A stretch of DNA of 64,000 bases from the NCBI GenBank assembly GCA_020627785.1, contig JAHDGF010000001.1, positions 75,056 through 139,055 on the forward strand, written 5' to 3'. Position numbers and translations under genes: made by a program. The notes beneath the pieces are model-generated. The model saw only the letters and a program-made list of their open reading frames with translations, was not told where the DNA came from and did no database searches. Below are positions 1-64,000 of this stretch, in pieces (positions within the stretch are counted from its first letter, which is position 1; each line of letters starts with the position of its first letter). Source of the DNA: Saprospiraceae bacterium. GTDB lineage: Bacteria > Bacteroidota > Bacteroidia > Chitinophagales > Saprospiraceae.

Positions 1-3000
1 ATCGCGCTGTTGAGTAAAAATAAACTCCTGTTTTGAATTACTATTATTCATAACTAAAGATTGACTATTGCCACTGCAGCTTAAAGCCATAGACCATGCA
101 GTATCTCCTTCACAAAGAGAACCAATAACTTCAATTGATACATAACTGCTTGCTTGAGTTGTGAATGTTCCGATCAAATTTCCAGAGACGTAGCATGTAT
201 CTTGCCAAAATCCTTCAAGCACATGTCCACTACCTTCTATTAAATCTAAATCTTGTCCCGGTATATCTCCTAGAAAGAATTGCGAACAGTCGTTGGCATC
301 ATTCATACATACAGATGTACTCTTGGTAACCCTACCAGTATTTATAATTGTCCCTTCAGCAATAGATGAAATAATTAGTTGATCTGTGACGATTACAGGG
401 TCAAATGCCCAATCAATTGTCGTTCCAGCTGGAATAAATCGACCATCAATCAATCCTTCATTACCACCAGAATCAGAGATATTTATTGAGGAGGTATTTA
501 TTAAAGTAATTGTTTCAATACCGCTGCACCCATTTGAATCTGAAGCGGTTACTTCATAAGTGCCAGGAGCTAAATCTTTAATTGAGGCACCTGAACTTCC
601 ATTACTCCAATGATATGTGAATGGAGGTACTCCATCAAAAACAGCTTCTATTGATCCATTATTTGCATTGCAAAATGGATAACCAATGTCAAAACTAATT
701 TGACCATTTCCTGATACCATACCTGATCGCTCGAAAGTACAACCTGCTGCATCTGTAACAATAACAGAATAAACTCCAGGCGCAAGATTTTCTATTTTAT
801 GTTTTGTGCTTCCATTACTCCAAGCATATGTAAAAGGTGCAGTACCTACTACAACTGCTTCCATGGATCCATTTTCAAGACCACAAGTAGCATCCTCTAT
901 ATTCGATGATACATAAAGTTTTTTTAGATTAAATGTTTTTACGCCAGTACATCCGCCACTATCTGTAACTGTCACATGATAAATACCAGATGAAAGATCA
1001 TTCTGACGTACTTGCGTTGATCCATTACTCCATTGGTATGTGTATGGGGCTTGTCCATTGGGTACAACTATTTCCACATTGAATACAGTGCCTAAGCATT
1101 GAATGTTTTCAACAATGGAATTTTCTAGATATAAACCTGATGTATTTACCGAAATTGAGTCTACCCATTCACATCCAGATGAATCAGAAATAGTTAAACC
1201 ATAATTTCCTAAAACTATATTCTCAAAAAGTCCATCAGTACTCTCTATTGTATCAGACCCTGAGGTCAAAATCATATTGAAAGGAGATACTCCATTACTG
1301 ACTGTAACATTTATGACACCATCATTGAACTCACAAGAAGGAGGAATTAATTCTACTTGGAAGCCATTGCCAGAACTACTATCCTCGCAATCACAATTAC
1401 GGTTAGATTCTAGCACCACAAATCCTAGAAATTGTTTTGTATGATCTATTTCTTGATCCATAGATTGTTCTTCTTGCAATTTTACCGATACTCCATTGGG
1501 ATTCAAATTTTGGTATCTTAAAACTGCTGGGTCACTTAGTCCATAAGCAGATTGCGGATAAGCAAAGAACAAAGGACTATACTGAAATGGATTTGATTTT
1601 TGCAAATTTTGGCTTGCATTAAAATCAATATCAAGCCAGTTGTGATCTAAATTTTTAGTTGATGGCCTTTTAACCAAAATTCTTTTTCCATTGATTTCAC
1701 CTTGACCTTGCTCAAATGCCATATATGAGAGATTTTCAAAGCCATGGATTCCATCCTCACTTTCTGGCTCTACTAGTTTGACTCTAAAGTAATATCGATT
1801 AACTGTGTAAATTTCTGGGATAGCCATTGTTCTTTCATTACTTGTGGTTTGACTTAAAATTACAACAGGTATGTTTTTAAAAGGCTTTGGGAATCGAACG
1901 ATTTTATATTTATCAGTTACTTTTTCTACTTCTCCTGCATACATCGTAATTCCATTGAGTTCATGATAACCTGGATCTGCAGCCAAGTAAGATATATTTT
2001 CCTCCACATGTATATTATCATCATATTCTAACTCTGACAAATGTATACTGAAATTGTTTGGAGTGATGTTACCAATTACCGGATTTATAAAGTCTTCCTC
2101 ATTTGAAGAAAGAGGACCTAGGACAACAATTGGTTTGGAGTCATCATGGTCGTCTGAAACAAGTGTTGAGTTGATATCGATTTGGTTTCCATTATTATTT
2201 ATATGTAATGAAAGTGATTCTGGGCAATCTTCATCTTGTTCAAGTGGAAGAACAATACTTGAACAAAATTTTGTTGGAATCGTAGTGCAGCTACTTAAAT
2301 TGCATAAGCCAATGGAAGATGCTTTGATACAATATACTCCTCCATCAGGATGATCAAATTGAATTAAATTTGCCTTATCAGAAAATTCGCCTTCAGTGGT
2401 AAAGTAATAAGTGTGAAAACCAGATGTGCTTGATGGATTTATTGGAACTTGAACATTAATAGTATGCTTTAGCTGAGGAAATGCATTATCACATTCACAA
2501 ACATAATTACCATCACCTAAATCTGTTGCAAAGAAAAAATCAAATTTTATATTTGCTCCAGCAGTTAAATTTGTGAAGTTATATGTAAACCCATCAGAAC
2601 ACTCTCCAATATTGGGGGTTATCATTGTTGGGATTCCTAAATTGGGAGTCGGGATTAACCAATTACAAGGGTTAATATTCGGGTAGGGAAATAATATTTC
2701 ACCTTCAACAATGTTGATATCTAAGATATTAATACATCCATTCAGTGAGCAACCTTCTTCATTTGTAACAGTGTAACAGTATGATCCTGGCGCTAGATCA
2801 CTAATAATATTTCCAGTTTGATTATTCACACCTTCACCTGACCAAGCGTAGGTAAGCATAGAATTGCAAGAATTACTAATTTGAAGATTTATAGATCCAT
2901 TGTTATTTCCATTTGTTTGAACGACAATTGGGTCAGTAAAATGTTCTAACATACAATGCGGCACTGGAACCGCATCCGTTGCATTAAAAGTAAGCTCATT

Positions 3001-4632
3001 CCCACAATGATCCTCAATAATAAATATGTTTCCCTCTGGAAATAAATCAACATTTAGTCCAGAAGTAACTATGTCAGGAATTGGTTGCCCATTTTGGATT
3101 ATATTATAAGGTGGAACTCCACCTTGAGGAATTATGGTGCCATGTCCAATACCCCAATTGCATGGATAATCCGTAACGACAAACTCTGGTTCTGTTAATG
3201 GAGTATTATCTATGGGTAAATCTTCTTGTAATGTAAACTCGTTTCCGCAATGATCTACAATCGTAAAAGTGTAAAAATCTGACTTTAATCTTATAGCCTG
3301 ATTATGGGAATCTGTTGAAATAGATTCATTATTATTTCCAGATTGTGATTCTATATTAATTTCAAATACCGAAACCCCCCCAGTAATATTTATATCGACC
3401 AAAACTTTTTGATCAGGTCGGCAGGGTAAAAAGTTATAGGATATTTCTACACCCTCAATAGGAGACACCAAAGGTTCTATGTAAAAGGATTCGATATACT
3501 CGCATCCAGTTTCTGTATATGTAACCGTAACACCGTATTCACCATCATCTAAATCTTCAATAGATGTTACATTTGTTGCACCATTTGACCAAATTGAAGT
3601 GGCATTAGAAACATCATATAAAATTGAAATACTCCCATTCTGGATATCGTCACATTCAGGAACAACCTCTTCAATAGATAAGCCAAAGTCTTGTTCAGGC
3701 ATAAGTTCAATGCTCTGCTCCACAGAGCATCCCATATCATCTGTTATTGTAAGACCATATTCACCTGCTGTTAATTCTTTAATGCCAAGGTATGATTCAT
3801 TTGGAACAAACTGCGTAACGCCATTACTCCAGGTTAAAGTAAGTGGATGTAAATATCCGCTTAAGAAATTATCCCAGCCAGCTCCCAGAATTGGAATGTG
3901 AATTAATCCAGTATTATCTGATTCATTACAACTTTTCGGATATTCAATATATAAACGACTTAAAAACTCATATGGATTTAATTCAATTTGACAATCACAT
4001 TCTTGCTCTTCTTCAAAACTAAAGCATTCCGTAAGTGTACAGACTTGAGCTAAGGGTGGACTACTATGCATCTCAGTGATTTTCATGTCTACACAGTAAG
4101 TGAAACCTATCGGTAAATTGTAAACACTTGATCCTGAGTGACCTTCTATCGGCGAATTCCCATTTTCAGAATACCAATAATATTGAATAATCCCTCCATC
4201 ATCTGTATCTGGAAGAAGTGTGATTCTTCCCTCTTCATGACATGGATAATAAACATTAAATTCTGGGTCAGGCGAACAATCACAATTAAGATCTACCCAT
4301 TCACTCCATTCACAACAACACATGTAATCGTAGATAATCAACTTGTAACTTTTATTGTCCCCTAAACTAGGAATGGTATAAACACCTGAAGGAACATCTT
4401 CAAAGAGAAGATGAGTCTCTTCTGGATTGTCTAGATCATTGGAATCATAAATTTCAAGACTTACGTCAAATGGACCAGCATCTCCACTTATATAAACTTT
4501 CAAGTCTGCAGTACACATTCCATTTAAAGTAGATTTATTGACTAGACTGTAGGAGTATCTTGCTTGGATAAATAGTGGAATTAGACAAAGTAATATTGTC
4601 AATGTTGATAATCGGGTTTGGGATGGTTTCAT
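1..4632 (-). CDS. Giant SprB-repeat / lectin-like surface protein (C-terminus beyond left edge)
   Basis: I read this frame from the ATG at 4632-4630 to the left edge and found no stop, so at least 1544 residues are present and the gene is cut. The start is followed by a signal peptide (MKPSQTRLSTLTILLCLIPL). The body is extracellular in style: Cys-rich segments, then several SprB-type units with the pattern W-SNG-T, L-PG-Y, VTD--GC. Three near-tandem copies lie at about 520-1060 and diverged ones near 2760-2860, 3480-3590 and 3720-3840. At residues about 874-977 an H-type-lectin-like segment is visible (F-PF-N-P-V, NRYYFRVKL, HGFENLSYMA). Such proteins are usually T9SS-exported adhesins; the sorting domain would be outside the window. 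It lies downstream of the toxin/immunity pair on the same strand, separated by 310 bases. Adhesin function is inferred from family; the open frame and repeats are seen. Confidence 0.85.
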   Translation of the reverse strand, partial: MKPSQTRLSTLTILLCLIPLFIQARYSYSLVNKSTLNGMCTADLKVYISGDAGPFDVSLEIYDSNDLDNPEETHLLFEDVPSGVYTIPSLGDNKSYKLIIYDYMCCCEWSEWVDLNCDCSPDPEFNVYYPCHEEGRITLLPDTDDGGIIQYYWYSENGNSPIEGHSGSSVYNLPIGFTYCVDMKITEMHSSPPLAQVCTLTECFSFEEEQECDCQIELNPYEFLSRLYIEYPKSCNESDNTGLIHIPILGAGWDNFLSGYLHPLTLTWSNGVTQFVPNESYLGIKELTAGEYGLTITDDMGCSVEQSIELMPEQDFGLSIEEVVPECDDIQNGSISILYDVSNATSIWSNGATNVTSIEDLDDGEYGVTVTYTETGCEYIESFYIEPLVSPIEGVEISYNFLPCRPDQKVLVDINITGGVSVFEINIESQSGNNNESISTDSHNQAIRLKSDFYTFTIVDHCGNEFTLQEDLPIDNTPLTEPEFVVTDYPCNWGIGHGTIIPQGGVPPYNIIQNGQPIPDIVTSGLNVDLFPEGNIFIIEDHCGNELTFNATDAVPVPHCMLEHFTDPIVVQTNGNNNGSINLQISNSCNSMLTYAWSGEGVNNQTGNIISDLAPGSYCYTVTNEEGCSLNGCINILDINIVEGEILFPYPNINPCNWLIPTPNLGIPTMITPNIGECSDGFTYNFTNLTAGANIKFDFFFATDLGDGNYVCECDNAFPQLKHTINVQVPINPSSTSGFHTYYFTTEGEFSDKANLIQFDHPDGGVYCIKASSIGLCNLSSCTTIPTKFCSSIVLPLEQDEDCPESLSLHINNNGNQIDINSTLVSDDHDDSKPIVVLGPLSSNEEDFINPVIGNITPNNFSIHLSELEYDDNIHVEENISYLAADPGYHELNGITMYAGEVEKVTDKYKIVRFPKPFKNIPVVILSQTTSNERTMAIPEIYTVNRYYFRVKLVEPESEDGIHGFENLSYMAFEQGQGEINGKRILVKRPSTKNLDHNWLDIDFNASQNLQKSNPFQYSPLFFAYPQSAYGLSDPAVLRYQNLNPNGVSVKLQEEQSMDQEIDHTKQFLGFVVLESNRNCDCEDSSSGNGFQVELIPPSCEFNDGVINVTVSNGVSPFNMILTSGSDTIESTDGLFENIVLGNYGLTISDSSGCEWVDSISVNTSGLYLENSIVENIQCLGTVFNVEIVVPNGQAPYTYQWSNGSTQVRQNDLSSGIYHVTVTDSGGCTGVKTFNLKKLYVSSNIEDATCGLENGSMEAVVVGTAPFTYAWSNGSTKHKIENLAPGVYSVIVTDAAGCTFERSGMVSGNGQISFDIGYPFCNANNGSIEAVFDGVPPFTYHWSNGSSGASIKDLAPGTYEVTASDSNGCSGIETITLINTSSINISDSGGNEGLIDGRFIPAGTTIDWAFDPVIVTDQLIISSIAEGTIINTGRVTKSTSVCMNDANDCSQFFLGDIPGQDLDLIEGSGHVLEGFWQDTCYVSGNLIGTFTTQASSYVSIEVIGSLCEGDTAWSMALSCSGNSQSLVMNNSNSKQEFIFTQQRD
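520..1060 (-). repeat. Tandem SprB-type protein repeats, three units of about 210 bases
   Basis: Within the giant surface gene, three coding units recur with spacing of about 210 bases (boundaries near 1056, 840 and 630 at their W-SNG ends). Each encodes FTYxWSNGS, then a linker, L(A/S)PG-Y, and V-DS-GC. The DNA word for SNGS (tccattact on the plus strand) is repeated in each. These are SprB repeats (an extracellular beta-sandwich-like family common in Bacteroidota adhesins), not a CRISPR. Confidence 0.75.
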
Positions 4633-4942
4633 AATTAAATCTTTATAAAATGGGCGTGCTATTTTCTATTAATTGTTAGTCTATAAATAAGTCATTAATT
4701 AGCCATAGCAGTAATTTTTTGGTTTATATTTTGTATCGGTGGCTTAATTTTTTTTCATCATTTTCTATGTGAGTTTATCGATGCTTTTATCACTAAAAAG
4801 AAAATTTAACTGTTAGCTGGGTAAGCCATTCAAGATCGATCTATAATAATCTACTAAATCCTTGGGGTAATATTCATTATCTCTAAAGCTACTATCGTCT
4901 AAGCCTTTTATGGCAACCACGCTTTATTTCGTTTTCTAAAAT
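4633..4942. other. Intergenic stretch between surface gene and immunity gene
   Basis: About 310 AT-rich bases. It should contain the promoter of the giant surface gene on the minus strand, but I found no exact TAnnTTTG word there. The only coding-like trace is a 35-codon minus-strand frame at 4813-4920, listed separately. No terminator-grade hairpin with a T-run was found after the immunity gene. Confidence 0.5.
4813..4920 (-). pseudogene. Possible gene fragment after the immunity gene
   Basis: A minus-strand frame from GTG (4920-4918) to TAA (4815-4813) gives 35 residues reading VVAIKGLDDSSFRDNEYY and ending ILNGLPS. The composition is protein-like (acidic, Tyr-rich, no low complexity), in contrast to the AT-rich surroundings, but there is no ATG and the frame is closed just upstream. 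It lies 22 bases after the pentapeptide-repeat gene. It could be the tail of a degraded second immunity or toxin cassette, or chance. I do not recognise the family. Confidence 0.22.
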
Positions 4943-5455
4943 TTACACTTCGGTAATTTTCCATCTAACGCTTTCTTCTTTATTTTCATTCAATATAGGT
5001 CCTCCAGTATAATCAATAAAAACACAGTTTTCCATTATTGATTCCGATATGATAAACTTGTCTAAGTCACAATTAGTGAAAAAGCAATTTTTCAACTCAA
5101 CCGCCATAAACTTAGACCTAAATAGCCGACTATTAATAAAGCAGCAGTTATTAAAATGTGTCATATGAAAATCAGATTTCACCAATGAACAATTTAGAAA
5201 AACACATTGATTAAACTTTGATTCTGTAAAATCTTTAGAATTAAGAATAGATTTATTAAAAACAACGTTATCGAACATTGAATTTTGCCCCGAATAGAAA
5301 TCATAATTTATCAAATCAGGAAAAATCATTGAACTTAGTTTAACCTCATGAAGCAATCCTTGATCCATCCTTTTTCCATTCACCTCGTCTCCAGAAAGAA
5401 ACAATTCATGCTTATCTCTTGCAGTTATTAAGTCATTTAGGTTTATTTCCTTCAT
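4943..5455 (-). CDS. Pentapeptide-repeat protein, probable immunity protein
   Basis: 170 residues. From about residue 45 to 150 the sequence follows a five-residue periodicity with F, L or C at the central position (FDNVVF, FNQCVFLNCSLVKSDF, FNNCCFINSRLF), the signature of a pentapeptide-repeat quadrilateral beta-helix. There is no signal peptide, so it is probably cytoplasmic. Its ATG overlaps the TAA of the upstream toxin gene by one base (TAATG at 5457-5453), so the two are translationally coupled. Known pentapeptide proteins such as Qnr/MfpA mimic DNA, and a DNA-mimic fold would suit neutralisation of a nuclease toxin. The repeat assignment is seen; the immunity role is inferred from position and coupling. 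Confidence 0.75.
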   Translation of the reverse strand: MKEINLNDLITARDKHELFLSGDEVNGKRMDQGLLHEVKLSSMIFPDLINYDFYSGQNSMFDNVVFNKSILNSKDFTESKFNQCVFLNCSLVKSDFHMTHFNNCCFINSRLFRSKFMAVELKNCFFTNCDLDKFIISESIMENCVFIDYTGGPILNENKEESVRWKITEV

Positions 5456-8400
5456 TAAAATAAATTAGAATTTACCTCTACAATTCTTTCCAAATCACTC
5501 GCCGACAGATTATTACTCAACCAGGTTCTTAAACTACCAAGCTGTACATCATCTATCCAAGTTGCGTCAAAAAGGATTTTTACTCCTGGATTGAGTAACT
5601 CACTTTTAATGGAATTACCTACACTATTAACAGTGAAAAAATTTCCTGGCGGAGCCTTCACATCCCAATCAATACCATTAGCATCTACAAACTCAGCCCC
5701 ACCAGTAGCATCTCTTGAAATCGGTCCATCAAGTAATCCTTGCGATTCAGCTTCCAATCCAGCCATCGCTTCTTGCCGCGTTGCTGAATCAGTTTGCCCT
5801 GTTGCAGGATCTGTTGCTAAGTCATCAAATCTACTATCTGAACTATATTTTTGAGGAACATCAGCATTTGAATTATACGTTCCATAATCATCCGCTTTTC
5901 CTCCTGCCTTATTTACTTTTGTACCCTTAGTTCTAAATTCCAAATGATCTACCCAGCCTGATCTTTGTGAAGCTGGCACATTTGCAAATTCATCACCTAT
6001 ATCATCGAAGCTTTTTCCAAAGTTGGTTGCATAGTCATCAACTTTAGCAAGTTTATCAGGATTTTTTCTTAAAAATTCATCTGGGAATAACGCCTTCCAC
6101 GCTTTAACCTGCAGCGGATTAGTCTTTAAATGTTCTCTCAATACCGATACATCATCCATATCCCTAAAAAGGTCGAAAGGTAAATCTCCTTTTAAATGCT
6201 TTTTAATTTCAACATTTAAAGGATTATTGAGATTACTTGGCCATTGATTTGTTAAACCATTAAGCTCAACCTGAGGCTCAACGACTACATTTGGTTTATT
6301 TACGGATGTTATGTAATTCGCAATTTTATTCAGGAATCCAAAAAGGAATTCCATTCCAAATCTTGCAATTTTATAGTTTTGAACTTCTGCCGGATCATTT
6401 TGATATTGATCCCATTCCTCATGAGCATAAGCAATTGCTATTTTAATAGGATGTCGAGCAAATTCTAGAATCTGTTCTTTTTTAATTTCACCAGAACACA
6501 CTGCTTTTACTAAATTTAATGATTGTATTACCTGTACTCCTGGATTATTTTGAATAGACCCATCAGCTAAACCACAAAGACCTCCTGAGAAATCCCACAT
6601 GACTTTTGATTTATCTTCTGAGGCCAATGAACTTAAATCATCCCAACATTGAGATGGCAATACTTGATCCGCTGCTAGCGATTTACTTATTGAAAATATT
6701 TGCGATGAAACACTAAAGATGTTTACATTTTTACCATATGTGTCGCGCTTCCCTATTCTCCATGGATCGCCTCCTATTCCATCTAAGTCAGTAGCTATAG
6801 TAGCACTTGAAGAAATATTTGATGCACTATTTTTAGTAGCATAAGAAGTTACTTCTTGTATTTTATTAGAGTGATCTACGTTATTTATTTTTAGACAATA
6901 TGAAAAGGTCTCGTCTTTGTTATGATGGAGCCACATTGTAAAATCTGAATCACTATTGTCATATTGATTTTTTGCTAATTCTCCACTTGATTTTCCAGGT
7001 TTTCCATTAGGACCAATAGTCACTCCCTCAGCACTTATGATGTATTGAATTCTAGCATTATTGTTAGCACTATAAACTTTTGAATCTTCTATATACTCAT
7101 TTAAGACTGCCTTGATATCATTACCATCAGAATTGATCAGTTGCGCATTGCAATATAGTTTTACATTTGCATCTCCATCATCAGCACTAGTTATATTTTC
7201 GTTGACGACGGAAAGGCTTGAAGTAAGACTTTTATTAATGGGTTGTGCATTGAGACACACATATTGTTTTTCTGCAGTGGGGAATAAAAAATTGTAGGCA
7301 TTTTGATTCGAAACTCCTTTGCCTTTATAAAAGATACATCCTCCTTCCATTCCCATCCAGAGATGGATCCAGATGCCTATTTGTGTACTTTCATAAAATG
7401 CTTCTGCGTCACTCACGTCACACATGGATTGATTATCAGTGATTAGAATGACTGAATTTATATTTTGTTGCCCAGTAGAATCTTGCCATGCTTTTAAATT
7501 GTTAATCAAATTATCTCTCCAGGTATTTAAAGGGCATTCTGAGGTTCCAGCGCCTAAAGTCAACTCAGGTATACCATTACTCTTTATAGTATAATCCTTA
7601 ATATCTATAGTGCCTTGATTCCATTCACTTGAGCTTAAATCTTGTGAACAGGGTAAATACCCCGCAGTCCCATATCCCATTTCAACCGATAACTGTACAT
7701 TGAATCCATTGTCGAAAAAATATTTTTCTTTTTGACACGGAAAACTTAGACTGTCGCCGAGACTTGGACTGTTGTCGAAGCAATTTATTTGTTCTTTTTC
7801 ATCACAAACACCGTCATTATCTGAGTCAGTATCATCAGTAGGTATATAGCTTACTGTGTATTCTGATATGGAAGAACATGAGCCTTCATCGTGAACAAAG
7901 GAGACTGTAACAGAGTAAGTATCAACAATATTTACATTTATTGATGCAGTTGTTTCTCCATTGTTCCAGATATATTCGACACTAGAGGATAAATCCTCGG
8001 GTGATAATGCCGCGGAAAGTTTTAGTCCAGACGAAGAAGTGCATTCTTCTAAAATGTTTGCTTCGAATGAAATATCATCACCAGTACAATTGCAATTTTC
8101 ATCAATTATATCATCAATGGTGCAAGGATTTAAGTCATTGCAGTTTGTACCACTTGCAATTACATTTACCTCAACAGTCCATTCGCCGATTATGTCCCCT
8201 TGACCTGAAGTATTTATGATGGTAAATATATTTTGACCTGTTTCAATATCAAACATCAAAATGTCATCTAATCCAGGTTCATTAGAGTTTTCTGGATCTT
8301 CCGGGAGAGTGCTTAGATCAACATGAGATTCAAATTCATCATTTAAGTGAACTTCTATACATCCAGAATTCCCACCTATACATGCATATGAATTTAAATT

Positions 8401-9396
8401 AAAAGGAGCTGCATCACACCAGTCGATTAGAATATATTCTGGATTATCTATTTCAAAGGTATAGGTCTGTTCACAACCTTCTGAAGTTTCTACTTTTAAT
8501 GTATGATAACCACATGAAAGATTTTTTTTCTCCACTGATCCTCCATTTGTGCCAGCCAAGCTTCCGCCTATAAGTTCATCATCAACATAATATGAATGAC
8601 CTCCTGGTCCTTCTGATTGTACTAGTAAATCATTTACATTTTCGATTTGATATTCAACAATAAAATTCTCTGTGAAGCAAGGATTACCTCCTAAGGTTTC
8701 AATCATTGCTCCATTGGGGTCATTATTTTCACCTCCCGCAGTGGGGCCTAGAGGACCGTAATTTGTAAAATTATTGGAATTTAAAGAGTAGTTAGAACCT
8801 GCAGACCTTGAGTTATTGTCTGAAAGATTAACAGTAGTAACAAAATTTTCAGTTACTCTTAATTCGATGCTGTTATTGTCACCAGCAAGGCTCAAATAAT
8901 TGGAGAGCGTTGCAGAGGGATCATTCAATTTAGATCCACTACTGATGGGATTGTTGGCAGGTCCATATTGCCATGTCTGAATGCAGGGATCTTTAATAGT
9001 AAAATATGTAACCTCTTGTAAAAAGTTACTTATGTCTGTACTTTCTCCATGAATTACAATTAAACTTCCAGGATTAAGATCACTTAGACAATTAGGATCA
9101 ATGGTTATAAACCCTTCAGTTAAGTTGGTTTGATTTGTTTCATCTAGAACAACCTTTGGTGCTGAATCATTTAGATCATTAGGGATTTCATCAATCTTCA
9201 AAACAAGCAATTCTATAAACATATTGTCGTTTACATAATCTTCGTTATGAATTTCATTAATGATAATAACAGGGAGCCTATGGTTTTGGCAGTATGCAGA
9301 ATTTGAGAATGAAGTAAGAATTAAAAATATAAATGGGATACTACTCAGGCATCTTCTAATCATAGGTATTGTGATTAAATAATTAGGTAAATTCAC
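5455..9396 (-). CDS. Secreted multidomain protein with C-terminal nuclease-like toxin domain
   Basis: 1313 residues; the real start may be M12 (9363), since MIRRCLSSIPFIFLILTSF is a clean signal peptide. Residues about 40-240 resemble a lamin-tail-like domain (VIIINEIHNEDY, later IELRV). Then come Cys-rich extracellular modules, a CNDLNPCTIDDIIDENCNC motif common in Bacteroidota surface proteins, and a calcium-binding-like DTDSDNDGVCDE. The C-terminal 120 residues look like a polymorphic-toxin domain: E1235, then D1245-V-K1247 in WDVKAP, a PD-(D/E)xK-like arrangement, followed by VKILFDATWI. No T9SS sorting domain is present because the toxin occupies the C-terminus, so the export route is unclear. 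The next gene starts inside its stop codon. Toxin identity is inferred from motif and context; no search was possible. Confidence 0.7.
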   Translation of the reverse strand: MNLPNYLITIPMIRRCLSSIPFIFLILTSFSNSAYCQNHRLPVIIINEIHNEDYVNDNMFIELLVLKIDEIPNDLNDSAPKVVLDETNQTNLTEGFITIDPNCLSDLNPGSLIVIHGESTDISNFLQEVTYFTIKDPCIQTWQYGPANNPISSGSKLNDPSATLSNYLSLAGDNNSIELRVTENFVTTVNLSDNNSRSAGSNYSLNSNNFTNYGPLGPTAGGENNDPNGAMIETLGGNPCFTENFIVEYQIENVNDLLVQSEGPGGHSYYVDDELIGGSLAGTNGGSVEKKNLSCGYHTLKVETSEGCEQTYTFEIDNPEYILIDWCDAAPFNLNSYACIGGNSGCIEVHLNDEFESHVDLSTLPEDPENSNEPGLDDILMFDIETGQNIFTIINTSGQGDIIGEWTVEVNVIASGTNCNDLNPCTIDDIIDENCNCTGDDISFEANILEECTSSSGLKLSAALSPEDLSSSVEYIWNNGETTASINVNIVDTYSVTVSFVHDEGSCSSISEYTVSYIPTDDTDSDNDGVCDEKEQINCFDNSPSLGDSLSFPCQKEKYFFDNGFNVQLSVEMGYGTAGYLPCSQDLSSSEWNQGTIDIKDYTIKSNGIPELTLGAGTSECPLNTWRDNLINNLKAWQDSTGQQNINSVILITDNQSMCDVSDAEAFYESTQIGIWIHLWMGMEGGCIFYKGKGVSNQNAYNFLFPTAEKQYVCLNAQPINKSLTSSLSVVNENITSADDGDANVKLYCNAQLINSDGNDIKAVLNEYIEDSKVYSANNNARIQYIISAEGVTIGPNGKPGKSSGELAKNQYDNSDSDFTMWLHHNKDETFSYCLKINNVDHSNKIQEVTSYATKNSASNISSSATIATDLDGIGGDPWRIGKRDTYGKNVNIFSVSSQIFSISKSLAADQVLPSQCWDDLSSLASEDKSKVMWDFSGGLCGLADGSIQNNPGVQVIQSLNLVKAVCSGEIKKEQILEFARHPIKIAIAYAHEEWDQYQNDPAEVQNYKIARFGMEFLFGFLNKIANYITSVNKPNVVVEPQVELNGLTNQWPSNLNNPLNVEIKKHLKGDLPFDLFRDMDDVSVLREHLKTNPLQVKAWKALFPDEFLRKNPDKLAKVDDYATNFGKSFDDIGDEFANVPASQRSGWVDHLEFRTKGTKVNKAGGKADDYGTYNSNADVPQKYSSDSRFDDLATDPATGQTDSATRQEAMAGLEAESQGLLDGPISRDATGGAEFVDANGIDWDVKAPPGNFFTVNSVGNSIKSELLNPGVKILFDATWIDDVQLGSLRTWLSNNLSASDLERIVEVNSNLF

Positions 9397-9407
9397 TGAG
9401 TTCTTCG

Positions 9408-9437
9408 AATGCTAATCTAGCATTTCCTATTAGCATT
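9408..9437 (-). promoter_or_regulatory. Overlapping inverted repeats upstream of the toxin gene
   Basis: AATGCTAAT (9408-9416) is perfectly inverted as ATTAGCATT (9429-9437), and its first seven bases can instead pair with TAGCATT at 9418-9424. The two hairpins are mutually exclusive. They lie 12-41 bases before the toxin ATG, so they could be an operator or a 5'-leader switch. Function is inferred. Confidence 0.4.
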
Positions 9438-9561
9438 TTAATACCGCAATTATTGTATTTCTACTAAGAATTTTTGTGTATATAAGATTTAACATTTTGA
9501 TTTTTGTCAATAAACTTATAGGGGGTAGCCTTTCTTATTAAATCATGTCATACCGATTAAA

Positions 9562-9594
9562 TTTGGACAGAGCTTTTAAAATAAATTGACTTTG
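9562..9594 (+). promoter_or_regulatory. Promoter of the 32-residue membrane peptide
   Basis: TTTG at 9562-9565 and TGACTTTG at 9587-9594 are 21 bases apart, matching the Bacteroidota TTTG/TAnnTTTG pattern except for one base. The start would fall near 9600, about 35 bases before the ATG at 9635. A small hairpin (ACTTTT/AAAAGT) lies at the start of the leader. Confidence 0.45.
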
Positions 9595-9634
9595 CCACTC
9601 AACTTTTCAGAAAAGTGGGCGTTATAAGTGGGCA

Positions 9635-9733
9635 ATGGAACAAGACAAATTTGATTGGTCGGGGAATCTGGTGATTGCCATGTTTTTGATACTAATCGTG
9701 CTTGGATTTGTTCTATACTTTACGAATAACTAG
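9635..9733 (+). CDS. 32-residue single-span membrane peptide
   Basis: ATG at 9635 to TAG at 9731-9733. The peptide starts [11 protein letters not shown], followed by a strongly hydrophobic helix ([18 protein letters not shown]) and a short polar tail. It resembles other small bacterial membrane proteins: a polar, acidic N-terminus, one transmembrane span, and a Trp at the interface. A plausible promoter lies upstream, and its stop precedes the ahcY promoter. I do not recognise a family. Chance is possible, but the amphipathic layout and promoter argue for a real gene. Confidence 0.45.
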
Positions 9734-9779
9734 ATATGTTATTGTCCCTATATATGGGGCATTACACGATTGTTTTTAA

Positions 9780-9787
9780 TACTTTTG
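9780..9787 (+). promoter_or_regulatory. ahcY -7 element
   Basis: TACTTTTG is an exact TAnnTTTG word. Transcription would begin near 9792, so the upstream in-frame ATG at 9736 cannot be used and ATG 9802 is the start, with a leader of roughly ten bases. Confidence 0.55.
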
Positions 9788-9801
9788 CAAAAATTTTTTC
9801 A

Positions 9802-11115
9802 ATGATTTCTACGGATAATAAAGTTAAATACAAAGTAAAAGATATCAGCCTTGCTGATTTTGGCCGAAAAGAGATAACATTGGCTGAGGCGGAAATGCCA
9901 GGTTTAATGGCTCTTAGAGAGGAATATGGAAATTCCAAGCCTTTGGCAGGAGCTAATATTGCTGGTTGCCTTCACATGACCATTCAGACTGCAGTCTTAA
10001 TAGAGACACTAGTACACCTAGGAGCTGATGTAACTTGGTCTTCTTGTAACATCTTTTCAACACAAGATCACGCAGCAGCAGCAATCGCAGCAGCCGGTAT
10101 TCCTGTGTTTGCTTGGAAAGGAATGAATGAAGAAGAATTTGAATGGTGCATCGAGCAGACATTAGCTACCTTCAAAGATGGTAAGCCATTAAACATGATT
10201 CTTGATGATGGTGGAGATTTAACCAACATGGTTTTGGATAAATTCCCAGAATTAGTTCAGAACATTAAAGGATTAAGCGAAGAAACTACTACTGGAGTTC
10301 ATAGATTATATGAAAGAGTTACCAATGGTACACTTCCTATTCCTGCGATTAACATCAACGATTCTGTTACTAAGTCTAAGTTTGATAACAAATATGGATG
10401 TAAAGAATCTTGCGTAGATGCAATTAGAAGAGCTACAGATATTATGATGGCTGGAAAGGTTGCAGTTGTCGCTGGATATGGTGATGTAGGAAAAGGTTCT
10501 GCTGCTTCTTTAAGAGGTGCTGGTTGTAGAGTTATCGTTACTGAAATCGATCCAATCTGTGCACTACAAGCTGCTATGGACGGATTTGAGGTGAAGAAAA
10601 TGATTGATGCTCTTGATGAAGCTAACATTATTGTTACTGCTACAGGAAACTTCAACATCATTGCAGAGAAGCATTTCAGAGCAATGAAAGATAAGACCAT
10701 CGTATGTAACATCGGGCACTTCGATAATGAAATCGATATGGCTTGGTTGAATGGCGCTTACGGAGATACAAAAGATGTAATTAAGCCACAGGTTGATTTA
10801 TATAACATAGATGGTAAAGACATCATCGTACTTGCTGAAGGAAGACTAGTAAACTTAGGATGTGCTACAGGCCACCCTTCATTCGTAATGTCTAACTCAT
10901 TTACTAATCAGGTATTGGCACAATTAGAATTGTGGAATAACTCTGATAAGTATGAGAACAAAGTATACATGTTACCGAAGCACTTAGATGAAAAAGTAGC
11001 AAGATTACACTTAGCAAAAATCGGTGTTGTGTTAGAGGAATTAACTAAGGAGCAAGCAGATTATATTTCTGTTCCTCAGGAAGGACCTTACAAGCCAGAT
11101 TACTACAGATATTAA
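9802..11115 (+). CDS. ahcY: Adenosylhomocysteinase
   Basis: S-adenosylhomocysteine hydrolase: splits SAH to adenosine and homocysteine in the cytoplasm, relieving product inhibition of methyltransferases. From ATG 9802 it is 437 residues, a normal family length; the frame is open further upstream to 9736, but those 22 residues are hydrophobic, not conserved, and lie before or within the promoter. Family motifs are clear: [44 protein letters not shown], the NAD-binding [12 protein letters not shown], and the conserved C-terminus KPDYYRY. It converges on the aroB operon, whose first gene is a SAM hydrolase, with a strong terminator between. Function is secure. Confidence 0.97.
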
Positions 11116-11138
11116 TCTGAAGATTATAAAGCATTAAG

Positions 11139-11167
11139 AAGTCCCGATTTATCGGGACTTTTTTTTT
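11139..11167 (+). terminator. Intrinsic terminator of ahcY
   Basis: A perfect 10-bp stem (AAGTCCCGAT / ATCGGGACTT, 11139-11160) with a two-base apex is followed by a T-run to 11167. The convergent aroB gene ends 18 bases later. Confidence 0.85.
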
Positions 11168-11184
11168 GCTCTACTTTTTTGTCT

Positions 11185-12225
11185 TTATAATTCTTGTAGT
11201 GCGGAAACGATTTCAGCAGGACTTACTTCGACCGCTTGTTGGCAATGTCCTATTTGATCGATGAGCGCCATGAGGATAACTCCACCCTTGTTCTTTTTAT
11301 CCTTGCCGATGACTTGAAGTAGCTCTTGAATGTTAATTTGACTGCTGTCAAATATTCCATAAATCTTTTGAATAAATTCTTTTATGGAGTTGTAATCCTC
11401 TACAGAAAGTTGACCCTTATTTACTGAAATTTTGGATTCAATCAACATCCCGTGAGCCACTGCCTCTCCATGAACTAAATGGTTTGGTCCATCCAATAAT
11501 AAGGTTTCAATTCCATGTCCAATGGAGTGGCCAAAGTTTAATATTTTTCGAAGACCTCCTTCTTTTGGATCTTGTAATACCACTTTGTTTTTAATTTCAA
11601 TCGATCTAAAGACCAAGTCCTGCCAGTTATCGATGTCGTCTAATGACTCGAGTTTCTTGAGTTCACTCCAAAGTTCTTGATCAAGAATCAAAGCATGTTT
11701 GACCAGTTCCGCAAACCCTGATCGAAGCTCACGTTTTGGAAGGGTAGATAAAAAGCTCGTCTGAACCCAGACCATCCTTGGATTATTAAATAGGCCGACC
11801 ATGTTTTTAACTCCATTTAAGTCAACACCTAGTTTACCTCCGACGGAAGCATCAATTTGCGAAAGCAAGGTTGTCGGCACTTGAATAAAATCTATCCCAC
11901 GCATAAAAGTCGAGGCACAGAATCCGCCCATATCTCCGATCACACCCCCACCGAGATTAATAAGCAAACTGTTGCGATCACACTTGTGAGCTAGGAGCTG
12001 TTCCCAAATGGAAGAACAGCTTTGAATTTGTTTCTGTTGTTCACCAGAAGGTATTTCTATGAGGGAATGTAGCTTATCAAGCGGCATTGCCTCATAGCAA
12101 TACTTCTTAGTGTTCTCATCGACGAGAACAACTATTTTAGAATAGTTTTTGGCTTCAATAAAATCATTGAAATGACTCCATGGTGAATCAACGATTACCT
12201 CGTAATTATCCGATGGCAATATCAC
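11185..12225 (-). CDS. aroB: 3-dehydroquinate synthase
   Basis: 346 residues, full length. It converts DAHP to 3-dehydroquinate, step two of the shikimate pathway, using NAD and a metal. Seen motifs: NLGGGVIGDMGGFCASTFMRG, PTTLLSQIDASVGGKLGVD, the metal-ligand region LNFGHSIGHGIE, and HGEAVAHGM. Its start overlaps the end of the upstream small monooxygenase-fold gene by 20 bases, so it is the last gene of a three-gene minus-strand operon with a SAM hydrolase. No other shikimate genes are nearby. Confidence 0.95.
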   Translation of the reverse strand: MILPSDNYEVIVDSPWSHFNDFIEAKNYSKIVVLVDENTKKYCYEAMPLDKLHSLIEIPSGEQQKQIQSCSSIWEQLLAHKCDRNSLLINLGGGVIGDMGGFCASTFMRGIDFIQVPTTLLSQIDASVGGKLGVDLNGVKNMVGLFNNPRMVWVQTSFLSTLPKRELRSGFAELVKHALILDQELWSELKKLESLDDIDNWQDLVFRSIEIKNKVVLQDPKEGGLRKILNFGHSIGHGIETLLLDGPNHLVHGEAVAHGMLIESKISVNKGQLSVEDYNSIKEFIQKIYGIFDSSQINIQELLQVIGKDKKNKGGVILMALIDQIGHCQQAVEVSPAEIVSALQEL

Positions 12226-12517
12226 TAGTAAGTGGTGCTTCTTTCACAGACCAAGCTTTTGCTTTATCTACAAACATTGATTTAGTGGTCGTCCAAGTTT
12301 CTTTAAAGAATTCAGAATTTCTGTAATTATTTAGATGAGATTCTGACTTCCAGATACTATAGGTAAAGAATACAGAATCATCTTTAATGTCATTAAATAA
12401 TTTTACAGACTCACAACCGTCATGATTTTGAATCTTTTCTTTTTTGTTGTTAAATAAAGAAACGAAATCAGTCTTGTGATCTTCTTTAAATTGCATTTTT
12501 ACTAATCTGATAATCAT
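12206..12517 (-). CDS. Antibiotic biosynthesis monooxygenase (ABM)-fold protein
   Basis: 103 residues from the ATG at 12517 (MIIRLVKMQF); the frame is open to 12568, but the extra 17 residues overlap the upstream gene and are not family-like. The ABM ferredoxin-like fold is suggested by LVKMQFKEDHKTDFVSLFN, DGCESVKLF, then FFTYSIWKSESHLNNYRNSEFF. Members are small dimeric proteins acting as quinol or heme monooxygenases, but many have no proven substrate. It lies four bases after the SAM hydrolase and overlaps aroB by 20 bases, so co-expression is near certain. The specific reaction is unknown. Confidence 0.8.
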   Translation of the reverse strand: MIIRLVKMQFKEDHKTDFVSLFNNKKEKIQNHDGCESVKLFNDIKDDSVFFTYSIWKSESHLNNYRNSEFFKETWTTTKSMFVDKAKAWSVKEAPLTSDIAIG

Positions 12518-12521
12518 CTGT

Positions 12522-13286
12522 TTAATTTTTAAAGTGAATTTGAATGGTACCATTTTCAAACAAGCCAAGTAATTCGCTGGCGTTGCCCATATTGATGCCT
12601 AGTTCTAAAAAATTGTTCATGTTAAATAAAGCGACTACTTCGCCAATAGGGACTTGGCTGTAGCTTTCATGAATCGATGTAATGGGATCAGAATATTTGA
12701 AATAAATTTCAAAGGATCGATTTTTTTGAATCTCTTTGAAAAACGATTTTTCTATGTTTAGTATGACATTTCCGAAGATGTCCACATGAATTATTGTGGC
12801 TCGGATTTCTGTCTGTGTATATACCGGGATGATGTTTATCTTTTGCTTCAGCGCAGAGACTTTTGGTCCTACATCTGAAAGTGGAGCACCGGTACCGACT
12901 AAAGCTGCCGCATGAGCATAGGTCTGGAAAAATGTTTGGAAGTTTCCTTGGATTGAATGCGTTTCTATTTCACTTAAATCTTGAAAGATGAGCGTAAAGA
13001 CTCCATTGTTGGGCCCTATAAAATAGTGGCCATCTCTTTCAAAGATGATGTACTCATTCGATGGTGAATAATGATTATATACACTCACGATGTGGATACT
13101 GCCTTTCGGCAAATCTTTCCATACGTTCATCAGACAATAGGCTGCAAACTGGATATCATGAGACTTGATGTTGTGGTTGATGTCTAGAAACTGGCTCGCA
13201 GGCAAATGCTTGAGCACTGACGACTTCAACTTGGCAACATAAAAGTCATTATGTCCAAGATCTGTAGTTAACGTTATTATAGACAT
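12522..13286 (-). CDS. SAM hydrolase / hydroxide adenosyltransferase (DUF62 family)
   Basis: 254 residues. The N-terminus ITLTTDLGHNDFYVAKLKSSVL, then FLDINHNIKSHDIQFAAYCL and YFIGPNNGVFTLIF, are diagnostic of the SAM_adeno_trans (DUF62) family. Family members hydrolyse S-adenosylmethionine to adenosine and methionine; chlorinases and fluorinases are relatives, but nothing here indicates halide chemistry. The gene leads the minus-strand operon with the ABM protein and aroB. The convergent neighbour is ahcY, the other adenosine-releasing step of the SAM cycle. A TTTG/TAAATTTG promoter lies just upstream. Confidence 0.9.
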   Translation of the reverse strand: MSIITLTTDLGHNDFYVAKLKSSVLKHLPASQFLDINHNIKSHDIQFAAYCLMNVWKDLPKGSIHIVSVYNHYSPSNEYIIFERDGHYFIGPNNGVFTLIFQDLSEIETHSIQGNFQTFFQTYAHAAALVGTGAPLSDVGPKVSALKQKINIIPVYTQTEIRATIIHVDIFGNVILNIEKSFFKEIQKNRSFEIYFKYSDPITSIHESYSQVPIGEVVALFNMNNFLELGINMGNASELLGLFENGTIQIHFKN

Positions 13287-13303
13287 CTACACGTAATTCT
13301 AAA

Positions 13304-13333
13304 CAAATTTAGAAGTTACATTCAAGAATCAAA
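13304..13333 (-). promoter_or_regulatory. Promoter of the SAM hydrolase-aroB operon
   Basis: Read on the minus strand: TTTG (13333-13330), 18 bases, then TAAATTTG (13311-13304). The transcript would start near 13297, about ten bases before the ATG. Confidence 0.55.
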
Positions 13334-13497
13334 CTATTATATGATAAATTTTTATAATATATATTTAATTGACTCTTAGTTAGTAAGTCGACATTTTCGT
13401 CTAGGTATGTTGGTTTCACTCAATTCTTTGGTGTAATAAATTGAGTATAAAGGACTTAGCTCATATCGCTTGATTAACCTTTAGTTAATAAATGAAA

Positions 13498-13529
13498 TTT
13501 GTGTTGGAATTAAACAAAGCCTATTTTTG
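13498..13529 (+). promoter_or_regulatory. Promoter of phoH
   Basis: TTTG (13498-13501), 20-base spacer, TATTTTTG (13522-13529): a perfect match to the Bacteroidota consensus. The start near 13535 leaves a leader of about 12 bases before the TTG start at 13547, supporting that unusual start codon. Confidence 0.65.
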
Positions 13530-13546
13530 AAAATAAAGAGACTTTA

Positions 13547-14548
13547 TTGAGCGAAATAGAATTAACAATATTGGATGTAGATCCAAGGGATTTATACGGC
13601 GAGAAGAATTCGAAGATTAATATTCTAAAAAATGCCTATCCGGAGGTTTCCATTACCTCTCGCGGACAGAAAATCAAAATAAAAGGCGAAAAGAAAAGCA
13701 CTCAAGATGTAAAAGGGAAGCTAGAATCAATGGTGAAACTATTGAAGCTTCAGAAAAAATTATCAAACAATGACGTTGAAGACCTGATTAAAGGCAGTCA
13801 CGCACAAGATTATCTATTGGAAGAAGAACAAGAAGGGGGAAAATCATCCTCAACGGCGATCGTACATGGCAGAAGCGGTAGACCCATAAAAGCTAAGACA
13901 AGAAATCAGAAGAAATTAGTCACGTTGACTGAAACCAATGATATCATTTTTGCCACTGGTCCTGCAGGAACTGGTAAAACCTATACAGCAGTTGCGTTAG
14001 CCGTTAGGGCGTTGAAAAATAAAATCGTTAGAAAAATAATTTTGACTCGGCCAGCAGTTGAAGCAGGAGAGAATCTTGGTTTTTTGCCAGGTGACTTAAA
14101 AGATAAGATCGACCCGTATCTGCGTCCACTGTATGATGCACTAGACGATATGCTTCCTCCAGATAAGCTAAACTACTTCATGGATAATCGGATTATCGAG
14201 GTTGCACCCTTAGCCTTCATGAGAGGCCGTACACTTGACGATGCTTTTATCATCCTAGATGAAGCTCAGAATGCCACCTCACTGCAAATTAAAATGTTCC
14301 TCACACGACTAGGTCCGACCGCGAAATGTATCATTACTGGTGACATGTCTCAAATTGACCTTCCTAGAAATCAAAAATCAGGACTTGCCAAGGCGATTCG
14401 ACTTTTGAATAACATTGAAGGAATCTCCAATTTAGAATTGACAACAGAAGATGTAGTTAGACATCGCTTAGTTAAAGCAATTATTCAACGCTATGACCAG
14501 AGTGATCGTGAAAATGAAGAGCATAAAAATGATAAAAGCAAGCAATAG
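13547..14548 (+). CDS. phoH: PhoH-like ATPase
   Basis: 333 residues starting at TTG (MSEIELTIL). N-terminal residues about 20-75 form the small KH-like domain usual in PhoH; the ATPase core follows with Walker A GPAGTGKT (138-145), TRPAVEAGENLGFLPGDL, Walker B IILDEAQN (235-242) and the ITGDMSQIDLP motif. PhoH proteins are cytoplasmic RNA-linked ATPases of the helicase superfamily whose substrate is not settled; many neighbour ybeY/era, which are absent here. The next gene follows by 34 bases on the same strand and may share the transcript. Confidence 0.93.
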   Translation: MSEIELTILDVDPRDLYGEKNSKINILKNAYPEVSITSRGQKIKIKGEKKSTQDVKGKLESMVKLLKLQKKLSNNDVEDLIKGSHAQDYLLEEEQEGGKSSSTAIVHGRSGRPIKAKTRNQKKLVTLTETNDIIFATGPAGTGKTYTAVALAVRALKNKIVRKIILTRPAVEAGENLGFLPGDLKDKIDPYLRPLYDALDDMLPPDKLNYFMDNRIIEVAPLAFMRGRTLDDAFIILDEAQNATSLQIKMFLTRLGPTAKCIITGDMSQIDLPRNQKSGLAKAIRLLNNIEGISNLELTTEDVVRHRLVKAIIQRYDQSDRENEEHKNDKSKQ

Positions 14549-14582
14549 AGTTTACCTATAAATTCTATTGACCATCCATAGT

Positions 14583-15512
14583 ATGATGGTCTCTTTTACA
14601 CTACAGGAAAGAAGAGCCTTGCTTCTTCTTTTTTCATTGGCTGGATTTTATTTGTTGATGGATGTATTGCCCTCTAAGCAAGCAAAGACTTATTCTGTGT
14701 GCTTAGATGATATGGTTAGTTTTCAAGAAAGAGTGGAAAAATCTCCACGGAAATTTGATGATTCTTATTCCAAGGATTATCAAAAATTTGCGAAAGCGAA
14801 AACGAAAAGTAAAACTTCCAAAGAAAAGAAAGTCTTCCAATTCAATCCCAATACCATAGGTCTAGATTCATTGCAACAATTAGGTTTTGATAAGAAGGTG
14901 AGTGAGCGATGGATTAAGTTTAGAGAAAAAGGGAAGGTTTATACCAGTATGGAAGATCTTAAAAGTATCTATGGTGTGGATGAAAATATTCTCAGTGATT
15001 TAAAAGACTATGCTTCCTTTCCAGCAATAAAGAATGCAGAATCTTCAAGTAAAGAAAGGGTAGACTTTGAGACGAAGAAACATTTTTACGACGAGCCTAA
15101 ACTGGTTCCACAAACCATTATTGACCTTAACACTTGTGAAGCGGAAGATCTTAAGGCCTTGGGTGGGATTGGGAAAGTTTTTGCTTCAAGGATATTAAAG
15201 TATCGTGAAATTCTCGGGGGTTATGCATCTAAGGATCAGTTACTTGATGTTTATGGCTTGACGGATAGTACGTATCAATTGATCAAGGACCATGTAATGG
15301 TAGACACTCCACCGAATCGAATTAAAATTAATACTCAATCACTAAAGGAATTATCAGCCAATTACTTGATTAGACATAAGGCGGCCAAGATAATTTATGC
15401 CTACCGAAGTGAACATGGTCCATTCGTAAACGTTGAAGATTTTCAAAAGGTAAAAGGGTTAAAGAAAGACTTTAAGGAACAGATAATACCTTACTTAGAT
15501 TTTGCTTTGTAA
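14583..15512 (+). CDS. Helix-hairpin-helix (ComEA-like) protein
   Basis: 309 residues from ATG 14583 (or 14586); the frame is open to a TTG at 14568. A single N-terminal membrane segment (ALLLLFSLAGFYLLMDVL) anchors it. A charged linker follows, then repeated ComEA-type HhH units: FNPNTIGLDSLQQLGFDKKV, IDLNTCEAEDLKALGGIGKV followed by ASRILKYREILGGYASKDQL, and KINTQSLKELSANYLIRHKA. ComEA binds incoming DNA in the periplasm; in Bacteroidota, such triple-HhH proteins are common and DNA binding is likely, but a role in transformation is not proven. dprA, a recombination mediator for transforming DNA, is elsewhere in the window. Confidence 0.85.
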   Translation: MMVSFTLQERRALLLLFSLAGFYLLMDVLPSKQAKTYSVCLDDMVSFQERVEKSPRKFDDSYSKDYQKFAKAKTKSKTSKEKKVFQFNPNTIGLDSLQQLGFDKKVSERWIKFREKGKVYTSMEDLKSIYGVDENILSDLKDYASFPAIKNAESSSKERVDFETKKHFYDEPKLVPQTIIDLNTCEAEDLKALGGIGKVFASRILKYREILGGYASKDQLLDVYGLTDSTYQLIKDHVMVDTPPNRIKINTQSLKELSANYLIRHKAAKIIYAYRSEHGPFVNVEDFQKVKGLKKDFKEQIIPYLDFAL

Positions 15513-15531
15513 CTCTATCGTCCTAAGTTTG
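15501..15531 (+). promoter_or_regulatory. Promoter of the ABC transporter gene
   Basis: TTTG (15501-15504), 19 bases, TAAGTTTG (15524-15531), an exact consensus pair. The predicted start near 15537 is about 90 bases before the first start codon in the main frame, leaving room for the N-terminal codons discussed for the transporter. Confidence 0.55.
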
Positions 15532-15625
15532 TTCATTCTAAAGAAAAGCAGTTCCACTGAAGAATTTAAGAGTACTCAATAAGTTTTTTTTAAAGTATAA
15601 AAAGCATCTAATCGCGGGTGTTTTA

Positions 15626-17338
15626 TTGGTGTTTCTATCCAATTACTTTAAGTTGTTAATCCCAAAAATGATCCGAGAATCACTGGATTTTATTTTTGAG
15701 AAAGTAAATTCTAGAACTTCTACATCAGAGGTGTTTTCTGAAGTTTACGGTACAGATATTTTGATCTTTGCAGGAAAGGTTATCGCTTTTTCTGTCATCG
15801 CTGGAATTTTTCTCTACTTTACTCGTCAGACACTCATCGTGATGTCCAGGCTTATTGAGTATGATCTGCGAAAGGAGATTTTTCAAAAGTATGAAAGTTT
15901 AGATACGGCTTTTTTTAAAAAGAACAGGACTGGTGATTTAATGTCGAGAATTACCGAAGATGTGAATAAGGTGCGGATGTACTTAGGTCCTGTTTTGCTT
16001 TACAGCTCTAACTTGATATTCACTTTTGTGATTGTAATTTTTTCAATGTTAAGTGTAAGTCCTAAGCTCAGTTTTTATACACTACTACCATTGCCTTTTC
16101 TTTCGATCTCGATCTACTTTGTTAGTTCGATCATTAACAAGCGAAGTGAAATCATTCAGAAGCAACTTGCAAAAATTAATAGTATTTCTCAAGAAGTTTT
16201 TTCTGGAATTCGTGTGGTGAAGTCTTATGCGAAGGAGGATAAGTTTGTTAAGCATTTTGATGAGGAATGCCAAGATTATAAGCAAAAGAACATTCACCTA
16301 GCTAAGGTTAATGCCTACTTTTATCCGTTGATGATATTGCTGATCAGTGCCAGTACCTTATTGACTGTTTTTATGGGAGGTAAGATGGTGATTAGTGGAG
16401 AAATTTCAGCTGGGACCTTGGCTGAGTTTATTTTGTATGTGAATATATTGACTTGGCCATTTACAGCAATTGGTTGGATGGTAAGTATCATACAGGAGGC
16501 AGAAGCTTCTCAGAAACGAATCAATGAATTTTTGCAAGAAGAACCAGCAGTATTTAATATAGCAGAGGATTCTTCTGGTAACTTACTTCAAGGACACATC
16601 TCTTTTGAAAAAGTAAACTTCCATTATCCAGATACTAATGTACATGCGCTCAAGGATGTAGATTTTACCATTGAGCCTGGCCAGAAGTATGCGATTATCG
16701 GTAAGACTGCATCAGGGAAGAGTACCATCGCAGATTTACTATTGCGATTATACGATGTAACCTCTGGGAGAATAATGATTGATGGGAAGAACATCTCAGA
16801 ACATCATCTCGGCAATCTTAGACAGCGAATAGGTTATGTTCCTCAAGATTCTTTTTTATTCTCTGATTCTGTTAGTAACAACATTCGGTTTGGTAAACCT
16901 TCGGCAAGTCAAGAGGATATTGAATTTTTTGCAAAGAAAGCTTCCGTTCACGAAGATATCTTGCAATTTCCTGAAGCCTATGAGACTAGGATTGGAGAAC
17001 GCGGGGTTAATTTATCAGGAGGTCAAAAACAACGCATCGCCATCTCTAGAGCCTTTATAAAGGAACCAGACATTGTTATTTTAGATGACTGTCTTTCAGC
17101 GGTGGATGCAAATACAGAGAATGCCATTCTTTCTTATTTAAATGATGCATTAAAGGGTAAAACGGCTATAATTATTACACATCGCTTTTATAATCTTTTG
17201 AATTTTGATAAAATTATCGTCCTAGAGGAGGGTAGAATTGCCGAGATGGGTACACACGACGAATTGATTCAAACAGGCGGTTTTTATGCCGAACAGTACC
17301 AAAATCAAATGACAGACTCCTACGATTCGTCTAAATAA
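15626..17338 (+). CDS. Half ABC exporter (MsbA/MdlA type), N-terminus probably frame-shifted
   Basis: 570 residues in the main frame from TTG. A six-helix exporter domain occupies about 1-300; the ATPase domain has Walker A GKTASGKST (about 358-366), signature LSGGQKQRIAISRA and Walker B VILDDCLSAVD. The usual catalytic Glu after Walker B is Asp and the DDCLSAVD form is typical of the degenerate half of heterodimeric exporters such as YheI/MdlA, so a partner subunit is expected; none is in the window. Codons directly upstream in another frame (15558-15602) read LKNLRVLNKFFLKYK, exactly what precedes KHLIAGVLL in such proteins; one missing A in the run 15600-15603 would join them. The true protein is therefore probably about 20-25 residues longer. 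Substrate unknown. Confidence 0.9.
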   Translation: MVFLSNYFKLLIPKMIRESLDFIFEKVNSRTSTSEVFSEVYGTDILIFAGKVIAFSVIAGIFLYFTRQTLIVMSRLIEYDLRKEIFQKYESLDTAFFKKNRTGDLMSRITEDVNKVRMYLGPVLLYSSNLIFTFVIVIFSMLSVSPKLSFYTLLPLPFLSISIYFVSSIINKRSEIIQKQLAKINSISQEVFSGIRVVKSYAKEDKFVKHFDEECQDYKQKNIHLAKVNAYFYPLMILLISASTLLTVFMGGKMVISGEISAGTLAEFILYVNILTWPFTAIGWMVSIIQEAEASQKRINEFLQEEPAVFNIAEDSSGNLLQGHISFEKVNFHYPDTNVHALKDVDFTIEPGQKYAIIGKTASGKSTIADLLLRLYDVTSGRIMIDGKNISEHHLGNLRQRIGYVPQDSFLFSDSVSNNIRFGKPSASQEDIEFFAKKASVHEDILQFPEAYETRIGERGVNLSGGQKQRIAISRAFIKEPDIVILDDCLSAVDANTENAILSYLNDALKGKTAIIITHRFYNLLNFDKIIVLEEGRIAEMGTHDELIQTGGFYAEQYQNQMTDSYDSSK

Positions 17339-17460
17339 TTCAATCATTTGTCATATAATTATATGTGTTAATGGATTATTTAAATGAAGAAAATAGTTAA
17401 AATTTACGCAATAGATTATATATTCACTTAATCAACTTTTTTACTTAAACATCAGATAAG

Positions 17461-17904
17461 GTGGCAAACGAAGATTTTAATAGGGAGAATGTGTACTCAT
17501 CTAAGGTCAGAGCTGGAAAGCGAAGAACTTATTTCTTTGATGTACGAAAAACTAAGGGTGAAGATTATTATATCACTATAACTGAAAGTACCCGTAAATT
17601 TAACGATGACGGCTACGAAAGACATAAGATCTTCTTATACAAGGAAGATTTTAATAGATTCATGAACAGCTTGAATGATACCGTTAATCACGTGAAAAAC
17701 GAGCTGATGCCTGATTTCGATTATGAAATTTATGAAAGAAGGCAGAAAGAATGGGAAGAAAGCCTAGAAAGAGAAGCTAAAGAAGCTTCATCTGGTGGCG
17801 AAGCATCTTCTCAAGACCAAACAACTCAAACTACTACCGAAGAACCATCAGCTGAACAAACAGAGAGTTCATCCGATGACGCGGATGAAAATCTAAGCTG
17901 GTAA
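17461..17904 (+). CDS. PUR-alpha-like nucleic acid-binding protein (DUF3276)
   Basis: 147 residues from GTG. Residues about 10-95 match the PUR-domain family DUF3276: VYSSKVRAGKRRTYFFDVR, DYYITITESTRK, HKIFLYKEDFNRFMNSL. The tail is acidic and low complexity (Ser/Thr/Glu/Gln). Bacterial relatives (e.g. BpuR of Borrelia) bind single-stranded DNA and RNA and act as post-transcriptional regulators; this role is inferred here. It stands alone and shares a bidirectional terminator with rpsT. Confidence 0.88.
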   Translation: MANEDFNRENVYSSKVRAGKRRTYFFDVRKTKGEDYYITITESTRKFNDDGYERHKIFLYKEDFNRFMNSLNDTVNHVKNELMPDFDYEIYERRQKEWEESLEREAKEASSGGEASSQDQTTQTTTEEPSAEQTESSSDDADENLSW

Positions 17905-17910
17905 CAAAAA

Positions 17911-17942
17911 AAAGTCTCTCGTTTTACGAGAGACTTTTTTTA
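17911..17942. terminator. Bidirectional terminator between DUF3276 gene and rpsT
   Basis: A 12-bp stem (AAAGTCTCTCGT / ACGAGAGACTTT) with a three-base loop is flanked by an A-run on the left and a T-run on the right, so it can stop transcripts from both convergent genes. Confidence 0.85.
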
Positions 17943-17959
17943 TCTATTTTATTAATTGA

Positions 17960-18211
17960 TTACATGTTTCCTACATGCTTCATCAATTTGCTTTTCAGGT
18001 TAGAGGCCTTATTCTTATGCCAAGTGTTCCTTTTAGCTAATTTGTCAATCATGCTAATTACTTTCGGAAGGTATTTCTGAGCTTCCGCCTTATCAGTCAT
18101 CTCTCTAAGCTTCATGATAGCTGTACGAGCAGACTTCTTGTAGTATCTATTTCTAAGACGAATAACAGCGTCTTGTCTAATTCTCTTTTTTGCAGACTTA
18201 TGATGTGCCAT
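17960..18211 (-). CDS. rpsT: 30S ribosomal protein S20
   Basis: 83 residues, family length. MAHHKSAKKRIRQDAVIRLRN, then SARTAIMKLREM and KLAKRNTWHKNKASNLKSKL, are diagnostic of S20, which binds the 5' domain of 16S rRNA during small-subunit assembly. Monocistronic; a CAAATGTA word on the plus strand (TACATTTG on the minus) at 18230-18237 puts its start about 12 bases before the ATG. Confidence 0.98.
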   Translation of the reverse strand: MAHHKSAKKRIRQDAVIRLRNRYYKKSARTAIMKLREMTDKAEAQKYLPKVISMIDKLAKRNTWHKNKASNLKSKLMKHVGNM

Positions 18212-18229
18212 AATAAATTATTTGGGCTG

Positions 18230-18237
18230 CAAATGTA
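18230..18237 (-). promoter_or_regulatory. rpsT -7 element
   Basis: TACATTTG on the minus strand, an exact TAnnTTTG word about 19 bases before the rpsT ATG. No clean TTTG partner was found upstream. Confidence 0.5.
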
Positions 18238-18324
18238 ATGTAAATTTTTTTATAATTCATCAATAAATTAGCAATTGCTTGGTTTAATGGTATGATTTTT
18301 TATTCATATTAAAACATTTTGAAA

Positions 18325-18332
18325 TACATTTG
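18325..18332 (+). promoter_or_regulatory. sucA -7 element
   Basis: TACATTTG, exact consensus, about 60 bases before the sucA ATG; the upstream -33 box is not clear. Confidence 0.45.
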
Positions 18333-18393
18333 CGAAAATTAGCTTTTTGCTGATTTTATCAGAAATTTGATGTAAACAGAGAAACTAGTCATA

Positions 18394-21141
18394 ATGAAGG
18401 ATTATTCATACGTATTCAACGCTCACCCAGAATTTATAGATAATATATACAAAGCATTTAAAGAGGATAGAAATAGTGTAGAAGAGGGATGGCGTGTTTT
18501 CTTTGATGGTTTCGAATTTAATGGGGATGCTAGCAATGGCACCTCAACTGCTGCCAATGGCGCTATCGTTGCTCCTGGTAATATGCAGAAAGAGTTTGGA
18601 ATTATGTCCATTATCCATGGATTTAGATCGCGTGGACATTTATTGTCGACAACCAATCCAATCAGACAACGACGAGATAGAAAACCTCATCTTGATTTAG
18701 AAGATTATAAACTATCTAAAGCAGATCTTGAAGGAAGCTTTAACTCAGGTGCCGAAATAGGGATGGGGTCTAATGCCAAATTAAAAGACATTATCTCAAA
18801 GTTGGAAACGATTTACTGTGGAAATATTGGATTTGAATATGCCCACATTGAAAATAGGGAAAAAAGGATGTGGCTCCGAGATAAGATCGAGAACAGAGAT
18901 TTATCAAATGACTATGGTCACCCTGTTGAGAAGAAAAAAAGGATTCTAAGAAAAATTAACGGAGCGGTTGTATTTGAAAAGTTCCTTCACACAAAATACA
19001 TCGGCCAAAAGAGATTTTCACTGGAAGGTGGTGAATCTACAATTGCTGCACTTGATGCCATCATTAATAAAGGGGCGGCAGATTCTGTTCAGGAGGTGGT
19101 GATAGGAATGGCTCATAGAGGTCGTTTGAATGTATTGGCTAACATCATGGGTAAGACCTACGAACACATCTTCAATGAATTCGAAGGAGTCATGCCTAAT
19201 GATTTGAGTTTTGGAGATGGTGATGTAAAATATCACCTTGGATTCTCATCATTAGTTGATACACCAACAGGTCAAGTTCACTTGAAGCTCGCACCAAACC
19301 CATCGCATCTTGAAGCAGTGAATACAGTGGTAGAAGGTTATTCTAGAGCAAAGGCAGATATGCTTTATAACAGTGATTACGATAAAATTCTTCCGATATT
19401 AATTCATGGAGATGCGGCAATTGCCGGTCAAGGAATCATTTATGAAACGGTTCAAATGAGCCAGTTGGATGGATATTATACAGGTGGAACGATCCACTTT
19501 GTTATAAACAATCAGGTAGGATTTACAACTGACTTTGACGATGCTAGATCGTCAACTTATTGTACTGGAGTTGCTTCACTTGTACAAGCTCCAGTATTCC
19601 ATGTAAACGGAGATGATCCAGATGCTGTTGTTTTTGCTGCAGAGTTGGCAACGGAATATAGACAGAAGTTCAACAATGATGTTTTCATCGATATGGTATG
19701 CTATAGAAAGCACGGGCACAATGAAGGAGATGATCCCAAGTTTACCCAACCTGAGATGTATAAATTTATCAAAGATCATAAAGATCCAAGAGTGATCTAT
19801 CATGAGAAACTTGTAGCAAAAGGGGAGGCGGAGAAAGAGTTAAGTGAACAATTAGAAAAAGAATTTTGGGCAATCCTGCAGGATAGACTTGATTCGGCAA
19901 AGGAAAAAACCGATGAATATAAACTACAAGAACCTGAGGTAGAGTGGTCAAAAATGAAAATGCCGACCACTGAAGAAGATTTTCTAGAATCTCCCGACAC
20001 GGCAATTGATGAAAAGACCAGAGATAAATTGTTGCAGCATTTGGTGGATTTCCCGGAAGGGATGACACCACTTTCTAAAATGAAACGTCTTCAAAAATCA
20101 AAACTTAAAATGCTAGAAGCTGATAAGTTGGATTGGGCTTTTGGAGAGTTGATGGCGTATGGATCCATCTTGATGGAGAATAAAGATGTGAGAATGAGCG
20201 GACAAGATGTTAAGCGTGGAACTTTCTCACATAGACATGTCATCTTAAATGATGCTGAAAACTATAAGCAATATAATTTACTAGATAACATTACAGACAA
20301 GCAGGGTAAGTTTCACATCTATAACAGTTTACTCTCAGAGTTTGGTGTCATGGGATTTGAATATGGCTATGCGATGGCTGCACCAAATTCGTTGGTGATA
20401 TGGGAAGCACAATTTGGTGATTTCTATAATGGTGCTCAGACGATGGTAGATCAGTTTTTATCTGCGGGCGAAAGTAAATGGCAGAGATTGAATGGACTTG
20501 TGCTACTACTCCCTCACGGTCAAGAAGGACAAGGCCCAGAGCATTCAAGTGCGAGAATGGAACGATGGTTACAACTCTGTGCTGAGACCAATATGGTTGT
20601 CTGTAACTTAACGACTCCTGCCAATATATTCCATGCCTTGAGGAGACAATTGGCTTGGGATTTTAGAAAGCCACTTATTATTATGTCACCGAAATCTTTA
20701 TTGAGACATCCAAAGGCGGTATCTAGTAGAGCAGAATTTGTAGGCGATAGTAAATTTCAAGAATACATTGATGATCCAGTAGCAAAGGCTTCTGCCAAGA
20801 GACTATTACTCTGTACGGGTAAAATCTACTACGATCTATTAGCGAAAAAGGAAGAAGAAGGATTAGATGATGTCGCGATCGTAAGAGTAGAGCAACTATT
20901 CCCTCTACCGAAAAAAGGTCTAGAGAAAATCTTCAAGAAGTATAAAAACGCAGAAAAATTCTGGGTGCAAGAAGAGCCCGAAAACATGGGTGCTTGGACG
21001 TATTTAATGAGGTATTGGAGAAATGAAGACATTGAGGTATTTGCAAGAAAGGCAAGTGCATCTCCTGCTACAGGATTCAAATACATATACGAACAAGTGC
21101 AGGCTAAGTTGGTAAGCGATGCTCTAGGTTTAAAATCCTAA
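18394..21141 (+). CDS. sucA: 2-oxoglutarate dehydrogenase E1 component
   Basis: 915 residues, full length. Thiamine-diphosphate-dependent decarboxylase of the TCA-cycle 2-oxoglutarate dehydrogenase complex. Seen: the E1 N-terminal peptide (YVFNAHPEFIDNIYKAF), VVIGMAHRGRLNVLANIMGK, NPSHLEAVN, HGDAAIAGQGI, CYRKHGHNEGDDP, LLPHGQEGQGPEHSSARMER and the C-terminal EEPENMGAWTYL. The E2 gene (odhB), which usually follows, is absent: the next gene is a convergent outer-membrane protein. E2 must therefore be encoded elsewhere. Confidence 0.97.
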   Translation: MKDYSYVFNAHPEFIDNIYKAFKEDRNSVEEGWRVFFDGFEFNGDASNGTSTAANGAIVAPGNMQKEFGIMSIIHGFRSRGHLLSTTNPIRQRRDRKPHLDLEDYKLSKADLEGSFNSGAEIGMGSNAKLKDIISKLETIYCGNIGFEYAHIENREKRMWLRDKIENRDLSNDYGHPVEKKKRILRKINGAVVFEKFLHTKYIGQKRFSLEGGESTIAALDAIINKGAADSVQEVVIGMAHRGRLNVLANIMGKTYEHIFNEFEGVMPNDLSFGDGDVKYHLGFSSLVDTPTGQVHLKLAPNPSHLEAVNTVVEGYSRAKADMLYNSDYDKILPILIHGDAAIAGQGIIYETVQMSQLDGYYTGGTIHFVINNQVGFTTDFDDARSSTYCTGVASLVQAPVFHVNGDDPDAVVFAAELATEYRQKFNNDVFIDMVCYRKHGHNEGDDPKFTQPEMYKFIKDHKDPRVIYHEKLVAKGEAEKELSEQLEKEFWAILQDRLDSAKEKTDEYKLQEPEVEWSKMKMPTTEEDFLESPDTAIDEKTRDKLLQHLVDFPEGMTPLSKMKRLQKSKLKMLEADKLDWAFGELMAYGSILMENKDVRMSGQDVKRGTFSHRHVILNDAENYKQYNLLDNITDKQGKFHIYNSLLSEFGVMGFEYGYAMAAPNSLVIWEAQFGDFYNGAQTMVDQFLSAGESKWQRLNGLVLLLPHGQEGQGPEHSSARMERWLQLCAETNMVVCNLTTPANIFHALRRQLAWDFRKPLIIMSPKSLLRHPKAVSSRAEFVGDSKFQEYIDDPVAKASAKRLLLCTGKIYYDLLAKKEEEGLDDVAIVRVEQLFPLPKKGLEKIFKKYKNAEKFWVQEEPENMGAWTYLMRYWRNEDIEVFARKASASPATGFKYIYEQVQAKLVSDALGLKS

Positions 21142-21180
21142 AAGTTAATTTCTAAGGGTATGCTGGTTTAAGAAGCTGAA

Positions 21181-21188
21181 TACATTTG
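21181..21188 (+). promoter_or_regulatory. Orphan -7-like word after sucA
   Basis: TACATTTG lies between convergent genes and points into the 3' end of the barrel-protein gene, with no gene of its own downstream. It may be chance, or drive an antisense transcript. Confidence 0.2.
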
Positions 21189-21214
21189 CCTTGAGCATAA
21201 TCAATTTTCTCCTC

Positions 21215-21901
21215 CTAATATGATTGTACGCCATTGTAAAACATAAAAGAAATTCCCCCAAGCCACAGGCGTTCTTGATCTGTAGGAGGGTTGATTAAGT
21301 TTTCCGCTGTACTGAGTTCATTTGCTAGATTACCCAGATTTAATGAACCAAATGGGATGCTGACGTAAGGCTTTATAGAAAGGCCCACGTTCTCTCCTCC
21401 AATTAGATTTATAGAAAGAAAGGGTTTTATAAAATATTGTCGTTCCGTAAGGAAGGCGACTTTCCTATTCGTATTACCAATGGGTTCTTTTACTTGGAAG
21501 GAACGGATTCCTCCAGCAAATCCAAGTCCGATGGTACCAAAATGCGATTCAATCCCCGCGGAATAATTATTAACGCTGTAGAAGATTTTTTTAGTGAATA
21601 CATTATCATTGATGTCCTCTCCTAATGCCTCTCTAGTCCGCCCAAGATTTTCCCAATTTATTTCAAAAGAAAAGTTCTCAAATTTCCATCGCGCACCGAC
21701 GACGAGACCATGTAAGAAATTTAAATCCGACATTGGATCACCAAAATAGGTAGAGTCTCTAAATACCTTATTGAAATCATCAATTACCTGATTATTTACA
21801 GTCCCTGGTGTGTATCCAAGACCATATCCAATGGAAACATTGAACTGAGCTTGCAATTGGACAGTGGTCGCAAACAATAGAATTATTAGAATTCTTAGCA
21901 T
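21215..21901 (-). CDS. Predicted outer-membrane beta-barrel protein
   Basis: 228 residues with a clear signal peptide (MLRILIILLFATTVQLQAQ). The mature part has alternating hydrophobic strands ending in aromatic residues (FNVSIGYGLGYTPG, LVVGARWKFENFSFEINWE, GLGFAGGIRSF, NVGLSIKPYVSIPFG, LGGISFMFYNG), typical of a small barrel of the porin/OmpW-like class. No family could be assigned with confidence. Monocistronic, convergent with sucA and divergent from the glycosyltransferase gene. Confidence 0.75.
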   Translation of the reverse strand: MLRILIILLFATTVQLQAQFNVSIGYGLGYTPGTVNNQVIDDFNKVFRDSTYFGDPMSDLNFLHGLVVGARWKFENFSFEINWENLGRTREALGEDINDNVFTKKIFYSVNNYSAGIESHFGTIGLGFAGGIRSFQVKEPIGNTNRKVAFLTERQYFIKPFLSINLIGGENVGLSIKPYVSIPFGSLNLGNLANELSTAENLINPPTDQERLWLGGISFMFYNGVQSY

Positions 21902-21969
21902 AAGCTTTTGTAAATTAAGTATAAAAATATTATAAAAATTTAAATATTTGTAGAAGTAATGAAGACAAC

Positions 21970-23868
21970 ATGGCGGCTAAAAAGAAATCTAAAAAGACTG
22001 GAGCAGATAAAAAGAAGCTAAATAAAAAAGCGACTGAGCCAGTAAAAGCACAAAAACCAAAGGCGATACCTGTAAAGGAATTGCCACTGGTAAGTGCTCC
22101 GAAGTGGCTACCTCTACTATTTATAGGGCTTTCCTTCATTCTATATTTTCAGTGTATTCCTTATGGATTTGTCCTAGATGATAAGATTGTATACTCTGAA
22201 AACACCTTTACAAAAAGTGGATTTGCTGGTATTGGAGATATTTTAGGGAACGATACCTTCTTGGGTTACTTTGGAGAAAAAAAGGACCTTTTAGAAGGGG
22301 GACGTTATAGACCTCTGTCTTTGGTGAGTTTTGCGATTGAACATCAGATTTTTGGTCTGAATCCTAAAGTTGCTCACATCATTAATATTTTATTGTATGG
22401 TCTTTGTGCTTGGTTGGTGTTTTTGGTTCTCCGGCATCTCACTCGATCTTTTGAATCTAAAAACTGGTGGTGGAGTATTGCCTTTATCGGTACAATGATT
22501 TATTTGGTCCATCCCGTGCATACTGAGGCCGTCGCAAATATCAAAGGAAGGGATGAAATCATGGTGATGATCTTCTCATTATTAACCATGCTATTCTCTT
22601 TTAAGTATGCTGCAGATCGAAAATTATGGCAATTAATTTTATTGGCAGCCTACTTTTATTTAGGCTTATTGTCGAAAGAAAATGCCATTACTTTCTTAGC
22701 TGTTATTCCAGTTGCTTTATTACTTTTTAAAAGCAATGGGAAGGTTCCAGCGATGGTAATTTTTGGGACACTCTTTACCATTACTTTAAGTTACCTGTTT
22801 ACTAGGTATCGTATCATAGGATACCTGTTAGATGGCAAGGAAGTAACAGATGTTATGAACAACCCATTTGCTGGGATGTCATCCTCGGAAAGATCTGGTT
22901 CTATTTTGTATACTTTATTTGAATACTTAAGGTTAAGTGTTTTTCCTCATCCATTAACCCATGATTACTATCCATATCATATTCCAAAAACTGGTTTTGG
23001 TCATTGGAAAGTTATCTTGTCAATTGTGCTTCATGCAGGATTGATCATTTATAGTTTGCTTAATTTCAAGAAGCACAAGCTAATTAGTTTTGGTATTTGG
23101 TTTTATATTTTCACGATTTCCATAGTTTCCAATATAGTGGTAGGTGTAGGTACTTTCATGAATGAAAGATTTATTTTCATTTCTTCATTAGGTGTTTGTC
23201 TTATTATTGCCTACTTACTTTTTAAAGGTTCTAAGAAATGGGATCCTAAAATATTCTATGGAATCTTAGCAGTAATATTGATTTCTTTTTCTGCGAAGAC
23301 TTTTCTAAGAATACCGGTATGGCAAGATGCGTTTACTTTAAATTCAGCAGCAGTCAAAGTTTCAAAGAATAGCGCTAGAGCTAACTCCTTTATGGCGACC
23401 GCCTACTTTAATAATTTCCAAGCTACTCAGGATCGAGCAACCAAGATTCAATATTTGAATGAAGGAAGTGTTTATGCTGATCAGGCGTTGCGAATAATTC
23501 CTGGCTACTCTAATGCAAATTTAATGAAGGTAGGTTTTGCTGCAGAAAAGTATAAAATGGGTGAAAATAATCTTGACCAGCTTTTGGCTACTTTTAAAGA
23601 GGTGATAGCGGTTGCGCCGCAAATTGGGTACATCACTGAATATTGTAAGTATCTGAATGGCGGTAGGGCAGATTCACAAAAGTTGGTTGATTTCTATTAT
23701 GATGTTGGATACAACGTTCTTTTTAAGCAAAAGCGAATCAATGATTGGGCCGTACATTATCTGACCATGGGTAACGAACTTGATCCTAACAATGCAAACA
23801 TTAGAAGTGCCATTTATCAGGGTTATATGGCCTTGGGGAACCCAACGGCTGCAGAGAAGTATAAGTAA
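21970..23868 (+). CDS. TMTC-like membrane glycosyltransferase with TPR tail
   Basis: 632 residues. A Lys-rich N-terminus is followed by about ten membrane helices (about 45-460) and a soluble TPR-like tail (KVSKNSARANSFMATAYFNN onward). The loop after helix 1 has VLDDKIVYSEN and YRPLSLVSFAIEH, and the segment LVHPVHTEAVANIKGRDEIM is the hallmark of the GT-C/TMTC group (DUF1736-related) that transfers mannose or other sugars from lipid carriers to proteins. Acceptors are unknown; envelope glycoproteins are plausible since many Bacteroidota O-glycosylate exported proteins. It ends nine bases from the convergent VTC gene. Confidence 0.85.
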   Translation: MAAKKKSKKTGADKKKLNKKATEPVKAQKPKAIPVKELPLVSAPKWLPLLFIGLSFILYFQCIPYGFVLDDKIVYSENTFTKSGFAGIGDILGNDTFLGYFGEKKDLLEGGRYRPLSLVSFAIEHQIFGLNPKVAHIINILLYGLCAWLVFLVLRHLTRSFESKNWWWSIAFIGTMIYLVHPVHTEAVANIKGRDEIMVMIFSLLTMLFSFKYAADRKLWQLILLAAYFYLGLLSKENAITFLAVIPVALLLFKSNGKVPAMVIFGTLFTITLSYLFTRYRIIGYLLDGKEVTDVMNNPFAGMSSSERSGSILYTLFEYLRLSVFPHPLTHDYYPYHIPKTGFGHWKVILSIVLHAGLIIYSLLNFKKHKLISFGIWFYIFTISIVSNIVVGVGTFMNERFIFISSLGVCLIIAYLLFKGSKKWDPKIFYGILAVILISFSAKTFLRIPVWQDAFTLNSAAVKVSKNSARANSFMATAYFNNFQATQDRATKIQYLNEGSVYADQALRIIPGYSNANLMKVGFAAEKYKMGENNLDQLLATFKEVIAVAPQIGYITEYCKYLNGGRADSQKLVDFYYDVGYNVLFKQKRINDWAVHYLTMGNELDPNNANIRSAIYQGYMALGNPTAAEKYK

Positions 23869-23876
23869 TTATAACT

Positions 23877-24494
23877 CTAATGAAGGTAATACTTCATTGC
23901 AGATACATACTTCGAGTTTTTGGTCAAACGGTAAGGGATCATTTGAGTGCTTAGGTCAGCAATTTCTTCGTTGCCTTGGTCATATTTGATCTCTAATATT
24001 ATACCGGCGTCCTTGTTAGAAACCTGAGAAACTTTTTTATTCATTAGATTCAAATACTGAAGATCACGATCAACAGTAGCTCTAATCTTTCCATCGTTTG
24101 AAACTAAGTAACTTCTTTGATACCTAACAATGATGTAAGGGAATAGATGGTTGGTCAATACAAATGATATGTCTGGGGCTCCTTCTTTTAAATTGAAGTT
24201 CTTTAAAGGACTGTTTTCTTTTCGGCCAAGTAGGCTTTGTTTTATTTTCTTCTCGAGTATGGGTTTTTTAATTTCCTCCAAGCTATTTCCATACCATCGA
24301 ACGCGATACTTAACCCTAGCACCTATGCCTAAAAGATTATCATTGTAGGAAGTGAAATTTACATCATCGTAGTAAATGCTATTAACGATTCTATCTGGAT
24401 AAGCTGTTTTGAAGCCCGCAGGATTACACATTACTTCATGTAACACTCGATTAAAACTACTTGACTCTATCCGATATTTTCTTTCGTACCTCAT
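23877..24494 (-). CDS. VTC-domain polyphosphate polymerase
   Basis: 205 residues, essentially a bare VTC catalytic domain. Tunnel-fold motifs in order: ERKYR (4-8), NSIYYDD (38-44), RVKYRVRWY (60-68), LEKK (80-83), VRYQRSYL (123-130), RATVDRDL (138-145), LEIKYD (167-172) and SKYVSAMKYY (194-203). Yeast Vtc4 uses this domain to build inorganic polyphosphate from ATP; bacterial copies are annotated as polyphosphate polymerases. There is no signal or membrane span, so it acts on the cytoplasmic side, perhaps docked to the membrane partner DUF4956. Its ATG overlaps the stop of the CotH gene by one base (TAATG). The fold is secure; polymerase activity is inferred. Confidence 0.88.
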   Translation of the reverse strand: MRYERKYRIESSSFNRVLHEVMCNPAGFKTAYPDRIVNSIYYDDVNFTSYNDNLLGIGARVKYRVRWYGNSLEEIKKPILEKKIKQSLLGRKENSPLKNFNLKEGAPDISFVLTNHLFPYIIVRYQRSYLVSNDGKIRATVDRDLQYLNLMNKKVSQVSNKDAGIILEIKYDQGNEEIADLSTQMIPYRLTKNSKYVSAMKYYLH

Positions 24495-26956
24495 TAACCC
24501 CGTTCAGTTTTTCCATTGACTTTAATGGTTACACCCTGCTTTAAGAGGTATAGTTGTTCAACTCCTTTGTGATTGAAGTTTTCCAATACAACTTTGGTTG
24601 GATGGTCCTCTTTACTTCTCACCTCAAAACCAAATTTTAAATTCTCATTCCAGAATTTTATCATTTTGATTTCTGAATGGTCGGAAGCAAAAAGACTTTG
24701 ATATGAATCATATACATTGACATCAAAGGCATAAACCTCAGCCATATTGCTAAAATTGAAAACCTTGTTTAATATATTTCTGCATTCCATGTTTGCAATA
24801 TTAACGAAGCCAGACTCTACACTCAATCCGTTGCGTCCTGCGGATTTAATTTTCACCTTATTAATTACTAAACTTGAATGTTTTGAATGAATGGCTGTAC
24901 CTGCAATTTCTTCAAAACCAGAATTGATAATTTCTACCTCACAGTATCTAAGGGACAAACAAGTTTTGGCCTTACTCTGGAAAAAGCGGCAGTCTTCTAT
25001 ATTAACCTTACTTCGATAAATATTAAAAGTTCCATCAACATTAATTGGGCTAGAAGCGTAATTTGACATTCCTAAGAAATCACAGTGTTTGAAAGTTGAT
25101 TTCTCTTCGACTCCTGAAATTAATATTGCAGAACCCGCCTGACCATCAGAACTAAACTTAATTGGATTGACTTTACTACCGATCGCATGTATTGGTGAAT
25201 AGCTCAGCAGATTACCTTTACCTTGAAAGTGTAATTCAGTGCCTGCGGATATTTTTAACACCTTATCTTTTGGTATTACGACAGGAAAATCAATTGAATG
25301 TTTACCTGAAGAAATCGTAATTTCCTTCTCGTTTTCAACGACAAAATTTAAAGCTTTAAATTGGGATAAAGTAGAGCGGTTTGACTGATTACTTTCTTTA
25401 GGAATACTGTTTTTTAATAGCGGTGTTTTATGAATTGATGTGAGACCGAGCGTTCTATAATAGATGTAGTCAACTTTTTTATTATGCTTGTGCAAATATG
25501 TTCTAACTGGCACCTTAGAGTTATATGCTTCTAACACAAGTGTTTCCTCTAATTCAAAATTTAGTTCTTTTTGGTCTCCAAAACCTATGACTTCCATAGG
25601 GAAATAATGAAAGGATTGAAAAGCTATTTCTTCTTTAGAATTTTCGACTCTATAGGCCTTCAAAGATAAGCTTGGCTTAGGTTCTAATTTTTTGCGTGTA
25701 AAAAATGCTTTACCAAAAATAGTCTCCCAATCTGATTTAAAGCCTTTGTACAATTCATCCTCATTGATAAAGGCGACTCTTGAGTCAAGCTCAGATGTAA
25801 TTTCTTGCTTGAATTGATTGAGATATTGTTGGTTTGTAAATTTTTCTAGATACGTCATATATACTTTGAAGAAGGCCTCATCTTGAAACAAGAGATAGCG
25901 ATACACATCACCCGCAGCGTATGATGCTTCAGGAGGTCTTCGTGAGTTGAAAGCTTCTCCGTAGGCTTCCCAATTTTTATTTACCTCAGGCATATGATCT
26001 CCAAAACAATCAAAGGCAATAGGTTCCAGCTTTCCTGTAAAGTTATTGAGGTAAAATCTGATATTCGTAAATAGCGCTGCATGCCAAGCATGCGATAGAT
26101 CAAGTAAGGCAAAATATTTACCCATTAGATCGAGATCAAAAACCTCTGAAGCTGTTCTATTCTTATTCACAAATTCATCCAACATGGAATGGGCAAGATC
26201 AAACGATAATTTAAAATCGGGATCATTTTTATTTTCCTTGTTGAACAACTCAATATGTGAAGACTCAACCCACGGGAATGGAGTTAGCTTCTTTTGTATA
26301 TTTTCCCAATAACTATCATCATTGTGTTTTAAAATGGGTCCAATATCTCTATCATTATTTTTAAGTAACTGATTTTCAAAGTGATGCTCGAAAGCGTAGA
26401 CTCCTAAATCTTTACCATTTAATTGTACATTGATGAAGTCATATGCTGGTACAATAATGCCCTCTTTTGCAAACAATTGATGCATCAACCATTCGGCAGT
26501 ATGTGACCTTGCTTTGCTATTGTGAATTGAAAAGGTGTTTATTCCATTCCATTCTTCGTTGTCCTTTAGCATGATTCTAAAAGACCAGCGATCAGTTTCT
26601 AGGTGGTCTAATAAATCACCTTTTAAGCGCAACTTACAAGCATACTCTTTACCATCAATTTTTATATCCGCATCCACTAGATCATCCTTAGAAGAAAAGA
26701 GCAGACCTTTCTCTAATGCCTGCGTACGTTTTTTTGCTAACTTTTTATAGGCATCACTATAAATGGCAATTTCAAATGTCGAACCATTAAAAGGAGTTAC
26801 CTGAATTGTTTCTTCGCTTGAGTCTAATATTTCTTCTTTTTCAGCAATTTTTTTTCCTTTAAGTGCAAGGAAAAAAACGCCAACTAAAATCAAGCAGATT
26901 ACTAAAGGAATAAAGATTCCATGATTTCTTCTTTTCTCATTTTTATTGATCCTCAT
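24494..26956 (-). CDS. Membrane-anchored CotH-family kinase with C-terminal parallel beta-helix
   Basis: 820 residues from ATG 26956 (the open frame extends to 27019 but overlaps the upstream gene). Residues 13-33 are one membrane span; the rest should face the periplasm. Residues about 75-430 match CotH: CKLRLKGDLLDHLETDRWSF, NTFSIHNSKARSH, INVQLNGKDLGVYAFEHHFE, and LEPIAFDCFGDHMPE where active-site acids are expected. Residues about 590-800 are a right-handed parallel beta-helix (FKHCDFLGMSNYASSP, NIEDCRFFQSKAKTCL, VEIINSGFEEIAGTAIHS). Bacillus CotH phosphorylates spore-coat proteins, so a secretory-side protein kinase is plausible. ATGA overlap with the CYTH gene. Confidence 0.85.
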   Translation of the reverse strand: MRINKNEKRRNHGIFIPLVICLILVGVFFLALKGKKIAEKEEILDSSEETIQVTPFNGSTFEIAIYSDAYKKLAKKRTQALEKGLLFSSKDDLVDADIKIDGKEYACKLRLKGDLLDHLETDRWSFRIMLKDNEEWNGINTFSIHNSKARSHTAEWLMHQLFAKEGIIVPAYDFINVQLNGKDLGVYAFEHHFENQLLKNNDRDIGPILKHNDDSYWENIQKKLTPFPWVESSHIELFNKENKNDPDFKLSFDLAHSMLDEFVNKNRTASEVFDLDLMGKYFALLDLSHAWHAALFTNIRFYLNNFTGKLEPIAFDCFGDHMPEVNKNWEAYGEAFNSRRPPEASYAAGDVYRYLLFQDEAFFKVYMTYLEKFTNQQYLNQFKQEITSELDSRVAFINEDELYKGFKSDWETIFGKAFFTRKKLEPKPSLSLKAYRVENSKEEIAFQSFHYFPMEVIGFGDQKELNFELEETLVLEAYNSKVPVRTYLHKHNKKVDYIYYRTLGLTSIHKTPLLKNSIPKESNQSNRSTLSQFKALNFVVENEKEITISSGKHSIDFPVVIPKDKVLKISAGTELHFQGKGNLLSYSPIHAIGSKVNPIKFSSDGQAGSAILISGVEEKSTFKHCDFLGMSNYASSPINVDGTFNIYRSKVNIEDCRFFQSKAKTCLSLRYCEVEIINSGFEEIAGTAIHSKHSSLVINKVKIKSAGRNGLSVESGFVNIANMECRNILNKVFNFSNMAEVYAFDVNVYDSYQSLFASDHSEIKMIKFWNENLKFGFEVRSKEDHPTKVVLENFNHKGVEQLYLLKQGVTIKVNGKTERG

Positions 26957-27855
26957 AAAAGTTGATCTTTTATGAATAAAATGGAAGATAAACCTACAAT
27001 AGACCCAAGGATAATCCACATGAAGTTTTCGTGAAGACGGGAGAGTAGACTCTCGTCAATGAGTTCTTTCATCTTTAGATATTTGGAGCGTTGATCTACT
27101 TTTAAGTTTGGAAATCTTTGCGAAAGCTTATTCTTAATACTTGCATTCAAAGAATTCATTTGTGCTCGTTCTTGTTCATCTGCTTGTGTGAATCTAATTT
27201 CATTCAACTCTAATTCAATCTCAAAATATTCTTGATAAGGAAAAGAAAAATTACTTACTTCATCTAGAGTTATAGTAGCAACACTTTCCCCAGCTTGATC
27301 TTTGATGTATACTCGACTTCTCGTTTGCTTCAACTTTACAGATTTTTGAATATCATCTGGTCGTACCATATACGGTGCTAGATGGAAACTCATCCTCTCT
27401 GTATCGCTATTGCTTAGTAGCTTCAAGAATGGATGTCTAATTGAAAGATCGTTGTAATTTTTTTTCTGATCAACTTCAAACTTAATTTCATTTCTTACGA
27501 CCTTATCTTCGGAGTAAGGGGTTTTCAGTTGTATCAATTCTTTCAATAAGATTTTGTCTTTGTACCTTTTGCGATGTCTTAGGCTTACTTCCGCTTTCGC
27601 AAATGATTGGTCAGGCAAGTCAAAATATTGATCAATGAATATTTCAATGGATTCTTCCCCCGATAACTTCAGTTGATCTTCCACAAAGAGCTCTTGCCCA
27701 TAAGTCGATTGTACAAATTGCCATAGTTGAATTACATCATCCTTGGGTACACTTAGTTTGTATTCGCTTTCTAATCTTCCATCTTGAGCATTACATATTT
27801 GGAATACTAGAGTAAATAGGCAGATTAATAGGGATATGGTAAAAATTGCTCTCAA
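26953..27855 (-). CDS. Exported, membrane-anchored CYTH/TTM-like protein
   Basis: 300 residues: signal peptide (MRAIFTISLLICLFTLVFQICNAQ), a soluble domain, and a C-terminal membrane span (FMWIILGSIVGLSSILFI). The soluble part begins with the CYTH hallmark ExExK as E29-S-E31-Y-K33, followed by alternating charged strands: SLRHRKRY, RNEIKFEV, KLKQTRSRVYI, ATITLDEV and FEIELELNE. This is the triphosphate tunnel metalloenzyme fold, a relative of the VTC domain two genes downstream, but placed on the outer side of the membrane. It could bind or hydrolyse polyphosphate or a triphosphate there. Start overlaps the DUF4956 stop by four bases. Fold moderate, function unknown. Confidence 0.72.
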   Translation of the reverse strand: MRAIFTISLLICLFTLVFQICNAQDGRLESEYKLSVPKDDVIQLWQFVQSTYGQELFVEDQLKLSGEESIEIFIDQYFDLPDQSFAKAEVSLRHRKRYKDKILLKELIQLKTPYSEDKVVRNEIKFEVDQKKNYNDLSIRHPFLKLLSNSDTERMSFHLAPYMVRPDDIQKSVKLKQTRSRVYIKDQAGESVATITLDEVSNFSFPYQEYFEIELELNEIRFTQADEQERAQMNSLNASIKNKLSQRFPNLKVDQRSKYLKMKELIDESLLSRLHENFMWIILGSIVGLSSILFIKDQLL

Positions 27856-28529
27856 CCGATCATGTTCTTGTTGTCAACAAATGAGAATTCAACATTCTGA
27901 TCTGACTTTAGTAAACTACTTTTTGTCTGAGTTAATTGCTCAAATTTATTTGCTTGAACTACATAGGTCATGAATAATTTGCCGTTATCTTGACTCATTC
28001 TTCTCAGCTCAACATTGTCAAAATTTGTTGACATGGTACCATTTATGTTTTCTTCAGAAAGAATAGCAGATGATATGTTGACAACCATTTGATTATTTAG
28101 GTCAAATGACTTTTTGTTATACATTCTTGACTGAAGATATAACAGGGCTAAAATTAATACGAAGGCAATAACCGTAATGGCCGGTTGATTGGCCCCCATT
28201 CCTAATCCTATTCCTATGACCAAAAAGAGAAAAGTAAGTTCCTCCGGTTCCTTAATTGCTGCTCTAAATCTCACAATTGATAACGCACCGACTAATCCTA
28301 AGGAAAGTGCTATACTCGACTTCACGATGTAGATGATCAACATAGTACTCAAAGCAAGCAACATAAAATTTCCTGCAAACTGAGACCTATTACTTACAGA
28401 ACGACCAAACCGTCTATAGTAAACGGCAAGAATCCAGGATAGTAAGGCAGCCAGCAGGGCATTTAAAATGAAATTACTGAGATCCAATAATTGCAAATTA
28501 TAATCTAATAGTAAGTCCTCAATATTCAT
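27852..28529 (-). CDS. DUF4956 integral membrane protein
   Basis: 225 residues; first gene of the operon. An N-terminal span, then LSLGLVGALSIVRFRAAIKEPEELTFLFLVIGIGLGMG, which is the diagnostic DUF4956 core: a G-A-L-S-I-V-R-F-R loop between hydrophobic helices. The last 80 residues form a soluble ferredoxin-like tail. DUF4956 proteins commonly sit next to VTC and CotH genes in bacterial genomes, and the conserved Arg-rich loop could serve an anionic substrate such as polyphosphate; that is inference. No exact TAnnTTTG box was found in the 284 bases upstream. Confidence 0.88.
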   Translation of the reverse strand: MNIEDLLLDYNLQLLDLSNFILNALLAALLSWILAVYYRRFGRSVSNRSQFAGNFMLLALSTMLIIYIVKSSIALSLGLVGALSIVRFRAAIKEPEELTFLFLVIGIGLGMGANQPAITVIAFVLILALLYLQSRMYNKKSFDLNNQMVVNISSAILSEENINGTMSTNFDNVELRRMSQDNGKLFMTYVVQANKFEQLTQTKSSLLKSDQNVEFSFVDNKNMIG

Positions 28530-28733
28530 AAAACCAATTTACAGTTAGTGCCTAAAGATATCCAATGTTTTATCGTATTCTTGATATCTCGCAACTCATA
28601 ATTCATCAAGTTTTCCCAATCCTTCTTTTTTAGACTCTTTTCTAATTAGTATGTAGGATTTGTTAACCTATCCTAGACTTTTCTAATATATATAAGACCG
28701 TTTAGAATTACCGGCAAAATTAATTATGAATTT

Positions 28734-28817
28734 ATGAACCTTGATATAGAATCGTTGGCTGTTAGATCCATTAAACTTCAGCTAAGAATTTCTCCACTTG
28801 ATAATATAATCAAGTGA
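28734..28817 (+). CDS. Possible 27-residue leader peptide coupled to dprA
   Basis: ATG at 28734 to TGA at 28815-28817. It encodes MNLDIESLAVRSIKLQLRIS and then PLDNIIK. Its TGA overlaps the GTG start of dprA (GTGA), the classic coupling arrangement. The peptide is short and unrecognised; the overlap could be accidental. Confidence 0.3.
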   Translation: MNLDIESLAVRSIKLQLRISPLDNIIK

Positions 28818-29911
28818 CAGAACACAATTGGTTATATCAAATCGCATTAACAAAAGTTGATGGAATAGGACCTATTACTGCAAAGTTATTGATTGATGAG
28901 TTAGGTTCCGCTCAGGCTTTCTTTGAGGAATCTGAAAGTCGATTAAGAAAAACCCAAAGCATATCACAAGGTGTTATTCGTAATCTGGATCGAGAATTAG
29001 CTCTTTCCTTGGCTGAAACAGAATGGAAACATGTTACAGCAAACCAGATTAAAATCTTGTCTTATCAGGACCCAGAATATCCGCAAAGATTGTTGAATAT
29101 CCCTGATGCTCCTATTCTACTTTATGTAAAAACATCAACTACGCTAAATCCTCCTCGCACAATTGCTATTGTAGGAACAAGGCAGCCTACGGATTATGGG
29201 AGAAAATTCACAGAACAGTTCATTGCTAGCTGTGGCGAATTAGGCTTGACCATCGTTAGTGGACTTGCTCATGGGATTGACACGCTTGCTCATCGGATGT
29301 CTTTACAGAACAATATCCCAACCATCGGATTTATGGGTGGAGGGTTCGAGAAAATTTACCCTGCCATTAATCGTCCCTTAGCAGCAAAGATGCAAGCCAA
29401 TGGGGCGGTTATCACAGAGTTTGGTTTTAACGAGCTTCCGGGACGAGAAAATTTTCCGATGCGCAATCGATTAATAGCTGCAATGTCCGATGCGCTCATC
29501 GTGATTGAGTCTAAAGAAAAAGGTGGCTCCATGATCACTGCAGATTTAGCCAATCAATATCATAAAGATGTCTTTGCTTTACCCGGCAGAGTCGGCGATA
29601 AGATTTCTGCAGGTTGTAATCTATTGATAAAACAAAATAAAGCGCACTTACTAGATGGTGTGAAAGATCTCGAATATATTATGGGCTGGAATATCAGAAA
29701 GGTAGCTACCCAGATGACCTTACCAATTCTAGATTTAAGCGAATCGGAAAGATCCATAGTTACTTTTTTAGAACATAATGAATCTAGTCACATTGATAAA
29801 ATTCATTTCGAATTGAAGATGCCAATATCCAGCTTATCTTCTTTACTTCTAGGCTTAGAATTTAAAGGAATCGTGCGGGCCCTTCCGGGCAAATGTTATG
29901 GTTTGAATTAA
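28814..29911 (+). CDS. dprA: DNA-processing protein DprA
   Basis: 365 residues from GTG. An in-frame TAA lies 12 bases upstream, so the start cannot be earlier. An HhH/SAM-like N-terminus (IALTKVDGIGPITAKLLIDELG) precedes the Rossmann-like DprA core: AIVGTRQPTDYGRKFTEQF, TIVSGLAHGIDTLAHR, GFMGGGFEKIYP, FPMRNRLIAAMSDALIVIES, GSMITADLANQYHKDVFALPG. The C-terminal winged helix (HIDKIHFELKMPISSLSSLL) is present. DprA loads RecA onto incoming single-stranded DNA during transformation. It stands alone here, though a ComEA-like protein is encoded 14 kb away. Confidence 0.96.
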   Translation: MTEHNWLYQIALTKVDGIGPITAKLLIDELGSAQAFFEESESRLRKTQSISQGVIRNLDRELALSLAETEWKHVTANQIKILSYQDPEYPQRLLNIPDAPILLYVKTSTTLNPPRTIAIVGTRQPTDYGRKFTEQFIASCGELGLTIVSGLAHGIDTLAHRMSLQNNIPTIGFMGGGFEKIYPAINRPLAAKMQANGAVITEFGFNELPGRENFPMRNRLIAAMSDALIVIESKEKGGSMITADLANQYHKDVFALPGRVGDKISAGCNLLIKQNKAHLLDGVKDLEYIMGWNIRKVATQMTLPILDLSESERSIVTFLEHNESSHIDKIHFELKMPISSLSSLLLGLEFKGIVRALPGKCYGLN

Positions 29912-30053
29912 GTGATAAAATTATAGCTGGAATCGAATTTAATAATTCGTCAATATTTAGATTTCTATTTCTTCCTTGTCTGCTTTATTGCTAAGTTTGG
30001 ATAGCGGAATCTTTATAGTGACCATCACTGCGGTTTTCGCCAAAATTGATATT

Positions 30054-31187
30054 ATGAAACCATACTTGAGTATTTTAATCTTGTTTGTCTTATTTGGCTG
30101 TGATACGAAGCAGGTGATAACTCTTGAGCCTGTACATGCTCCCTTTTCCACAAAGGAAGTGAGAACAGTGCAGAAGCAAAAACCAACGAATGTCATTCTG
30201 ATGATTGGAGATGGAATGGGTTTAACCCAAATCAGTGCAGGAATGTACAGCAATGATAATTCAACAGCCCTAGAAAGATGTAAAGTTATTGGTTTACAGA
30301 AGACACATGCCTTCGATAACCTAGTGACAGATTCTGCAGCCTCCGCCACCGCATTTTCGTGTGGTGTGAAGACCTATAATGCAGCCATCGGTGTAGATCA
30401 AGATACCATGCCGGTTAAGTCAATACTTAAATACGCACAGGATAGAAACATGCCTACTGGTCTAGTAGCAAGTTCCACCATTGTTCATGCAACTCCTGCT
30501 TGTTTTTATTCCAACAATAAATTCAGAAAAAACTATGAAGAAATAGCTTCAGATCTGGTAAACTCTGGCGTGGATTTTTTCGTAGGAGGAGGAAAGAAGT
30601 TTTTTGATCGTCGGGAAATGGATGACAGAAACCTAATGGACGAACTAAAGGCCAATGATTATATGGTTTCACATTTTGCCGAAGAAGAATTGGATGCTAT
30701 GTCTGTTGATGTAAATAAAAAGTTTGGTTATCTGACAGCAGATAAAGATCCAATTCCAGTATCTGGAGGTCGTGATTATATGATTCCAGCCAGTGACATG
30801 GCTTTGGATTATTTATCTGAAAAAGGAGGCAACGATGGTTTCTTTTTAATGATTGAAGGATCACAAATTGACTGGGGTGGACACGCTAATTTGACCAGCT
30901 ATGTAGTCAGTGAATTCTTAGAATACGATAAGATTATTGACAATGTTTTAGATTTTGCCGAAGCGGATGGAAATACCTTGGTTGTTATCACAGCAGATCA
31001 TGAGACGGGTGGTTTAGCCATAAATCCAGGCTCAACCATGGATACCTTAGTTACTCAATTCACGACACCTAAACATACCGGTACAATGGTTCCCGTTTTT
31101 GCGTATGGACCTGGTGCCGAAAGTTTTAGCGGTATTTATGAAAACACAGAGATATTTGAAAAGTTAAAAGCTTTGGTGGTCGAATAG
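30054..31187 (+). CDS. Alkaline phosphatase lipoprotein
   Basis: 377 residues from ATG 30054, chosen because MKPYLSILILFVLFGC is a lipoprotein signal with the lipidated Cys in FGC; the frame is open to 29976. PhoA-superfamily motifs are complete: metal site MIGDGMGLTQ, nucleophile in TDSAASATAFSCG, SQIDWGGHAN, and TADHETGG. It would release phosphate from organic esters in the periplasm or at the surface. Monocistronic. The DSAAS Ser is the expected phosphoenzyme residue. Function secure at the level of family. Confidence 0.93.
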   Translation: MKPYLSILILFVLFGCDTKQVITLEPVHAPFSTKEVRTVQKQKPTNVILMIGDGMGLTQISAGMYSNDNSTALERCKVIGLQKTHAFDNLVTDSAASATAFSCGVKTYNAAIGVDQDTMPVKSILKYAQDRNMPTGLVASSTIVHATPACFYSNNKFRKNYEEIASDLVNSGVDFFVGGGKKFFDRREMDDRNLMDELKANDYMVSHFAEEELDAMSVDVNKKFGYLTADKDPIPVSGGRDYMIPASDMALDYLSEKGGNDGFFLMIEGSQIDWGGHANLTSYVVSEFLEYDKIIDNVLDFAEADGNTLVVITADHETGGLAINPGSTMDTLVTQFTTPKHTGTMVPVFAYGPGAESFSGIYENTEIFEKLKALVVE

Positions 31188-31360
31188 GATTTCCATTAGC
31201 TAAGTCTAGTGTCAAAAATTACATAATTTATTTCTCCTATCTCCATTCATTCAGATTGGCTCTGGTAGCATTTATCTGTTGTCTAGAATTTTAAATAGTA
31301 TACAATAATTGTATGCCATAAAAATTGATAACAAAATCAGGTAATAGTTGTTACTACACC

Positions 31361-31909
31361 ATGAGATCATCAATTATTCTTGGGGGTGGATGCTTCTGGT
31401 GTCTAGAAGCTGTTTTTCTAAATTTAAAAGGAGTTCTGAAAGTGAAATCAGGATACTCGGGGGGACATGTAAAAAACCCAGGTTATCGGGAGGTATGTTA
31501 TGGTAAGACTGGCCATGCTGAAGTTCTACAAGTGGACTATGATCCGGAGCTTATAGATCAGGAGACCATTCTAGAAGTCTTTTTCACTTTTCACGACCCC
31601 ACAACATTAAATAGACAAGGCAATGATGTGGGAACACAATATCGAAGCATCATATTTTATAATACCCAGGAAGAAAAGGAAACTTTTCAAAGATACATTG
31701 ATGGACCTGTTTCAGAGATATGGTCGGATCCCATTGTAACCGAACTAAAAGAACTGGAAATCTTTTATCCTGCTGAGGCTTATCATGACAATTATTATAA
31801 CCTGAATAAAGGTCAGGGCTATTGCCAGTTTGTAATCTCGCCCAAGGTTAATAAATTGAAACAAAAATATTCTACCTTATTAAAAACTGAAGATGGAACC
31901 ATTGAATGA
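31361..31909 (+). CDS. msrA: Peptide methionine-S-sulfoxide reductase MsrA
   Basis: 182 residues from ATG 31361; the frame is open to a TTG at 31325, but family members begin at this ATG with [20 protein letters not shown] holds the catalytic Cys; [34 protein letters not shown] and [12 protein letters not shown] are all conserved. Reduces methionine-S-sulfoxide in oxidised proteins. No signal peptide, so cytoplasmic. First gene of a four-gene run with msrB, an unknown protein and DUF429. Confidence 0.96.
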
Positions 31910-32249
31910 AGAGGAACAAAGAGTGATTCTCCATAAAGGGACAGAGAGACCTTTTACTGGAAAATATGACAAACACTATGAGTCTGGAGTCTACCATTGC
32001 CGTCAATGTGATTCAAAGCTTTATACTTCGAAAGATAAATTTGATTCTGGGTGTGGCTGGCCTGCCTTTGATGATGAAGTAGATGGTGCAGTCAAAAGAG
32101 TACCTGACGCGGATGGGCGACGCATAGAAATAGTATGTAATTCTTGTGATGGTCATCTCGGTCATGTATTTATCGGAGAACGATTGACGGAAAAAAACAC
32201 AAGGCATTGTGTAAACTCTATTTCGTTAGTCTTTAAAGCTGCTGAGTGA
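31893..32249 (+). CDS. msrB: Peptide methionine-R-sulfoxide reductase MsrB
   Basis: 118 residues, overlapping msrA by 17 bases. It carries both zinc CxxC pairs (CRQC, CNSC), [24 protein letters not shown] and the catalytic Cys in RHCVNSISL. It reduces the R-epimer and so complements MsrA. Its TGA is embedded in the GTG start of the next gene (GTGA), so the operon is tightly coupled. Confidence 0.96.
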
Positions 32250-32665
32250 TTTACGAAGTAACCTATAGAAGCCAAAACATCGAACGTGAAATAGATCAAT
32301 CGGTAGGCAAAGCCTTTAGTTTTTTTGATAGACTCAAAATGAAAGGAATTGGTTCTGGTAGGCTAAGAATTAAAGATGCTTCAAGCCATATCTCAGAATT
32401 GATTTCAAAAACTACAGACATCGCTTACACAAATATTGAGCTTAGGCCCAAAGGCATAATTGTAGGAATTAAATCCATACACAGGACCTATCACTGGGTC
32501 ATTCCATATTTTCAATTAACACTCTATAAAAACAGTGGACATATTTCAGTTTATGATAACAAGCATAAAATGAATCTGATCTATGATTCTAACGATGGTA
32601 ATATTCTGGGATTTCTAAAAAAAGTCATGGAAGGAAAAGCTAATTCAAGATCCTTTCCGGAATGA
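32246..32665 (+). CDS. Conserved protein of unknown function in the msr operon
   Basis: 139 residues from GTG, with four-base overlaps on both sides. No signal peptide or membrane span. The first part is helical and charged ([20 protein letters not shown]), then a beta-rich half ([40 protein letters not shown]). I know similar uncharacterised proteins from Bacteroidota in outline only and assign no function. Co-translation with MsrAB and a DUF429 protein suggests a cytoplasmic stress or repair link; this is inference. Confidence 0.75.
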
Positions 32666-33234
32666 GTGGACATTTAGGAATCGATTACGGAGCTAAACTT
32701 TCTGGGAATACAGTCATTTGCCTTGAGCAAAAGAAAAAACTCATATTTATACAATGCGAAAAGAAAAAGGATGCGGATAAATTCTTAGCACAAGCATTTA
32801 AAGAATTATCGGCAGAACAAATTTTCTTTGATGCTCCATTGAGTATACCTGCAGCTTATTTTGGGGAAGGTGATAACTTTCACTACCGTGCCTGTGATCG
32901 AGAAACTTCAGCAATGTCTCCTATGTTTTTGGGTGGGCTAACCGCAAGGGCCATGAAGCTGAAAAATGATTTTCCAGCAATTGATTTTCATGAAACTTAT
33001 CCCGCCTATTTTGTAAAAAAGATCATGAATTCACCTCTTAGCTACAATAAGAAGACTAAAAATCTATTAGAATTTACGGAATTACTCATGAAAACCTTTT
33101 CAGTGAAATTTGATAAAAGCCCAGAAAATTGGCACCAAATTGATGCTGCTATCTGTTGGATTTCCGGAAAAAGGTATAAAAATCAGGAACAAATCACCGT
33201 GGGTAAGCCATCTGAAGGATTAATTGTCATTTAG
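32662..33234 (+). CDS. DUF429-like predicted RNase H-fold nuclease
   Basis: 190 residues, ATGA overlap with the previous gene. LGIDYGAKLSGNTVICLEQ at the N-terminus is the Asp-bearing first strand of an RNase H-like fold; FFDAPLSIPAAYF, YRACDRETSAMSP, FHETYPAYFVKK and WHQIDAAICWI follow the DUF429 pattern, with D/E/D residues suited to metal binding. Activity is unproven for the family. Last gene of the msrA operon, followed by a terminator. Confidence 0.75.
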   Translation: MSGHLGIDYGAKLSGNTVICLEQKKKLIFIQCEKKKDADKFLAQAFKELSAEQIFFDAPLSIPAAYFGEGDNFHYRACDRETSAMSPMFLGGLTARAMKLKNDFPAIDFHETYPAYFVKKIMNSPLSYNKKTKNLLEFTELLMKTFSVKFDKSPENWHQIDAAICWISGKRYKNQEQITVGKPSEGLIVI

Positions 33235-33307
33235 TTAGCATTTAGATAGGGGTAAGTGATTTAATTATTGTCTTATAAGTACACGGAAAAACAAAGGGTG
33301 ATTGATT

Positions 33308-33336
33308 AGTCCAGCTAAGGCTGGACTTTTTTTTTG
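33308..33336 (+). terminator. Terminator of the msrA operon
   Basis: AGTCCAGC / GCTGGACT with a TAAG loop (33308-33327), followed by a T-run to 33334. hldD begins 30 bases later, which excludes its more upstream in-frame TTG at 33334. Confidence 0.85.
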
Positions 33337-33363
33337 CTAAAACTTTACCTTTACCATCAAAAA

Positions 33364-34332
33364 GTGATATTAGTAACTGGTGCTGCAGGATTTATAGCTT
33401 CGTGTCTTTGTCAAAAATTGCTCTCTAATACAGATACGGAAAGACTTTACATCGTCGATGATTTTTCAGAACAATCAAAGTCAAAGAACTTACCTGTCGA
33501 TGATCGGGTTATTAAAATTCCACGAAACGAATTATTTGAATATCTTCAAGCGGAGTCACTAGATCTAAAGGCCATTTATCATTTAGGTGCGCGGACAGAT
33601 ACTTCAGAGCAAGACGTCGATTTATTTGATCGATTGAATGTAAGCTACACGAAGAAACTTTGGACTTATGCAACTGAAAATCAGATTGCATTTTTATACG
33701 CTTCAAGTGCTTCTACTTATGGGGATGGGAGTCTTGGATTTAGTGATAACCATGATTTAATTCCTCAGTTGAAGCCACTCAACCCTTATGCTGATTCTAA
33801 GCAGATTTTTGATCTTTGGGCGCTTTCGCAAATGAATACTCCGCCGCAATGGGCCGGTGTAAAGTTCTTCAATGTCTATGGTCCTAATGAATATCACAAA
33901 GCACGGATGGCATCAGTTGTACTGCACACCTTTAGGCAAATAAAGGCTACGCAAAAAATGAAGTTATTTAGATCACACAAAGAGGGAATTGCAGATGGTC
34001 ATCAGAGTCGTGATTTTATTTACGTGGAGGATGCTATTAGTTGTTGTGAGTTTTTATTAAATGAAAATGTTGACTCAGGGATATATAACATTGGAACTGG
34101 GACTGCCCGAAGTTTTTTGGATTTATCTAGAGCAACTTTTCAAGCGATGGGAGTAGAAGAAAATATTTCCTTCATCGATACACCGATTGATATCCGAGAA
34201 AATTATCAATATTATACCTGTGCAGAAAATGATAAAATTCGAAAGGCTGGATATGATAAACATTTTCACACACTTGAAGAAGGGGTAGAAAAGTATGTTA
34301 AGAATTATTTATTGAAGGGCAGTTACTATTAA
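33364..34332 (+). CDS. hldD: ADP-L-glycero-D-manno-heptose 6-epimerase
   Basis: 322 residues from GTG 33364 (MILVTGAAGFIAS). The Rossmann glycine motif TGAAGFIAS, the acidic VDD after strand 2, ASSASTYGDG, the catalytic NPYADSKQIFD Tyr-Lys pair, FNVYGPNEYHK and DGHQSRDFIYVEDA fit HldD, which epimerises ADP-heptose for the inner core of lipopolysaccharide. The alternative is another SDR sugar epimerase, but the GDG and NEYHK motifs favour HldD. No other heptose genes are nearby. Confidence 0.9.
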   Translation: MILVTGAAGFIASCLCQKLLSNTDTERLYIVDDFSEQSKSKNLPVDDRVIKIPRNELFEYLQAESLDLKAIYHLGARTDTSEQDVDLFDRLNVSYTKKLWTYATENQIAFLYASSASTYGDGSLGFSDNHDLIPQLKPLNPYADSKQIFDLWALSQMNTPPQWAGVKFFNVYGPNEYHKARMASVVLHTFRQIKATQKMKLFRSHKEGIADGHQSRDFIYVEDAISCCEFLLNENVDSGIYNIGTGTARSFLDLSRATFQAMGVEENISFIDTPIDIRENYQYYTCAENDKIRKAGYDKHFHTLEEGVEKYVKNYLLKGSYY

Positions 34333-34767
34333 TTACTCTTTTATAAAACCATCTAGGTTGGTACCTTGATGGTAATAAATCAATTGCCATTCTTCATTGA
34401 TTTTTGAAAACCTTCGAATGAAGTAAAACATACCATTATTATCAATGATGGTTTCTGTAATGATTCCTGCAAAATTTTCATAATCTCTTTTAAATTCTCC
34501 ATTTTCAGTGAACGGTCTATGGATTTCCCATTCCTCAAGAGTCCATTTTTCCGTTTCAGATTTGCCTGCAAGCGGAAATACAATGTGATTTAATTGATAC
34601 TCTGGATCAATATGAAAAGTGTTATAAAATGGGGGGAAGTCTTCTGGGATTTCAACAACACTTGGATCTAGTATCTCTTGATTGGTGACTTCATTACTTT
34701 TTTCTTTGCATGAAGAAAGGGCAAGTAAAGTAAAGAATACGAGAAGAAATTTAAATTGATATGACAT
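34333..34767 (-). CDS. DUF4348-like lipoprotein
   Basis: 144 residues with a lipoprotein signal (FLLVFFTLLALSSC, lipidated Cys). After a short acidic spacer, FPPFYNTFHIDPEYQLNHIVFPL, then a conserved-looking beta pattern to WQLIYYHQGTN, matches my recollection of DUF4348, a Bacteroidota-only family of unknown function with a possible NTF2-like fold. Its start overlaps the end of the phosphopantetheinyl transferase by 17 bases, so they are co-transcribed. The functional link is unclear. Confidence 0.7.
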   Translation of the reverse strand: MSYQFKFLLVFFTLLALSSCKEKSNEVTNQEILDPSVVEIPEDFPPFYNTFHIDPEYQLNHIVFPLAGKSETEKWTLEEWEIHRPFTENGEFKRDYENFAGIITETIIDNNGMFYFIRRFSKINEEWQLIYYHQGTNLDGFIKE

Positions 34768-35386
34768 AGATCAAATAATAATTTTCAATTTTTTCAGCAT
34801 GAATTTCAAAGTTGTAAATTTTATCTTTTTCTAGTTGGCCACTCATTTTAACTTTTTTACCATTCCATTTAAAAGAATGAACCTTCATGTCCTTTTTAAA
34901 ATCTACATTTTTTCTACCATAAGCTTTATACATACTTTCCTTAGCTCCCCAAATCACATGATAGTATGGAACCACATTCTCCACATCGATGTATTGTTCT
35001 TCGGAATCGTTCACAAATTTTTTAGCAATTCGTGTTATACGATTCAATTCTAATTGCACATCAATACCCACAATTTTTTCAGAATAAATAAGTGCCGCTA
35101 AGTCATGGGAATGTGAGATAGATATCTGTGTTTTTTCTTGCGCTAAAAAAGGTTTTCCGTATGGATCCTTTTTTAATTTTGCCTTCATCTCAATGCCTAA
35201 AATATCTTGAATTAGGTATCGACTAGACATCCATTCTTTTTTCCTTTTAGGGATCAGATCTTTGATAAATTCTTTCTCTTCATGGTTGACATGCAACTGC
35301 TCTTCAAAAAATTCAGCACTTTCTGTTATCCTCCAAAGCACCATTCTGGTGCCGTCATCTCCTGTATGATCAATGAATACGGGCAA
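34751..35386 (-). CDS. 4'-phosphopantetheinyl transferase
   Basis: The open frame begins at a TTG at 35407, but that codon lies inside a -7 box (35405-35412), so the start is probably the TTG at 35386, giving about 211 residues. PPTase motifs: SISHSHDLAAL, VGIDVQLELNR (metal Asp) and IWGAKESMYKAYG (WxxKE). It transfers phosphopantetheine from CoA to carrier proteins, most likely the fatty-acid acyl carrier protein, since no polyketide or peptide synthetase is near. Sfp-type by length. Start choice is moderate; function is good. Confidence 0.88.
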   Translation of the reverse strand: MPVFIDHTGDDGTRMVLWRITESAEFFEEQLHVNHEEKEFIKDLIPKRKKEWMSSRYLIQDILGIEMKAKLKKDPYGKPFLAQEKTQISISHSHDLAALIYSEKIVGIDVQLELNRITRIAKKFVNDSEEQYIDVENVVPYYHVIWGAKESMYKAYGRKNVDFKKDMKVHSFKWNGKKVKMSGQLEKDKIYNFEIHAEKIENYYLIYVISI

Positions 35387-35404
35387 TTTAGTACGCTTGT
35401 TTAG

Positions 35405-35412
35405 CAAATGTA
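35405..35412 (-). promoter_or_regulatory. -7 element of the phosphopantetheinyl transferase gene
   Basis: TACATTTG on the minus strand, exact consensus. It covers the upstream TTG at 35407, which argues that this codon is not the start. Confidence 0.5.
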
Positions 35413-35494
35413 AAAATATCTATTAAGACTTCATTTTATCAGTTTGTAAGCCGTAGATGATACGAGAAATATTAATTTTAGACAAATTTTATAA

Positions 35495-35962
35495 ATGAGA
35501 TCTATCTTGCTGTTTTTCGCGGTCATTTTCCTATTCAGTTGTGCTGAGCCAGCAGCTAATTTGCCAGAGATGGATTTAATGTCGAAAGGCTTACCTATAA
35601 AAATTAAGGCTCCAGAGGATGTAGTCGTAGAGGTCAGTGATTATGGTCTTATGAAAGACGTAACAGTCAAAAATGACAAAAATTTCTATTTGCAAATTTT
35701 TTCAAGTGATGCTATGAGCACAGATCTCCATGCCATCAAAGATGAAAAACTGAATGAAGTAAAATCCAAGGAATCTTTTAGTAAGATTATTGAAGAAGAT
35801 GAGTCAGGTTTTATTTATGAAAAAATGCGAAGTGATAGTACCATGAATTATGATTTTAGGCAGGTACGATTTCAAGGAGATAAACAATATATTTTTCAAA
35901 CTGGTCTTGTCGGAAAATTTTCAGAAGATGAGGTCAGAATGATGTATCAAGCAGTTAAATAA
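35495..35962 (+). CDS. Lipoprotein of unknown function
   Basis: 155 residues. MRSILLFFAVIFLFSC is a lipoprotein signal with Cys 16. The mature protein is a mixed alpha/beta domain with many charged residues (IKIKAPEDVVVEVSDYGLM, FIYEKMRSDSTMNYDFRQVR, EVRMMYQAVK). No family recognised. It is the first of three close plus-strand genes (spacings 10 and 5 bases) ending with ligA. Confidence 0.75.
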   Translation: MRSILLFFAVIFLFSCAEPAANLPEMDLMSKGLPIKIKAPEDVVVEVSDYGLMKDVTVKNDKNFYLQIFSSDAMSTDLHAIKDEKLNEVKSKESFSKIIEEDESGFIYEKMRSDSTMNYDFRQVRFQGDKQYIFQTGLVGKFSEDEVRMMYQAVK

Positions 35963-35972
35963 AATAATAAAT

Positions 35973-36767
35973 ATGAATCGAATTTTTACACTTTTAGGAT
36001 TAAGTATTGCAGCCATTTTATTGATGGCCAATTCCTCAGGACGTGGGTCAGTAGCCGGCGAAGCAGTTACTGGAGCACCAGGGGAAGCTGGTAATACCTG
36101 TGGAAAAGTAGGATGTCATACTGCCGGAGCTTTTAGCCCAGAGGGAATGATTGAATTCTTAAATCCAGATGGAGAATTAGTTGATAGTTATGAATCCGGT
36201 GTTGAGTATACTGTTCGTTTAAATATTTCAGCTACTGGTTCGCCGAGTGCTTATGGTTTCCAAATGGTAGCTCTCGGAGAAACAATTGAGAACGCCGGTG
36301 AATGGTTAACACTACCAGATCCTGTGCAAGAACTTACGATGTTGAATAGATCTTATGTGGAACAAGGAGCACCTTTTACCTCACCTACTGTTGAGATTCC
36401 ATGGATGGCTTCGGAAGATGAAGGAGATGTAACTTTTTATTACTCAGTAAATGCTGTTAATGGTAATGGATCACCTTCGGGGGACGGAGCTGCTGCTGGT
36501 AGTTTTACAGCAAGTTTTGCTGGACCTAGTAGTGTCAATGAATTGAAAGTAAATCCTTTGCTGGTTTATCCTAATCCTGCTGTTGATAGATTGAGCATAG
36601 AAAATATAAATAGTAATAGAGTGCGAGTTTTTGATGCTCGAGGCAAATGTGTTTCTCATCAATACCTTGGTCTTAATTCAAGTATTGATGTAAGTGATTT
36701 AAACCCAGGCCTTTACTATTTGCAAGCTGATGAGGTACTTCAAATGGCTAAATTCATCAAGATATAA
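35973..36767 (+). CDS. T9SS-sorted protein with choice-of-anchor V/reelin-like domain
   Basis: 264 residues. A signal-like N-terminus is followed by TGAPGEAGNTCGKVGCHTAG, the start of a choice-of-anchor V (reeler-like) domain; the Cys spacing is C-x4-C-H, reminiscent of a rare c-type heme site. A beta-sandwich follows (YTVRLNISATG, FQMVAL, WMASEDEGDVTFYYSVNAVNG). The last 75 residues are a type A T9SS sorting domain: LLVYPNPAVDRLSIEN, VRVFDARGKCV, DVSDLNPGLYYLQ, MAKFIKI. It is thus secreted to the surface by the SprA-containing T9SS. Role unknown. Confidence 0.88.
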   Translation: MNRIFTLLGLSIAAILLMANSSGRGSVAGEAVTGAPGEAGNTCGKVGCHTAGAFSPEGMIEFLNPDGELVDSYESGVEYTVRLNISATGSPSAYGFQMVALGETIENAGEWLTLPDPVQELTMLNRSYVEQGAPFTSPTVEIPWMASEDEGDVTFYYSVNAVNGNGSPSGDGAAAGSFTASFAGPSSVNELKVNPLLVYPNPAVDRLSIENINSNRVRVFDARGKCVSHQYLGLNSSIDVSDLNPGLYYLQADEVLQMAKFIKI

Positions 36768-36772
36768 TCTGA

Positions 36773-38884
36773 ATGTATAACTCTTCGGAGGAGAAGAAAT
36801 TATTTGAAGAAGGCAAGCATTTTCTAAGTAAGCCTGCAGTCATCTCGTCTTATTCAGACCTGATTAAAGTTCTGCAATACCATGAATGGAGATACGCTGT
36901 CAAGAATGATCCAGTGATATCGGACTACGAGTATGATCAACTTTTTGATCAACTTAAAGCGATTGAAAAGGAGAATCCTGACATCATTCAACAGGACTCA
37001 CCCACCCAAAGGGTAGCCAGTGATTTAAATCCTGATTTTGATCCGGTGACACATTTAACGCCGATGCTATCCTTAGGGAATAGTTATAATGCAGAAGATC
37101 TTCAAGACTTCGATAAGCAGATTAAAAAACTCACTAAAAATGAGGATGACGTTGCCTATAGCATTGAACCTAAGTATGATGGCGGAAGCATAGCGCTAGT
37201 ATACGAGGATGATAGGTTGATCAGAGCTGCTACCAGAGGGAATGGAGTAGAAGGAGAAGAGATGACTCCAAATGCGAAAGCACTTCCATCTATACCGTTA
37301 AAGGCAATGTTTAGCAAATATGGAATTCATAGAGCAGAATTGAGAGGAGAAGCGATCATCCCTCTAAAAATATTTAATAGGGTAAATAAAGAACGAGAAA
37401 GTAAAGGCCACAAAATTTTCGCTAATCCGAGGAATGCAGCCTCCGGCGGACTTAGAATGAAAGACCCGAATGAAACACGCGAGCGAGGAATTGAGGTTTT
37501 TGTTTTTCAAATGAGCTATGCTGTAGATAAAAATGAACAGGATGTTCTAACCAATTTTAAAAAACATTCTGAACATTTAAATCTTTTAGCTGATCTTGGA
37601 TTTAAAGTTCCAACCTCAGGTCGAGCTCTAGTCAATGACATTGAAGAAGTAGCAAGTTTTGTTATTGATTATGAAGGTAAAAGAGAAAGTCTCGATTATG
37701 AAATCGATGGAATGGTTGTCAAAGTTGATGACCTCTTAGTCCAAGAAGAGATAGGATATACACAACACCATCCTCGATGGGCCATCGCTTTTAAATTTAA
37801 AGCCAAGCAAGCAACAACTACCTTGCTAGATGTGGAATACCAAATAGGAAAGGTAGGGTCAATAACACCTGTTGCTAAAGTTGAACCTGTTTTTCTGGCA
37901 GGAGTTACCATTTCTTCGATCTCACTGCACAATGAAGAGTTCATAAAATCTAAGGACTTACGAATCGGGGATAAGGTATTGGTCGAAAGAGCAGGCGATG
38001 TAATTCCATACATTGTAAAATCATTGCCTGATCTACGTTCGGGCAGTGAAACAGTAATTAAGTTCCCAAAGTATTGTCCAAGAAACCATGGAGAAAAATC
38101 AACCTTGGTTCAGTATGAAGGAGAAGCAGCTTGGAGATGTCCAATCTGCCAATACGGGAGAGACAATCTACAGAAAATCATATTTCATGTATCGAAAGAT
38201 GCGATGGATATCGATGGTTTTGGCAAATCTAATGTGGAGCGCTTCTATGAAATGGGCTGGATTCAGGACATCAGTGATATCTACAATTTAGACTATGAAA
38301 AAATATTAGAGTTGGATGGATTTGGTCAAAAGTCTGTTGATAAAATGAGAGCCTCCATAGAAAAGGTGAAAACCAATCCTAATCGGAGGATGCTCTATGG
38401 TTTAAGCATTCATCATCTTGGAAAGAAAGCAAGTAAATTACTTGCTGAGAAGATCAATCATATTTATGAGTTGAAGGATTGGGCACCGGAAGACTTTACA
38501 ACAATTAAAGACATTGGTCCTGTAGTTGCTGAAAATGTTTTAAAGTGGTTTGAGTTTCCAGGAAACTTAGAGATGCTCGAGCGAATGGAAAGCTATGGTC
38601 TAGATTTTACGCAGAAAGAGGAAGATAAACCGTTAGTTATAAGTGATGATGCACCTTTGGCAGGTAAGACTATTTTATTCACAGGGACACTGGTAAATCT
38701 CAAGCGAGGAGAGGCCAAGAAGATTGCAGAAGAAAATGGGGCAAAGAATATTTCAGCTGTGAGCAAGAATCTAGACATTTTGGTCGTTGGAGAGAAGGCA
38801 GGGTCAAAGTTGGCCAAAGCTGAGGCACTAGGCACAGTAACGATTATGACTGAGGCAGAATTTATAGATTTTCTTAATCTATAA
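36773..38884 (+). CDS. ligA: NAD-dependent DNA ligase LigA
   Basis: 703 residues, full length. Domain Ia (YHEWRYAVKNDPVISDYEYDQL), the adenylation Lys 134 in EPKYDGGSIAL, TRGNGVEGEEMT, RAELRGEA, FANPRNAASGGLR, WAIAFKFKAKQ, the OB domain, a zinc finger, HhH repeats (LDGFGQKSVDKM, IKDIGPVVAENV) and a BRCT domain (LAGKTILFTGTL to the end) are all present. It seals nicks during replication and repair. The zinc site is unusual: CPRNH and RCPIC instead of four spaced Cys. It starts five bases after the T9SS substrate gene. Confidence 0.97.
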   Translation: MYNSSEEKKLFEEGKHFLSKPAVISSYSDLIKVLQYHEWRYAVKNDPVISDYEYDQLFDQLKAIEKENPDIIQQDSPTQRVASDLNPDFDPVTHLTPMLSLGNSYNAEDLQDFDKQIKKLTKNEDDVAYSIEPKYDGGSIALVYEDDRLIRAATRGNGVEGEEMTPNAKALPSIPLKAMFSKYGIHRAELRGEAIIPLKIFNRVNKERESKGHKIFANPRNAASGGLRMKDPNETRERGIEVFVFQMSYAVDKNEQDVLTNFKKHSEHLNLLADLGFKVPTSGRALVNDIEEVASFVIDYEGKRESLDYEIDGMVVKVDDLLVQEEIGYTQHHPRWAIAFKFKAKQATTTLLDVEYQIGKVGSITPVAKVEPVFLAGVTISSISLHNEEFIKSKDLRIGDKVLVERAGDVIPYIVKSLPDLRSGSETVIKFPKYCPRNHGEKSTLVQYEGEAAWRCPICQYGRDNLQKIIFHVSKDAMDIDGFGKSNVERFYEMGWIQDISDIYNLDYEKILELDGFGQKSVDKMRASIEKVKTNPNRRMLYGLSIHHLGKKASKLLAEKINHIYELKDWAPEDFTTIKDIGPVVAENVLKWFEFPGNLEMLERMESYGLDFTQKEEDKPLVISDDAPLAGKTILFTGTLVNLKRGEAKKIAEENGAKNISAVSKNLDILVVGEKAGSKLAKAEALGTVTIMTEAEFIDFLNL

Positions 38885-38920
38885 TTAAGAGTTTCAAAGA
38901 TTTATTTCAAGGATAAGGTT

Positions 38921-38928
38921 TACTTTTG
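38921..38928 (+). promoter_or_regulatory. -7 element of the lytic transglycosylase gene
   Basis: TACTTTTG, exact consensus, 20 bases before the ATG at 38949. Confidence 0.5.
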
Positions 38929-38948
38929 CAGAATATTAAAATACTCCC

Positions 38949-39860
38949 ATGAAAAAAGTATTTCTAATTTATCTATGTATCACAAGTATCGCAGGTACGC
39001 TCATACTATTTTCCAACTTTGCGAAAGCGGAAGATAAGATAGAGGAGAAACCAGTGATGACTTCCTTACCTCAGATTATTAAGTCTATACCGACAGATAA
39101 GAGTTTTAATTTAGCCGGTGAGCCAGTTCCTCAGACCTTTGATGCACGGGAAAGATTAGATCGAGAATTATCTGTGAATGCTTACTGGCACTCAAGTACT
39201 TTGATCAACCTAAAAAATGCATCTCGTCATTTTCCCACCATCGAAAGAATATTAGCAGAGAATGGAGTCCCTGATGATTTCAAATTTTTGGCAGTAGCTG
39301 AGAGTAATTTAAGAAACGTCGTTTCTTCAGCCAATGCGAAGGGCTTCTGGCAATTTAGGAAATTGGCCGCAAAGGAATTTAATTTAGAGGTAAATGATGA
39401 AGTAGATGAAAGATATCATTTAGAAAAATCAACAGAGGCAGCTGCTAAATACTTAAAGCAATTACATAAAAGATTTGGGAGTTGGACAGATGCTGCCGCC
39501 GCGTACAATGTAGGTCCGACAAGTTATGCGCGCATTAAAAGAAGCCAAAAAGAAACCTCCTATTACAATCTAAACTTGGGCGATGAAACAAGCCGATATG
39601 TTTTTAGATTAATTGCGATGAAGGAAATTATGACCAATCCAGATGTATTTGGTTTTTACTTAGAGCATGGAGAAAAGTACAATGAGCTTCCACCATTCTA
39701 TGAGGTGAAAGTAGACTCTTCCGTTGATGATTGGGGATCATGGGCGCATAAATATGGCATGACATACCGGGAGCTAAAAATCTATAATCCTTGGTTGATT
39801 GATTCTAAGTTAACGGTCATAAAGAATACATACTACATTAAGGTCCCTAGAAAAGGATAA
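38949..39860 (+). CDS. Lytic transglycosylase (SLT/MltD type) with LysM-like tail
   Basis: 303 residues with a signal peptide (MKKVFLIYLCITSIAGTLIL). The SLT domain (about 95-225) has the catalytic Glu in AVAESNLRN (about residue 118), GFWQF, and AAAYNVGP. The C-terminal 50 residues (YEVKVDSSVDDWGSWAHKYG to NTYYIKVP) look like one LysM peptidoglycan-binding motif. It cleaves murein to 1,6-anhydro products in the periplasm. GFWQFRK replaces the usual GLWQFMP, a small change near the substrate groove. Confidence 0.92.
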   Translation: MKKVFLIYLCITSIAGTLILFSNFAKAEDKIEEKPVMTSLPQIIKSIPTDKSFNLAGEPVPQTFDARERLDRELSVNAYWHSSTLINLKNASRHFPTIERILAENGVPDDFKFLAVAESNLRNVVSSANAKGFWQFRKLAAKEFNLEVNDEVDERYHLEKSTEAAAKYLKQLHKRFGSWTDAAAAYNVGPTSYARIKRSQKETSYYNLNLGDETSRYVFRLIAMKEIMTNPDVFGFYLEHGEKYNELPPFYEVKVDSSVDDWGSWAHKYGMTYRELKIYNPWLIDSKLTVIKNTYYIKVPRKG

Positions 39861-40201
39861 GTCTGTTACCTTCTCTTTAATTGAAGTCATATACATTGCT
39901 CATATAGACCTTCGGATTTAGAAGTCAAAGAATCGAAATTTCGAATAACTCTTGATTGACATATTTGCCTTAATGGCTAATACTACATTTGCGTAAGCGT
40001 AATCCAACGTACAACAGGACAGATAAGTCCTCAATAATTATAAATAAAGGCTGAATTCTGGCCATTCTTAAAACCTATTTCACTAAACTTTAGTCGACAA
40101 TAATGCCCTTTTGATGCCTAAAGCCTCATAATTGGGCGCAAATTTGAACATTTTAGGTATTATGTATTGCATAGTACTAGGTTTTATATTAGTTTTGAGG
40201 T
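39861..40201 (+). other. Intergenic stretch upstream of padR, possible small transcript
   Basis: About 340 bases without a gene. It holds a perfect 12-base palindrome (TCGAAATTTCGA, 39933-39944), a TACATTTG -7 word at 39984-39991 with TTTG 16 bases before it, and downstream a hairpin AGGAC/GTCCT. There is no good T-run terminator. The padR promoter itself is at the far end (40166-40197). A small RNA from about 39998 is possible but not established. Confidence 0.3.
40161..40197 (+). promoter_or_regulatory. Leaderless padR promoter with embedded palindromes
   Basis: ATTG (40166-40169), 20 bases, TAGTTTTG (40190-40197); the ATG is at 40202, so transcription should begin at or next to the start codon. 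Two dyads sit in it: TATG-N5-CATA (40161-40173) over the -33 box and TAGTACTA (40172-40179) in the spacer, fitting an autorepressor operator for the PadR product. Operator role inferred. Confidence 0.5.
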
Positions 40202-40534
40202 ATGAAAGCAGAAAAGACAAAAGCACAAATGCGCAAAGGGATACTTGAGCTCTGTGTTTTATCAATCATTTCCGGTGAAGAGGTTTATCCATCAGACATC
40301 ATCAAAAAACTGAAGGAACATAAGTTGATTGTTGTTGAAGGAACCATTTATCCTTTATTGAATAGATTGAAAGATGCAGCTCTTTTAAGCTACCAATGGC
40401 GCGAATCAAAATCCGGACCTCCTCGGAAGTATTATAAAATTACCAATGAAGGAGAATCAGTTTTAACGGAACTGATACACACTTGGGAAGAATTAAATCA
40501 CGCGGTTAACAAATCCATCAAAACTGTTGCTTAA
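40202..40534 (+). CDS. PadR-family transcriptional regulator
   Basis: 110 residues. Winged helix typical of PadR: MRKGILELCVLSIISGEEVY, PSDIIKKLKEHKLIVVEGTIYPLLNRLKD, SGPPRKYYKITNEGESVLTEL. It has only the short C-terminal helix, so it is a PadR subfamily-2 dimer. Its stop overlaps the ATG of the PspC gene by one base (TAATG), a pairing seen widely in Bacteroidota. It probably represses its own operon through the dyads in its promoter. Confidence 0.93.
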   Translation: MKAEKTKAQMRKGILELCVLSIISGEEVYPSDIIKKLKEHKLIVVEGTIYPLLNRLKDAALLSYQWRESKSGPPRKYYKITNEGESVLTELIHTWEELNHAVNKSIKTVA

Positions 40535-41148
40535 TGAAAAAAACAGAAAACATAAACTTAGGAGGTACAGCCTTCATTATAGATCAGGATGCCTATCGAG
40601 CATTAGATAAGTACATTAATGCAATTTCTAAATCTTTGAGACGCTCACGTATCGGGGATGAACTTTTAGAAGACATTGAATATAGAATATCCGAATTGGT
40701 TTCAGAAGAAATGCTAGGCAGAGAGATTGTCAGTTTGAAAGATGTAGAAAAAGTCATGGCCATTATGGGCGATCCAAAAGTATTTTTTGAGGATGGAAAT
40801 ACGAGTAGTGATGCCATGGAAGATGAGGTAGTAATCGAAGGAAGAAAACGGAGAAAAAGATTGTACAGAAATCCAGATGATCGAGTTATTGGTGGTGTAG
40901 CTTCTGGTGTTGCTGCCTATTTTGGAATAGAGAACTCTTGGATTATGAGAATCATTTTCTTATTGACCATCCCTACTTTTGGAATTAGCCTTTTAGTGTA
41001 TCCACTTTTATGGTTGATAATACCGGAGGCAATTACTAGATCCGATTTTGATGAGATGAATGGAAGAGCTGCAGATATATCCAATATCGCTGATTCTGTT
41101 AAAGCAGAATTGAAGGATATAACTAAAATTGATTTTACACGGATGTAA
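40534..41148 (+). CDS. PspC-domain membrane protein
   Basis: 204 residues. The first 90 residues are cytoplasmic and helical (DKYINAISKSLRRSRIGDEL, a DUF-like segment often found before PspC). The PspC domain follows: RLYRNPDDRVIGGVASGVAAYFG, then two hydrophobic helices (IMRIIFLLTIP, LLVYPLLWLIIPEA). PspC proteins respond to envelope stress at the inner membrane; here it is regulated with PadR. A strong terminator follows. Confidence 0.92.
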   Translation: MKKTENINLGGTAFIIDQDAYRALDKYINAISKSLRRSRIGDELLEDIEYRISELVSEEMLGREIVSLKDVEKVMAIMGDPKVFFEDGNTSSDAMEDEVVIEGRKRRKRLYRNPDDRVIGGVASGVAAYFGIENSWIMRIIFLLTIPTFGISLLVYPLLWLIIPEAITRSDFDEMNGRAADISNIADSVKAELKDITKIDFTRM

Positions 41149-41153
41149 AAATA

Positions 41154-41189
41154 AAAAGGGTCTAAGCATGTGCTTAGACCCTTTTATAT
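41154..41189. terminator. Bidirectional terminator after pspC
   Basis: A 15-bp perfect stem (AAAAGGGTCTAAGCA / TGCTTAGACCCTTTT) with a two-base loop; A/T-rich flanks on both sides serve both the pspC gene and the convergent DUF4197 gene. Confidence 0.85.
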
Positions 41190-41219
41190 ATCTATTCTTA
41201 ATCGTTTGGTAACTATATA

Positions 41220-41930
41220 TTAGTCTTGCTTCTCGAAGACTCTTTTTAAAAGATCAGATGTTCTTTGACTTACATCAGATCTAATTCCTAACTCTTTTTT
41301 CTCTATCAAAGTAAACAATCCTCCCAGTGCTTTCGTATTAATATGATCTGATAAATCTGGGTTGATATCATTTACTAGTGGCAATGAATTATACTTGGTA
41401 ATTGCATTGGTCCAAAGATCAAGTGCTCCAAATTTATTCAATGAGTTTTCTAATACTGGCTTGAATTCTCCATAAAGTCCGTTGTACGTATTTTTATGTA
41501 AATACTTCGTTGCTGCATCTTTATTACCCATAAGAATGTCCATTGCATCATTGATGGTCATGCTTTTAATGGCATTTACAAAAATCGGTGTTGCTTTACC
41601 CGCCGCATCCTCAGCTGCCTGGTTAATTTTTTTGATCATCTTTTCCTCAAGATCCCCAAAGCCAGGAATGATTTTCAACTTGTTAGCTACAGCCTGAGCT
41701 TCTTCAGGTAGTAATATTTTATATACTGAACTATAAAAGCCATTCTCCTTGGCTAATTTTTTTACGGCATCATCAACACCTACGTTCAATGCTTCTTTTA
41801 GTCCGTTGGCGATATCACCATCAGATAACTCTATGATTGATGTGGCACCATCTAGAACCTTTTGCATGGTAGCAGCATCACAAGCGGCCATGCTGACACT
41901 AATCATGAGAATAAGTATTAGTCTGTTCAT
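41220..41930 (-). CDS. DUF4197 lipoprotein
   Basis: 236 residues with lipoprotein signal (LILILMISVSMAAC). The mature part is all helical: GDIANGLKEALNVGVDDAVKKL, FGDLEEKMIKKINQAAEDAAG, TINDAMDILMGNKDAATKYL, and SDHINTKALGGLFTLIEKKE, which closely follow the DUF4197 family found in Bacteroidota and Proteobacteria. It is anchored in the outer or inner membrane facing the periplasm. Function is unknown. Monocistronic. Confidence 0.9.
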   Translation of the reverse strand: MNRLILILMISVSMAACDAATMQKVLDGATSIIELSDGDIANGLKEALNVGVDDAVKKLAKENGFYSSVYKILLPEEAQAVANKLKIIPGFGDLEEKMIKKINQAAEDAAGKATPIFVNAIKSMTINDAMDILMGNKDAATKYLHKNTYNGLYGEFKPVLENSLNKFGALDLWTNAITKYNSLPLVNDINPDLSDHINTKALGGLFTLIEKKELGIRSDVSQRTSDLLKRVFEKQD

Positions 41931-42004
41931 GTTTGTTATTTATTAGGTAAACGAAAGAAATATAAATTGAATAGTTATGTAAATCGTAACAAGGTTTAAG
42001 AAAA

Positions 42005-42352
42005 TCAAAAAGAAATACTAACCGTCGCTTTCTCAACATGTCCACCCAGTTGTGGACCGATTTTTTCTAAGGTTACGGTACCACTCAATATTTGCGAAAA
42101 GCGAGACTTTAATCTTTCTACAATATGGACGACCACAGTTTCTAAAAGTTTCTGTGTATTCTCCATTTCTTCTTTACAAATCTCATATAGGTGTTCATAA
42201 TTTACGGTGTCAGAGATGTTGTCACTATCCGTAGCTGGACCTAATTCAACATTCACATGCAGTATAAACGGGTTACCCATCACCCTTTCTTCTTCATAAT
42301 AGCCATGAAATGCGTGGAAATGTAAACCATCTAAGGAGATATTTGTCTTCAT
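42005..42352 (-). CDS. folB: Dihydroneopterin aldolase
   Basis: 115 residues. ISLDGLHFHAFHGYYEEERVMGNPF, VNYEHLYEICKEEM and LLETVVVHIVERL are FolB signatures; catalytic Tyr and Lys positions (HGYYEEE, and Lys in TLEKIGPQLGGHV) are retained. It converts dihydroneopterin to hydroxymethyl-dihydropterin in folate synthesis. Divergent from the acyl-CoA dehydrogenase gene; no other folate genes nearby. Confidence 0.95.
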   Translation of the reverse strand: MKTNISLDGLHFHAFHGYYEEERVMGNPFILHVNVELGPATDSDNISDTVNYEHLYEICKEEMENTQKLLETVVVHIVERLKSRFSQILSGTVTLEKIGPQLGGHVEKATVSISF

Positions 42353-42366
42353 ATTAGTGTTCTAAC

Positions 42367-42398
42367 TCTGAAAAACTATGGTAATAGTTGTAATTTTG
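42367..42398 (+). promoter_or_regulatory. Promoter of the glutaryl-CoA dehydrogenase gene
   Basis: TCTG (42367-42370), 20 bases, TAATTTTG (42391-42398, exact). The transcript would start about ten bases before ATG 42414. Confidence 0.5.
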
Positions 42399-42413
42399 TA
42401 AAAAAAATAAAAG

Positions 42414-43619
42414 ATGGCAGTTGATACAATGACCAACTCTGCAAAGGTAGATAAATATAACCATCATGATTATTATGTAATCGATGAATTGCTCTCTGAA
42501 GACCATCTTCTAGCAAGGGATGCGGTAAGATCATGGGTAAAGCAAGAGGTAACTCCTATTATAGAAGCCTATTCTGAAAAAGCTGAATGTCCAAAGCATT
42601 TATTTAAGGGATTGGCTGAAATTGGTGCTTATGGACCTAGTCTACCAGAAGAGTATGGTGGGGGAGGAATGGATGAGATTGCTTATGGTGTAATCATGCA
42701 AGAATTAGAGCGTGGTGATTCTGGAATTCGTTCAATGGCTTCTGTTCAAGGATCTTTGGTTATGTATCCAATTTATCGATTTGCCTCTGAAGATCAGAAA
42801 AGAAAATATCTGCCAAAACTCGGAAGTGGCGAATACATTGGTTGCTTTGGATTAACAGAACCAGATCATGGCTCTAATCCAGCAGGGATGGTTACTAATA
42901 TTAAAGATGATGGAGATGCTTATATCTTAAATGGTGCTAAAATGTGGATCACAAATTCACCAGTTGCTGATCTAGCAGTTGTTTGGGCCAAGGATGAAGA
43001 AGGCGCCATTAGAGGAATGGTTGTGGAGAGTTCTTGGGAAGGGTTTTCAGCGCCTGAGATTCATGGTAAATTATCTTTACGAGCATCAATTACTGGTGAG
43101 CTAGTTTTTGATAATGTAAGAGTGCCGAAAGAAAATGTTTTTCCAGAAATCAAAGGCTTAAAAGGGCCACTTTCTTGTCTTTCAAAAGCAAGATATGGAA
43201 TCGCTTGGGGTGCTATTGGTGCAGCCTTGGATTGCTATGATTCTGCTTTAAGATATTCTCAGGAAAGAATTCAATTTGATAAACCCATCGGTCAATTTCA
43301 GCTGACGCAAAAGAAACTGGCAGAAATGATTACTGAAATCACAAAAGCGCAATTACTGGCTTGGAGATTGGGGTCATTAGCCAATGAAGGAAAGGCAAGT
43401 CCTGCACAGATTTCAATGGCCAAACGAAACAATGTTGCAATGGCACTTGATATCGCCAGAGAGGCGAGACAAATCCATGGTGGAATGGGAATTACGAATG
43501 AGTATCCATGCATGAGACATATGATGAATTTAGAAACCGTACTAACTTATGAGGGTACACACGACATTCATCTTCTGATTACTGGTTACGATGTAACAGG
43601 TTTGAATGCCTTTTATTAA
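42414..43619 (+). CDS. Glutaryl-CoA dehydrogenase (acyl-CoA dehydrogenase family)
   Basis: 401 residues. FAD-dependent acyl-CoA dehydrogenase: GAYGPSLPEEYGGGGMDEIAY, CFGLTEPDHGSNPAGM, WITNSPVADLAVVWAK, RYGIAWGAIGAALDCYDSAL, QFDKPIGQFQLTQKKLAEM, IHGGMGITNEYPCMRHMMN, and the catalytic Glu in TYEGTHDIHLLI. The RYGIAWGAIGAA and EYPCMRH forms point to glutaryl-CoA dehydrogenase, which oxidises and decarboxylates glutaryl-CoA to crotonyl-CoA in lysine/tryptophan breakdown. Monocistronic. Confidence 0.92.
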   Translation: MAVDTMTNSAKVDKYNHHDYYVIDELLSEDHLLARDAVRSWVKQEVTPIIEAYSEKAECPKHLFKGLAEIGAYGPSLPEEYGGGGMDEIAYGVIMQELERGDSGIRSMASVQGSLVMYPIYRFASEDQKRKYLPKLGSGEYIGCFGLTEPDHGSNPAGMVTNIKDDGDAYILNGAKMWITNSPVADLAVVWAKDEEGAIRGMVVESSWEGFSAPEIHGKLSLRASITGELVFDNVRVPKENVFPEIKGLKGPLSCLSKARYGIAWGAIGAALDCYDSALRYSQERIQFDKPIGQFQLTQKKLAEMITEITKAQLLAWRLGSLANEGKASPAQISMAKRNNVAMALDIAREARQIHGGMGITNEYPCMRHMMNLETVLTYEGTHDIHLLITGYDVTGLNAFY

Positions 43620-43665
43620 TGTTAAAACTGAATTAAAAGCCTGATCCCTGAACTGTTCAGCGCCA

Positions 43666-43673
43666 TAACTTTG
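43666..43673 (+). promoter_or_regulatory. -7 element of the OmpA-family gene
   Basis: TAACTTTG, exact consensus, 27 bases before the ATG at 43701. Confidence 0.45.
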
Positions 43674-43700
43674 TTATAATAGAGAAACATCAAAGCCCTT

Positions 43701-44897
43701 ATGCGACACCTCATAATTACTGTTTTTTTAGTATCACTTGCACCTTTATTTATGGTAGCGCAAGATGTGTCTATTTTTAATAGAGGTTTGGAAGATACAC
43801 CTAGGAGAGGTGCAACAAATGGCTTTAATTATACACGATCTGTTGATGGATGGTTTGATTGCGGAACACGAAGATTTCCAGCGGAATCACCACCAGATAT
43901 CCACCCTAATAATTTTTGGGAAAATAAACTTCCACCAGCAAAAGGAAGATCCTATGTTGGGCTTGTCGTCCGTCAAAACGATACATGGGAGTCTATATCT
44001 CAAGGCTTAGATATTCCTCTTAAAAAAGATAAGTGTTATTCATTTTCTATTTACCTCGCTCGTTCTGACGATTATTGGAGCGTTTCGAGGGATATCAATA
44101 ACCAGATAACGACAGAGAATAATGACCCAGTCAATTATGTGGAACCTGCAGTATTCCGACTGTGGGGTGGGGACGTTTATTGCGCGCAAGAACAACTACT
44201 GGCAGAGTCTACGCCGATAGATCATTCAGACTGGAGAGTCTATGAATTTAAAATCGAGCCTCAGTCAGATATAAATTTCATTCTTATTGAAGCCTTTTAT
44301 GTTGTCCCTGTTTTCTTTCCTTACAATGGCCATATTCTTATAGATGAACTTTCTGATTTTAAAGAAATTCCATGTTCAGAAGAAGACGAGGTAGAAGAAG
44401 ATATCATTGCTGAGGTACCCGTCAAAAAGAACAACCCTAAGCGTACGGACATAGAGCCAGAAAAAGAAATAGATAAAGTTGAGCCTGAACCAGAAAAGTA
44501 TGTTGAGCCGAAAATCATGACGGAGTTGAGGAATCCTGATCGATTAAAGTTAGGGGTCCCCATAAGAATAAGAAATTTATACTTTCAAGCTGATACGAGT
44601 ACAATAAGTAGAACTTCCCATGGCGTATTAAATGAGTTGGTAAGGTTCTTAAAGAAGTATGATAATTATGTTATTGAATTAGGAGGTCATACCAATGCCA
44701 TTCCTCCTGAAGCTTATTGTGATTCATTATCCTTAGTAAGAGCAGAAAGGGTAAGAGAGTATTTGGTTAAAAGAGGTGTGAGTCAAGCTCAAATTAAGTG
44801 CAAGGGTTACGGTAAAAGAAAGCCAATAGCTTCCAATGAAACTACCGTCGGTAGGGCTAGAAATCAGAGAGTCGAGATAAAATTCCTGAGTAGATAA
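43701..44897 (+). CDS. OmpA-family protein with N-terminal beta-sandwich domain
   Basis: 398 residues. Signal peptide MRHLIITVFLVSLAPLFMVAQ; then a jelly-roll-like domain (about 22-225) with SIFNRGLEDTP, GRSYVGLVVRQNDTWESISQ, KCYSFSIYLARSDDYW and ILIDELSDF; an acidic, Pro/Glu/Lys-rich linker; and a C-terminal OmpA domain (about 285-398): IRNLYFQADTSTIS, VIELGGHTNAIP, SLVRAERVREYLVKRGV, GYGKRKPIASN, RARNQRVEI. The OmpA part binds peptidoglycan; the front domain may bind glycans. Probably anchors the outer membrane to the wall. Monocistronic. Confidence 0.9.
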   Translation: MRHLIITVFLVSLAPLFMVAQDVSIFNRGLEDTPRRGATNGFNYTRSVDGWFDCGTRRFPAESPPDIHPNNFWENKLPPAKGRSYVGLVVRQNDTWESISQGLDIPLKKDKCYSFSIYLARSDDYWSVSRDINNQITTENNDPVNYVEPAVFRLWGGDVYCAQEQLLAESTPIDHSDWRVYEFKIEPQSDINFILIEAFYVVPVFFPYNGHILIDELSDFKEIPCSEEDEVEEDIIAEVPVKKNNPKRTDIEPEKEIDKVEPEPEKYVEPKIMTELRNPDRLKLGVPIRIRNLYFQADTSTISRTSHGVLNELVRFLKKYDNYVIELGGHTNAIPPEAYCDSLSLVRAERVREYLVKRGVSQAQIKCKGYGKRKPIASNETTVGRARNQRVEIKFLSR

Positions 44898-44925
44898 AAG
44901 TCTTACCTAGCTAAGTTCTATTAAT

Positions 44926-45849
44926 TTATAATATTGATTCTTCTGACAAGATTGCAGTGAACTTGTTGGGTTCTTCAAACATAGGATTGTGCGCAGATTC
45001 CTCAAACCAATACCAATTTTTGCTCGGAGCTTTTAAGATCTCATAATATTCTTTTGAGCATTCACTTGGGACTTGATAATCATGCCTCCCAATTAAGAAC
45101 AAAACTTTTACTTCGAGCTCTGGTACTTGTTCTAATAGGTTAATTTCATGGAGGTTTTTCCAAAATGATTTCAGATAAAACATTAAACCCAGCGCATATT
45201 TAATAGCGTCAAGAATATTATATTCTTTTGATCGAAAAGCAATTCGGATGAGTTTGGAATAATTTTTTTCTCGGTAAATGGCACCATTAAAATTTAATAG
45301 TGTATTTCTCTGAATGGTCAAATTCCAGAAGTTATATGGTGGCTTTCCTATTTTATTTAGTTTTGCAATGAGCTTCTTATCACCCATTTTGGTTGCCTCA
45401 GAATGAACATATTTATAGGATAGTAATTCACCTTTTGCCCAGTCTCCTTTTTGACCTACTCCAAAATATTTATGAATGCAATTAGGATATTTTTGACAAA
45501 AAATAATTCCTAATGCACTACCCCATGAATGGCCCAAGAGAAACAATTTTTCTTTTTTATATTTTTCTAAAAGATAATTGACCACCTCCTTAGCATCAAA
45601 TAAAAATTGCTCCAAGTTCATTGTGTTTTTTGAAATCATCATGCTATAGGATTTTCCAGCATCTCTTTGATCCCAATTAACTAGAAGCAAACTTTTAGAA
45701 ATTGATTTCAGAAATTCGTTGTAGAGAGGCATGCCGGCTAGGCCTGGACCTCCGTGCAGAATAAGTAATATTTCATTCTGTGGATTTCCAAGAGTTGAAA
45801 TCCATTGATTTGTTCCACCGATTTTTAATTTCTTTAACGTTGGCTTCAT
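44926..45849 (-). CDS. Alpha/beta hydrolase, prolyl-aminopeptidase-like
   Basis: 307 residues. The oxyanion motif HGGPGLAG, NWDQRDAGKSY, nucleophile elbow LLGHSWGSAL, and the late acid/His (GRHDYQVPSE, EESAHNPMFEEP) complete an S33-type catalytic triad. The HGGPG and WDQRGAGKS-like motifs are those of proline iminopeptidases, but here DQRDAG replaces DQRGAG, and relatives include many esterases. No signal peptide. Monocistronic; function beyond hydrolase is uncertain. Confidence 0.85.
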   Translation of the reverse strand: MKPTLKKLKIGGTNQWISTLGNPQNEILLILHGGPGLAGMPLYNEFLKSISKSLLLVNWDQRDAGKSYSMMISKNTMNLEQFLFDAKEVVNYLLEKYKKEKLFLLGHSWGSALGIIFCQKYPNCIHKYFGVGQKGDWAKGELLSYKYVHSEATKMGDKKLIAKLNKIGKPPYNFWNLTIQRNTLLNFNGAIYREKNYSKLIRIAFRSKEYNILDAIKYALGLMFYLKSFWKNLHEINLLEQVPELEVKVLFLIGRHDYQVPSECSKEYYEILKAPSKNWYWFEESAHNPMFEEPNKFTAILSEESIL

Positions 45850-46043
45850 GGTGTTGAAATAATTTGCAAAGATTCTTGCGAAGGATCAAACCATACTTAT
45901 ATTGGGATTTCTTTTTTGTGTAAAGATCTTACATCTATAAATCAATTAAGCTAAATGGATTGATAATAGATGGTTAATGATATCCTACGATCTTACGCTA
46001 GCAATAGATAGACAGAAATTTATCTAATTAAAAAACCAAGGAA

Positions 46044-46082
46044 AATAAAAAAAGCGCATCATTTTATTGATGCGCTTTTTTA
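46044..46082 (-). terminator. Terminator of sprA
   Basis: AAAGCGCATCA / TGATGCGCTTT stem (46051-46078) with a six-base loop; on the minus strand it is followed by a T-rich run (46053-46044), three bases after the sprA stop. Confidence 0.8.
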
Positions 46083-46084
46083 TT

Positions 46085-49000
46085 TTAATCCAGTTTGAAT
46101 CGTAAGGTTATTCCCAATTGGAAATTTCGATTCGGATATTGATTGGTAGCATATGGAACTGAATTTCTCCAACTCATAAATGCTCTCCAAGATAAATTCT
46201 TGTTTACTTCATATTCAATGGAAGGTTGCAAGGTTAAGGTTCTTGTTCCTCTGACCGGCTCTGCATTTAAATTAGTTTCTTCATGCAGATAAGTTACATC
46301 ATCTTTTAATCCAAAATCAAAGGCACAAATTAGATCACTACCTCTTTCATTATTGACACCTTTTTTACTTCTCTTACCTTTCTTAGCGTCGTCATCATCG
46401 TCATCCGCCTTGGCTTTGTCGTCATCTTCTTGCCCTAATTTGTCTAGCACATTACCTATGCCATTAGGATTATCTTGTCTGGTTCTGCTTGTTCTTCCTT
46501 TCTTCTTCTTTTTCTTTCCAAACATCTCTACATTTTTGAAAGTATATCCAATACCTCCTTCAAATCCAGTAGATCTCACTTCCATCAAGGTCGCACCATT
46601 AATACCAGCAGTTAATTCAAGATTTCTTGATTTTCTCCATTCCGCATCTAGGATAAAATCTGATTTAGTTTTTATCGTAATTCCAATCAGTGGCGCAAAT
46701 TGCTCTTGAATTGAAATTGAAGGAATATCTAGTCTAGAATAATAATTATTAGTCTTGACATTAATGTTCTGATACGGAGCTAATGGATTACTGGCTGTCG
46801 GTGCTTCATACAACGGATCAGTTCTAAACTGTGAAATACTCATGGTAGATCTGTAGGCATGATCAATAGTGAAACTTGAGAAGATTTCTTTGAATCTTGG
46901 CATCTTAGTCAAACCATCATATCTCAACTTCCAATTCGGAGCTGGGATGTAGGTATTACTACTTATCGTCTTCTCTAGATCTAATGTTACACTATTTGGA
47001 TCTAAGCCAGTATAAGTTGCAAGAAAGGCAGGTATCATAACCTGGGTACTGCTTTTTCTAAACCCTTCTCTATATGTTTCACCATTGTCTAAAATAATGG
47101 TTCCATTAACGGGTACCTCTTGATCAAGTCTCTCTGAAATAATCGATCTTGACCCTAAGAATCTTCTGAATAAACCATCTATGTCCTGATCGAATAGGGT
47201 ATTGAAATTCAAGTAACTGACTTCAAAAGTTCCTACATCGTTCAAGGCAAATTGCTGAAAGTCTGGAGAAAATGGATCTTCTTTATTTTTAAATTCTTGA
47301 GTATGTGCTTTATTATATGACTTCGATAGATCAACATCAATTTTGAAATATTTCCATGGCTCAATGTTTATTGTCGCATCAAAATTCTGTCGTTGATTCT
47401 GAGAGATTTGCTGATTAAATTCAGGACTCGGATTGATCCACTCATTATCAGTAGCATTCCTAAGGAAGCTATTCGGATCATTGTAGTCTAAATTTGGCTG
47501 AAGCCCACCAACAAATTGCCATCCCGGTGCAGTCCATCTTTCTCCCAACCCAAATAGGGTAGAAGTAGGAAGGAATCCAGGAACTAAAGTAGATAAGTTC
47601 TCCTTGTAGTTGATCTTTACTGTTCGTAACGATAGTAAAGGTCGTACTAAGAATCTTTCGGCCTTAGAAATTTCTCTCTCTTTTTTCTTTGTATCTTTTC
47701 TTGATCCTGCTGAAGCAGTAGCCCCAGTTGAGTCTTCCTTCTTAGCAGTTGTACCTCTTCTACTTTTCTTAGCCTTTTTCCCAGATTCAATTCGTTTAAG
47801 ATATTTACTCTTACTGTATAATTTATCAAAATTGAAAGTACCTGTAAGACTTCTGTCCTGGCCATTTTGAATCACAGCACCAGGCTCTAGTCCGTATAAA
47901 TCATCTATAATAATAAGAGGTCCAGCGGTCCAAGTATAATCAGATTTATAACTAGCCTTTACATTAATCCAACTCAGTAGTTTGATATGTTTTGTTGGTA
48001 GTGTATAGTTCAATGCAAGCTGATGATTGTAATTTGAGTTTCTACCTCCTGACATTAGGTTTTCTCTCCAATAGGATTCAACTTCTTGCATATCGTTGAC
48101 TTCTCTCGAAATACCTTTTTCATCTACCCAATCTCTATCTTCTGGCTGAGTCGCAATTCCTGTTTGTCTCAATTCATCTATGATGGACCTATTTTCCGCA
48201 GCAAAGGTCAACTTTAGATTCTTCATCAAATCCCACTTCAGATTGTATCTTCTTCTCCAATCAAAAATTCGATCATCAAATTCAAATACGGGAGTATCAG
48301 GTAGTCTGAATCTTCTTTGACTGATGAATCTGTTGACATTCGTATTGAATGAAAATGAACTAGGAACTGGATTGAAATTAATTTCCTTGATGATTTTAAA
48401 AGCAGGTTTGTTCACTAGCTTATCAAAAGGTTTAAATCCTTTGAATCTATTGGAGTAAGTGTAGTCCAAACCAGCTCTATAATCTTTGGAGTCATCGATG
48501 GATAAAAATGGATCTCGATGCTCTATTTCTGTGTAAGAATAACTCACACTAAAATTAGAAATATCCCATGGCATCGGTCTATTTTTCTTTTCCTTCTCTT
48601 TCTTGTTTGTCTGTTTATTACTTACATTTTTTTCAACCTCTACAGGGTTTCTTACATCCTTGCCGATCGGATCAAATTGTGAATTCTTATCCTTTTTGTT
48701 ACCCGTTGATCTCTGCTTTCGGACATTGGTAAAGTTGATGGTCTTTATGGTAGTCACATCCTGAGACCTGGCAACTATATCATCTGTATCTCTTCCATTT
48801 GCAATAGCAACATCCTTTACTTCATCTAAGGTTAAATCCAATGCATAGGCATCGTATAATGGATTAGATATAGATTTAGCATATTGAGCATAAAATGGAA
48901 TACTTACATTCCAATTTTTTGGTAAGAATTTTCCTAATTCTAAATTGGTGGCCGCATCATATTCAATAATTTCTTCTAAGGATCTTTCCTGCAATTTTTG

Positions 49001-52000
49001 ATCTAGCCCACCATAACCGATACTACTGTAGCTACCACTTAAGGTTACATTACCAAGATCAGCCATCTGTACATCCAATCTTGATAAACCAGCAAATCCT
49101 CCTTGCTCCTTAAATCCTACAGCCCTTAATTCATTTATCCAAACTTCCCCATTGTATATGTCACTGTCTCCAGTTTCAATATTCCTTACACCTACCTGTA
49201 TGCCTTTGACAAAACCCAAAGTTGGATTTCCTTTTAAGTAAATTTTATGGCCATCCGGTAAATCACTAAATTCTACTTGATCTTCAGAAGAGAATCTTTC
49301 TAAATTTGGAAAGGCTAACTCATCTCTTATCTTTTTTAAATCTGTTAAAGATTTTAGAGCAAAATCAAATTTGTTTTCTGGCCTCCAAACTTGATTCGCG
49401 GTACTGACATTAACCATATCATCAGGGTCAGATAATGTTAACGGTATCTCGTATTCATAGTAGTTGTTGACAAAATCTTTTCCTATTCTTAGGAATATGG
49501 ATAAATCTCCATCTTCCAAACTTTCATCTTCACCTTCTGCATGAACAAACATTTGTAGATTTTCAAAAAATCGCATGTCTAGTTCTGTCAACTTGTAAAT
49601 AGAAACTTCACAAGTATCTGGTAAATTTTCGAAATTTATGGACAAGGACTTTTCATCTTGCAATACATTCCCGATCGTACTAAATAATCTTTCTTGCTTA
49701 ATTCCTTCTGGAACTTCATAGCCGAAAGGCTCTTTTTCAGCATTTTCTTCAACCCCAATAACGTCTAAAGAGAAGGTAGCTTCTTCGCATGCAACAGGCA
49801 GTTTTCTCCATTGGTTTCTTACCAACTCAAATTCCGCTAAACGCATCGTTTTAGGTGTGGAAAATCCTGTAGCTAATAAACGCATAAATTGAATGGACCT
49901 AAACCCTTCAATTCCACCAACAGCCTTTCCATCATTGATAGGAATTCTTACACGATACCACTTTTCTGTAAAATTATTTTTTTCTACAGTCTGTATGTCT
50001 GTGATGTAGTCAGTTGCCGTAATATCTATTTCACCATTTCCATCATGTACAATGTCAAGTACATATTCATAATATGCTTCTGCTTGGTCTAAAGATTTAT
50101 TATTATTTAAATCTTCTGCATCTGGTATAGGATTACCTCTGACTCTATCATTTCCTGTCGGAGCATTTCCTTGCGGGTGGTTGAATCTTTTATATTTTGT
50201 TAAAAGATCTATTCCCCGTCCAGTTAAGCTAGGATCACCATAAAATAGGAAGTTATCATTGGCCGGATCATCCGTTGTCCATGCAGCAAATTCTGGAGTA
50301 CTTGCTAATTGATTTATCCATCCTTGAAATTTATCTCCTTCTTGAATATCATTTAAACCATCAAAACCTAAATCTTGATCAGCCTGATTCTCAAGAGTAA
50401 AACCGTTATTTACAGGAATGTCCAAAGGCACGACACCTAAATCTGTTTCTCTAACTGGTGTTTGTTGATCCTGAACTGGAATGGCATTTTCATAGAACTG
50501 AAGATTGTCCTTCATGATATCCTCAGAAACACTTCCAAGGTGAAAAATCATTTTTCCTTTTTCACCGGCTTTGTGAGGCGGTGCATCATCGGGCCTTTCC
50601 ATGTAAGGATTGAGCATCCAAAAATCTATGAACTCATAGTTGGTTGCTTGAAAATCATTGTTAATCATGTACCTCGTAATACCAGCCCATCTTGATTCTG
50701 GTTCTAATAATTGAATGGTACGAGTTGTATCATTAAATCCAATTCCTGCGGAATACCCTGGATATCCTGTCGGTACATCAAAATTATATGGACCTCTCTC
50801 ACCAGGATAGTAGCTAATATCAAAAGTGAATAAATCTCGTAATTGTGATTGAGCTACCTGTCTATTAAACAATTCATCTTGTAAAACTCTACGAGTATAA
50901 GGATGAGAATCGTCAAAAGCTTCGCTTCCACCCCTGTCTGCAACAAACCAGTTCATCAAAGCTCTATTGGCATTTAATGCTAGGTCGTTTGTCAGGCTGG
51001 ATTCGGGTACAATCATATCATCACCTAAGGTTGTAGGGACGCTTGAAAGTGACCATCTATTCGTCTGCGTTCCTAAAGGTAAACCACTGACGGCACCTTC
51101 AAAGTCATCAATACTTACTACTCCTTTATCCGCATCCTCATCATTGTCTCCACCTGATAGGTTAACTCCTTTGGAGTGTCCAGGCTTAAGAGCTGCAACT
51201 TCCGCTGTAAACAAAATGTTCGATGGTTCCTTCGTACTATAGAAAGGTAGTTTATCAACAGCCTTAGTAATCCATGGTGCCTCTTTACTATAATCAAAGT
51301 CTAAACCGAAAATTTGATTTTGTATCGGGTCATCACCAATGTTTACTTTTTCAGTGAAGGGTCTTTCTTTTAATCGTAAATAAGTAGCTCCAATATTTGA
51401 ATGTTTACTCAGTGCATAATCTGCCCTAAGTCCTATCATCGTTTTTTGTTGGAATGAAAATACAGAGGTGTCTTCAAATTGGATGTCCAACGGAACTCCT
51501 TGTTGAAGGTATGTTTCATTTAAAATTCTTAATCTTCCCGACCCATAGTCGACCTCATAATCTACACCTTCAATCAATAATTGTGAACCTGCCCTGACCC
51601 GCAAAGATCCTTGAGGTAGGTTCCATGCTCCCAATGCAATTTCAGAAGAAACGGATGATTTGTATTCTCCGACCATCACAAATTTATTGAGCTCTAATTG
51701 TTCTCTTGCGACAATTATAGGTTCATCATAAAGTGATTCGAACTTGAACCTCTTTATTTCTTCTTCTGTTACTCCTAAATCTAATAACACATCTAAACCT
51801 TCACCAAATGGCTCAAGTTTTGGAAATATTATACTACCATTCCGTGGGATCACGGTAACACCTGGCACGAAATCAAATACACCATCCGGTTGTGGATCAT
51901 TTTGAGAATTTAAACGATCCAGATTAAACATATTTAGTAGAGGAAGACTTTCGGCTTCTTCGATGGGTAAAAATTTCTTTAATGAACCATCAGAGAAATC

Positions 52001-53749
52001 ATCCTCATAAAATATATCAAAGGTGAAATCATCTGGGTTTAATTGATTGGTTCTTAATGCATAAACGTTTTTCATCATTAGGTCCCAAGTTGGATGAGAC
52101 ACTTTTTGATTTGAACTTTTCAACATCTTTACGTAGATGACTGACTCAGATTCTATCTCTCCCGTTTCGCTAACATCTGATATAGTACTTTCCTCAGAAA
52201 GTTCACCTACTTGATATAATGTATCACAATTGAAGGTATAGTAGTAATCGTATGCAACACCTAAGACTTGATTTGGCTTTAGCCTAATATTTAAGGAAAT
52301 AAAACCTAATTCAGGATTGAAAGTATATTCACTTGGGTTTAATAGCCTCCCTCTGAAGGTTTCAAAATCTTCGGTTTGTTTTAATCTGTACTTACTTGTA
52401 AGACTTGTGGAGTTATTTTCGATCCGTCTTGTATCTTCATCTGTTTCCAATCCATCTACTTCATACAAAGTATTAATTCGATTGTCAGGAAGTATGTTCC
52501 CATCTCGATCTATGTAAATAGGATCCACCGGTTGGATTACATCAATTGGTTGAAACACATTTACAGGCCCACCAGGTAACTGGTTTTGTGGAAAAGGTCC
52601 AGTGTTGGCACTTGAAAATAGATTTTCATCACCTTCTGCTAAATCAGAAATAGCCGTAATCATTGTACTGTTTTCCTGAAATTCAGGACGGTCATTTGAA
52701 ACCCAAACTTGAATTCTATTTATTCTAAATGCAGTATTTAGGTAAGGTAAATTTTCTAGGGTCTTTTCGTAGTTGTCTCTATGATAGTGAGAAATGAAAA
52801 AGTGTCTATTCTCATCGTACTCGTCTGGGCGTATTTCAAATTCTTGAACCTGCGCTCCATTTTGAATTTGAAGGTTTTCTTGTTTTGATCTTTGTTGAGA
52901 TGCTAAGGCAGTAAGTCTCAGATGACCAAACTGTAATTCGGTTTTTAATCCAAGCAAACTTTGAGCTCCTGTTATCAATGAACTTCTTAATGGAAAGCTC
53001 ACATCTCCTGCCTCAATTTTCTTGATGATGTCATCCTCATTAAAAGCTTCTGAATCATACTCTAGCTTTATTTTTTGATCAAAGTCAAAGGTAGATTGAG
53101 TATTGTAGTTGAAGCCCAAATTCATCTTGTCTCCAATTCCTCCGTCTACACTCATCTGAATCACTGGGTCAAAATCTAACCAAATGTAATTTGATTGTTG
53201 TTCTACGAAAATGTTCGGGTTTCCGTTGAATTGATATTGAAGTGGTAAGAAGGTTAGATCAATGTTCCCTTGCGGTTTAATTGTTACTCCTGATCCACCA
53301 AACAATCGATCAACAATGTCATCTTTGATATCTACTTTTGAGATCGGATCAAGGATTCCACTTTTACTTTTGTATTCGTCGCCTACACCGGCCAACTTTT
53401 GAAAGTATCTTCTCTCATCTTCTTTCGCCGTCCAGTCTAGATATTCTTGAAAGGTCATTGTAACTGGAGTCTTGTAATATTCTTCCCCGATTTTTTCAAA
53501 AATCACATATTGGTTCGACTCTGGATCATATTCTACTTTCTGCTCGATGTTTGAAGGATTAATATCAAATGGATTGGTATTAGGATCTGTTAAAAAATCC
53601 CCATACCCATCTATGATTGGTATCGTATCCACTGCTATGTGAGTTATCTCAATTTTGACCTCATTTTCGGGGCCATAACTGAAGGCTGATAACTGGATCG
53701 AAAGTAGGCTGAGAATGCATATCTGTAGTAGCCTCTTATTAAATTTCAT
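46085..53749 (-). CDS. sprA: Type IX secretion translocon protein SprA
   Basis: 2554 residues with signal peptide (LLQICILSLLSIQLSAFSYG). SprA (Sov) is the very large single-chain outer-membrane barrel that forms the T9SS exit channel. Seen features: N-terminal FLTDPNTNPFDI-type segment, paired barrel stretches such as GNIDLTFLPLQYQFNGNPNI, the conserved WIWLDF/MNLGFNYNTQSTFDFDQKI region, LRTNQLNPDDF, IGLRADYALSKHSNIGATYL, LDFDYSKEAPWIT, and a C-terminal strand LGITLRFKLD. Three Lys/Glu/Asp-rich loops (around residues 1680-1730, 1985-2030 and 2430-2490) interrupt the barrel. It follows ruvA, as in other Bacteroidota. It should export the T9SS-sorted proteins noted in this window. Confidence 0.97.
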   Translation of the reverse strand: MKFNKRLLQICILSLLSIQLSAFSYGPENEVKIEITHIAVDTIPIIDGYGDFLTDPNTNPFDINPSNIEQKVEYDPESNQYVIFEKIGEEYYKTPVTMTFQEYLDWTAKEDERRYFQKLAGVGDEYKSKSGILDPISKVDIKDDIVDRLFGGSGVTIKPQGNIDLTFLPLQYQFNGNPNIFVEQQSNYIWLDFDPVIQMSVDGGIGDKMNLGFNYNTQSTFDFDQKIKLEYDSEAFNEDDIIKKIEAGDVSFPLRSSLITGAQSLLGLKTELQFGHLRLTALASQQRSKQENLQIQNGAQVQEFEIRPDEYDENRHFFISHYHRDNYEKTLENLPYLNTAFRINRIQVWVSNDRPEFQENSTMITAISDLAEGDENLFSSANTGPFPQNQLPGGPVNVFQPIDVIQPVDPIYIDRDGNILPDNRINTLYEVDGLETDEDTRRIENNSTSLTSKYRLKQTEDFETFRGRLLNPSEYTFNPELGFISLNIRLKPNQVLGVAYDYYYTFNCDTLYQVGELSEESTISDVSETGEIESESVIYVKMLKSSNQKVSHPTWDLMMKNVYALRTNQLNPDDFTFDIFYEDDFSDGSLKKFLPIEEAESLPLLNMFNLDRLNSQNDPQPDGVFDFVPGVTVIPRNGSIIFPKLEPFGEGLDVLLDLGVTEEEIKRFKFESLYDEPIIVAREQLELNKFVMVGEYKSSVSSEIALGAWNLPQGSLRVRAGSQLLIEGVDYEVDYGSGRLRILNETYLQQGVPLDIQFEDTSVFSFQQKTMIGLRADYALSKHSNIGATYLRLKERPFTEKVNIGDDPIQNQIFGLDFDYSKEAPWITKAVDKLPFYSTKEPSNILFTAEVAALKPGHSKGVNLSGGDNDEDADKGVVSIDDFEGAVSGLPLGTQTNRWSLSSVPTTLGDDMIVPESSLTNDLALNANRALMNWFVADRGGSEAFDDSHPYTRRVLQDELFNRQVAQSQLRDLFTFDISYYPGERGPYNFDVPTGYPGYSAGIGFNDTTRTIQLLEPESRWAGITRYMINNDFQATNYEFIDFWMLNPYMERPDDAPPHKAGEKGKMIFHLGSVSEDIMKDNLQFYENAIPVQDQQTPVRETDLGVVPLDIPVNNGFTLENQADQDLGFDGLNDIQEGDKFQGWINQLASTPEFAAWTTDDPANDNFLFYGDPSLTGRGIDLLTKYKRFNHPQGNAPTGNDRVRGNPIPDAEDLNNNKSLDQAEAYYEYVLDIVHDGNGEIDITATDYITDIQTVEKNNFTEKWYRVRIPINDGKAVGGIEGFRSIQFMRLLATGFSTPKTMRLAEFELVRNQWRKLPVACEEATFSLDVIGVEENAEKEPFGYEVPEGIKQERLFSTIGNVLQDEKSLSINFENLPDTCEVSIYKLTELDMRFFENLQMFVHAEGEDESLEDGDLSIFLRIGKDFVNNYYEYEIPLTLSDPDDMVNVSTANQVWRPENKFDFALKSLTDLKKIRDELAFPNLERFSSEDQVEFSDLPDGHKIYLKGNPTLGFVKGIQVGVRNIETGDSDIYNGEVWINELRAVGFKEQGGFAGLSRLDVQMADLGNVTLSGSYSSIGYGGLDQKLQERSLEEIIEYDAATNLELGKFLPKNWNVSIPFYAQYAKSISNPLYDAYALDLTLDEVKDVAIANGRDTDDIVARSQDVTTIKTINFTNVRKQRSTGNKKDKNSQFDPIGKDVRNPVEVEKNVSNKQTNKKEKEKKNRPMPWDISNFSVSYSYTEIEHRDPFLSIDDSKDYRAGLDYTYSNRFKGFKPFDKLVNKPAFKIIKEINFNPVPSSFSFNTNVNRFISQRRFRLPDTPVFEFDDRIFDWRRRYNLKWDLMKNLKLTFAAENRSIIDELRQTGIATQPEDRDWVDEKGISREVNDMQEVESYWRENLMSGGRNSNYNHQLALNYTLPTKHIKLLSWINVKASYKSDYTWTAGPLIIIDDLYGLEPGAVIQNGQDRSLTGTFNFDKLYSKSKYLKRIESGKKAKKSRRGTTAKKEDSTGATASAGSRKDTKKKEREISKAERFLVRPLLSLRTVKINYKENLSTLVPGFLPTSTLFGLGERWTAPGWQFVGGLQPNLDYNDPNSFLRNATDNEWINPSPEFNQQISQNQRQNFDATINIEPWKYFKIDVDLSKSYNKAHTQEFKNKEDPFSPDFQQFALNDVGTFEVSYLNFNTLFDQDIDGLFRRFLGSRSIISERLDQEVPVNGTIILDNGETYREGFRKSSTQVMIPAFLATYTGLDPNSVTLDLEKTISSNTYIPAPNWKLRYDGLTKMPRFKEIFSSFTIDHAYRSTMSISQFRTDPLYEAPTASNPLAPYQNINVKTNNYYSRLDIPSISIQEQFAPLIGITIKTKSDFILDAEWRKSRNLELTAGINGATLMEVRSTGFEGGIGYTFKNVEMFGKKKKKKGRTSRTRQDNPNGIGNVLDKLGQEDDDKAKADDDDDDAKKGKRSKKGVNNERGSDLICAFDFGLKDDVTYLHEETNLNAEPVRGTRTLTLQPSIEYEVNKNLSWRAFMSWRNSVPYATNQYPNRNFQLGITLRFKLD

Positions 53750-53838
53750 TATTGCTCTTGAATCGTGTTTATCTTAAAGTTTGAGTTGTCAGCGAGTACA
53801 AGTGTTTATAACGGTTTAACGCTGATTTTGAGTATGTC

Positions 53839-54429
53839 TTATGACATTTGTTTTAGGACTTCTTTTATCAATACTTCAACTTTATCTATACCGGTCGTAT
53901 TGCCCATAATATGGTCGATTTTCTTAACAATTTGCGCTTTATTAAACCCTAAAGACATTAGAGCTGAAATTGCTTCTGTTTTTATGTCATTTTGGACAAT
54001 ATTATCGCTTGATTTTATCTCCATTCCGAGCTTACTCACCTTGTCTTTTAGGTCTAAAATCACTCTTTTTGCCGTTTTTGGCCCAATTCCCTTGACTTTA
54101 TTGAAGGCTGCCACATTTTCATGTAAAATAGCACTGACTACTTCTTCGGAAGTCATGGACGATAATACAACTCTTGCAGTGTTTGGTCCGATGCCCGACA
54201 CGGATAACAAAAGCAGAAAAATTTCCTTTTCATCCATAATATGGAAGCCGTAAAGGCTTAACACATCTTCTTTCACATATAAGTGAGTGAATAACTTACA
54301 TTTTTCCTTGGATTCTATGGCACCAAAAGTATTTAGGGTAATGTGTAGTAAGTATCCAACCCCACCAACATCCAGGTATACCTTCGTTGGACTTTTAAAT
54401 GTTAATTTACCCTCTAAATATGCGTACAT
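53839..54429 (-). CDS. ruvA: Holliday junction DNA helicase subunit RuvA
   Basis: 196 residues. OB-fold domain I (MYAYLEGKLTFKSPTKVYLDVGGVGYL, LFTHLYVKEDVLSLYGF), two HhH motifs (LLLSVSGIGPNTARVVLS, FNKVKGIGPKTAKRVILDL) and a short domain III (EAISALMSLGFNKAQIVKKI) that would contact RuvB. It targets RuvB to Holliday junctions. It precedes sprA by 89 bases and probably shares its transcript; ruvB is elsewhere. Confidence 0.97.
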   Translation of the reverse strand: MYAYLEGKLTFKSPTKVYLDVGGVGYLLHITLNTFGAIESKEKCKLFTHLYVKEDVLSLYGFHIMDEKEIFLLLLSVSGIGPNTARVVLSSMTSEEVVSAILHENVAAFNKVKGIGPKTAKRVILDLKDKVSKLGMEIKSSDNIVQNDIKTEAISALMSLGFNKAQIVKKIDHIMGNTTGIDKVEVLIKEVLKQMS

Positions 54430-54449
54430 ATGACTTTTAGCTAAACAGG

Positions 54450-54457
54450 CAAAGTTA
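54450..54457 (-). promoter_or_regulatory. -7 element of the ruvA-sprA operon
   Basis: TAACTTTG on the minus strand (exact consensus), about 20 bases before the ruvA ATG. Confidence 0.5.
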
Positions 54458-54503
54458 AATATATATTATAAAAATCTTTAATGTGTTGCTTGTTTTCTTT
54501 GCT

Positions 54504-54511
54504 TACTTTTG
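54504..54511 (+). promoter_or_regulatory. -7 element of the purD operon
   Basis: TACTTTTG, exact consensus, 20 bases before the purD ATG and divergent from the ruvA promoter. Confidence 0.5.
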
Positions 54512-54531
54512 CTTGAAATCTAACGCTTACT

Positions 54532-55797
54532 ATGAAAAATGTCCTTGTACTGGGTAGTGGAGGTAGAGAACATGCCTTATGTTGGAAATTGCTACAATCA
54601 GATCAATGTGATGAGTTGTTTGCATTACCTGGGAATGCAGGTACTTCACAATTGGTTCAGAATGTAGACATTGCCTTATCAGACTTTCGTCAAATTGGTG
54701 ATTTCTGTGAAAAAAATAAAATCTCTTTGGTTATTGTTGGTCCTGAGCAACCCTTGGTCGATGGGATTGTGAACTACTTTCAAGAAAATCACCCAGACAT
54801 ACACGTCTTCGGTCCAGACAAGGAGGCTTCAAAATTGGAAGGATCCAAAGATTATGCAAAAGAGTTTATGATGGAATTCGGCATTCCAACGGCTGCGTAC
54901 CGAAGCTTTAATACAGATCAGCTAGAGGAATCAATGAATTTTCTTGATGAATCAAATGGACCTTATGTTTTGAAAGCAGATGGACTTGCAGCTGGTAAGG
55001 GTGTTTTAATCATTGAAGATAGAGAAGAAGCCAAAGTCTCTATGCGAGAAATGTTAAGTGGTAAATTTGGTGAAGCCTCTTCAACAGTTGTGGTTGAAGA
55101 ATTTTTAGACGGCATAGAATTTTCTGTTTTCGTTGTGACAGATGGGGAAGAGTATTTGATACTACCAGAGGCCAAAGACTATAAACGAATTGGTGAAGGA
55201 AATACAGGATTAAATACAGGAGGCATGGGTGCAGTTTCTCCAGTCCCTTTTGTATCAAAAAAATTAATGAGAAAAGTTGAAGATCAAGTAATCAAACCAA
55301 CCATCGAAGGAATTAAAAAGCGAAAACTAAACTATAAAGGATTCATATTTTTTGGTTTGATTATGGTTGGGGATGAACCGAAAGTAATAGAGTATAATTG
55401 TCGTATGGGTGATCCTGAAACGGAGGTCGTAATCCCAAGAATAGAATCTGATTTGCTTGATCTTATTTCCTCTTGTTTTTCTGGTGACCTAAGCTCAAAA
55501 GAAGTTCTAATAACAGAACAATCTGCTACTACGGTTATGTTAGTTTCAGGAGGATACCCAGAAGCATATGAAAAAGGAAAAAAAATCAGTCTACCAACTG
55601 AATCAAAGGGGAGCATTATTTTTCATTCTGGGACTAAAATGGAGGCTTCAGATCTTCTTACAAACGGTGGTCGAGTTCTTGCGTTAACCTCATTTGCAAA
55701 TAACTTTAAAGATGCTGTCCAGCAATCTATGAAGCTGGCGGAGCAAATAGAATTTGAAGGGAAGAACTACAGACGAGATATTGGATTTGATCTATAA
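54532..55797 (+). CDS. purD: Phosphoribosylamine-glycine ligase
   Basis: 421 residues, full length. VLGSGGREHALCWKLLQS, LPGNAGTSQLV, VIVGPEQPLVDGIV, GPDKEASKLEGSKDYAKEFM, YVLKADGLAAGKGVLI, EFLDGIEFSVFVVTDG, NTGGMGAVSPVPF and EYNCRMGDPETEVVIPR are GARS signatures of the ATP-grasp family. Second step-pair of purine synthesis: joins glycine to phosphoribosylamine. Its TAA overlaps the ATG of the murF-alr gene (TAATG). Confidence 0.97.
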   Translation: MKNVLVLGSGGREHALCWKLLQSDQCDELFALPGNAGTSQLVQNVDIALSDFRQIGDFCEKNKISLVIVGPEQPLVDGIVNYFQENHPDIHVFGPDKEASKLEGSKDYAKEFMMEFGIPTAAYRSFNTDQLEESMNFLDESNGPYVLKADGLAAGKGVLIIEDREEAKVSMREMLSGKFGEASSTVVVEEFLDGIEFSVFVVTDGEEYLILPEAKDYKRIGEGNTGLNTGGMGAVSPVPFVSKKLMRKVEDQVIKPTIEGIKKRKLNYKGFIFFGLIMVGDEPKVIEYNCRMGDPETEVVIPRIESDLLDLISSCFSGDLSSKEVLITEQSATTVMLVSGGYPEAYEKGKKISLPTESKGSIIFHSGTKMEASDLLTNGGRVLALTSFANNFKDAVQQSMKLAEQIEFEGKNYRRDIGFDL

Positions 55798-58259
55798 TGA
55801 AGTATACTAGTCGTGAAATATTAGAGATTACAAGCGCAGAATTATGCGGTAACTCTTTGATAGACAATGAGATAGAGCATGTCGCTTATGATACTCGGAA
55901 ATTATTTTCTTCAAACAATACACTCTTCATTGCATTCAATGGTAAACAAAGTGATGGACATCAATTCATTTCTTTAGCTTATGATAAAGGAATTCGAAAT
56001 TTCATTGTTACAGATCGGAATAAGGTTCTTAAAGTTTCAGATGCTAATTTTTTTTTAGTCGATAGTTCTTACTCTGCGATTCAAAAATTAGCAAGTTTCC
56101 ACCGATCGAAATTTAATCCAATCATGATTTCGATAACAGGAAGTAATGGTAAAACCATCATTAAAGAATGGTTGTATGAATGTCTAAAAAATCATTTTGA
56201 AGTACTCAAAAGTCCAGTTAGCTACAACTCGCAACTAGGAGTTGCGCTGTCTTTGTTAATGTTAGAATCAAAGCATGAGATTGCGATTATTGAAGCTGGA
56301 ATTTCGATGCCACATGAGATGAAAAATCTTGCCTCAATGATTCAACCCAAGATTGGTATTTTTACAAATCTTGGAGATGCTCATCAAGCTGGATTTATAA
56401 GTACCCAACAAAAACTCGAAGAAAAATCTATACTTTTTAATTCCTCTGAAAAAATTATTTTTAATTCAGAAAACCTCCAAGTTTTAGATCACTTTCAAAA
56501 GAAATTTCAAGACAAAGAATTAATAACTTGGCGTTCGTCAAATACTATGATTGGACATGTGGTTACATTTGCGGAAGCAGAATCACATACGATCATTGAG
56601 TTAAAAATTAATTCTAATAAACGAAGCTATAAGGTCGCATTTACGGACCAGCTTTCTTTAGAAAATATCACTCAGGTAATTTTGGTTTTAGAATCCTTAG
56701 GATTAAGTGGGACTGAGATTCAAGCGGCAATTTTACAATTAAGCAATGTACCGATGCGGCTTGAAATTAAGAAGGGTGTTTATAATTCAACCATAATTAA
56801 TGATAGTTATTCTCTTGATTTAGAATCTTTAAAAATGGCTTTGCAGCAGCTAGATTCTTTGGGCGAAAATAAAAGAAAGGTGTTGATTATCAGTGATTTA
56901 GATAAGCAAAATATAAGTAATGATACCTATGAAAAATTAAAAGCGATTTTAATAAATCTACCTCTTGATTTGCTCATTAATATCGGAGGAGCGCTTGTTG
57001 AGAATTTAAATAATACTGAATTATCTTATAAGGTTGTAAGTTATAGGGACGCACAAGAATTTTTGAGTCGACAATCTTCTGAAGACTTGCAAGAATCTGT
57101 TATACTTTTAAAGGGTGCACGGAAATTTCAGCTTGATAAAATTAGTAGTCGTTTAAGTGAGGAACAAAATAGAACGGTCCTTGAAATTGACTTAACCGCT
57201 TTGAGAGAAAATATTTTATTCTATAAAAATTTTATCCCAAGCAATACTGGTTTGCTTGCAGTTCTTAAAGCCTCAGCTTATGGAAGTGGTTCAGAGCAAT
57301 TGACAACACTTATAAATCAAAACCCAATCGATATGGTTGGAGTTGCGATCACGAAAGAGGCACTGGATTTTCGAATGGCTGGAATGGGAAAGCCCATTTT
57401 AATTTTCAACCCCCATGCGGATGACCTCCTTCAAATCGCCAAAAATGATTTTAGAATTGAGCTTTCTAATTTTTCTTTTTTAGAAAAATTGATTGATTTT
57501 CTGGATTGGCATAAACAGGAAATTTATGTACACCTGAAGCTAGATACTGGCATGAATCGATTGGGATACAGGGAAGATGATATTGAAAAGTTACTTCTCA
57601 AATTAAACCACCCTTATCTTAAGATTGAAGCGATATTCAGCCATTTGGTTGCTAGCGACGATCTCAACCAACAGAATTTTTCAAAAGATCAAATTGCACT
57701 TTTTGAGAAGATGTACAATCGTGTGTCTAACGCCTTAGGTTTAAAACCAAAGAAGCATATTTTAAATTCCGCAGGGGCACTTACATTCCCTGAGCATGGG
57801 ATGGATTACATAAGATTAGGATTGGGTTTATATGGTCTTGATCTGACCGGACTTTCAAAAGGATTACTACAAAGAGTTCATAGCCTTCGATCTTATGTTG
57901 TTCAAATTAGAGATGTTCCAGCAGGTGAAACCATTGGATACGGCAATCAGTGGCGCACTAAAAAATCACATCGAATTGCAATTATTGGTATTGGTTATGC
58001 TGATGGTTTATTGAGAAATCTAGGACATGGTCGAGCTTCTGTGGAAGTAAAAGGACAAGAAGTTCCTTTTATTGGTAGTATTTGCATGGATTTATCAATG
58101 ATTGACATTTCAAATGCGAAGGGAATAATGGAAGGAGATGAAGTATTGATATTTGGAAAAAATAGACCCATTGAAGATTTGGCAAAAGCAGCAGAAACCA
58201 TTCCTTATGAGATCCTAACAAGAGTCGCCCCTCGAGTAAAACGCATCTATATTCAATGA
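55797..58259 (+). CDS. Bifunctional MurF ligase / alanine racemase
   Basis: 820 residues, a fusion characteristic of Bacteroidota. Residues 1-455: MurF, with substrate-recognition YDTRKLFSSNNTLFIAFNGK, ATP loop GSNGKT (115-120; most MurF have GTNGKT), SYNSQLGVALSLLMLE, ISMPHEM, FTNLGDAHQAGF. Residues about 459-820: alanine racemase, with the PLP Lys in AVLKASAYGSGS (about 490), LKLDTGMNRLGY, FSHLVASDD, and the second catalytic Tyr in IGIGYADGLLR (about 733), ending TRVAPRVKRIYI. The enzyme makes D-Ala and adds D-Ala-D-Ala to the peptidoglycan precursor in the cytoplasm. Confidence 0.95.
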   Translation: MKYTSREILEITSAELCGNSLIDNEIEHVAYDTRKLFSSNNTLFIAFNGKQSDGHQFISLAYDKGIRNFIVTDRNKVLKVSDANFFLVDSSYSAIQKLASFHRSKFNPIMISITGSNGKTIIKEWLYECLKNHFEVLKSPVSYNSQLGVALSLLMLESKHEIAIIEAGISMPHEMKNLASMIQPKIGIFTNLGDAHQAGFISTQQKLEEKSILFNSSEKIIFNSENLQVLDHFQKKFQDKELITWRSSNTMIGHVVTFAEAESHTIIELKINSNKRSYKVAFTDQLSLENITQVILVLESLGLSGTEIQAAILQLSNVPMRLEIKKGVYNSTIINDSYSLDLESLKMALQQLDSLGENKRKVLIISDLDKQNISNDTYEKLKAILINLPLDLLINIGGALVENLNNTELSYKVVSYRDAQEFLSRQSSEDLQESVILLKGARKFQLDKISSRLSEEQNRTVLEIDLTALRENILFYKNFIPSNTGLLAVLKASAYGSGSEQLTTLINQNPIDMVGVAITKEALDFRMAGMGKPILIFNPHADDLLQIAKNDFRIELSNFSFLEKLIDFLDWHKQEIYVHLKLDTGMNRLGYREDDIEKLLLKLNHPYLKIEAIFSHLVASDDLNQQNFSKDQIALFEKMYNRVSNALGLKPKKHILNSAGALTFPEHGMDYIRLGLGLYGLDLTGLSKGLLQRVHSLRSYVVQIRDVPAGETIGYGNQWRTKKSHRIAIIGIGYADGLLRNLGHGRASVEVKGQEVPFIGSICMDLSMIDISNAKGIMEGDEVLIFGKNRPIEDLAKAAETIPYEILTRVAPRVKRIYIQ

Positions 58260-58428
58260 TTTTTTGTTGGGTTAATTTAATAGTAAGTGTTAATATTTTG
58301 TGAGCAAAATTCTAAAGAAGACCTAACTAGACTGAGCTTATCTTAATAAGTTCATAAACATTGGTGTCGTCCTTAGGGTAAACCGACTTTACATTCAATA
58401 TTTAGGCCTAATCATTCGTTGTTTTTTT

Positions 58429-58436
58429 TAAATTTG
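58429..58436 (+). promoter_or_regulatory. -7 element of the PpiC-SurA operon
   Basis: TAAATTTG, exact consensus. It overlaps an in-frame GTG at 58436, which shows that the longer reading frame is not the real start and that ATG 58478 is. Confidence 0.55.
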
Positions 58437-58477
58437 TGCTCTTTTTAAGGTACAGAACACAGATAATTATATCTCAA

Positions 58478-60421
58478 ATGATAAAGAAAATTTCAACACT
58501 GTTAGCCCTTTTTATAGGAGTTTTAGGTCCTATTTTCAGTCAGAATGATCAAGTTTTATTCCACGTAAATGATCGTCCAGTCTCCGTTTCTGAATTTGAA
58601 TACATCTACACGAAGAATAATGGCGAAAATGCGGACTACTCTAAAGAAAGTTTGGAAGAGTATTTAGACTTATATACCAAGTTCAAATTGAAAGTTGAAC
58701 AGGCTAAGTTTATGGGCTTAGATACTGTTCAAAGATTGCAAAATGAGTTGGCCGGCTATCGAAAGCAATTGGCTTCTAGCTATTTAGTAGATAAAGAGGT
58801 TTCAGAGAAATTGATTGATCAGGTTGTTGAAAGAATGAAAACAGATGTAGAAGTCTCTCACATCTTTGTGGCTAATCCGCCGAATTCTAAGCCCGGAAAA
58901 GCTGCAGAAGCTGAAGAAAGAATAAATACCATTTATGCAGAATTGGAAAGAGGGAAGAAGTTTGATGAAATGGCTAAGAAATTGTCTGAAGACAAAAGAT
59001 CAGGGATGAATGGGGGAAAGCTTGGCTTTTATGTTTCCATGTTGCCTGCAGGTTTTTACCAGTTTGAAAATGCAATGTATGAAACACCAATCGGTGAATA
59101 TGCGGAACCCATCAAATCTAAAATGGGATATCACATTATCAAGGTGGAAAGCCACAGACCTGCCAGAGGTGAAATGGAAGTATCTCACATCCTTTTGAAA
59201 AAAATGGGTAAAAACACAAAGCTTAAGATTGATTCTTTATACAATGAATTGAAGAACGGTCAAGATTTTGGGAAACTAGCGACGATGTTTTCTGAAGACC
59301 CTAATACAAACACAAAGGCTGGATACCTTGGCTTCTTTAAAATTAATCAATATGATAGAACTTTTGAAGATGCTGCATTTGCACTACAAAATGATAGGGA
59401 CATATCCATGCCTGTGGAAACTGAATTTGGATGGCACATCATTAAGAGACATTCCGTAAAATCTATGGAAGATGAAGCCAAACTGCGTCGAAAAATTCAA
59501 GGTACCATTACAAAGGATGAAAGGTTTCAAGCAGCAAAAAAAGAATTGGTTAATAAGATTAAAGAGCAAACTAATTTAAAAGAGAACAAAATTGCGCTGG
59601 CGAAATTTACAAGCACCTTGGATGAAGAATTTTATTCATACAAATGGAAAGTACCAGAAGATCTGGAAGATGCTGACCTGTTGGTAATTGGCGACGATTA
59701 CAAAAAGTCTTTAATGGATTTTGCGGAATTCTGTAAAAAAGATACTAGAAGTAGACTAAGGTTTACAAAAACAGAACCCTTTGATTCAGCTGTTGCAGAA
59801 TTGTATGAAAACTATGTAGATGATAGAATGCTTGCCTATGAAGAAGCCAACTTGGCAAACAAATATCCTGAATTTAAATCTTTGATGAGAGAATACGAAG
59901 AAGGCATCTTATTATTCGAAGCGACTAAAATGGAGGTTTGGGATAAGGCGAGTACAGATAGCCTCGGTCTTGATGATTTCTACCAAAGAAATAAAAATAA
60001 TTACAAGTGGAACGAACGAGTTGAAGTTGAAGAATATACTTTAATGTCAGCCGATCAAGATCTTGTGAAAAAGTTATTAAAGAAGGCTAAGAAGTTATCA
60101 AGTAGTGAACTATTAGCCATGGTTAATGTAGATGGGAAGGAACTATTGAAGGTTGAGGAATCAGTAATTGAGCAAACAGCAGATGCAAAACCACTGGTTG
60201 GAAAGATGGGAACTATAATTCCTGGAGAAACAGAAAAGGATAGTTATTCATTTACGAAAATTAAAAAGAGAATTGCACCAGCTACTAAAAATTTAAAAGA
60301 AGCGCGTGGGTATATTATTGCAGATTATCAAGATGAATTAGAAAAGCAATGGATCGAATCTTTAAAGTCTAAATTTAAGGTTTCAATCAACCAGGATGTT
60401 TTTAATTCATTGATTAAATAA
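58478..60421 (+). CDS. PpiC-type peptidyl-prolyl isomerase, tandem parvulin domains
   Basis: 647 residues from ATG 58478 (MIKKISTLLALFIGVLG, signal peptide ending at FSQ). A SurA-like N-terminal helical region (VSEFEYIYTKNN, YLDLYTKFKLKVEQAK) is followed by two parvulin domains: DVEVSHIFVANPP to GYHIIKVE, and MEVSHILLKK to GWHIIKRH. The remaining 300 residues are helical and charged, of unknown fold. It likely acts as a periplasmic chaperone for outer-membrane and T9SS cargo. First of a three-gene operon ending with a SurA homologue. Confidence 0.93.
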   Translation: MIKKISTLLALFIGVLGPIFSQNDQVLFHVNDRPVSVSEFEYIYTKNNGENADYSKESLEEYLDLYTKFKLKVEQAKFMGLDTVQRLQNELAGYRKQLASSYLVDKEVSEKLIDQVVERMKTDVEVSHIFVANPPNSKPGKAAEAEERINTIYAELERGKKFDEMAKKLSEDKRSGMNGGKLGFYVSMLPAGFYQFENAMYETPIGEYAEPIKSKMGYHIIKVESHRPARGEMEVSHILLKKMGKNTKLKIDSLYNELKNGQDFGKLATMFSEDPNTNTKAGYLGFFKINQYDRTFEDAAFALQNDRDISMPVETEFGWHIIKRHSVKSMEDEAKLRRKIQGTITKDERFQAAKKELVNKIKEQTNLKENKIALAKFTSTLDEEFYSYKWKVPEDLEDADLLVIGDDYKKSLMDFAEFCKKDTRSRLRFTKTEPFDSAVAELYENYVDDRMLAYEEANLANKYPEFKSLMREYEEGILLFEATKMEVWDKASTDSLGLDDFYQRNKNNYKWNERVEVEEYTLMSADQDLVKKLLKKAKKLSSSELLAMVNVDGKELLKVEESVIEQTADAKPLVGKMGTIIPGETEKDSYSFTKIKKRIAPATKNLKEARGYIIADYQDELEKQWIESLKSKFKVSINQDVFNSLIK

Positions 60422-60429
60422 TCAATTCA

Positions 60430-61266
60430 TTGTTACTAAGAATTGTATTAATTGGTGCTCTTACATTTGCCTTGAGCTGTGAACATCAAGAAATTGATAA
60501 GGATAAACAGCTTGTCGTAAAAGTAGGTAATGATAGATTGTATCTCGAAGATTTTCAAGAGTTGATCCCTCCAGAATCAAATCCGAAGGATAGTCAAGAG
60601 ATTGTAAATCATCATGTAGATAATTGGATAAAAGAGACGCTATTCAAATTAGAAGCTGACAAAAAAGTAAATCAATCTGAAATAAGAGATTTGGTTGAAG
60701 AATACAGGCGTTCTTTATTAATACATAAATATGAACAAGAACTGATAAGTTCTAAATTGGATACAGTTATTCAGCAGGAAGAACTTAATCAGTTTTATAA
60801 TAATCGGAAAGCCGATTTTATACTTCCAGAACCAGCATACTTATTTTTTGCTTTTCAAGTTCCGGAGTCTTCGAAAGAAATTATTTTGTCAGATTGGAAA
60901 GATTCCAATTGGAAGAATCTAGATTCACTCTGTAAATTGAATAATTTCCCTCACACTATTTTAGATAGCTTGTGGTTAGTCTCAGAACAATTACCGGAGT
61001 ATTTTCCAGCAATTGTCTGTGAGAAAATGAAAGTGAAAAAAGGAGCTTTTGTTAATCACTTGAATGAACAAGATAGTATCCGATACTTTGTTCAAATTGT
61101 AGATCGAATTAAACCAGGAAATCAAGCTCCTCCTAGTGTCGTAAAGAATCAGTTGGAAAAACTTGTATTACATAAGCGGCGATTAAAATTGTTGCAAGAG
61201 GAGAAGTCAACCTTGTATGAAAAAGCGATATCCAGTAATTCTGTCGTTAAATATTCTGAAAATTGA
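60430..61266 (+). CDS. SurA-like lipoprotein without a parvulin domain
   Basis: 278 residues from TTG (MLLRIVLIGALTFALSC, lipoprotein signal, Cys 17). The mature N-terminus (VVKVGNDRLYLEDFQELIPP, VDNWIKETLFKLEADKKVN, LNQFYNNRKADFIL) copies the SurA/PpiC chaperone core, but the segment where a parvulin domain should be (AYLFFAFQVPESSKEI to RYFVQIVDR) lacks its usual motifs (SHIL, GGxLG, GYHII). It may be a chaperone-only member that binds substrates while its neighbours isomerise prolines. Spaced 8 and 44 bases from its neighbours. Confidence 0.8.
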   Translation: MLLRIVLIGALTFALSCEHQEIDKDKQLVVKVGNDRLYLEDFQELIPPESNPKDSQEIVNHHVDNWIKETLFKLEADKKVNQSEIRDLVEEYRRSLLIHKYEQELISSKLDTVIQQEELNQFYNNRKADFILPEPAYLFFAFQVPESSKEIILSDWKDSNWKNLDSLCKLNNFPHTILDSLWLVSEQLPEYFPAIVCEKMKVKKGAFVNHLNEQDSIRYFVQIVDRIKPGNQAPPSVVKNQLEKLVLHKRRLKLLQEEKSTLYEKAISSNSVVKYSEN

Positions 61267-61310
61267 CTTCCTCATATGCCATTAACTAAATTATATAGTA
61301 ATCTTATATT

Positions 61311-62660
61311 ATGAAATATTCCTTAGTATCAATCTTATGTTTGGCCCTTAGCTTTGCCTCAGCTCAAGACCGCTTGGTCATTGATAAGGTTGTGGCAAAA
61401 GTTGGTGCAGAAACCATCCTATTGTCTGATGTTGAAAGCCAATATTCGTATGCTCTATCTCAGCAATCATTTGGACAGGATCCACAAGAGATGCGTTGCC
61501 AGATTTTAGAAGGAATCATTGGTCAAAAATTAATTGTGCATCAAGCAAAACTAGATAGTATAATTATTTCAGACGCAGAAGTTGAAGCTCAGTTGGATTT
61601 TAGGATTTCAAGTGTTCTTAGACAAATGAACGGGGATGAAGAAGCCTTTGAAAATTACTATGAAATGACAACCGATGAAATGAGAGAAAATTTGAGAGAA
61701 GACATGGTGTCTCAGATTTTAGCGGAAAGAATGCAAGGTCAATTGATGATGGAGGTTGATGTTACACCTCAAGAAGTGAAAGAGTTTTTTAATTCAATTC
61801 CTAAGGATAGTCTACCATATTTGAATGCTGAAGTAGAAATCGCAGAAATTGTAGTTGAGCCTAAAGTCAATGAGATTGAAAGACTGAAAGCTCTTCAGAA
61901 AATTCTAGAAATTAGAAAGGAAATCGTAGAAAATGGAGCTTCATTCGCCGAGTTAGCTAAACGAGAATCTGATGATCCAGGCTCAGGAAGTCAAGGGGGT
62001 GAATTAGGTTTTGCTGCGAGAGGAACTTACGTCCCAGAATTTGAAGCAGTAGCATATCAATTAGAGGTGGATGAAATATGTGAGCCTGTTGAAACAGAAT
62101 TTGGATTTCACATCATTCAAATGCAAGAACGTCGAGGTAATAAAATTAAACTTCGCCACATATTGATTAAGCCTGAAATTATAGATGAAGATTTAGAATT
62201 AGCTGTTGCAAATTTAGATTCACTGAAAATGAAGCTGGATTCAAGCGAAATTACCTGGGAAAAAGCAGTAAAAGAGTATTCTTTAGAAGCCGCTCAGAGT
62301 TATAATAACGGAGGAAGATTACAAAACCCAAATACGGGTAAGACTATCTTTCAAACATCTGAATTACCTTTTGAAATTTATATTGCGATAGAAGAAATGG
62401 AAATTGGAGAGATATCTGAACCAATGGAATTTCAAAATGCCAGAGGAGAAACAAACTTTAGAATCATACAATTACAATCTAGAACCAAACCACATAAAGT
62501 AAGTTTAGAAGAAGACTATTCTAAAATTCAGGAATATGCTAGGGAAAATAAGAAAAACACCTATTTCCTTAATTGGGTCAGCGAAAAATTAGGTGAAACC
62601 TATATTTTCGTAGATAAGACTTACTTAGATTGTGATAATGTCAACAGATTCTTAAAATAG
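61311..62660 (+). CDS. surA: SurA-type periplasmic chaperone / peptidyl-prolyl isomerase
   Basis: 449 residues. Signal peptide (MKYSLVSILCLALSFASA), N-terminal SurA domain (DKVVAKVGAETILLSDVESQ, CQILEGIIGQKLIVHQAKLD), then two parvulin domains: EVEIAEIVVEPK to GFHIIQMQER, and IKLRHILIKPE to NFRIIQLQSR. The domain order matches E. coli SurA, which escorts outer-membrane barrels to the BAM complex. In this organism SprA and the OmpA-like proteins would be among its clients. Last gene of the operon. Confidence 0.93.
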   Translation: MKYSLVSILCLALSFASAQDRLVIDKVVAKVGAETILLSDVESQYSYALSQQSFGQDPQEMRCQILEGIIGQKLIVHQAKLDSIIISDAEVEAQLDFRISSVLRQMNGDEEAFENYYEMTTDEMRENLREDMVSQILAERMQGQLMMEVDVTPQEVKEFFNSIPKDSLPYLNAEVEIAEIVVEPKVNEIERLKALQKILEIRKEIVENGASFAELAKRESDDPGSGSQGGELGFAARGTYVPEFEAVAYQLEVDEICEPVETEFGFHIIQMQERRGNKIKLRHILIKPEIIDEDLELAVANLDSLKMKLDSSEITWEKAVKEYSLEAAQSYNNGGRLQNPNTGKTIFQTSELPFEIYIAIEEMEIGEISEPMEFQNARGETNFRIIQLQSRTKPHKVSLEEDYSKIQEYARENKKNTYFLNWVSEKLGETYIFVDKTYLDCDNVNRFLK

Positions 62661-62661
62661 G

Positions 62662-62770
62662 AGAAAAAAAAAGACCGGCTCGAACCCCCCGATGAACCGG
62701 TCTGAAAGAAGAACTTAATCACTTAAGTACTCTCCTTCTGTAATCTGAACAATGCATAAGGAGCGAATAC
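62662..62770 (-). ncRNA. Candidate structured small RNA with intrinsic terminator
   Basis: On the minus strand, three features occur in order: a helix CTCCTT / AAGGAG (62763-62758 with 62737-62732) enclosing 20 bases; a 6-bp hairpin with a GTGA tetraloop (ACTTAA/TTAAGT, 62728-62713); and a terminator hairpin AGACCGG / CCGGTCT (62703-62672) followed by a run of eight to nine T (62672-62664). No gene lies on this strand, and the plus strand has no T-run after the hairpin, so it does not serve surA. The promoter is not identified. The helix hides an AAGGAG Shine-Dalgarno-like word. The class is unknown. Confidence 0.4.
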
Positions 62771-62889
62771 CTTGCCAATTTTTGAGTTTTTATATTCAAA
62801 AAAGGGTAAACTTGATCCAGTTGATAATTTAGATATATAATCAATTGATTAATAGGTACTTGTGGTTAGATTCGTTCATAGTATTGTAG

Positions 62890-62909
62890 TATGTTTGCGT
62901 ATATTTTTG
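62890..62909 (+). promoter_or_regulatory. Tandem -7 words before the cytochrome gene
   Basis: TATGTTTG (62890-62897) and TATTTTTG (62902-62909) are both exact TAnnTTTG words, 45-65 bases before the ATG. No good -33 partner is visible for either. Confidence 0.4.
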
Positions 62910-62953
62910 TTGGTTGAACCCGATCTCTCAAAAACTTAGTTGATTAGTACCAA

Positions 62954-64000
62954 ATGAAAAATTCAATTCTTTTTTCAATTCTTCTTTTACTCATTTTAGT
63001 CGCATGCGAGGATGAAATCTCTTCTACTATGGGTGAGGAAGCACAGATTAATATTGATTCCAGTAAACTATACCCAATGCAGCCATCTATACAAAGAGAA
63101 GGAAGTGCTGAAGTTGGCTGGAATACGTTGATAAATGGAGATTACATAGGATCAGGAATTCCGATTGATATTTTTAAAACCGCATTCCCAACGGCAGAAA
63201 ATACATGGAATCGAACCGGACTTAATGAGGGAATACCGCATGACTTTAATGCCTTTAATGCTGAAAATGGAGTAGCAGTTGTTGCTCCGAATTGTTTCCA
63301 ATGTCACTCTTCAACTTTGAATGGAGAATTAATACCTGGCCTTGGAAACATCACCTCTGACTTTACAGTCGATCAGTCAGGCATAAACTTAGTACTCGAT
63401 CAATTGGTATCTGCTACTTACACCCAAAATTCACCTGAGTGGGAAGCATATTTTCCTTTCTCACAAGCCACAGCAGTTACGGCTCCTCAATTGCAAACAA
63501 GTACAGTAGGAGTAAATCCTGCAGATAAGCTTGCTGCTGTACTCGGAGCACATCGCAATCCCGAAACTTTAGAATGGATCGATCAAGATTTATTAGACAT
63601 CCCCGAAGAAGTAGTACCTACAGATGTTCCTCCGTGGTGGATACTAAAGAAAAAGAATCGAATGTTCTATACGGCGGTCGGGCAGGGAGATTTTGCTAGG
63701 ATAAGTATGGCCTCATCCTTGTTGGCCATTCAAGATACTGTGCAAGCAAGAAAAATAGATAATAGTTTTGCCGATGTAATAGCTTACATCAACTCGCTTG
63801 AAGCGCCTATTTACCCAGAAGAAATTAATCAACTTTTAGCGGAAGAGGGAAAGGCACTTTTTTTGAATAATTGCGCTAGCTGTCATGGAACCTATGGTGA
63901 TACGGAAACATACCCAAACCTACTGGTTGATATTTCTGAGATAAAAACGGATCCCGCACTTATTGAAGCTAATTTCGGATACACAAGATTTACAGACTGG
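62954..64000 (+). CDS. Di-heme cytochrome c lipoprotein (3' end beyond right edge)
   Basis: 349 codons are open from ATG 62954 to the edge, so the gene is cut. MKNSILFSILLLLILVAC is a lipoprotein signal with Cys 18. Two CxxCH heme c sites are visible: CFQCH (C114) and CASCH (C307), the second in a typical monoheme cytochrome fold (EEGKALFLNNCASCHGTYGD). The context between them is a larger periplasmic domain. It resembles c-type cytochrome dehydrogenase/peroxidase-associated lipoproteins; the exact class cannot be set without the C-terminus. Confidence 0.88.
   Translation, partial: MKNSILFSILLLLILVACEDEISSTMGEEAQINIDSSKLYPMQPSIQREGSAEVGWNTLINGDYIGSGIPIDIFKTAFPTAENTWNRTGLNEGIPHDFNAFNAENGVAVVAPNCFQCHSSTLNGELIPGLGNITSDFTVDQSGINLVLDQLVSATYTQNSPEWEAYFPFSQATAVTAPQLQTSTVGVNPADKLAAVLGAHRNPETLEWIDQDLLDIPEEVVPTDVPPWWILKKKNRMFYTAVGQGDFARISMASSLLAIQDTVQARKIDNSFADVIAYINSLEAPIYPEEINQLLAEEGKALFLNNCASCHGTYGDTETYPNLLVDISEIKTDPALIEANFGYTRFTDW

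Follow-up and report, generated by a model that had tools for sequence, protein, structure and literature searches.

A conserved DUF4956-CYTH-CotH-VTC operon of Saprospiraceae as a possible system for polyphosphate export and processing at the periplasmic face

A 64,000-nucleotide stretch of Saprospiraceae DNA (the window) contains four touching genes that encode a DUF4956 membrane protein, an exported CYTH protein, a membrane-anchored CotH-fold protein and a VTC domain protein. The initial annotation had read them as a polyphosphate (polyP) system in which the chain is made inside, moved by DUF4956 and processed or attached outside. The four genes are genuine, correctly placed and no accidental cluster, while the interpretation is partly supported. 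The best explanation, to which we give a probability of about 0.45, is that polyP is made inside, threaded through DUF4956 and, on reaching the periplasmic face, trimmed or put to use. The cytoplasmic VTC protein would polymerize polyP from ATP on the cytosolic side of the membrane and feed the chain via its partner, DUF4956, into the periplasm, where the anchored CYTH tunnel protein would trim or hydrolyze the emerging chain, setting its length or releasing phosphate. The anchored CotH/beta-helix protein may act at the periplasmic face as a scaffold, an acceptor or a changed transferase.

Organization and conservation of the operon

The ORF check recovered all four minus-strand ORFs at 23877-28529 (Table 1). 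The annotated overlaps at 26953-26956 (ATGA) and 24494 (TAATG) were correct; that at 27852-27855 is TTGA, not ATGA, and the start codon of the CYTH gene is TTG. Neighborhood comparison found the order DUF4956, CYTH, CotH, VTC, with the genes touching, in 7/7 species with an exported CYTH, comprising the window and Saprospiraceae/Chitinophagales-type MAGs (at L137 the contig stops within the CotH gene). The flanks mostly differ among these species. For one species pair, dN/dS was 0.05 to 0.08 for each of the four genes. The strict co-occurrence on which the initial annotation had staked its proposal was thereby observed, in a set that is itself rare: the full set, like the CYTH gene, was present in 3/150 genomes of the order and 1/395 genomes of the phylum Bacteroidota.

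Table 1. Positions of the four genes and of selected features in the window
Feature	Position	Strand	Evidence
VTC polyphosphate-polymerase-type tunnel domain, 205 aa, soluble	23877..24494	-	Pfam PF09359 (1.1e-26), conservation, Vtc4 profile match
CotH-fold protein, 820 aa, N-terminal membrane anchor	24494..26956	-	Pfam CotH, hydropathy, A3 profile
Asp316 of CotH protein, equivalent of CotH Asp251, kept	26009..26011	-	Invariant A3 column
His292 of CotH protein, in place of catalytic Asp228 of B. subtilis CotH	26081..26083	-	Alignments
Exported CYTH/triphosphate-tunnel protein, 300 aa, C-terminal membrane anchor, TTG start	26953..27855	-	Pfam PF01928 (4e-8), model, 7-species conservation
CYTH C-terminal transmembrane anchor, residues about 277-295	26971..27027	-	Hydropathy 2.0; model helix 278-299
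CYTH ExExK motif, E29-S-E31-Y-K33, part of acidic metal-binding patch	27757..27771	-	Invariant in 7 species; role from PMC4641920
CYTH signal peptide, residues 1-24	27784..27855	-	Hydrophobic segment 3-21; AQ in 7/7 sequences
DUF4956 membrane protein, 225 aa	27852..28529	-	Pfam PF16316 (4.7e-15), A5 conservation, model, hydropathy

The VTC domain and its membrane partner

The VTC protein scored 94.3 bits against the Pfam VTC profile (cut-off, 23) and consists of the tunnel domain alone, with no transmembrane segment. The motifs RVKYRVRWY, RYQRSYL and EIKYD, noted at annotation, were all present. An alignment of 20 sequences had 19 invariant columns, and the invariant tunnel residues were K6, R64, R66, K83, K92, R127, R138, E168, K170 and K195. 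The VTC profile matched the yeast Vtc4 structure 3g3q at 1.2e-19, with the invariant columns aligning to it. Judged by sequence, the protein keeps the basic tunnel residues of Vtc4 and its polymerase-type tunnel is complete, in agreement with the cytoplasmic VTC domain originally claimed. At the K-4 position the VTC protein has Arg, whereas CYTH has Glu at the same place; such a basic versus acidic difference separates the Vtc4 polymerase from tripolyphosphatases (PMC4641920). Since hhalign gave no significant sequence relation between CYTH and VTC (prob 6.5), the two are linked by fold only. The yeast VTC complex (Vtc4/Vtc3/Vtc1) likewise combines a VTC tunnel domain that has conserved basic residues with a membrane partner that possibly conveys the chain to the other side. 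The operon differs from it in having a separate membrane protein, DUF4956, and a separate periplasmic TTM, and Pfam searches of the four proteins found no SPX or DUF202 (Vtc1-type) match.

The DUF4956 protein scored 56.2 bits against its Pfam profile (cut-off, 30.6). Hydropathy gave four hydrophobic segments and the structure model five long helices, and the SIVRFRAAIKEPEEL loop was invariant in the A5 alignment. The model has a pLDDT of 62 overall and about 80 in a ferredoxin/ACT-like C-terminal domain (about residues 147-219); the membrane part was modelled too poorly for a fold name to be assigned. Fold matches were weak (best E, 1e-3), with 2lqj, the MgtC C-terminal domain, among many ferredoxin-like folds, and the Pfam MgtC profile scored 16 bits (E of 0.016), below its cut-off of 31.4. 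Because the literature found describes no function for DUF4956 and the membrane part of the model is poor, we infer a channel from linkage only; the protein may be a translocon or a partner of VTC.

The exported CYTH protein

The conserved AQ of the CYTH protein is typical of Bacteroidota signal-peptidase sites, and cleavage there is predicted; by hydropathy, the C-terminal anchor was present in all relatives tested. Residues E29, E31, K33, R93, R95, E123, K125, E214 and E216 were kept in 7/7 species, the acidic-patch positions beyond ExExK being assigned by strand order, not by residue-level structural superposition. Searches of solved structures with the single sequence or with three sequences gave no match. 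A fold search with the structure model (pLDDT, 82.4) gave VIA Z scores of 15.8 to ygiF (5a60) and 14.8 to AtTTM3, and the TTMs among the top ten matches had Z scores of 14.2 to 15.8 over 167 to 191 aligned residues (rmsd, 3.1 to 3.8). Class IV adenylate cyclases and thiamine triphosphatases also matched, with Z only slightly lower. The protein as modelled has the eight-stranded triphosphate-tunnel fold, so the exported TTM survived the structure modelling to which its proposal had been tied. An attachment role is not supported; the acidic patch points to hydrolysis instead (PMC4641920), and the protein is likely a two-metal hydrolase with a hydrolase-type acidic patch. The short-chain polyphosphatases AtTTM3 and E. 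coli ygiF share with it the ExExK motif, the conserved acidic positions and the fold predicted for it; the window protein differs in being exported and membrane anchored, and it has about 15% identity to solved relatives.

The CotH-fold protein

The match of the CotH protein to Pfam CotH was marginal (2.5e-5; 24.4 bits; cut-off, 23.8). A search of solved structures with the single sequence gave no match, and the A3 profile of CotH relatives matched the CotH structures 5jd9/5jda. The N-terminal anchor spans residues 14-32, with the positive side inside and a hydropathy of 3.17. A beta-helix had also been assigned, and here the C-terminal match was weak, with an E value of 0.065 that falls below the Pfam cut-off. 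Histidine occupies the Asp228 position in 9/9 sequences of the window clade (window, L021, L022, L083, L086, L133, L134, L135 and L137), whereas the canonical CotHs compared have Asp there, save L094 (Lys). In B. subtilis, the substitution D228Q inactivates CotH (PMC7821199). Of the "membrane-anchored CotH kinase" first described, the anchor and the CotH-type domain therefore stand, but the kinase label is unsupported because the catalytic Asp228 is missing; active phosphorylation by this protein is not supported, and an active kinase was dropped as its role. Compared with CotH kinases (B. subtilis CotH and the solved relative 5jd9/5jda), the protein shares the CotH-type domain, by profile, and the Asp251 equivalent, and differs in its His and in having an N-terminal anchor and a C-terminal extension.

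VTC-DUF4956 loci in Bacteroidota

Across 395 Bacteroidota genomes, DUF4956 lay within 5 kb of VTC at 64/65 VTC places, which supports it as a near-obligate partner. VTC was absent nearby in 34/98 DUF4956 places, and DUF4956 is therefore also used without VTC. Among the 59 VTC loci mapped, 33 had an HlyD-like protein, 15 had a DUF2490 outer-membrane barrel, and 48 had an HlyD-like adaptor or a DUF2490 barrel; envelope-export components thus occur in most relatives. CotH-type genes lay at most four genes from DUF4956 in 23/59 mapped loci, versus 1/405 more distant ORFs. Nearly all canonical CotHs near VTC retain both Asp residues, and type IX secretion tails occur in some of them. The genome to which the window belongs contains a second DUF4956 locus, with CotH, HlyD-like and TolC-like genes. 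VTC-DUF4956 looks like a synthase-translocon pair. The DUF4956-HlyD-TolC and VTC-DUF4956-HlyD/DUF2490 loci of Bacteroidota share DUF4956, and in most cases VTC, with the operon, but have a periplasmic adaptor and outer-membrane partners and lack CYTH. The window type is rare and has not been described before; it lacks an adaptor and has a tunnel protein in the periplasm and a CotH that has diverged.

Discussion

Synthesis of polyP inside, with export and processing outside, is supported by several observations: the invariant, Vtc4-aligned VTC tunnel residues; the signal peptide, C-terminal anchor, conserved tunnel residues and TTM model of CYTH; the basic versus acidic difference between the two tunnels, as between Vtc4 and tripolyphosphatases; the VTC-DUF4956 linkage and the export partners of most loci; the second DUF4956 locus with its CotH, HlyD-like and TolC-like genes; and the strict order and low dN/dS of all four genes. 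It is weakened by the lack of HlyD and outer-membrane partners in the window type, by the DUF4956 places that have no VTC nearby, by the variety of TTM activities and by the odd pairing of a hydrolase with a polymerase.

Chance proximity of four genes without a joint function would suit the rarity of the CYTH gene in the order and the phylum. It is nevertheless highly improbable and was dropped as refuted for practical purposes, because the touching genes keep their order in seven species with mostly different flanks and are all under similarly strong purifying selection. A rather unlikely alternative makes VTC and DUF4956 a regulatory or sensing unit without chain export. DUF4956 would then be a membrane protein resembling MgtC that senses through an ACT-like domain, VTC would produce or bind short polyP or nucleotides, and CYTH and CotH would serve as effectors in the envelope. 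The ferredoxin/ACT-like fold, with its weak MgtC matches in both the fold and Pfam searches, and a VTC protein reduced to the tunnel domain are compatible with it, but the conserved, complete polymerase tunnel and the strong association of VTC-DUF4956 with HlyD-like and outer-membrane proteins fit export better.

Two further readings concern the outer face of the membrane. Some TTMs are cyclases or thiamine triphosphatases, and the CYTH substrate may therefore be another triphosphate. CYTH would then be a periplasmic triphosphatase or cyclase for nucleotides, unrelated to polyP and placed in the operon for phosphate scavenging. The close Z scores of class IV adenylate cyclases and thiamine triphosphatases, and an acidic patch common to TTMs of different activities (PMC4641920), would allow this; CYTH was found only between DUF4956 and CotH of the VTC operon, in 7/7 species, which argues for action on the VTC product and makes the nucleotide substrate improbable. 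Exported polyP might instead supply the phosphate that CotH-type proteins transfer on the outer side of the membrane, where little ATP is available; CYTH would clip this donor to usable short chains, and the CotH/beta-helix protein, its chemistry altered, would move phosphate to a glycan or protein of the envelope. The clustering of CotH-type genes near DUF4956, the intact Asp pair and type IX tails of canonical CotHs near VTC, and the pairing of CotH with a polyP polymerase at Gram-positive Pel loci (PMC7112168) favor such a donor. We consider it unlikely: the window's own CotH lacks Asp228, we know of no polyP-dependent CotH, and in B. subtilis spores CotH is reported to be a Ser/Thr kinase of the ordinary kind (PMC7821199).

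The operon had been said to have no described function. For the core trio this is too strong, as a CotH/polyP-polymerase/DUF4956 set has been described beside Gram-positive Pel operons, though with no assigned function and with regulation by CotH phosphorylation merely suggested (PMC7112168). That set shares the contiguous CotH-type, VTC-type and DUF4956 genes; the window operon differs in its exported CYTH gene, its Gram-negative phylum and its His-type CotH with a C-terminal extension. On inspection of the ORFs at 18-35 kb of the window, no pel-like ORF was noticed. A C. perfringens study lists VTC and CotH genes at one locus without a function. Our literature searches found no description of a CotH kinase and VTC operon and nothing useful on surface polyP; CYTH was absent from the text of a Haloferax polyP enzyme study consulted for a secreted-CYTH precedent, and NCBIfam gave no useful name for the operon proteins.

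In the literature found, bacterial polyP is described as a cytoplasmic product of PPK enzymes. That a polymerase domain of eukaryotic type is almost always paired with a membrane protein, for the most part near envelope-export components, suggests a second, export-coupled route. We tentatively propose that bacterial VTC and DUF4956 form a dedicated polyP synthase-exporter apart from PPK1, usually coupled to HlyD-type and outer-membrane components that would take polyP through to the outside. In the window type, export would stop in the periplasm, where the anchored tunnel hydrolase and the diverged CotH would process the chain or use it to modify the envelope. PolyP might then function as a polymer of the envelope or donate phosphate beyond the cytoplasm. 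Such a route would be relevant, too, to the way CotH-type proteins act where ATP is scarce, and the four genes of the window are a small system in which to examine it. The window's genome encodes PPK1 and Ppx/GppA elsewhere, and cytoplasmic polyP therefore does not depend on the operon.

Gene layout and distribution of the operon

The coordinates that the initial annotation gave for all four minus-strand open reading frames were borne out. The ATGA overlap at 26953-26956 and the TAATG at 24494 also stand as it had read them, but the overlap at 27852-27855 reads TTGA instead of ATGA, and the start codon of the CYTH gene is therefore TTG. For the beta-helix ascribed to the CotH-type protein, the Pfam match lies under the cut-off.

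Genes of the four-gene operon and the adjacent gene (window positions)
Gene	Position	Strand	Remarks
DUF4956	27852-28529	minus	Pfam match
CYTH	26953-27855	minus	Pfam match; TTG start
CotH-type	24494-26956	minus	Pfam match, marginal (24.4 bits; cut-off 23.8)
VTC	23877-24494	minus	Pfam match
Adjacent gene	21970-23868	opposite	Membrane protein; weak PMT_2 (mannosyltransferase) match, under cut-off

The four-gene set is not an accident. The exported CYTH gene is rare, being present in 3 genomes in a set of 150 from the order and, among 395 genomes of the phylum, in the window's genome alone. The GTDB r220 collection, scanned once, returned six exported-CYTH loci, all titled as Saprospiraceae, Saprospirales or Chitinophagales MAGs; since the scan was built on two peptide patterns, remoter members were possibly overlooked. 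Loci L136 and L138 are apparently the same as L021 and L022, their proteins being identical and their contigs equally long. The order DUF4956-CYTH-CotH-VTC was found at every exported-CYTH locus, with genes that touch or nearly so (the L137 contig stops inside the CotH gene). The flanks of the four-gene loci are mostly unlike, with some in common in the close pair L133/L134. For this pair only, dS being saturated in a second, dN/dS was 0.054 for DUF4956, 0.080 for CYTH, 0.075 for CotH and 0.074 for VTC.

A core trio of CotH, VTC and DUF4956 is known to adjoin Pel operons in streptococci, clostridia and bifidobacteria, where the sole suggested role is regulatory phosphorylation by CotH (PMC7112168), whereas the exported CYTH is an extra in the window operon. 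The latter is a variant of an already known gene set. Our literature search found no paper with the four-gene set and none assigning DUF4956 a function.

CYTH and CotH-type proteins

An ExExK motif and further acidic and basic positions are common to the CYTH proteins of seven species. The structure model (pLDDT 82.4, from the seven-sequence alignment; Foldseek was also run) matched triphosphate tunnel metalloenzymes (TTMs), namely, ygiF (5a60; Z 15.8, 191 residues, 3.8 Å) and AtTTM3 (Z 14.8), so that the TTM fold proposed initially passed the test set for it; the protein is a putative enzyme. The residues AQ close an N-terminal hydrophobic stretch in 7/7 sequences, and a C-terminal transmembrane segment was present in every relative examined; together, these features place the tunnel domain most likely in the periplasm.

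Solved CotH aligned with a profile built from canonical CotHs and the window clade. The Bacillus subtilis protein is inactivated by Asp228 to Gln and likewise by Asp251 to Ala (PMC7821199); the 23-residue spacing of these residues is matched by two aligned Asp in the solved chain, as counted from the alignment. In the window clade, Asp228 is replaced by His (H292), although the Asp251 equivalent (D316) is retained. We therefore class the window protein as a CotH-fold relative rather than the kinase it had been called. The His-type proteins formed a single, fully supported clade with a long stem, which takes in two DUF4956-CotH-VTC loci without CYTH (L083 and L086). The remaining compared CotHs, including others of the window's genome, have Asp at both sites, with the exception of L094 (Lys).

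In the N-terminal part of the CotH proteins of L137 and L138, an additional domain of ~150 residues, possibly for binding, follows the membrane anchor and precedes the CotH domain; the window protein does not have it. The window's genome holds about 10 CotH-type genes (L003 to L010 and others), and those compared have both catalytic Asp. Two of its CotH genes (L016 8177-10507 and L009) each contain one in-frame TAA, at different positions, reflecting either assembly error or decay.

VTC, DUF4956 and the proposed mechanism

Alignment of 20 bacterial VTC proteins gave 19 invariant columns, and their top profile match was the yeast polyphosphate polymerase subunit Vtc4 (1.2e-19), in an alignment that matches up the basic tunnel residues. 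Tunnel residues are basic in Vtc4 and acidic in tripolyphosphatases (PMC4641920); Arg2 of the window VTC occupies the position of Glu29 in CYTH. Hydropathy indicated no membrane segment in the window VTC. PPK1 and a Ppx/GppA family gene are also present in the window's genome, on other contigs.

DUF4956 is found in 88 and VTC in 57 of the 395 genomes, and DUF4956 lies within 5 kb at 64 of 65 VTC places, the exception being a short fragment. Across 84 mapped DUF4956 loci (the window, L016, L021, L022 and 80 fetched, with L021 and L022 entering by way of CYTH), the partners within four genes, in clusters named from representatives, were VTC (59), HlyD-like (46), CotH (26), DUF2490 (15) and TolC-like (13); CotH accounted for 1 of 405 ORFs farther away. 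Pfam backs DUF2490 and one HlyD-like cluster; the HlyD-like representative L081 and the TolC-like L108 and L016 had no Pfam match to their families, and these labels are our own, from sequence features. Such neighbourhoods speak for a role of DUF4956 in envelope export. In its structure model the membrane part was poor and the C-terminal domain appeared ferredoxin/ACT-like.

What the analysis shows is sequence, fold model, linkage and selection; we infer the substrate, its transport and each outside reaction. Most likely, VTC would make polyphosphate and pass it through DUF4956. Its onward transport would fall to adaptors and outer-membrane proteins in most relatives, and in the window type it would be handled at the membrane by a tunnel hydrolase of the periplasm (CYTH) and the diverged CotH protein.

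The second DUF4956 locus of the window's genome (contig C6, L016 7294-8037 and neighbours) has CotH, HlyD-like and TolC-like genes without VTC. Related genomes also contain a fixed cluster that lacks VTC and in which HlyD-like and TolC-like genes come after DUF4956 (L107, L108, L111, L114, L116, L117, L121, L123 to L125 and L132), and DUF4956 may therefore export something else there.
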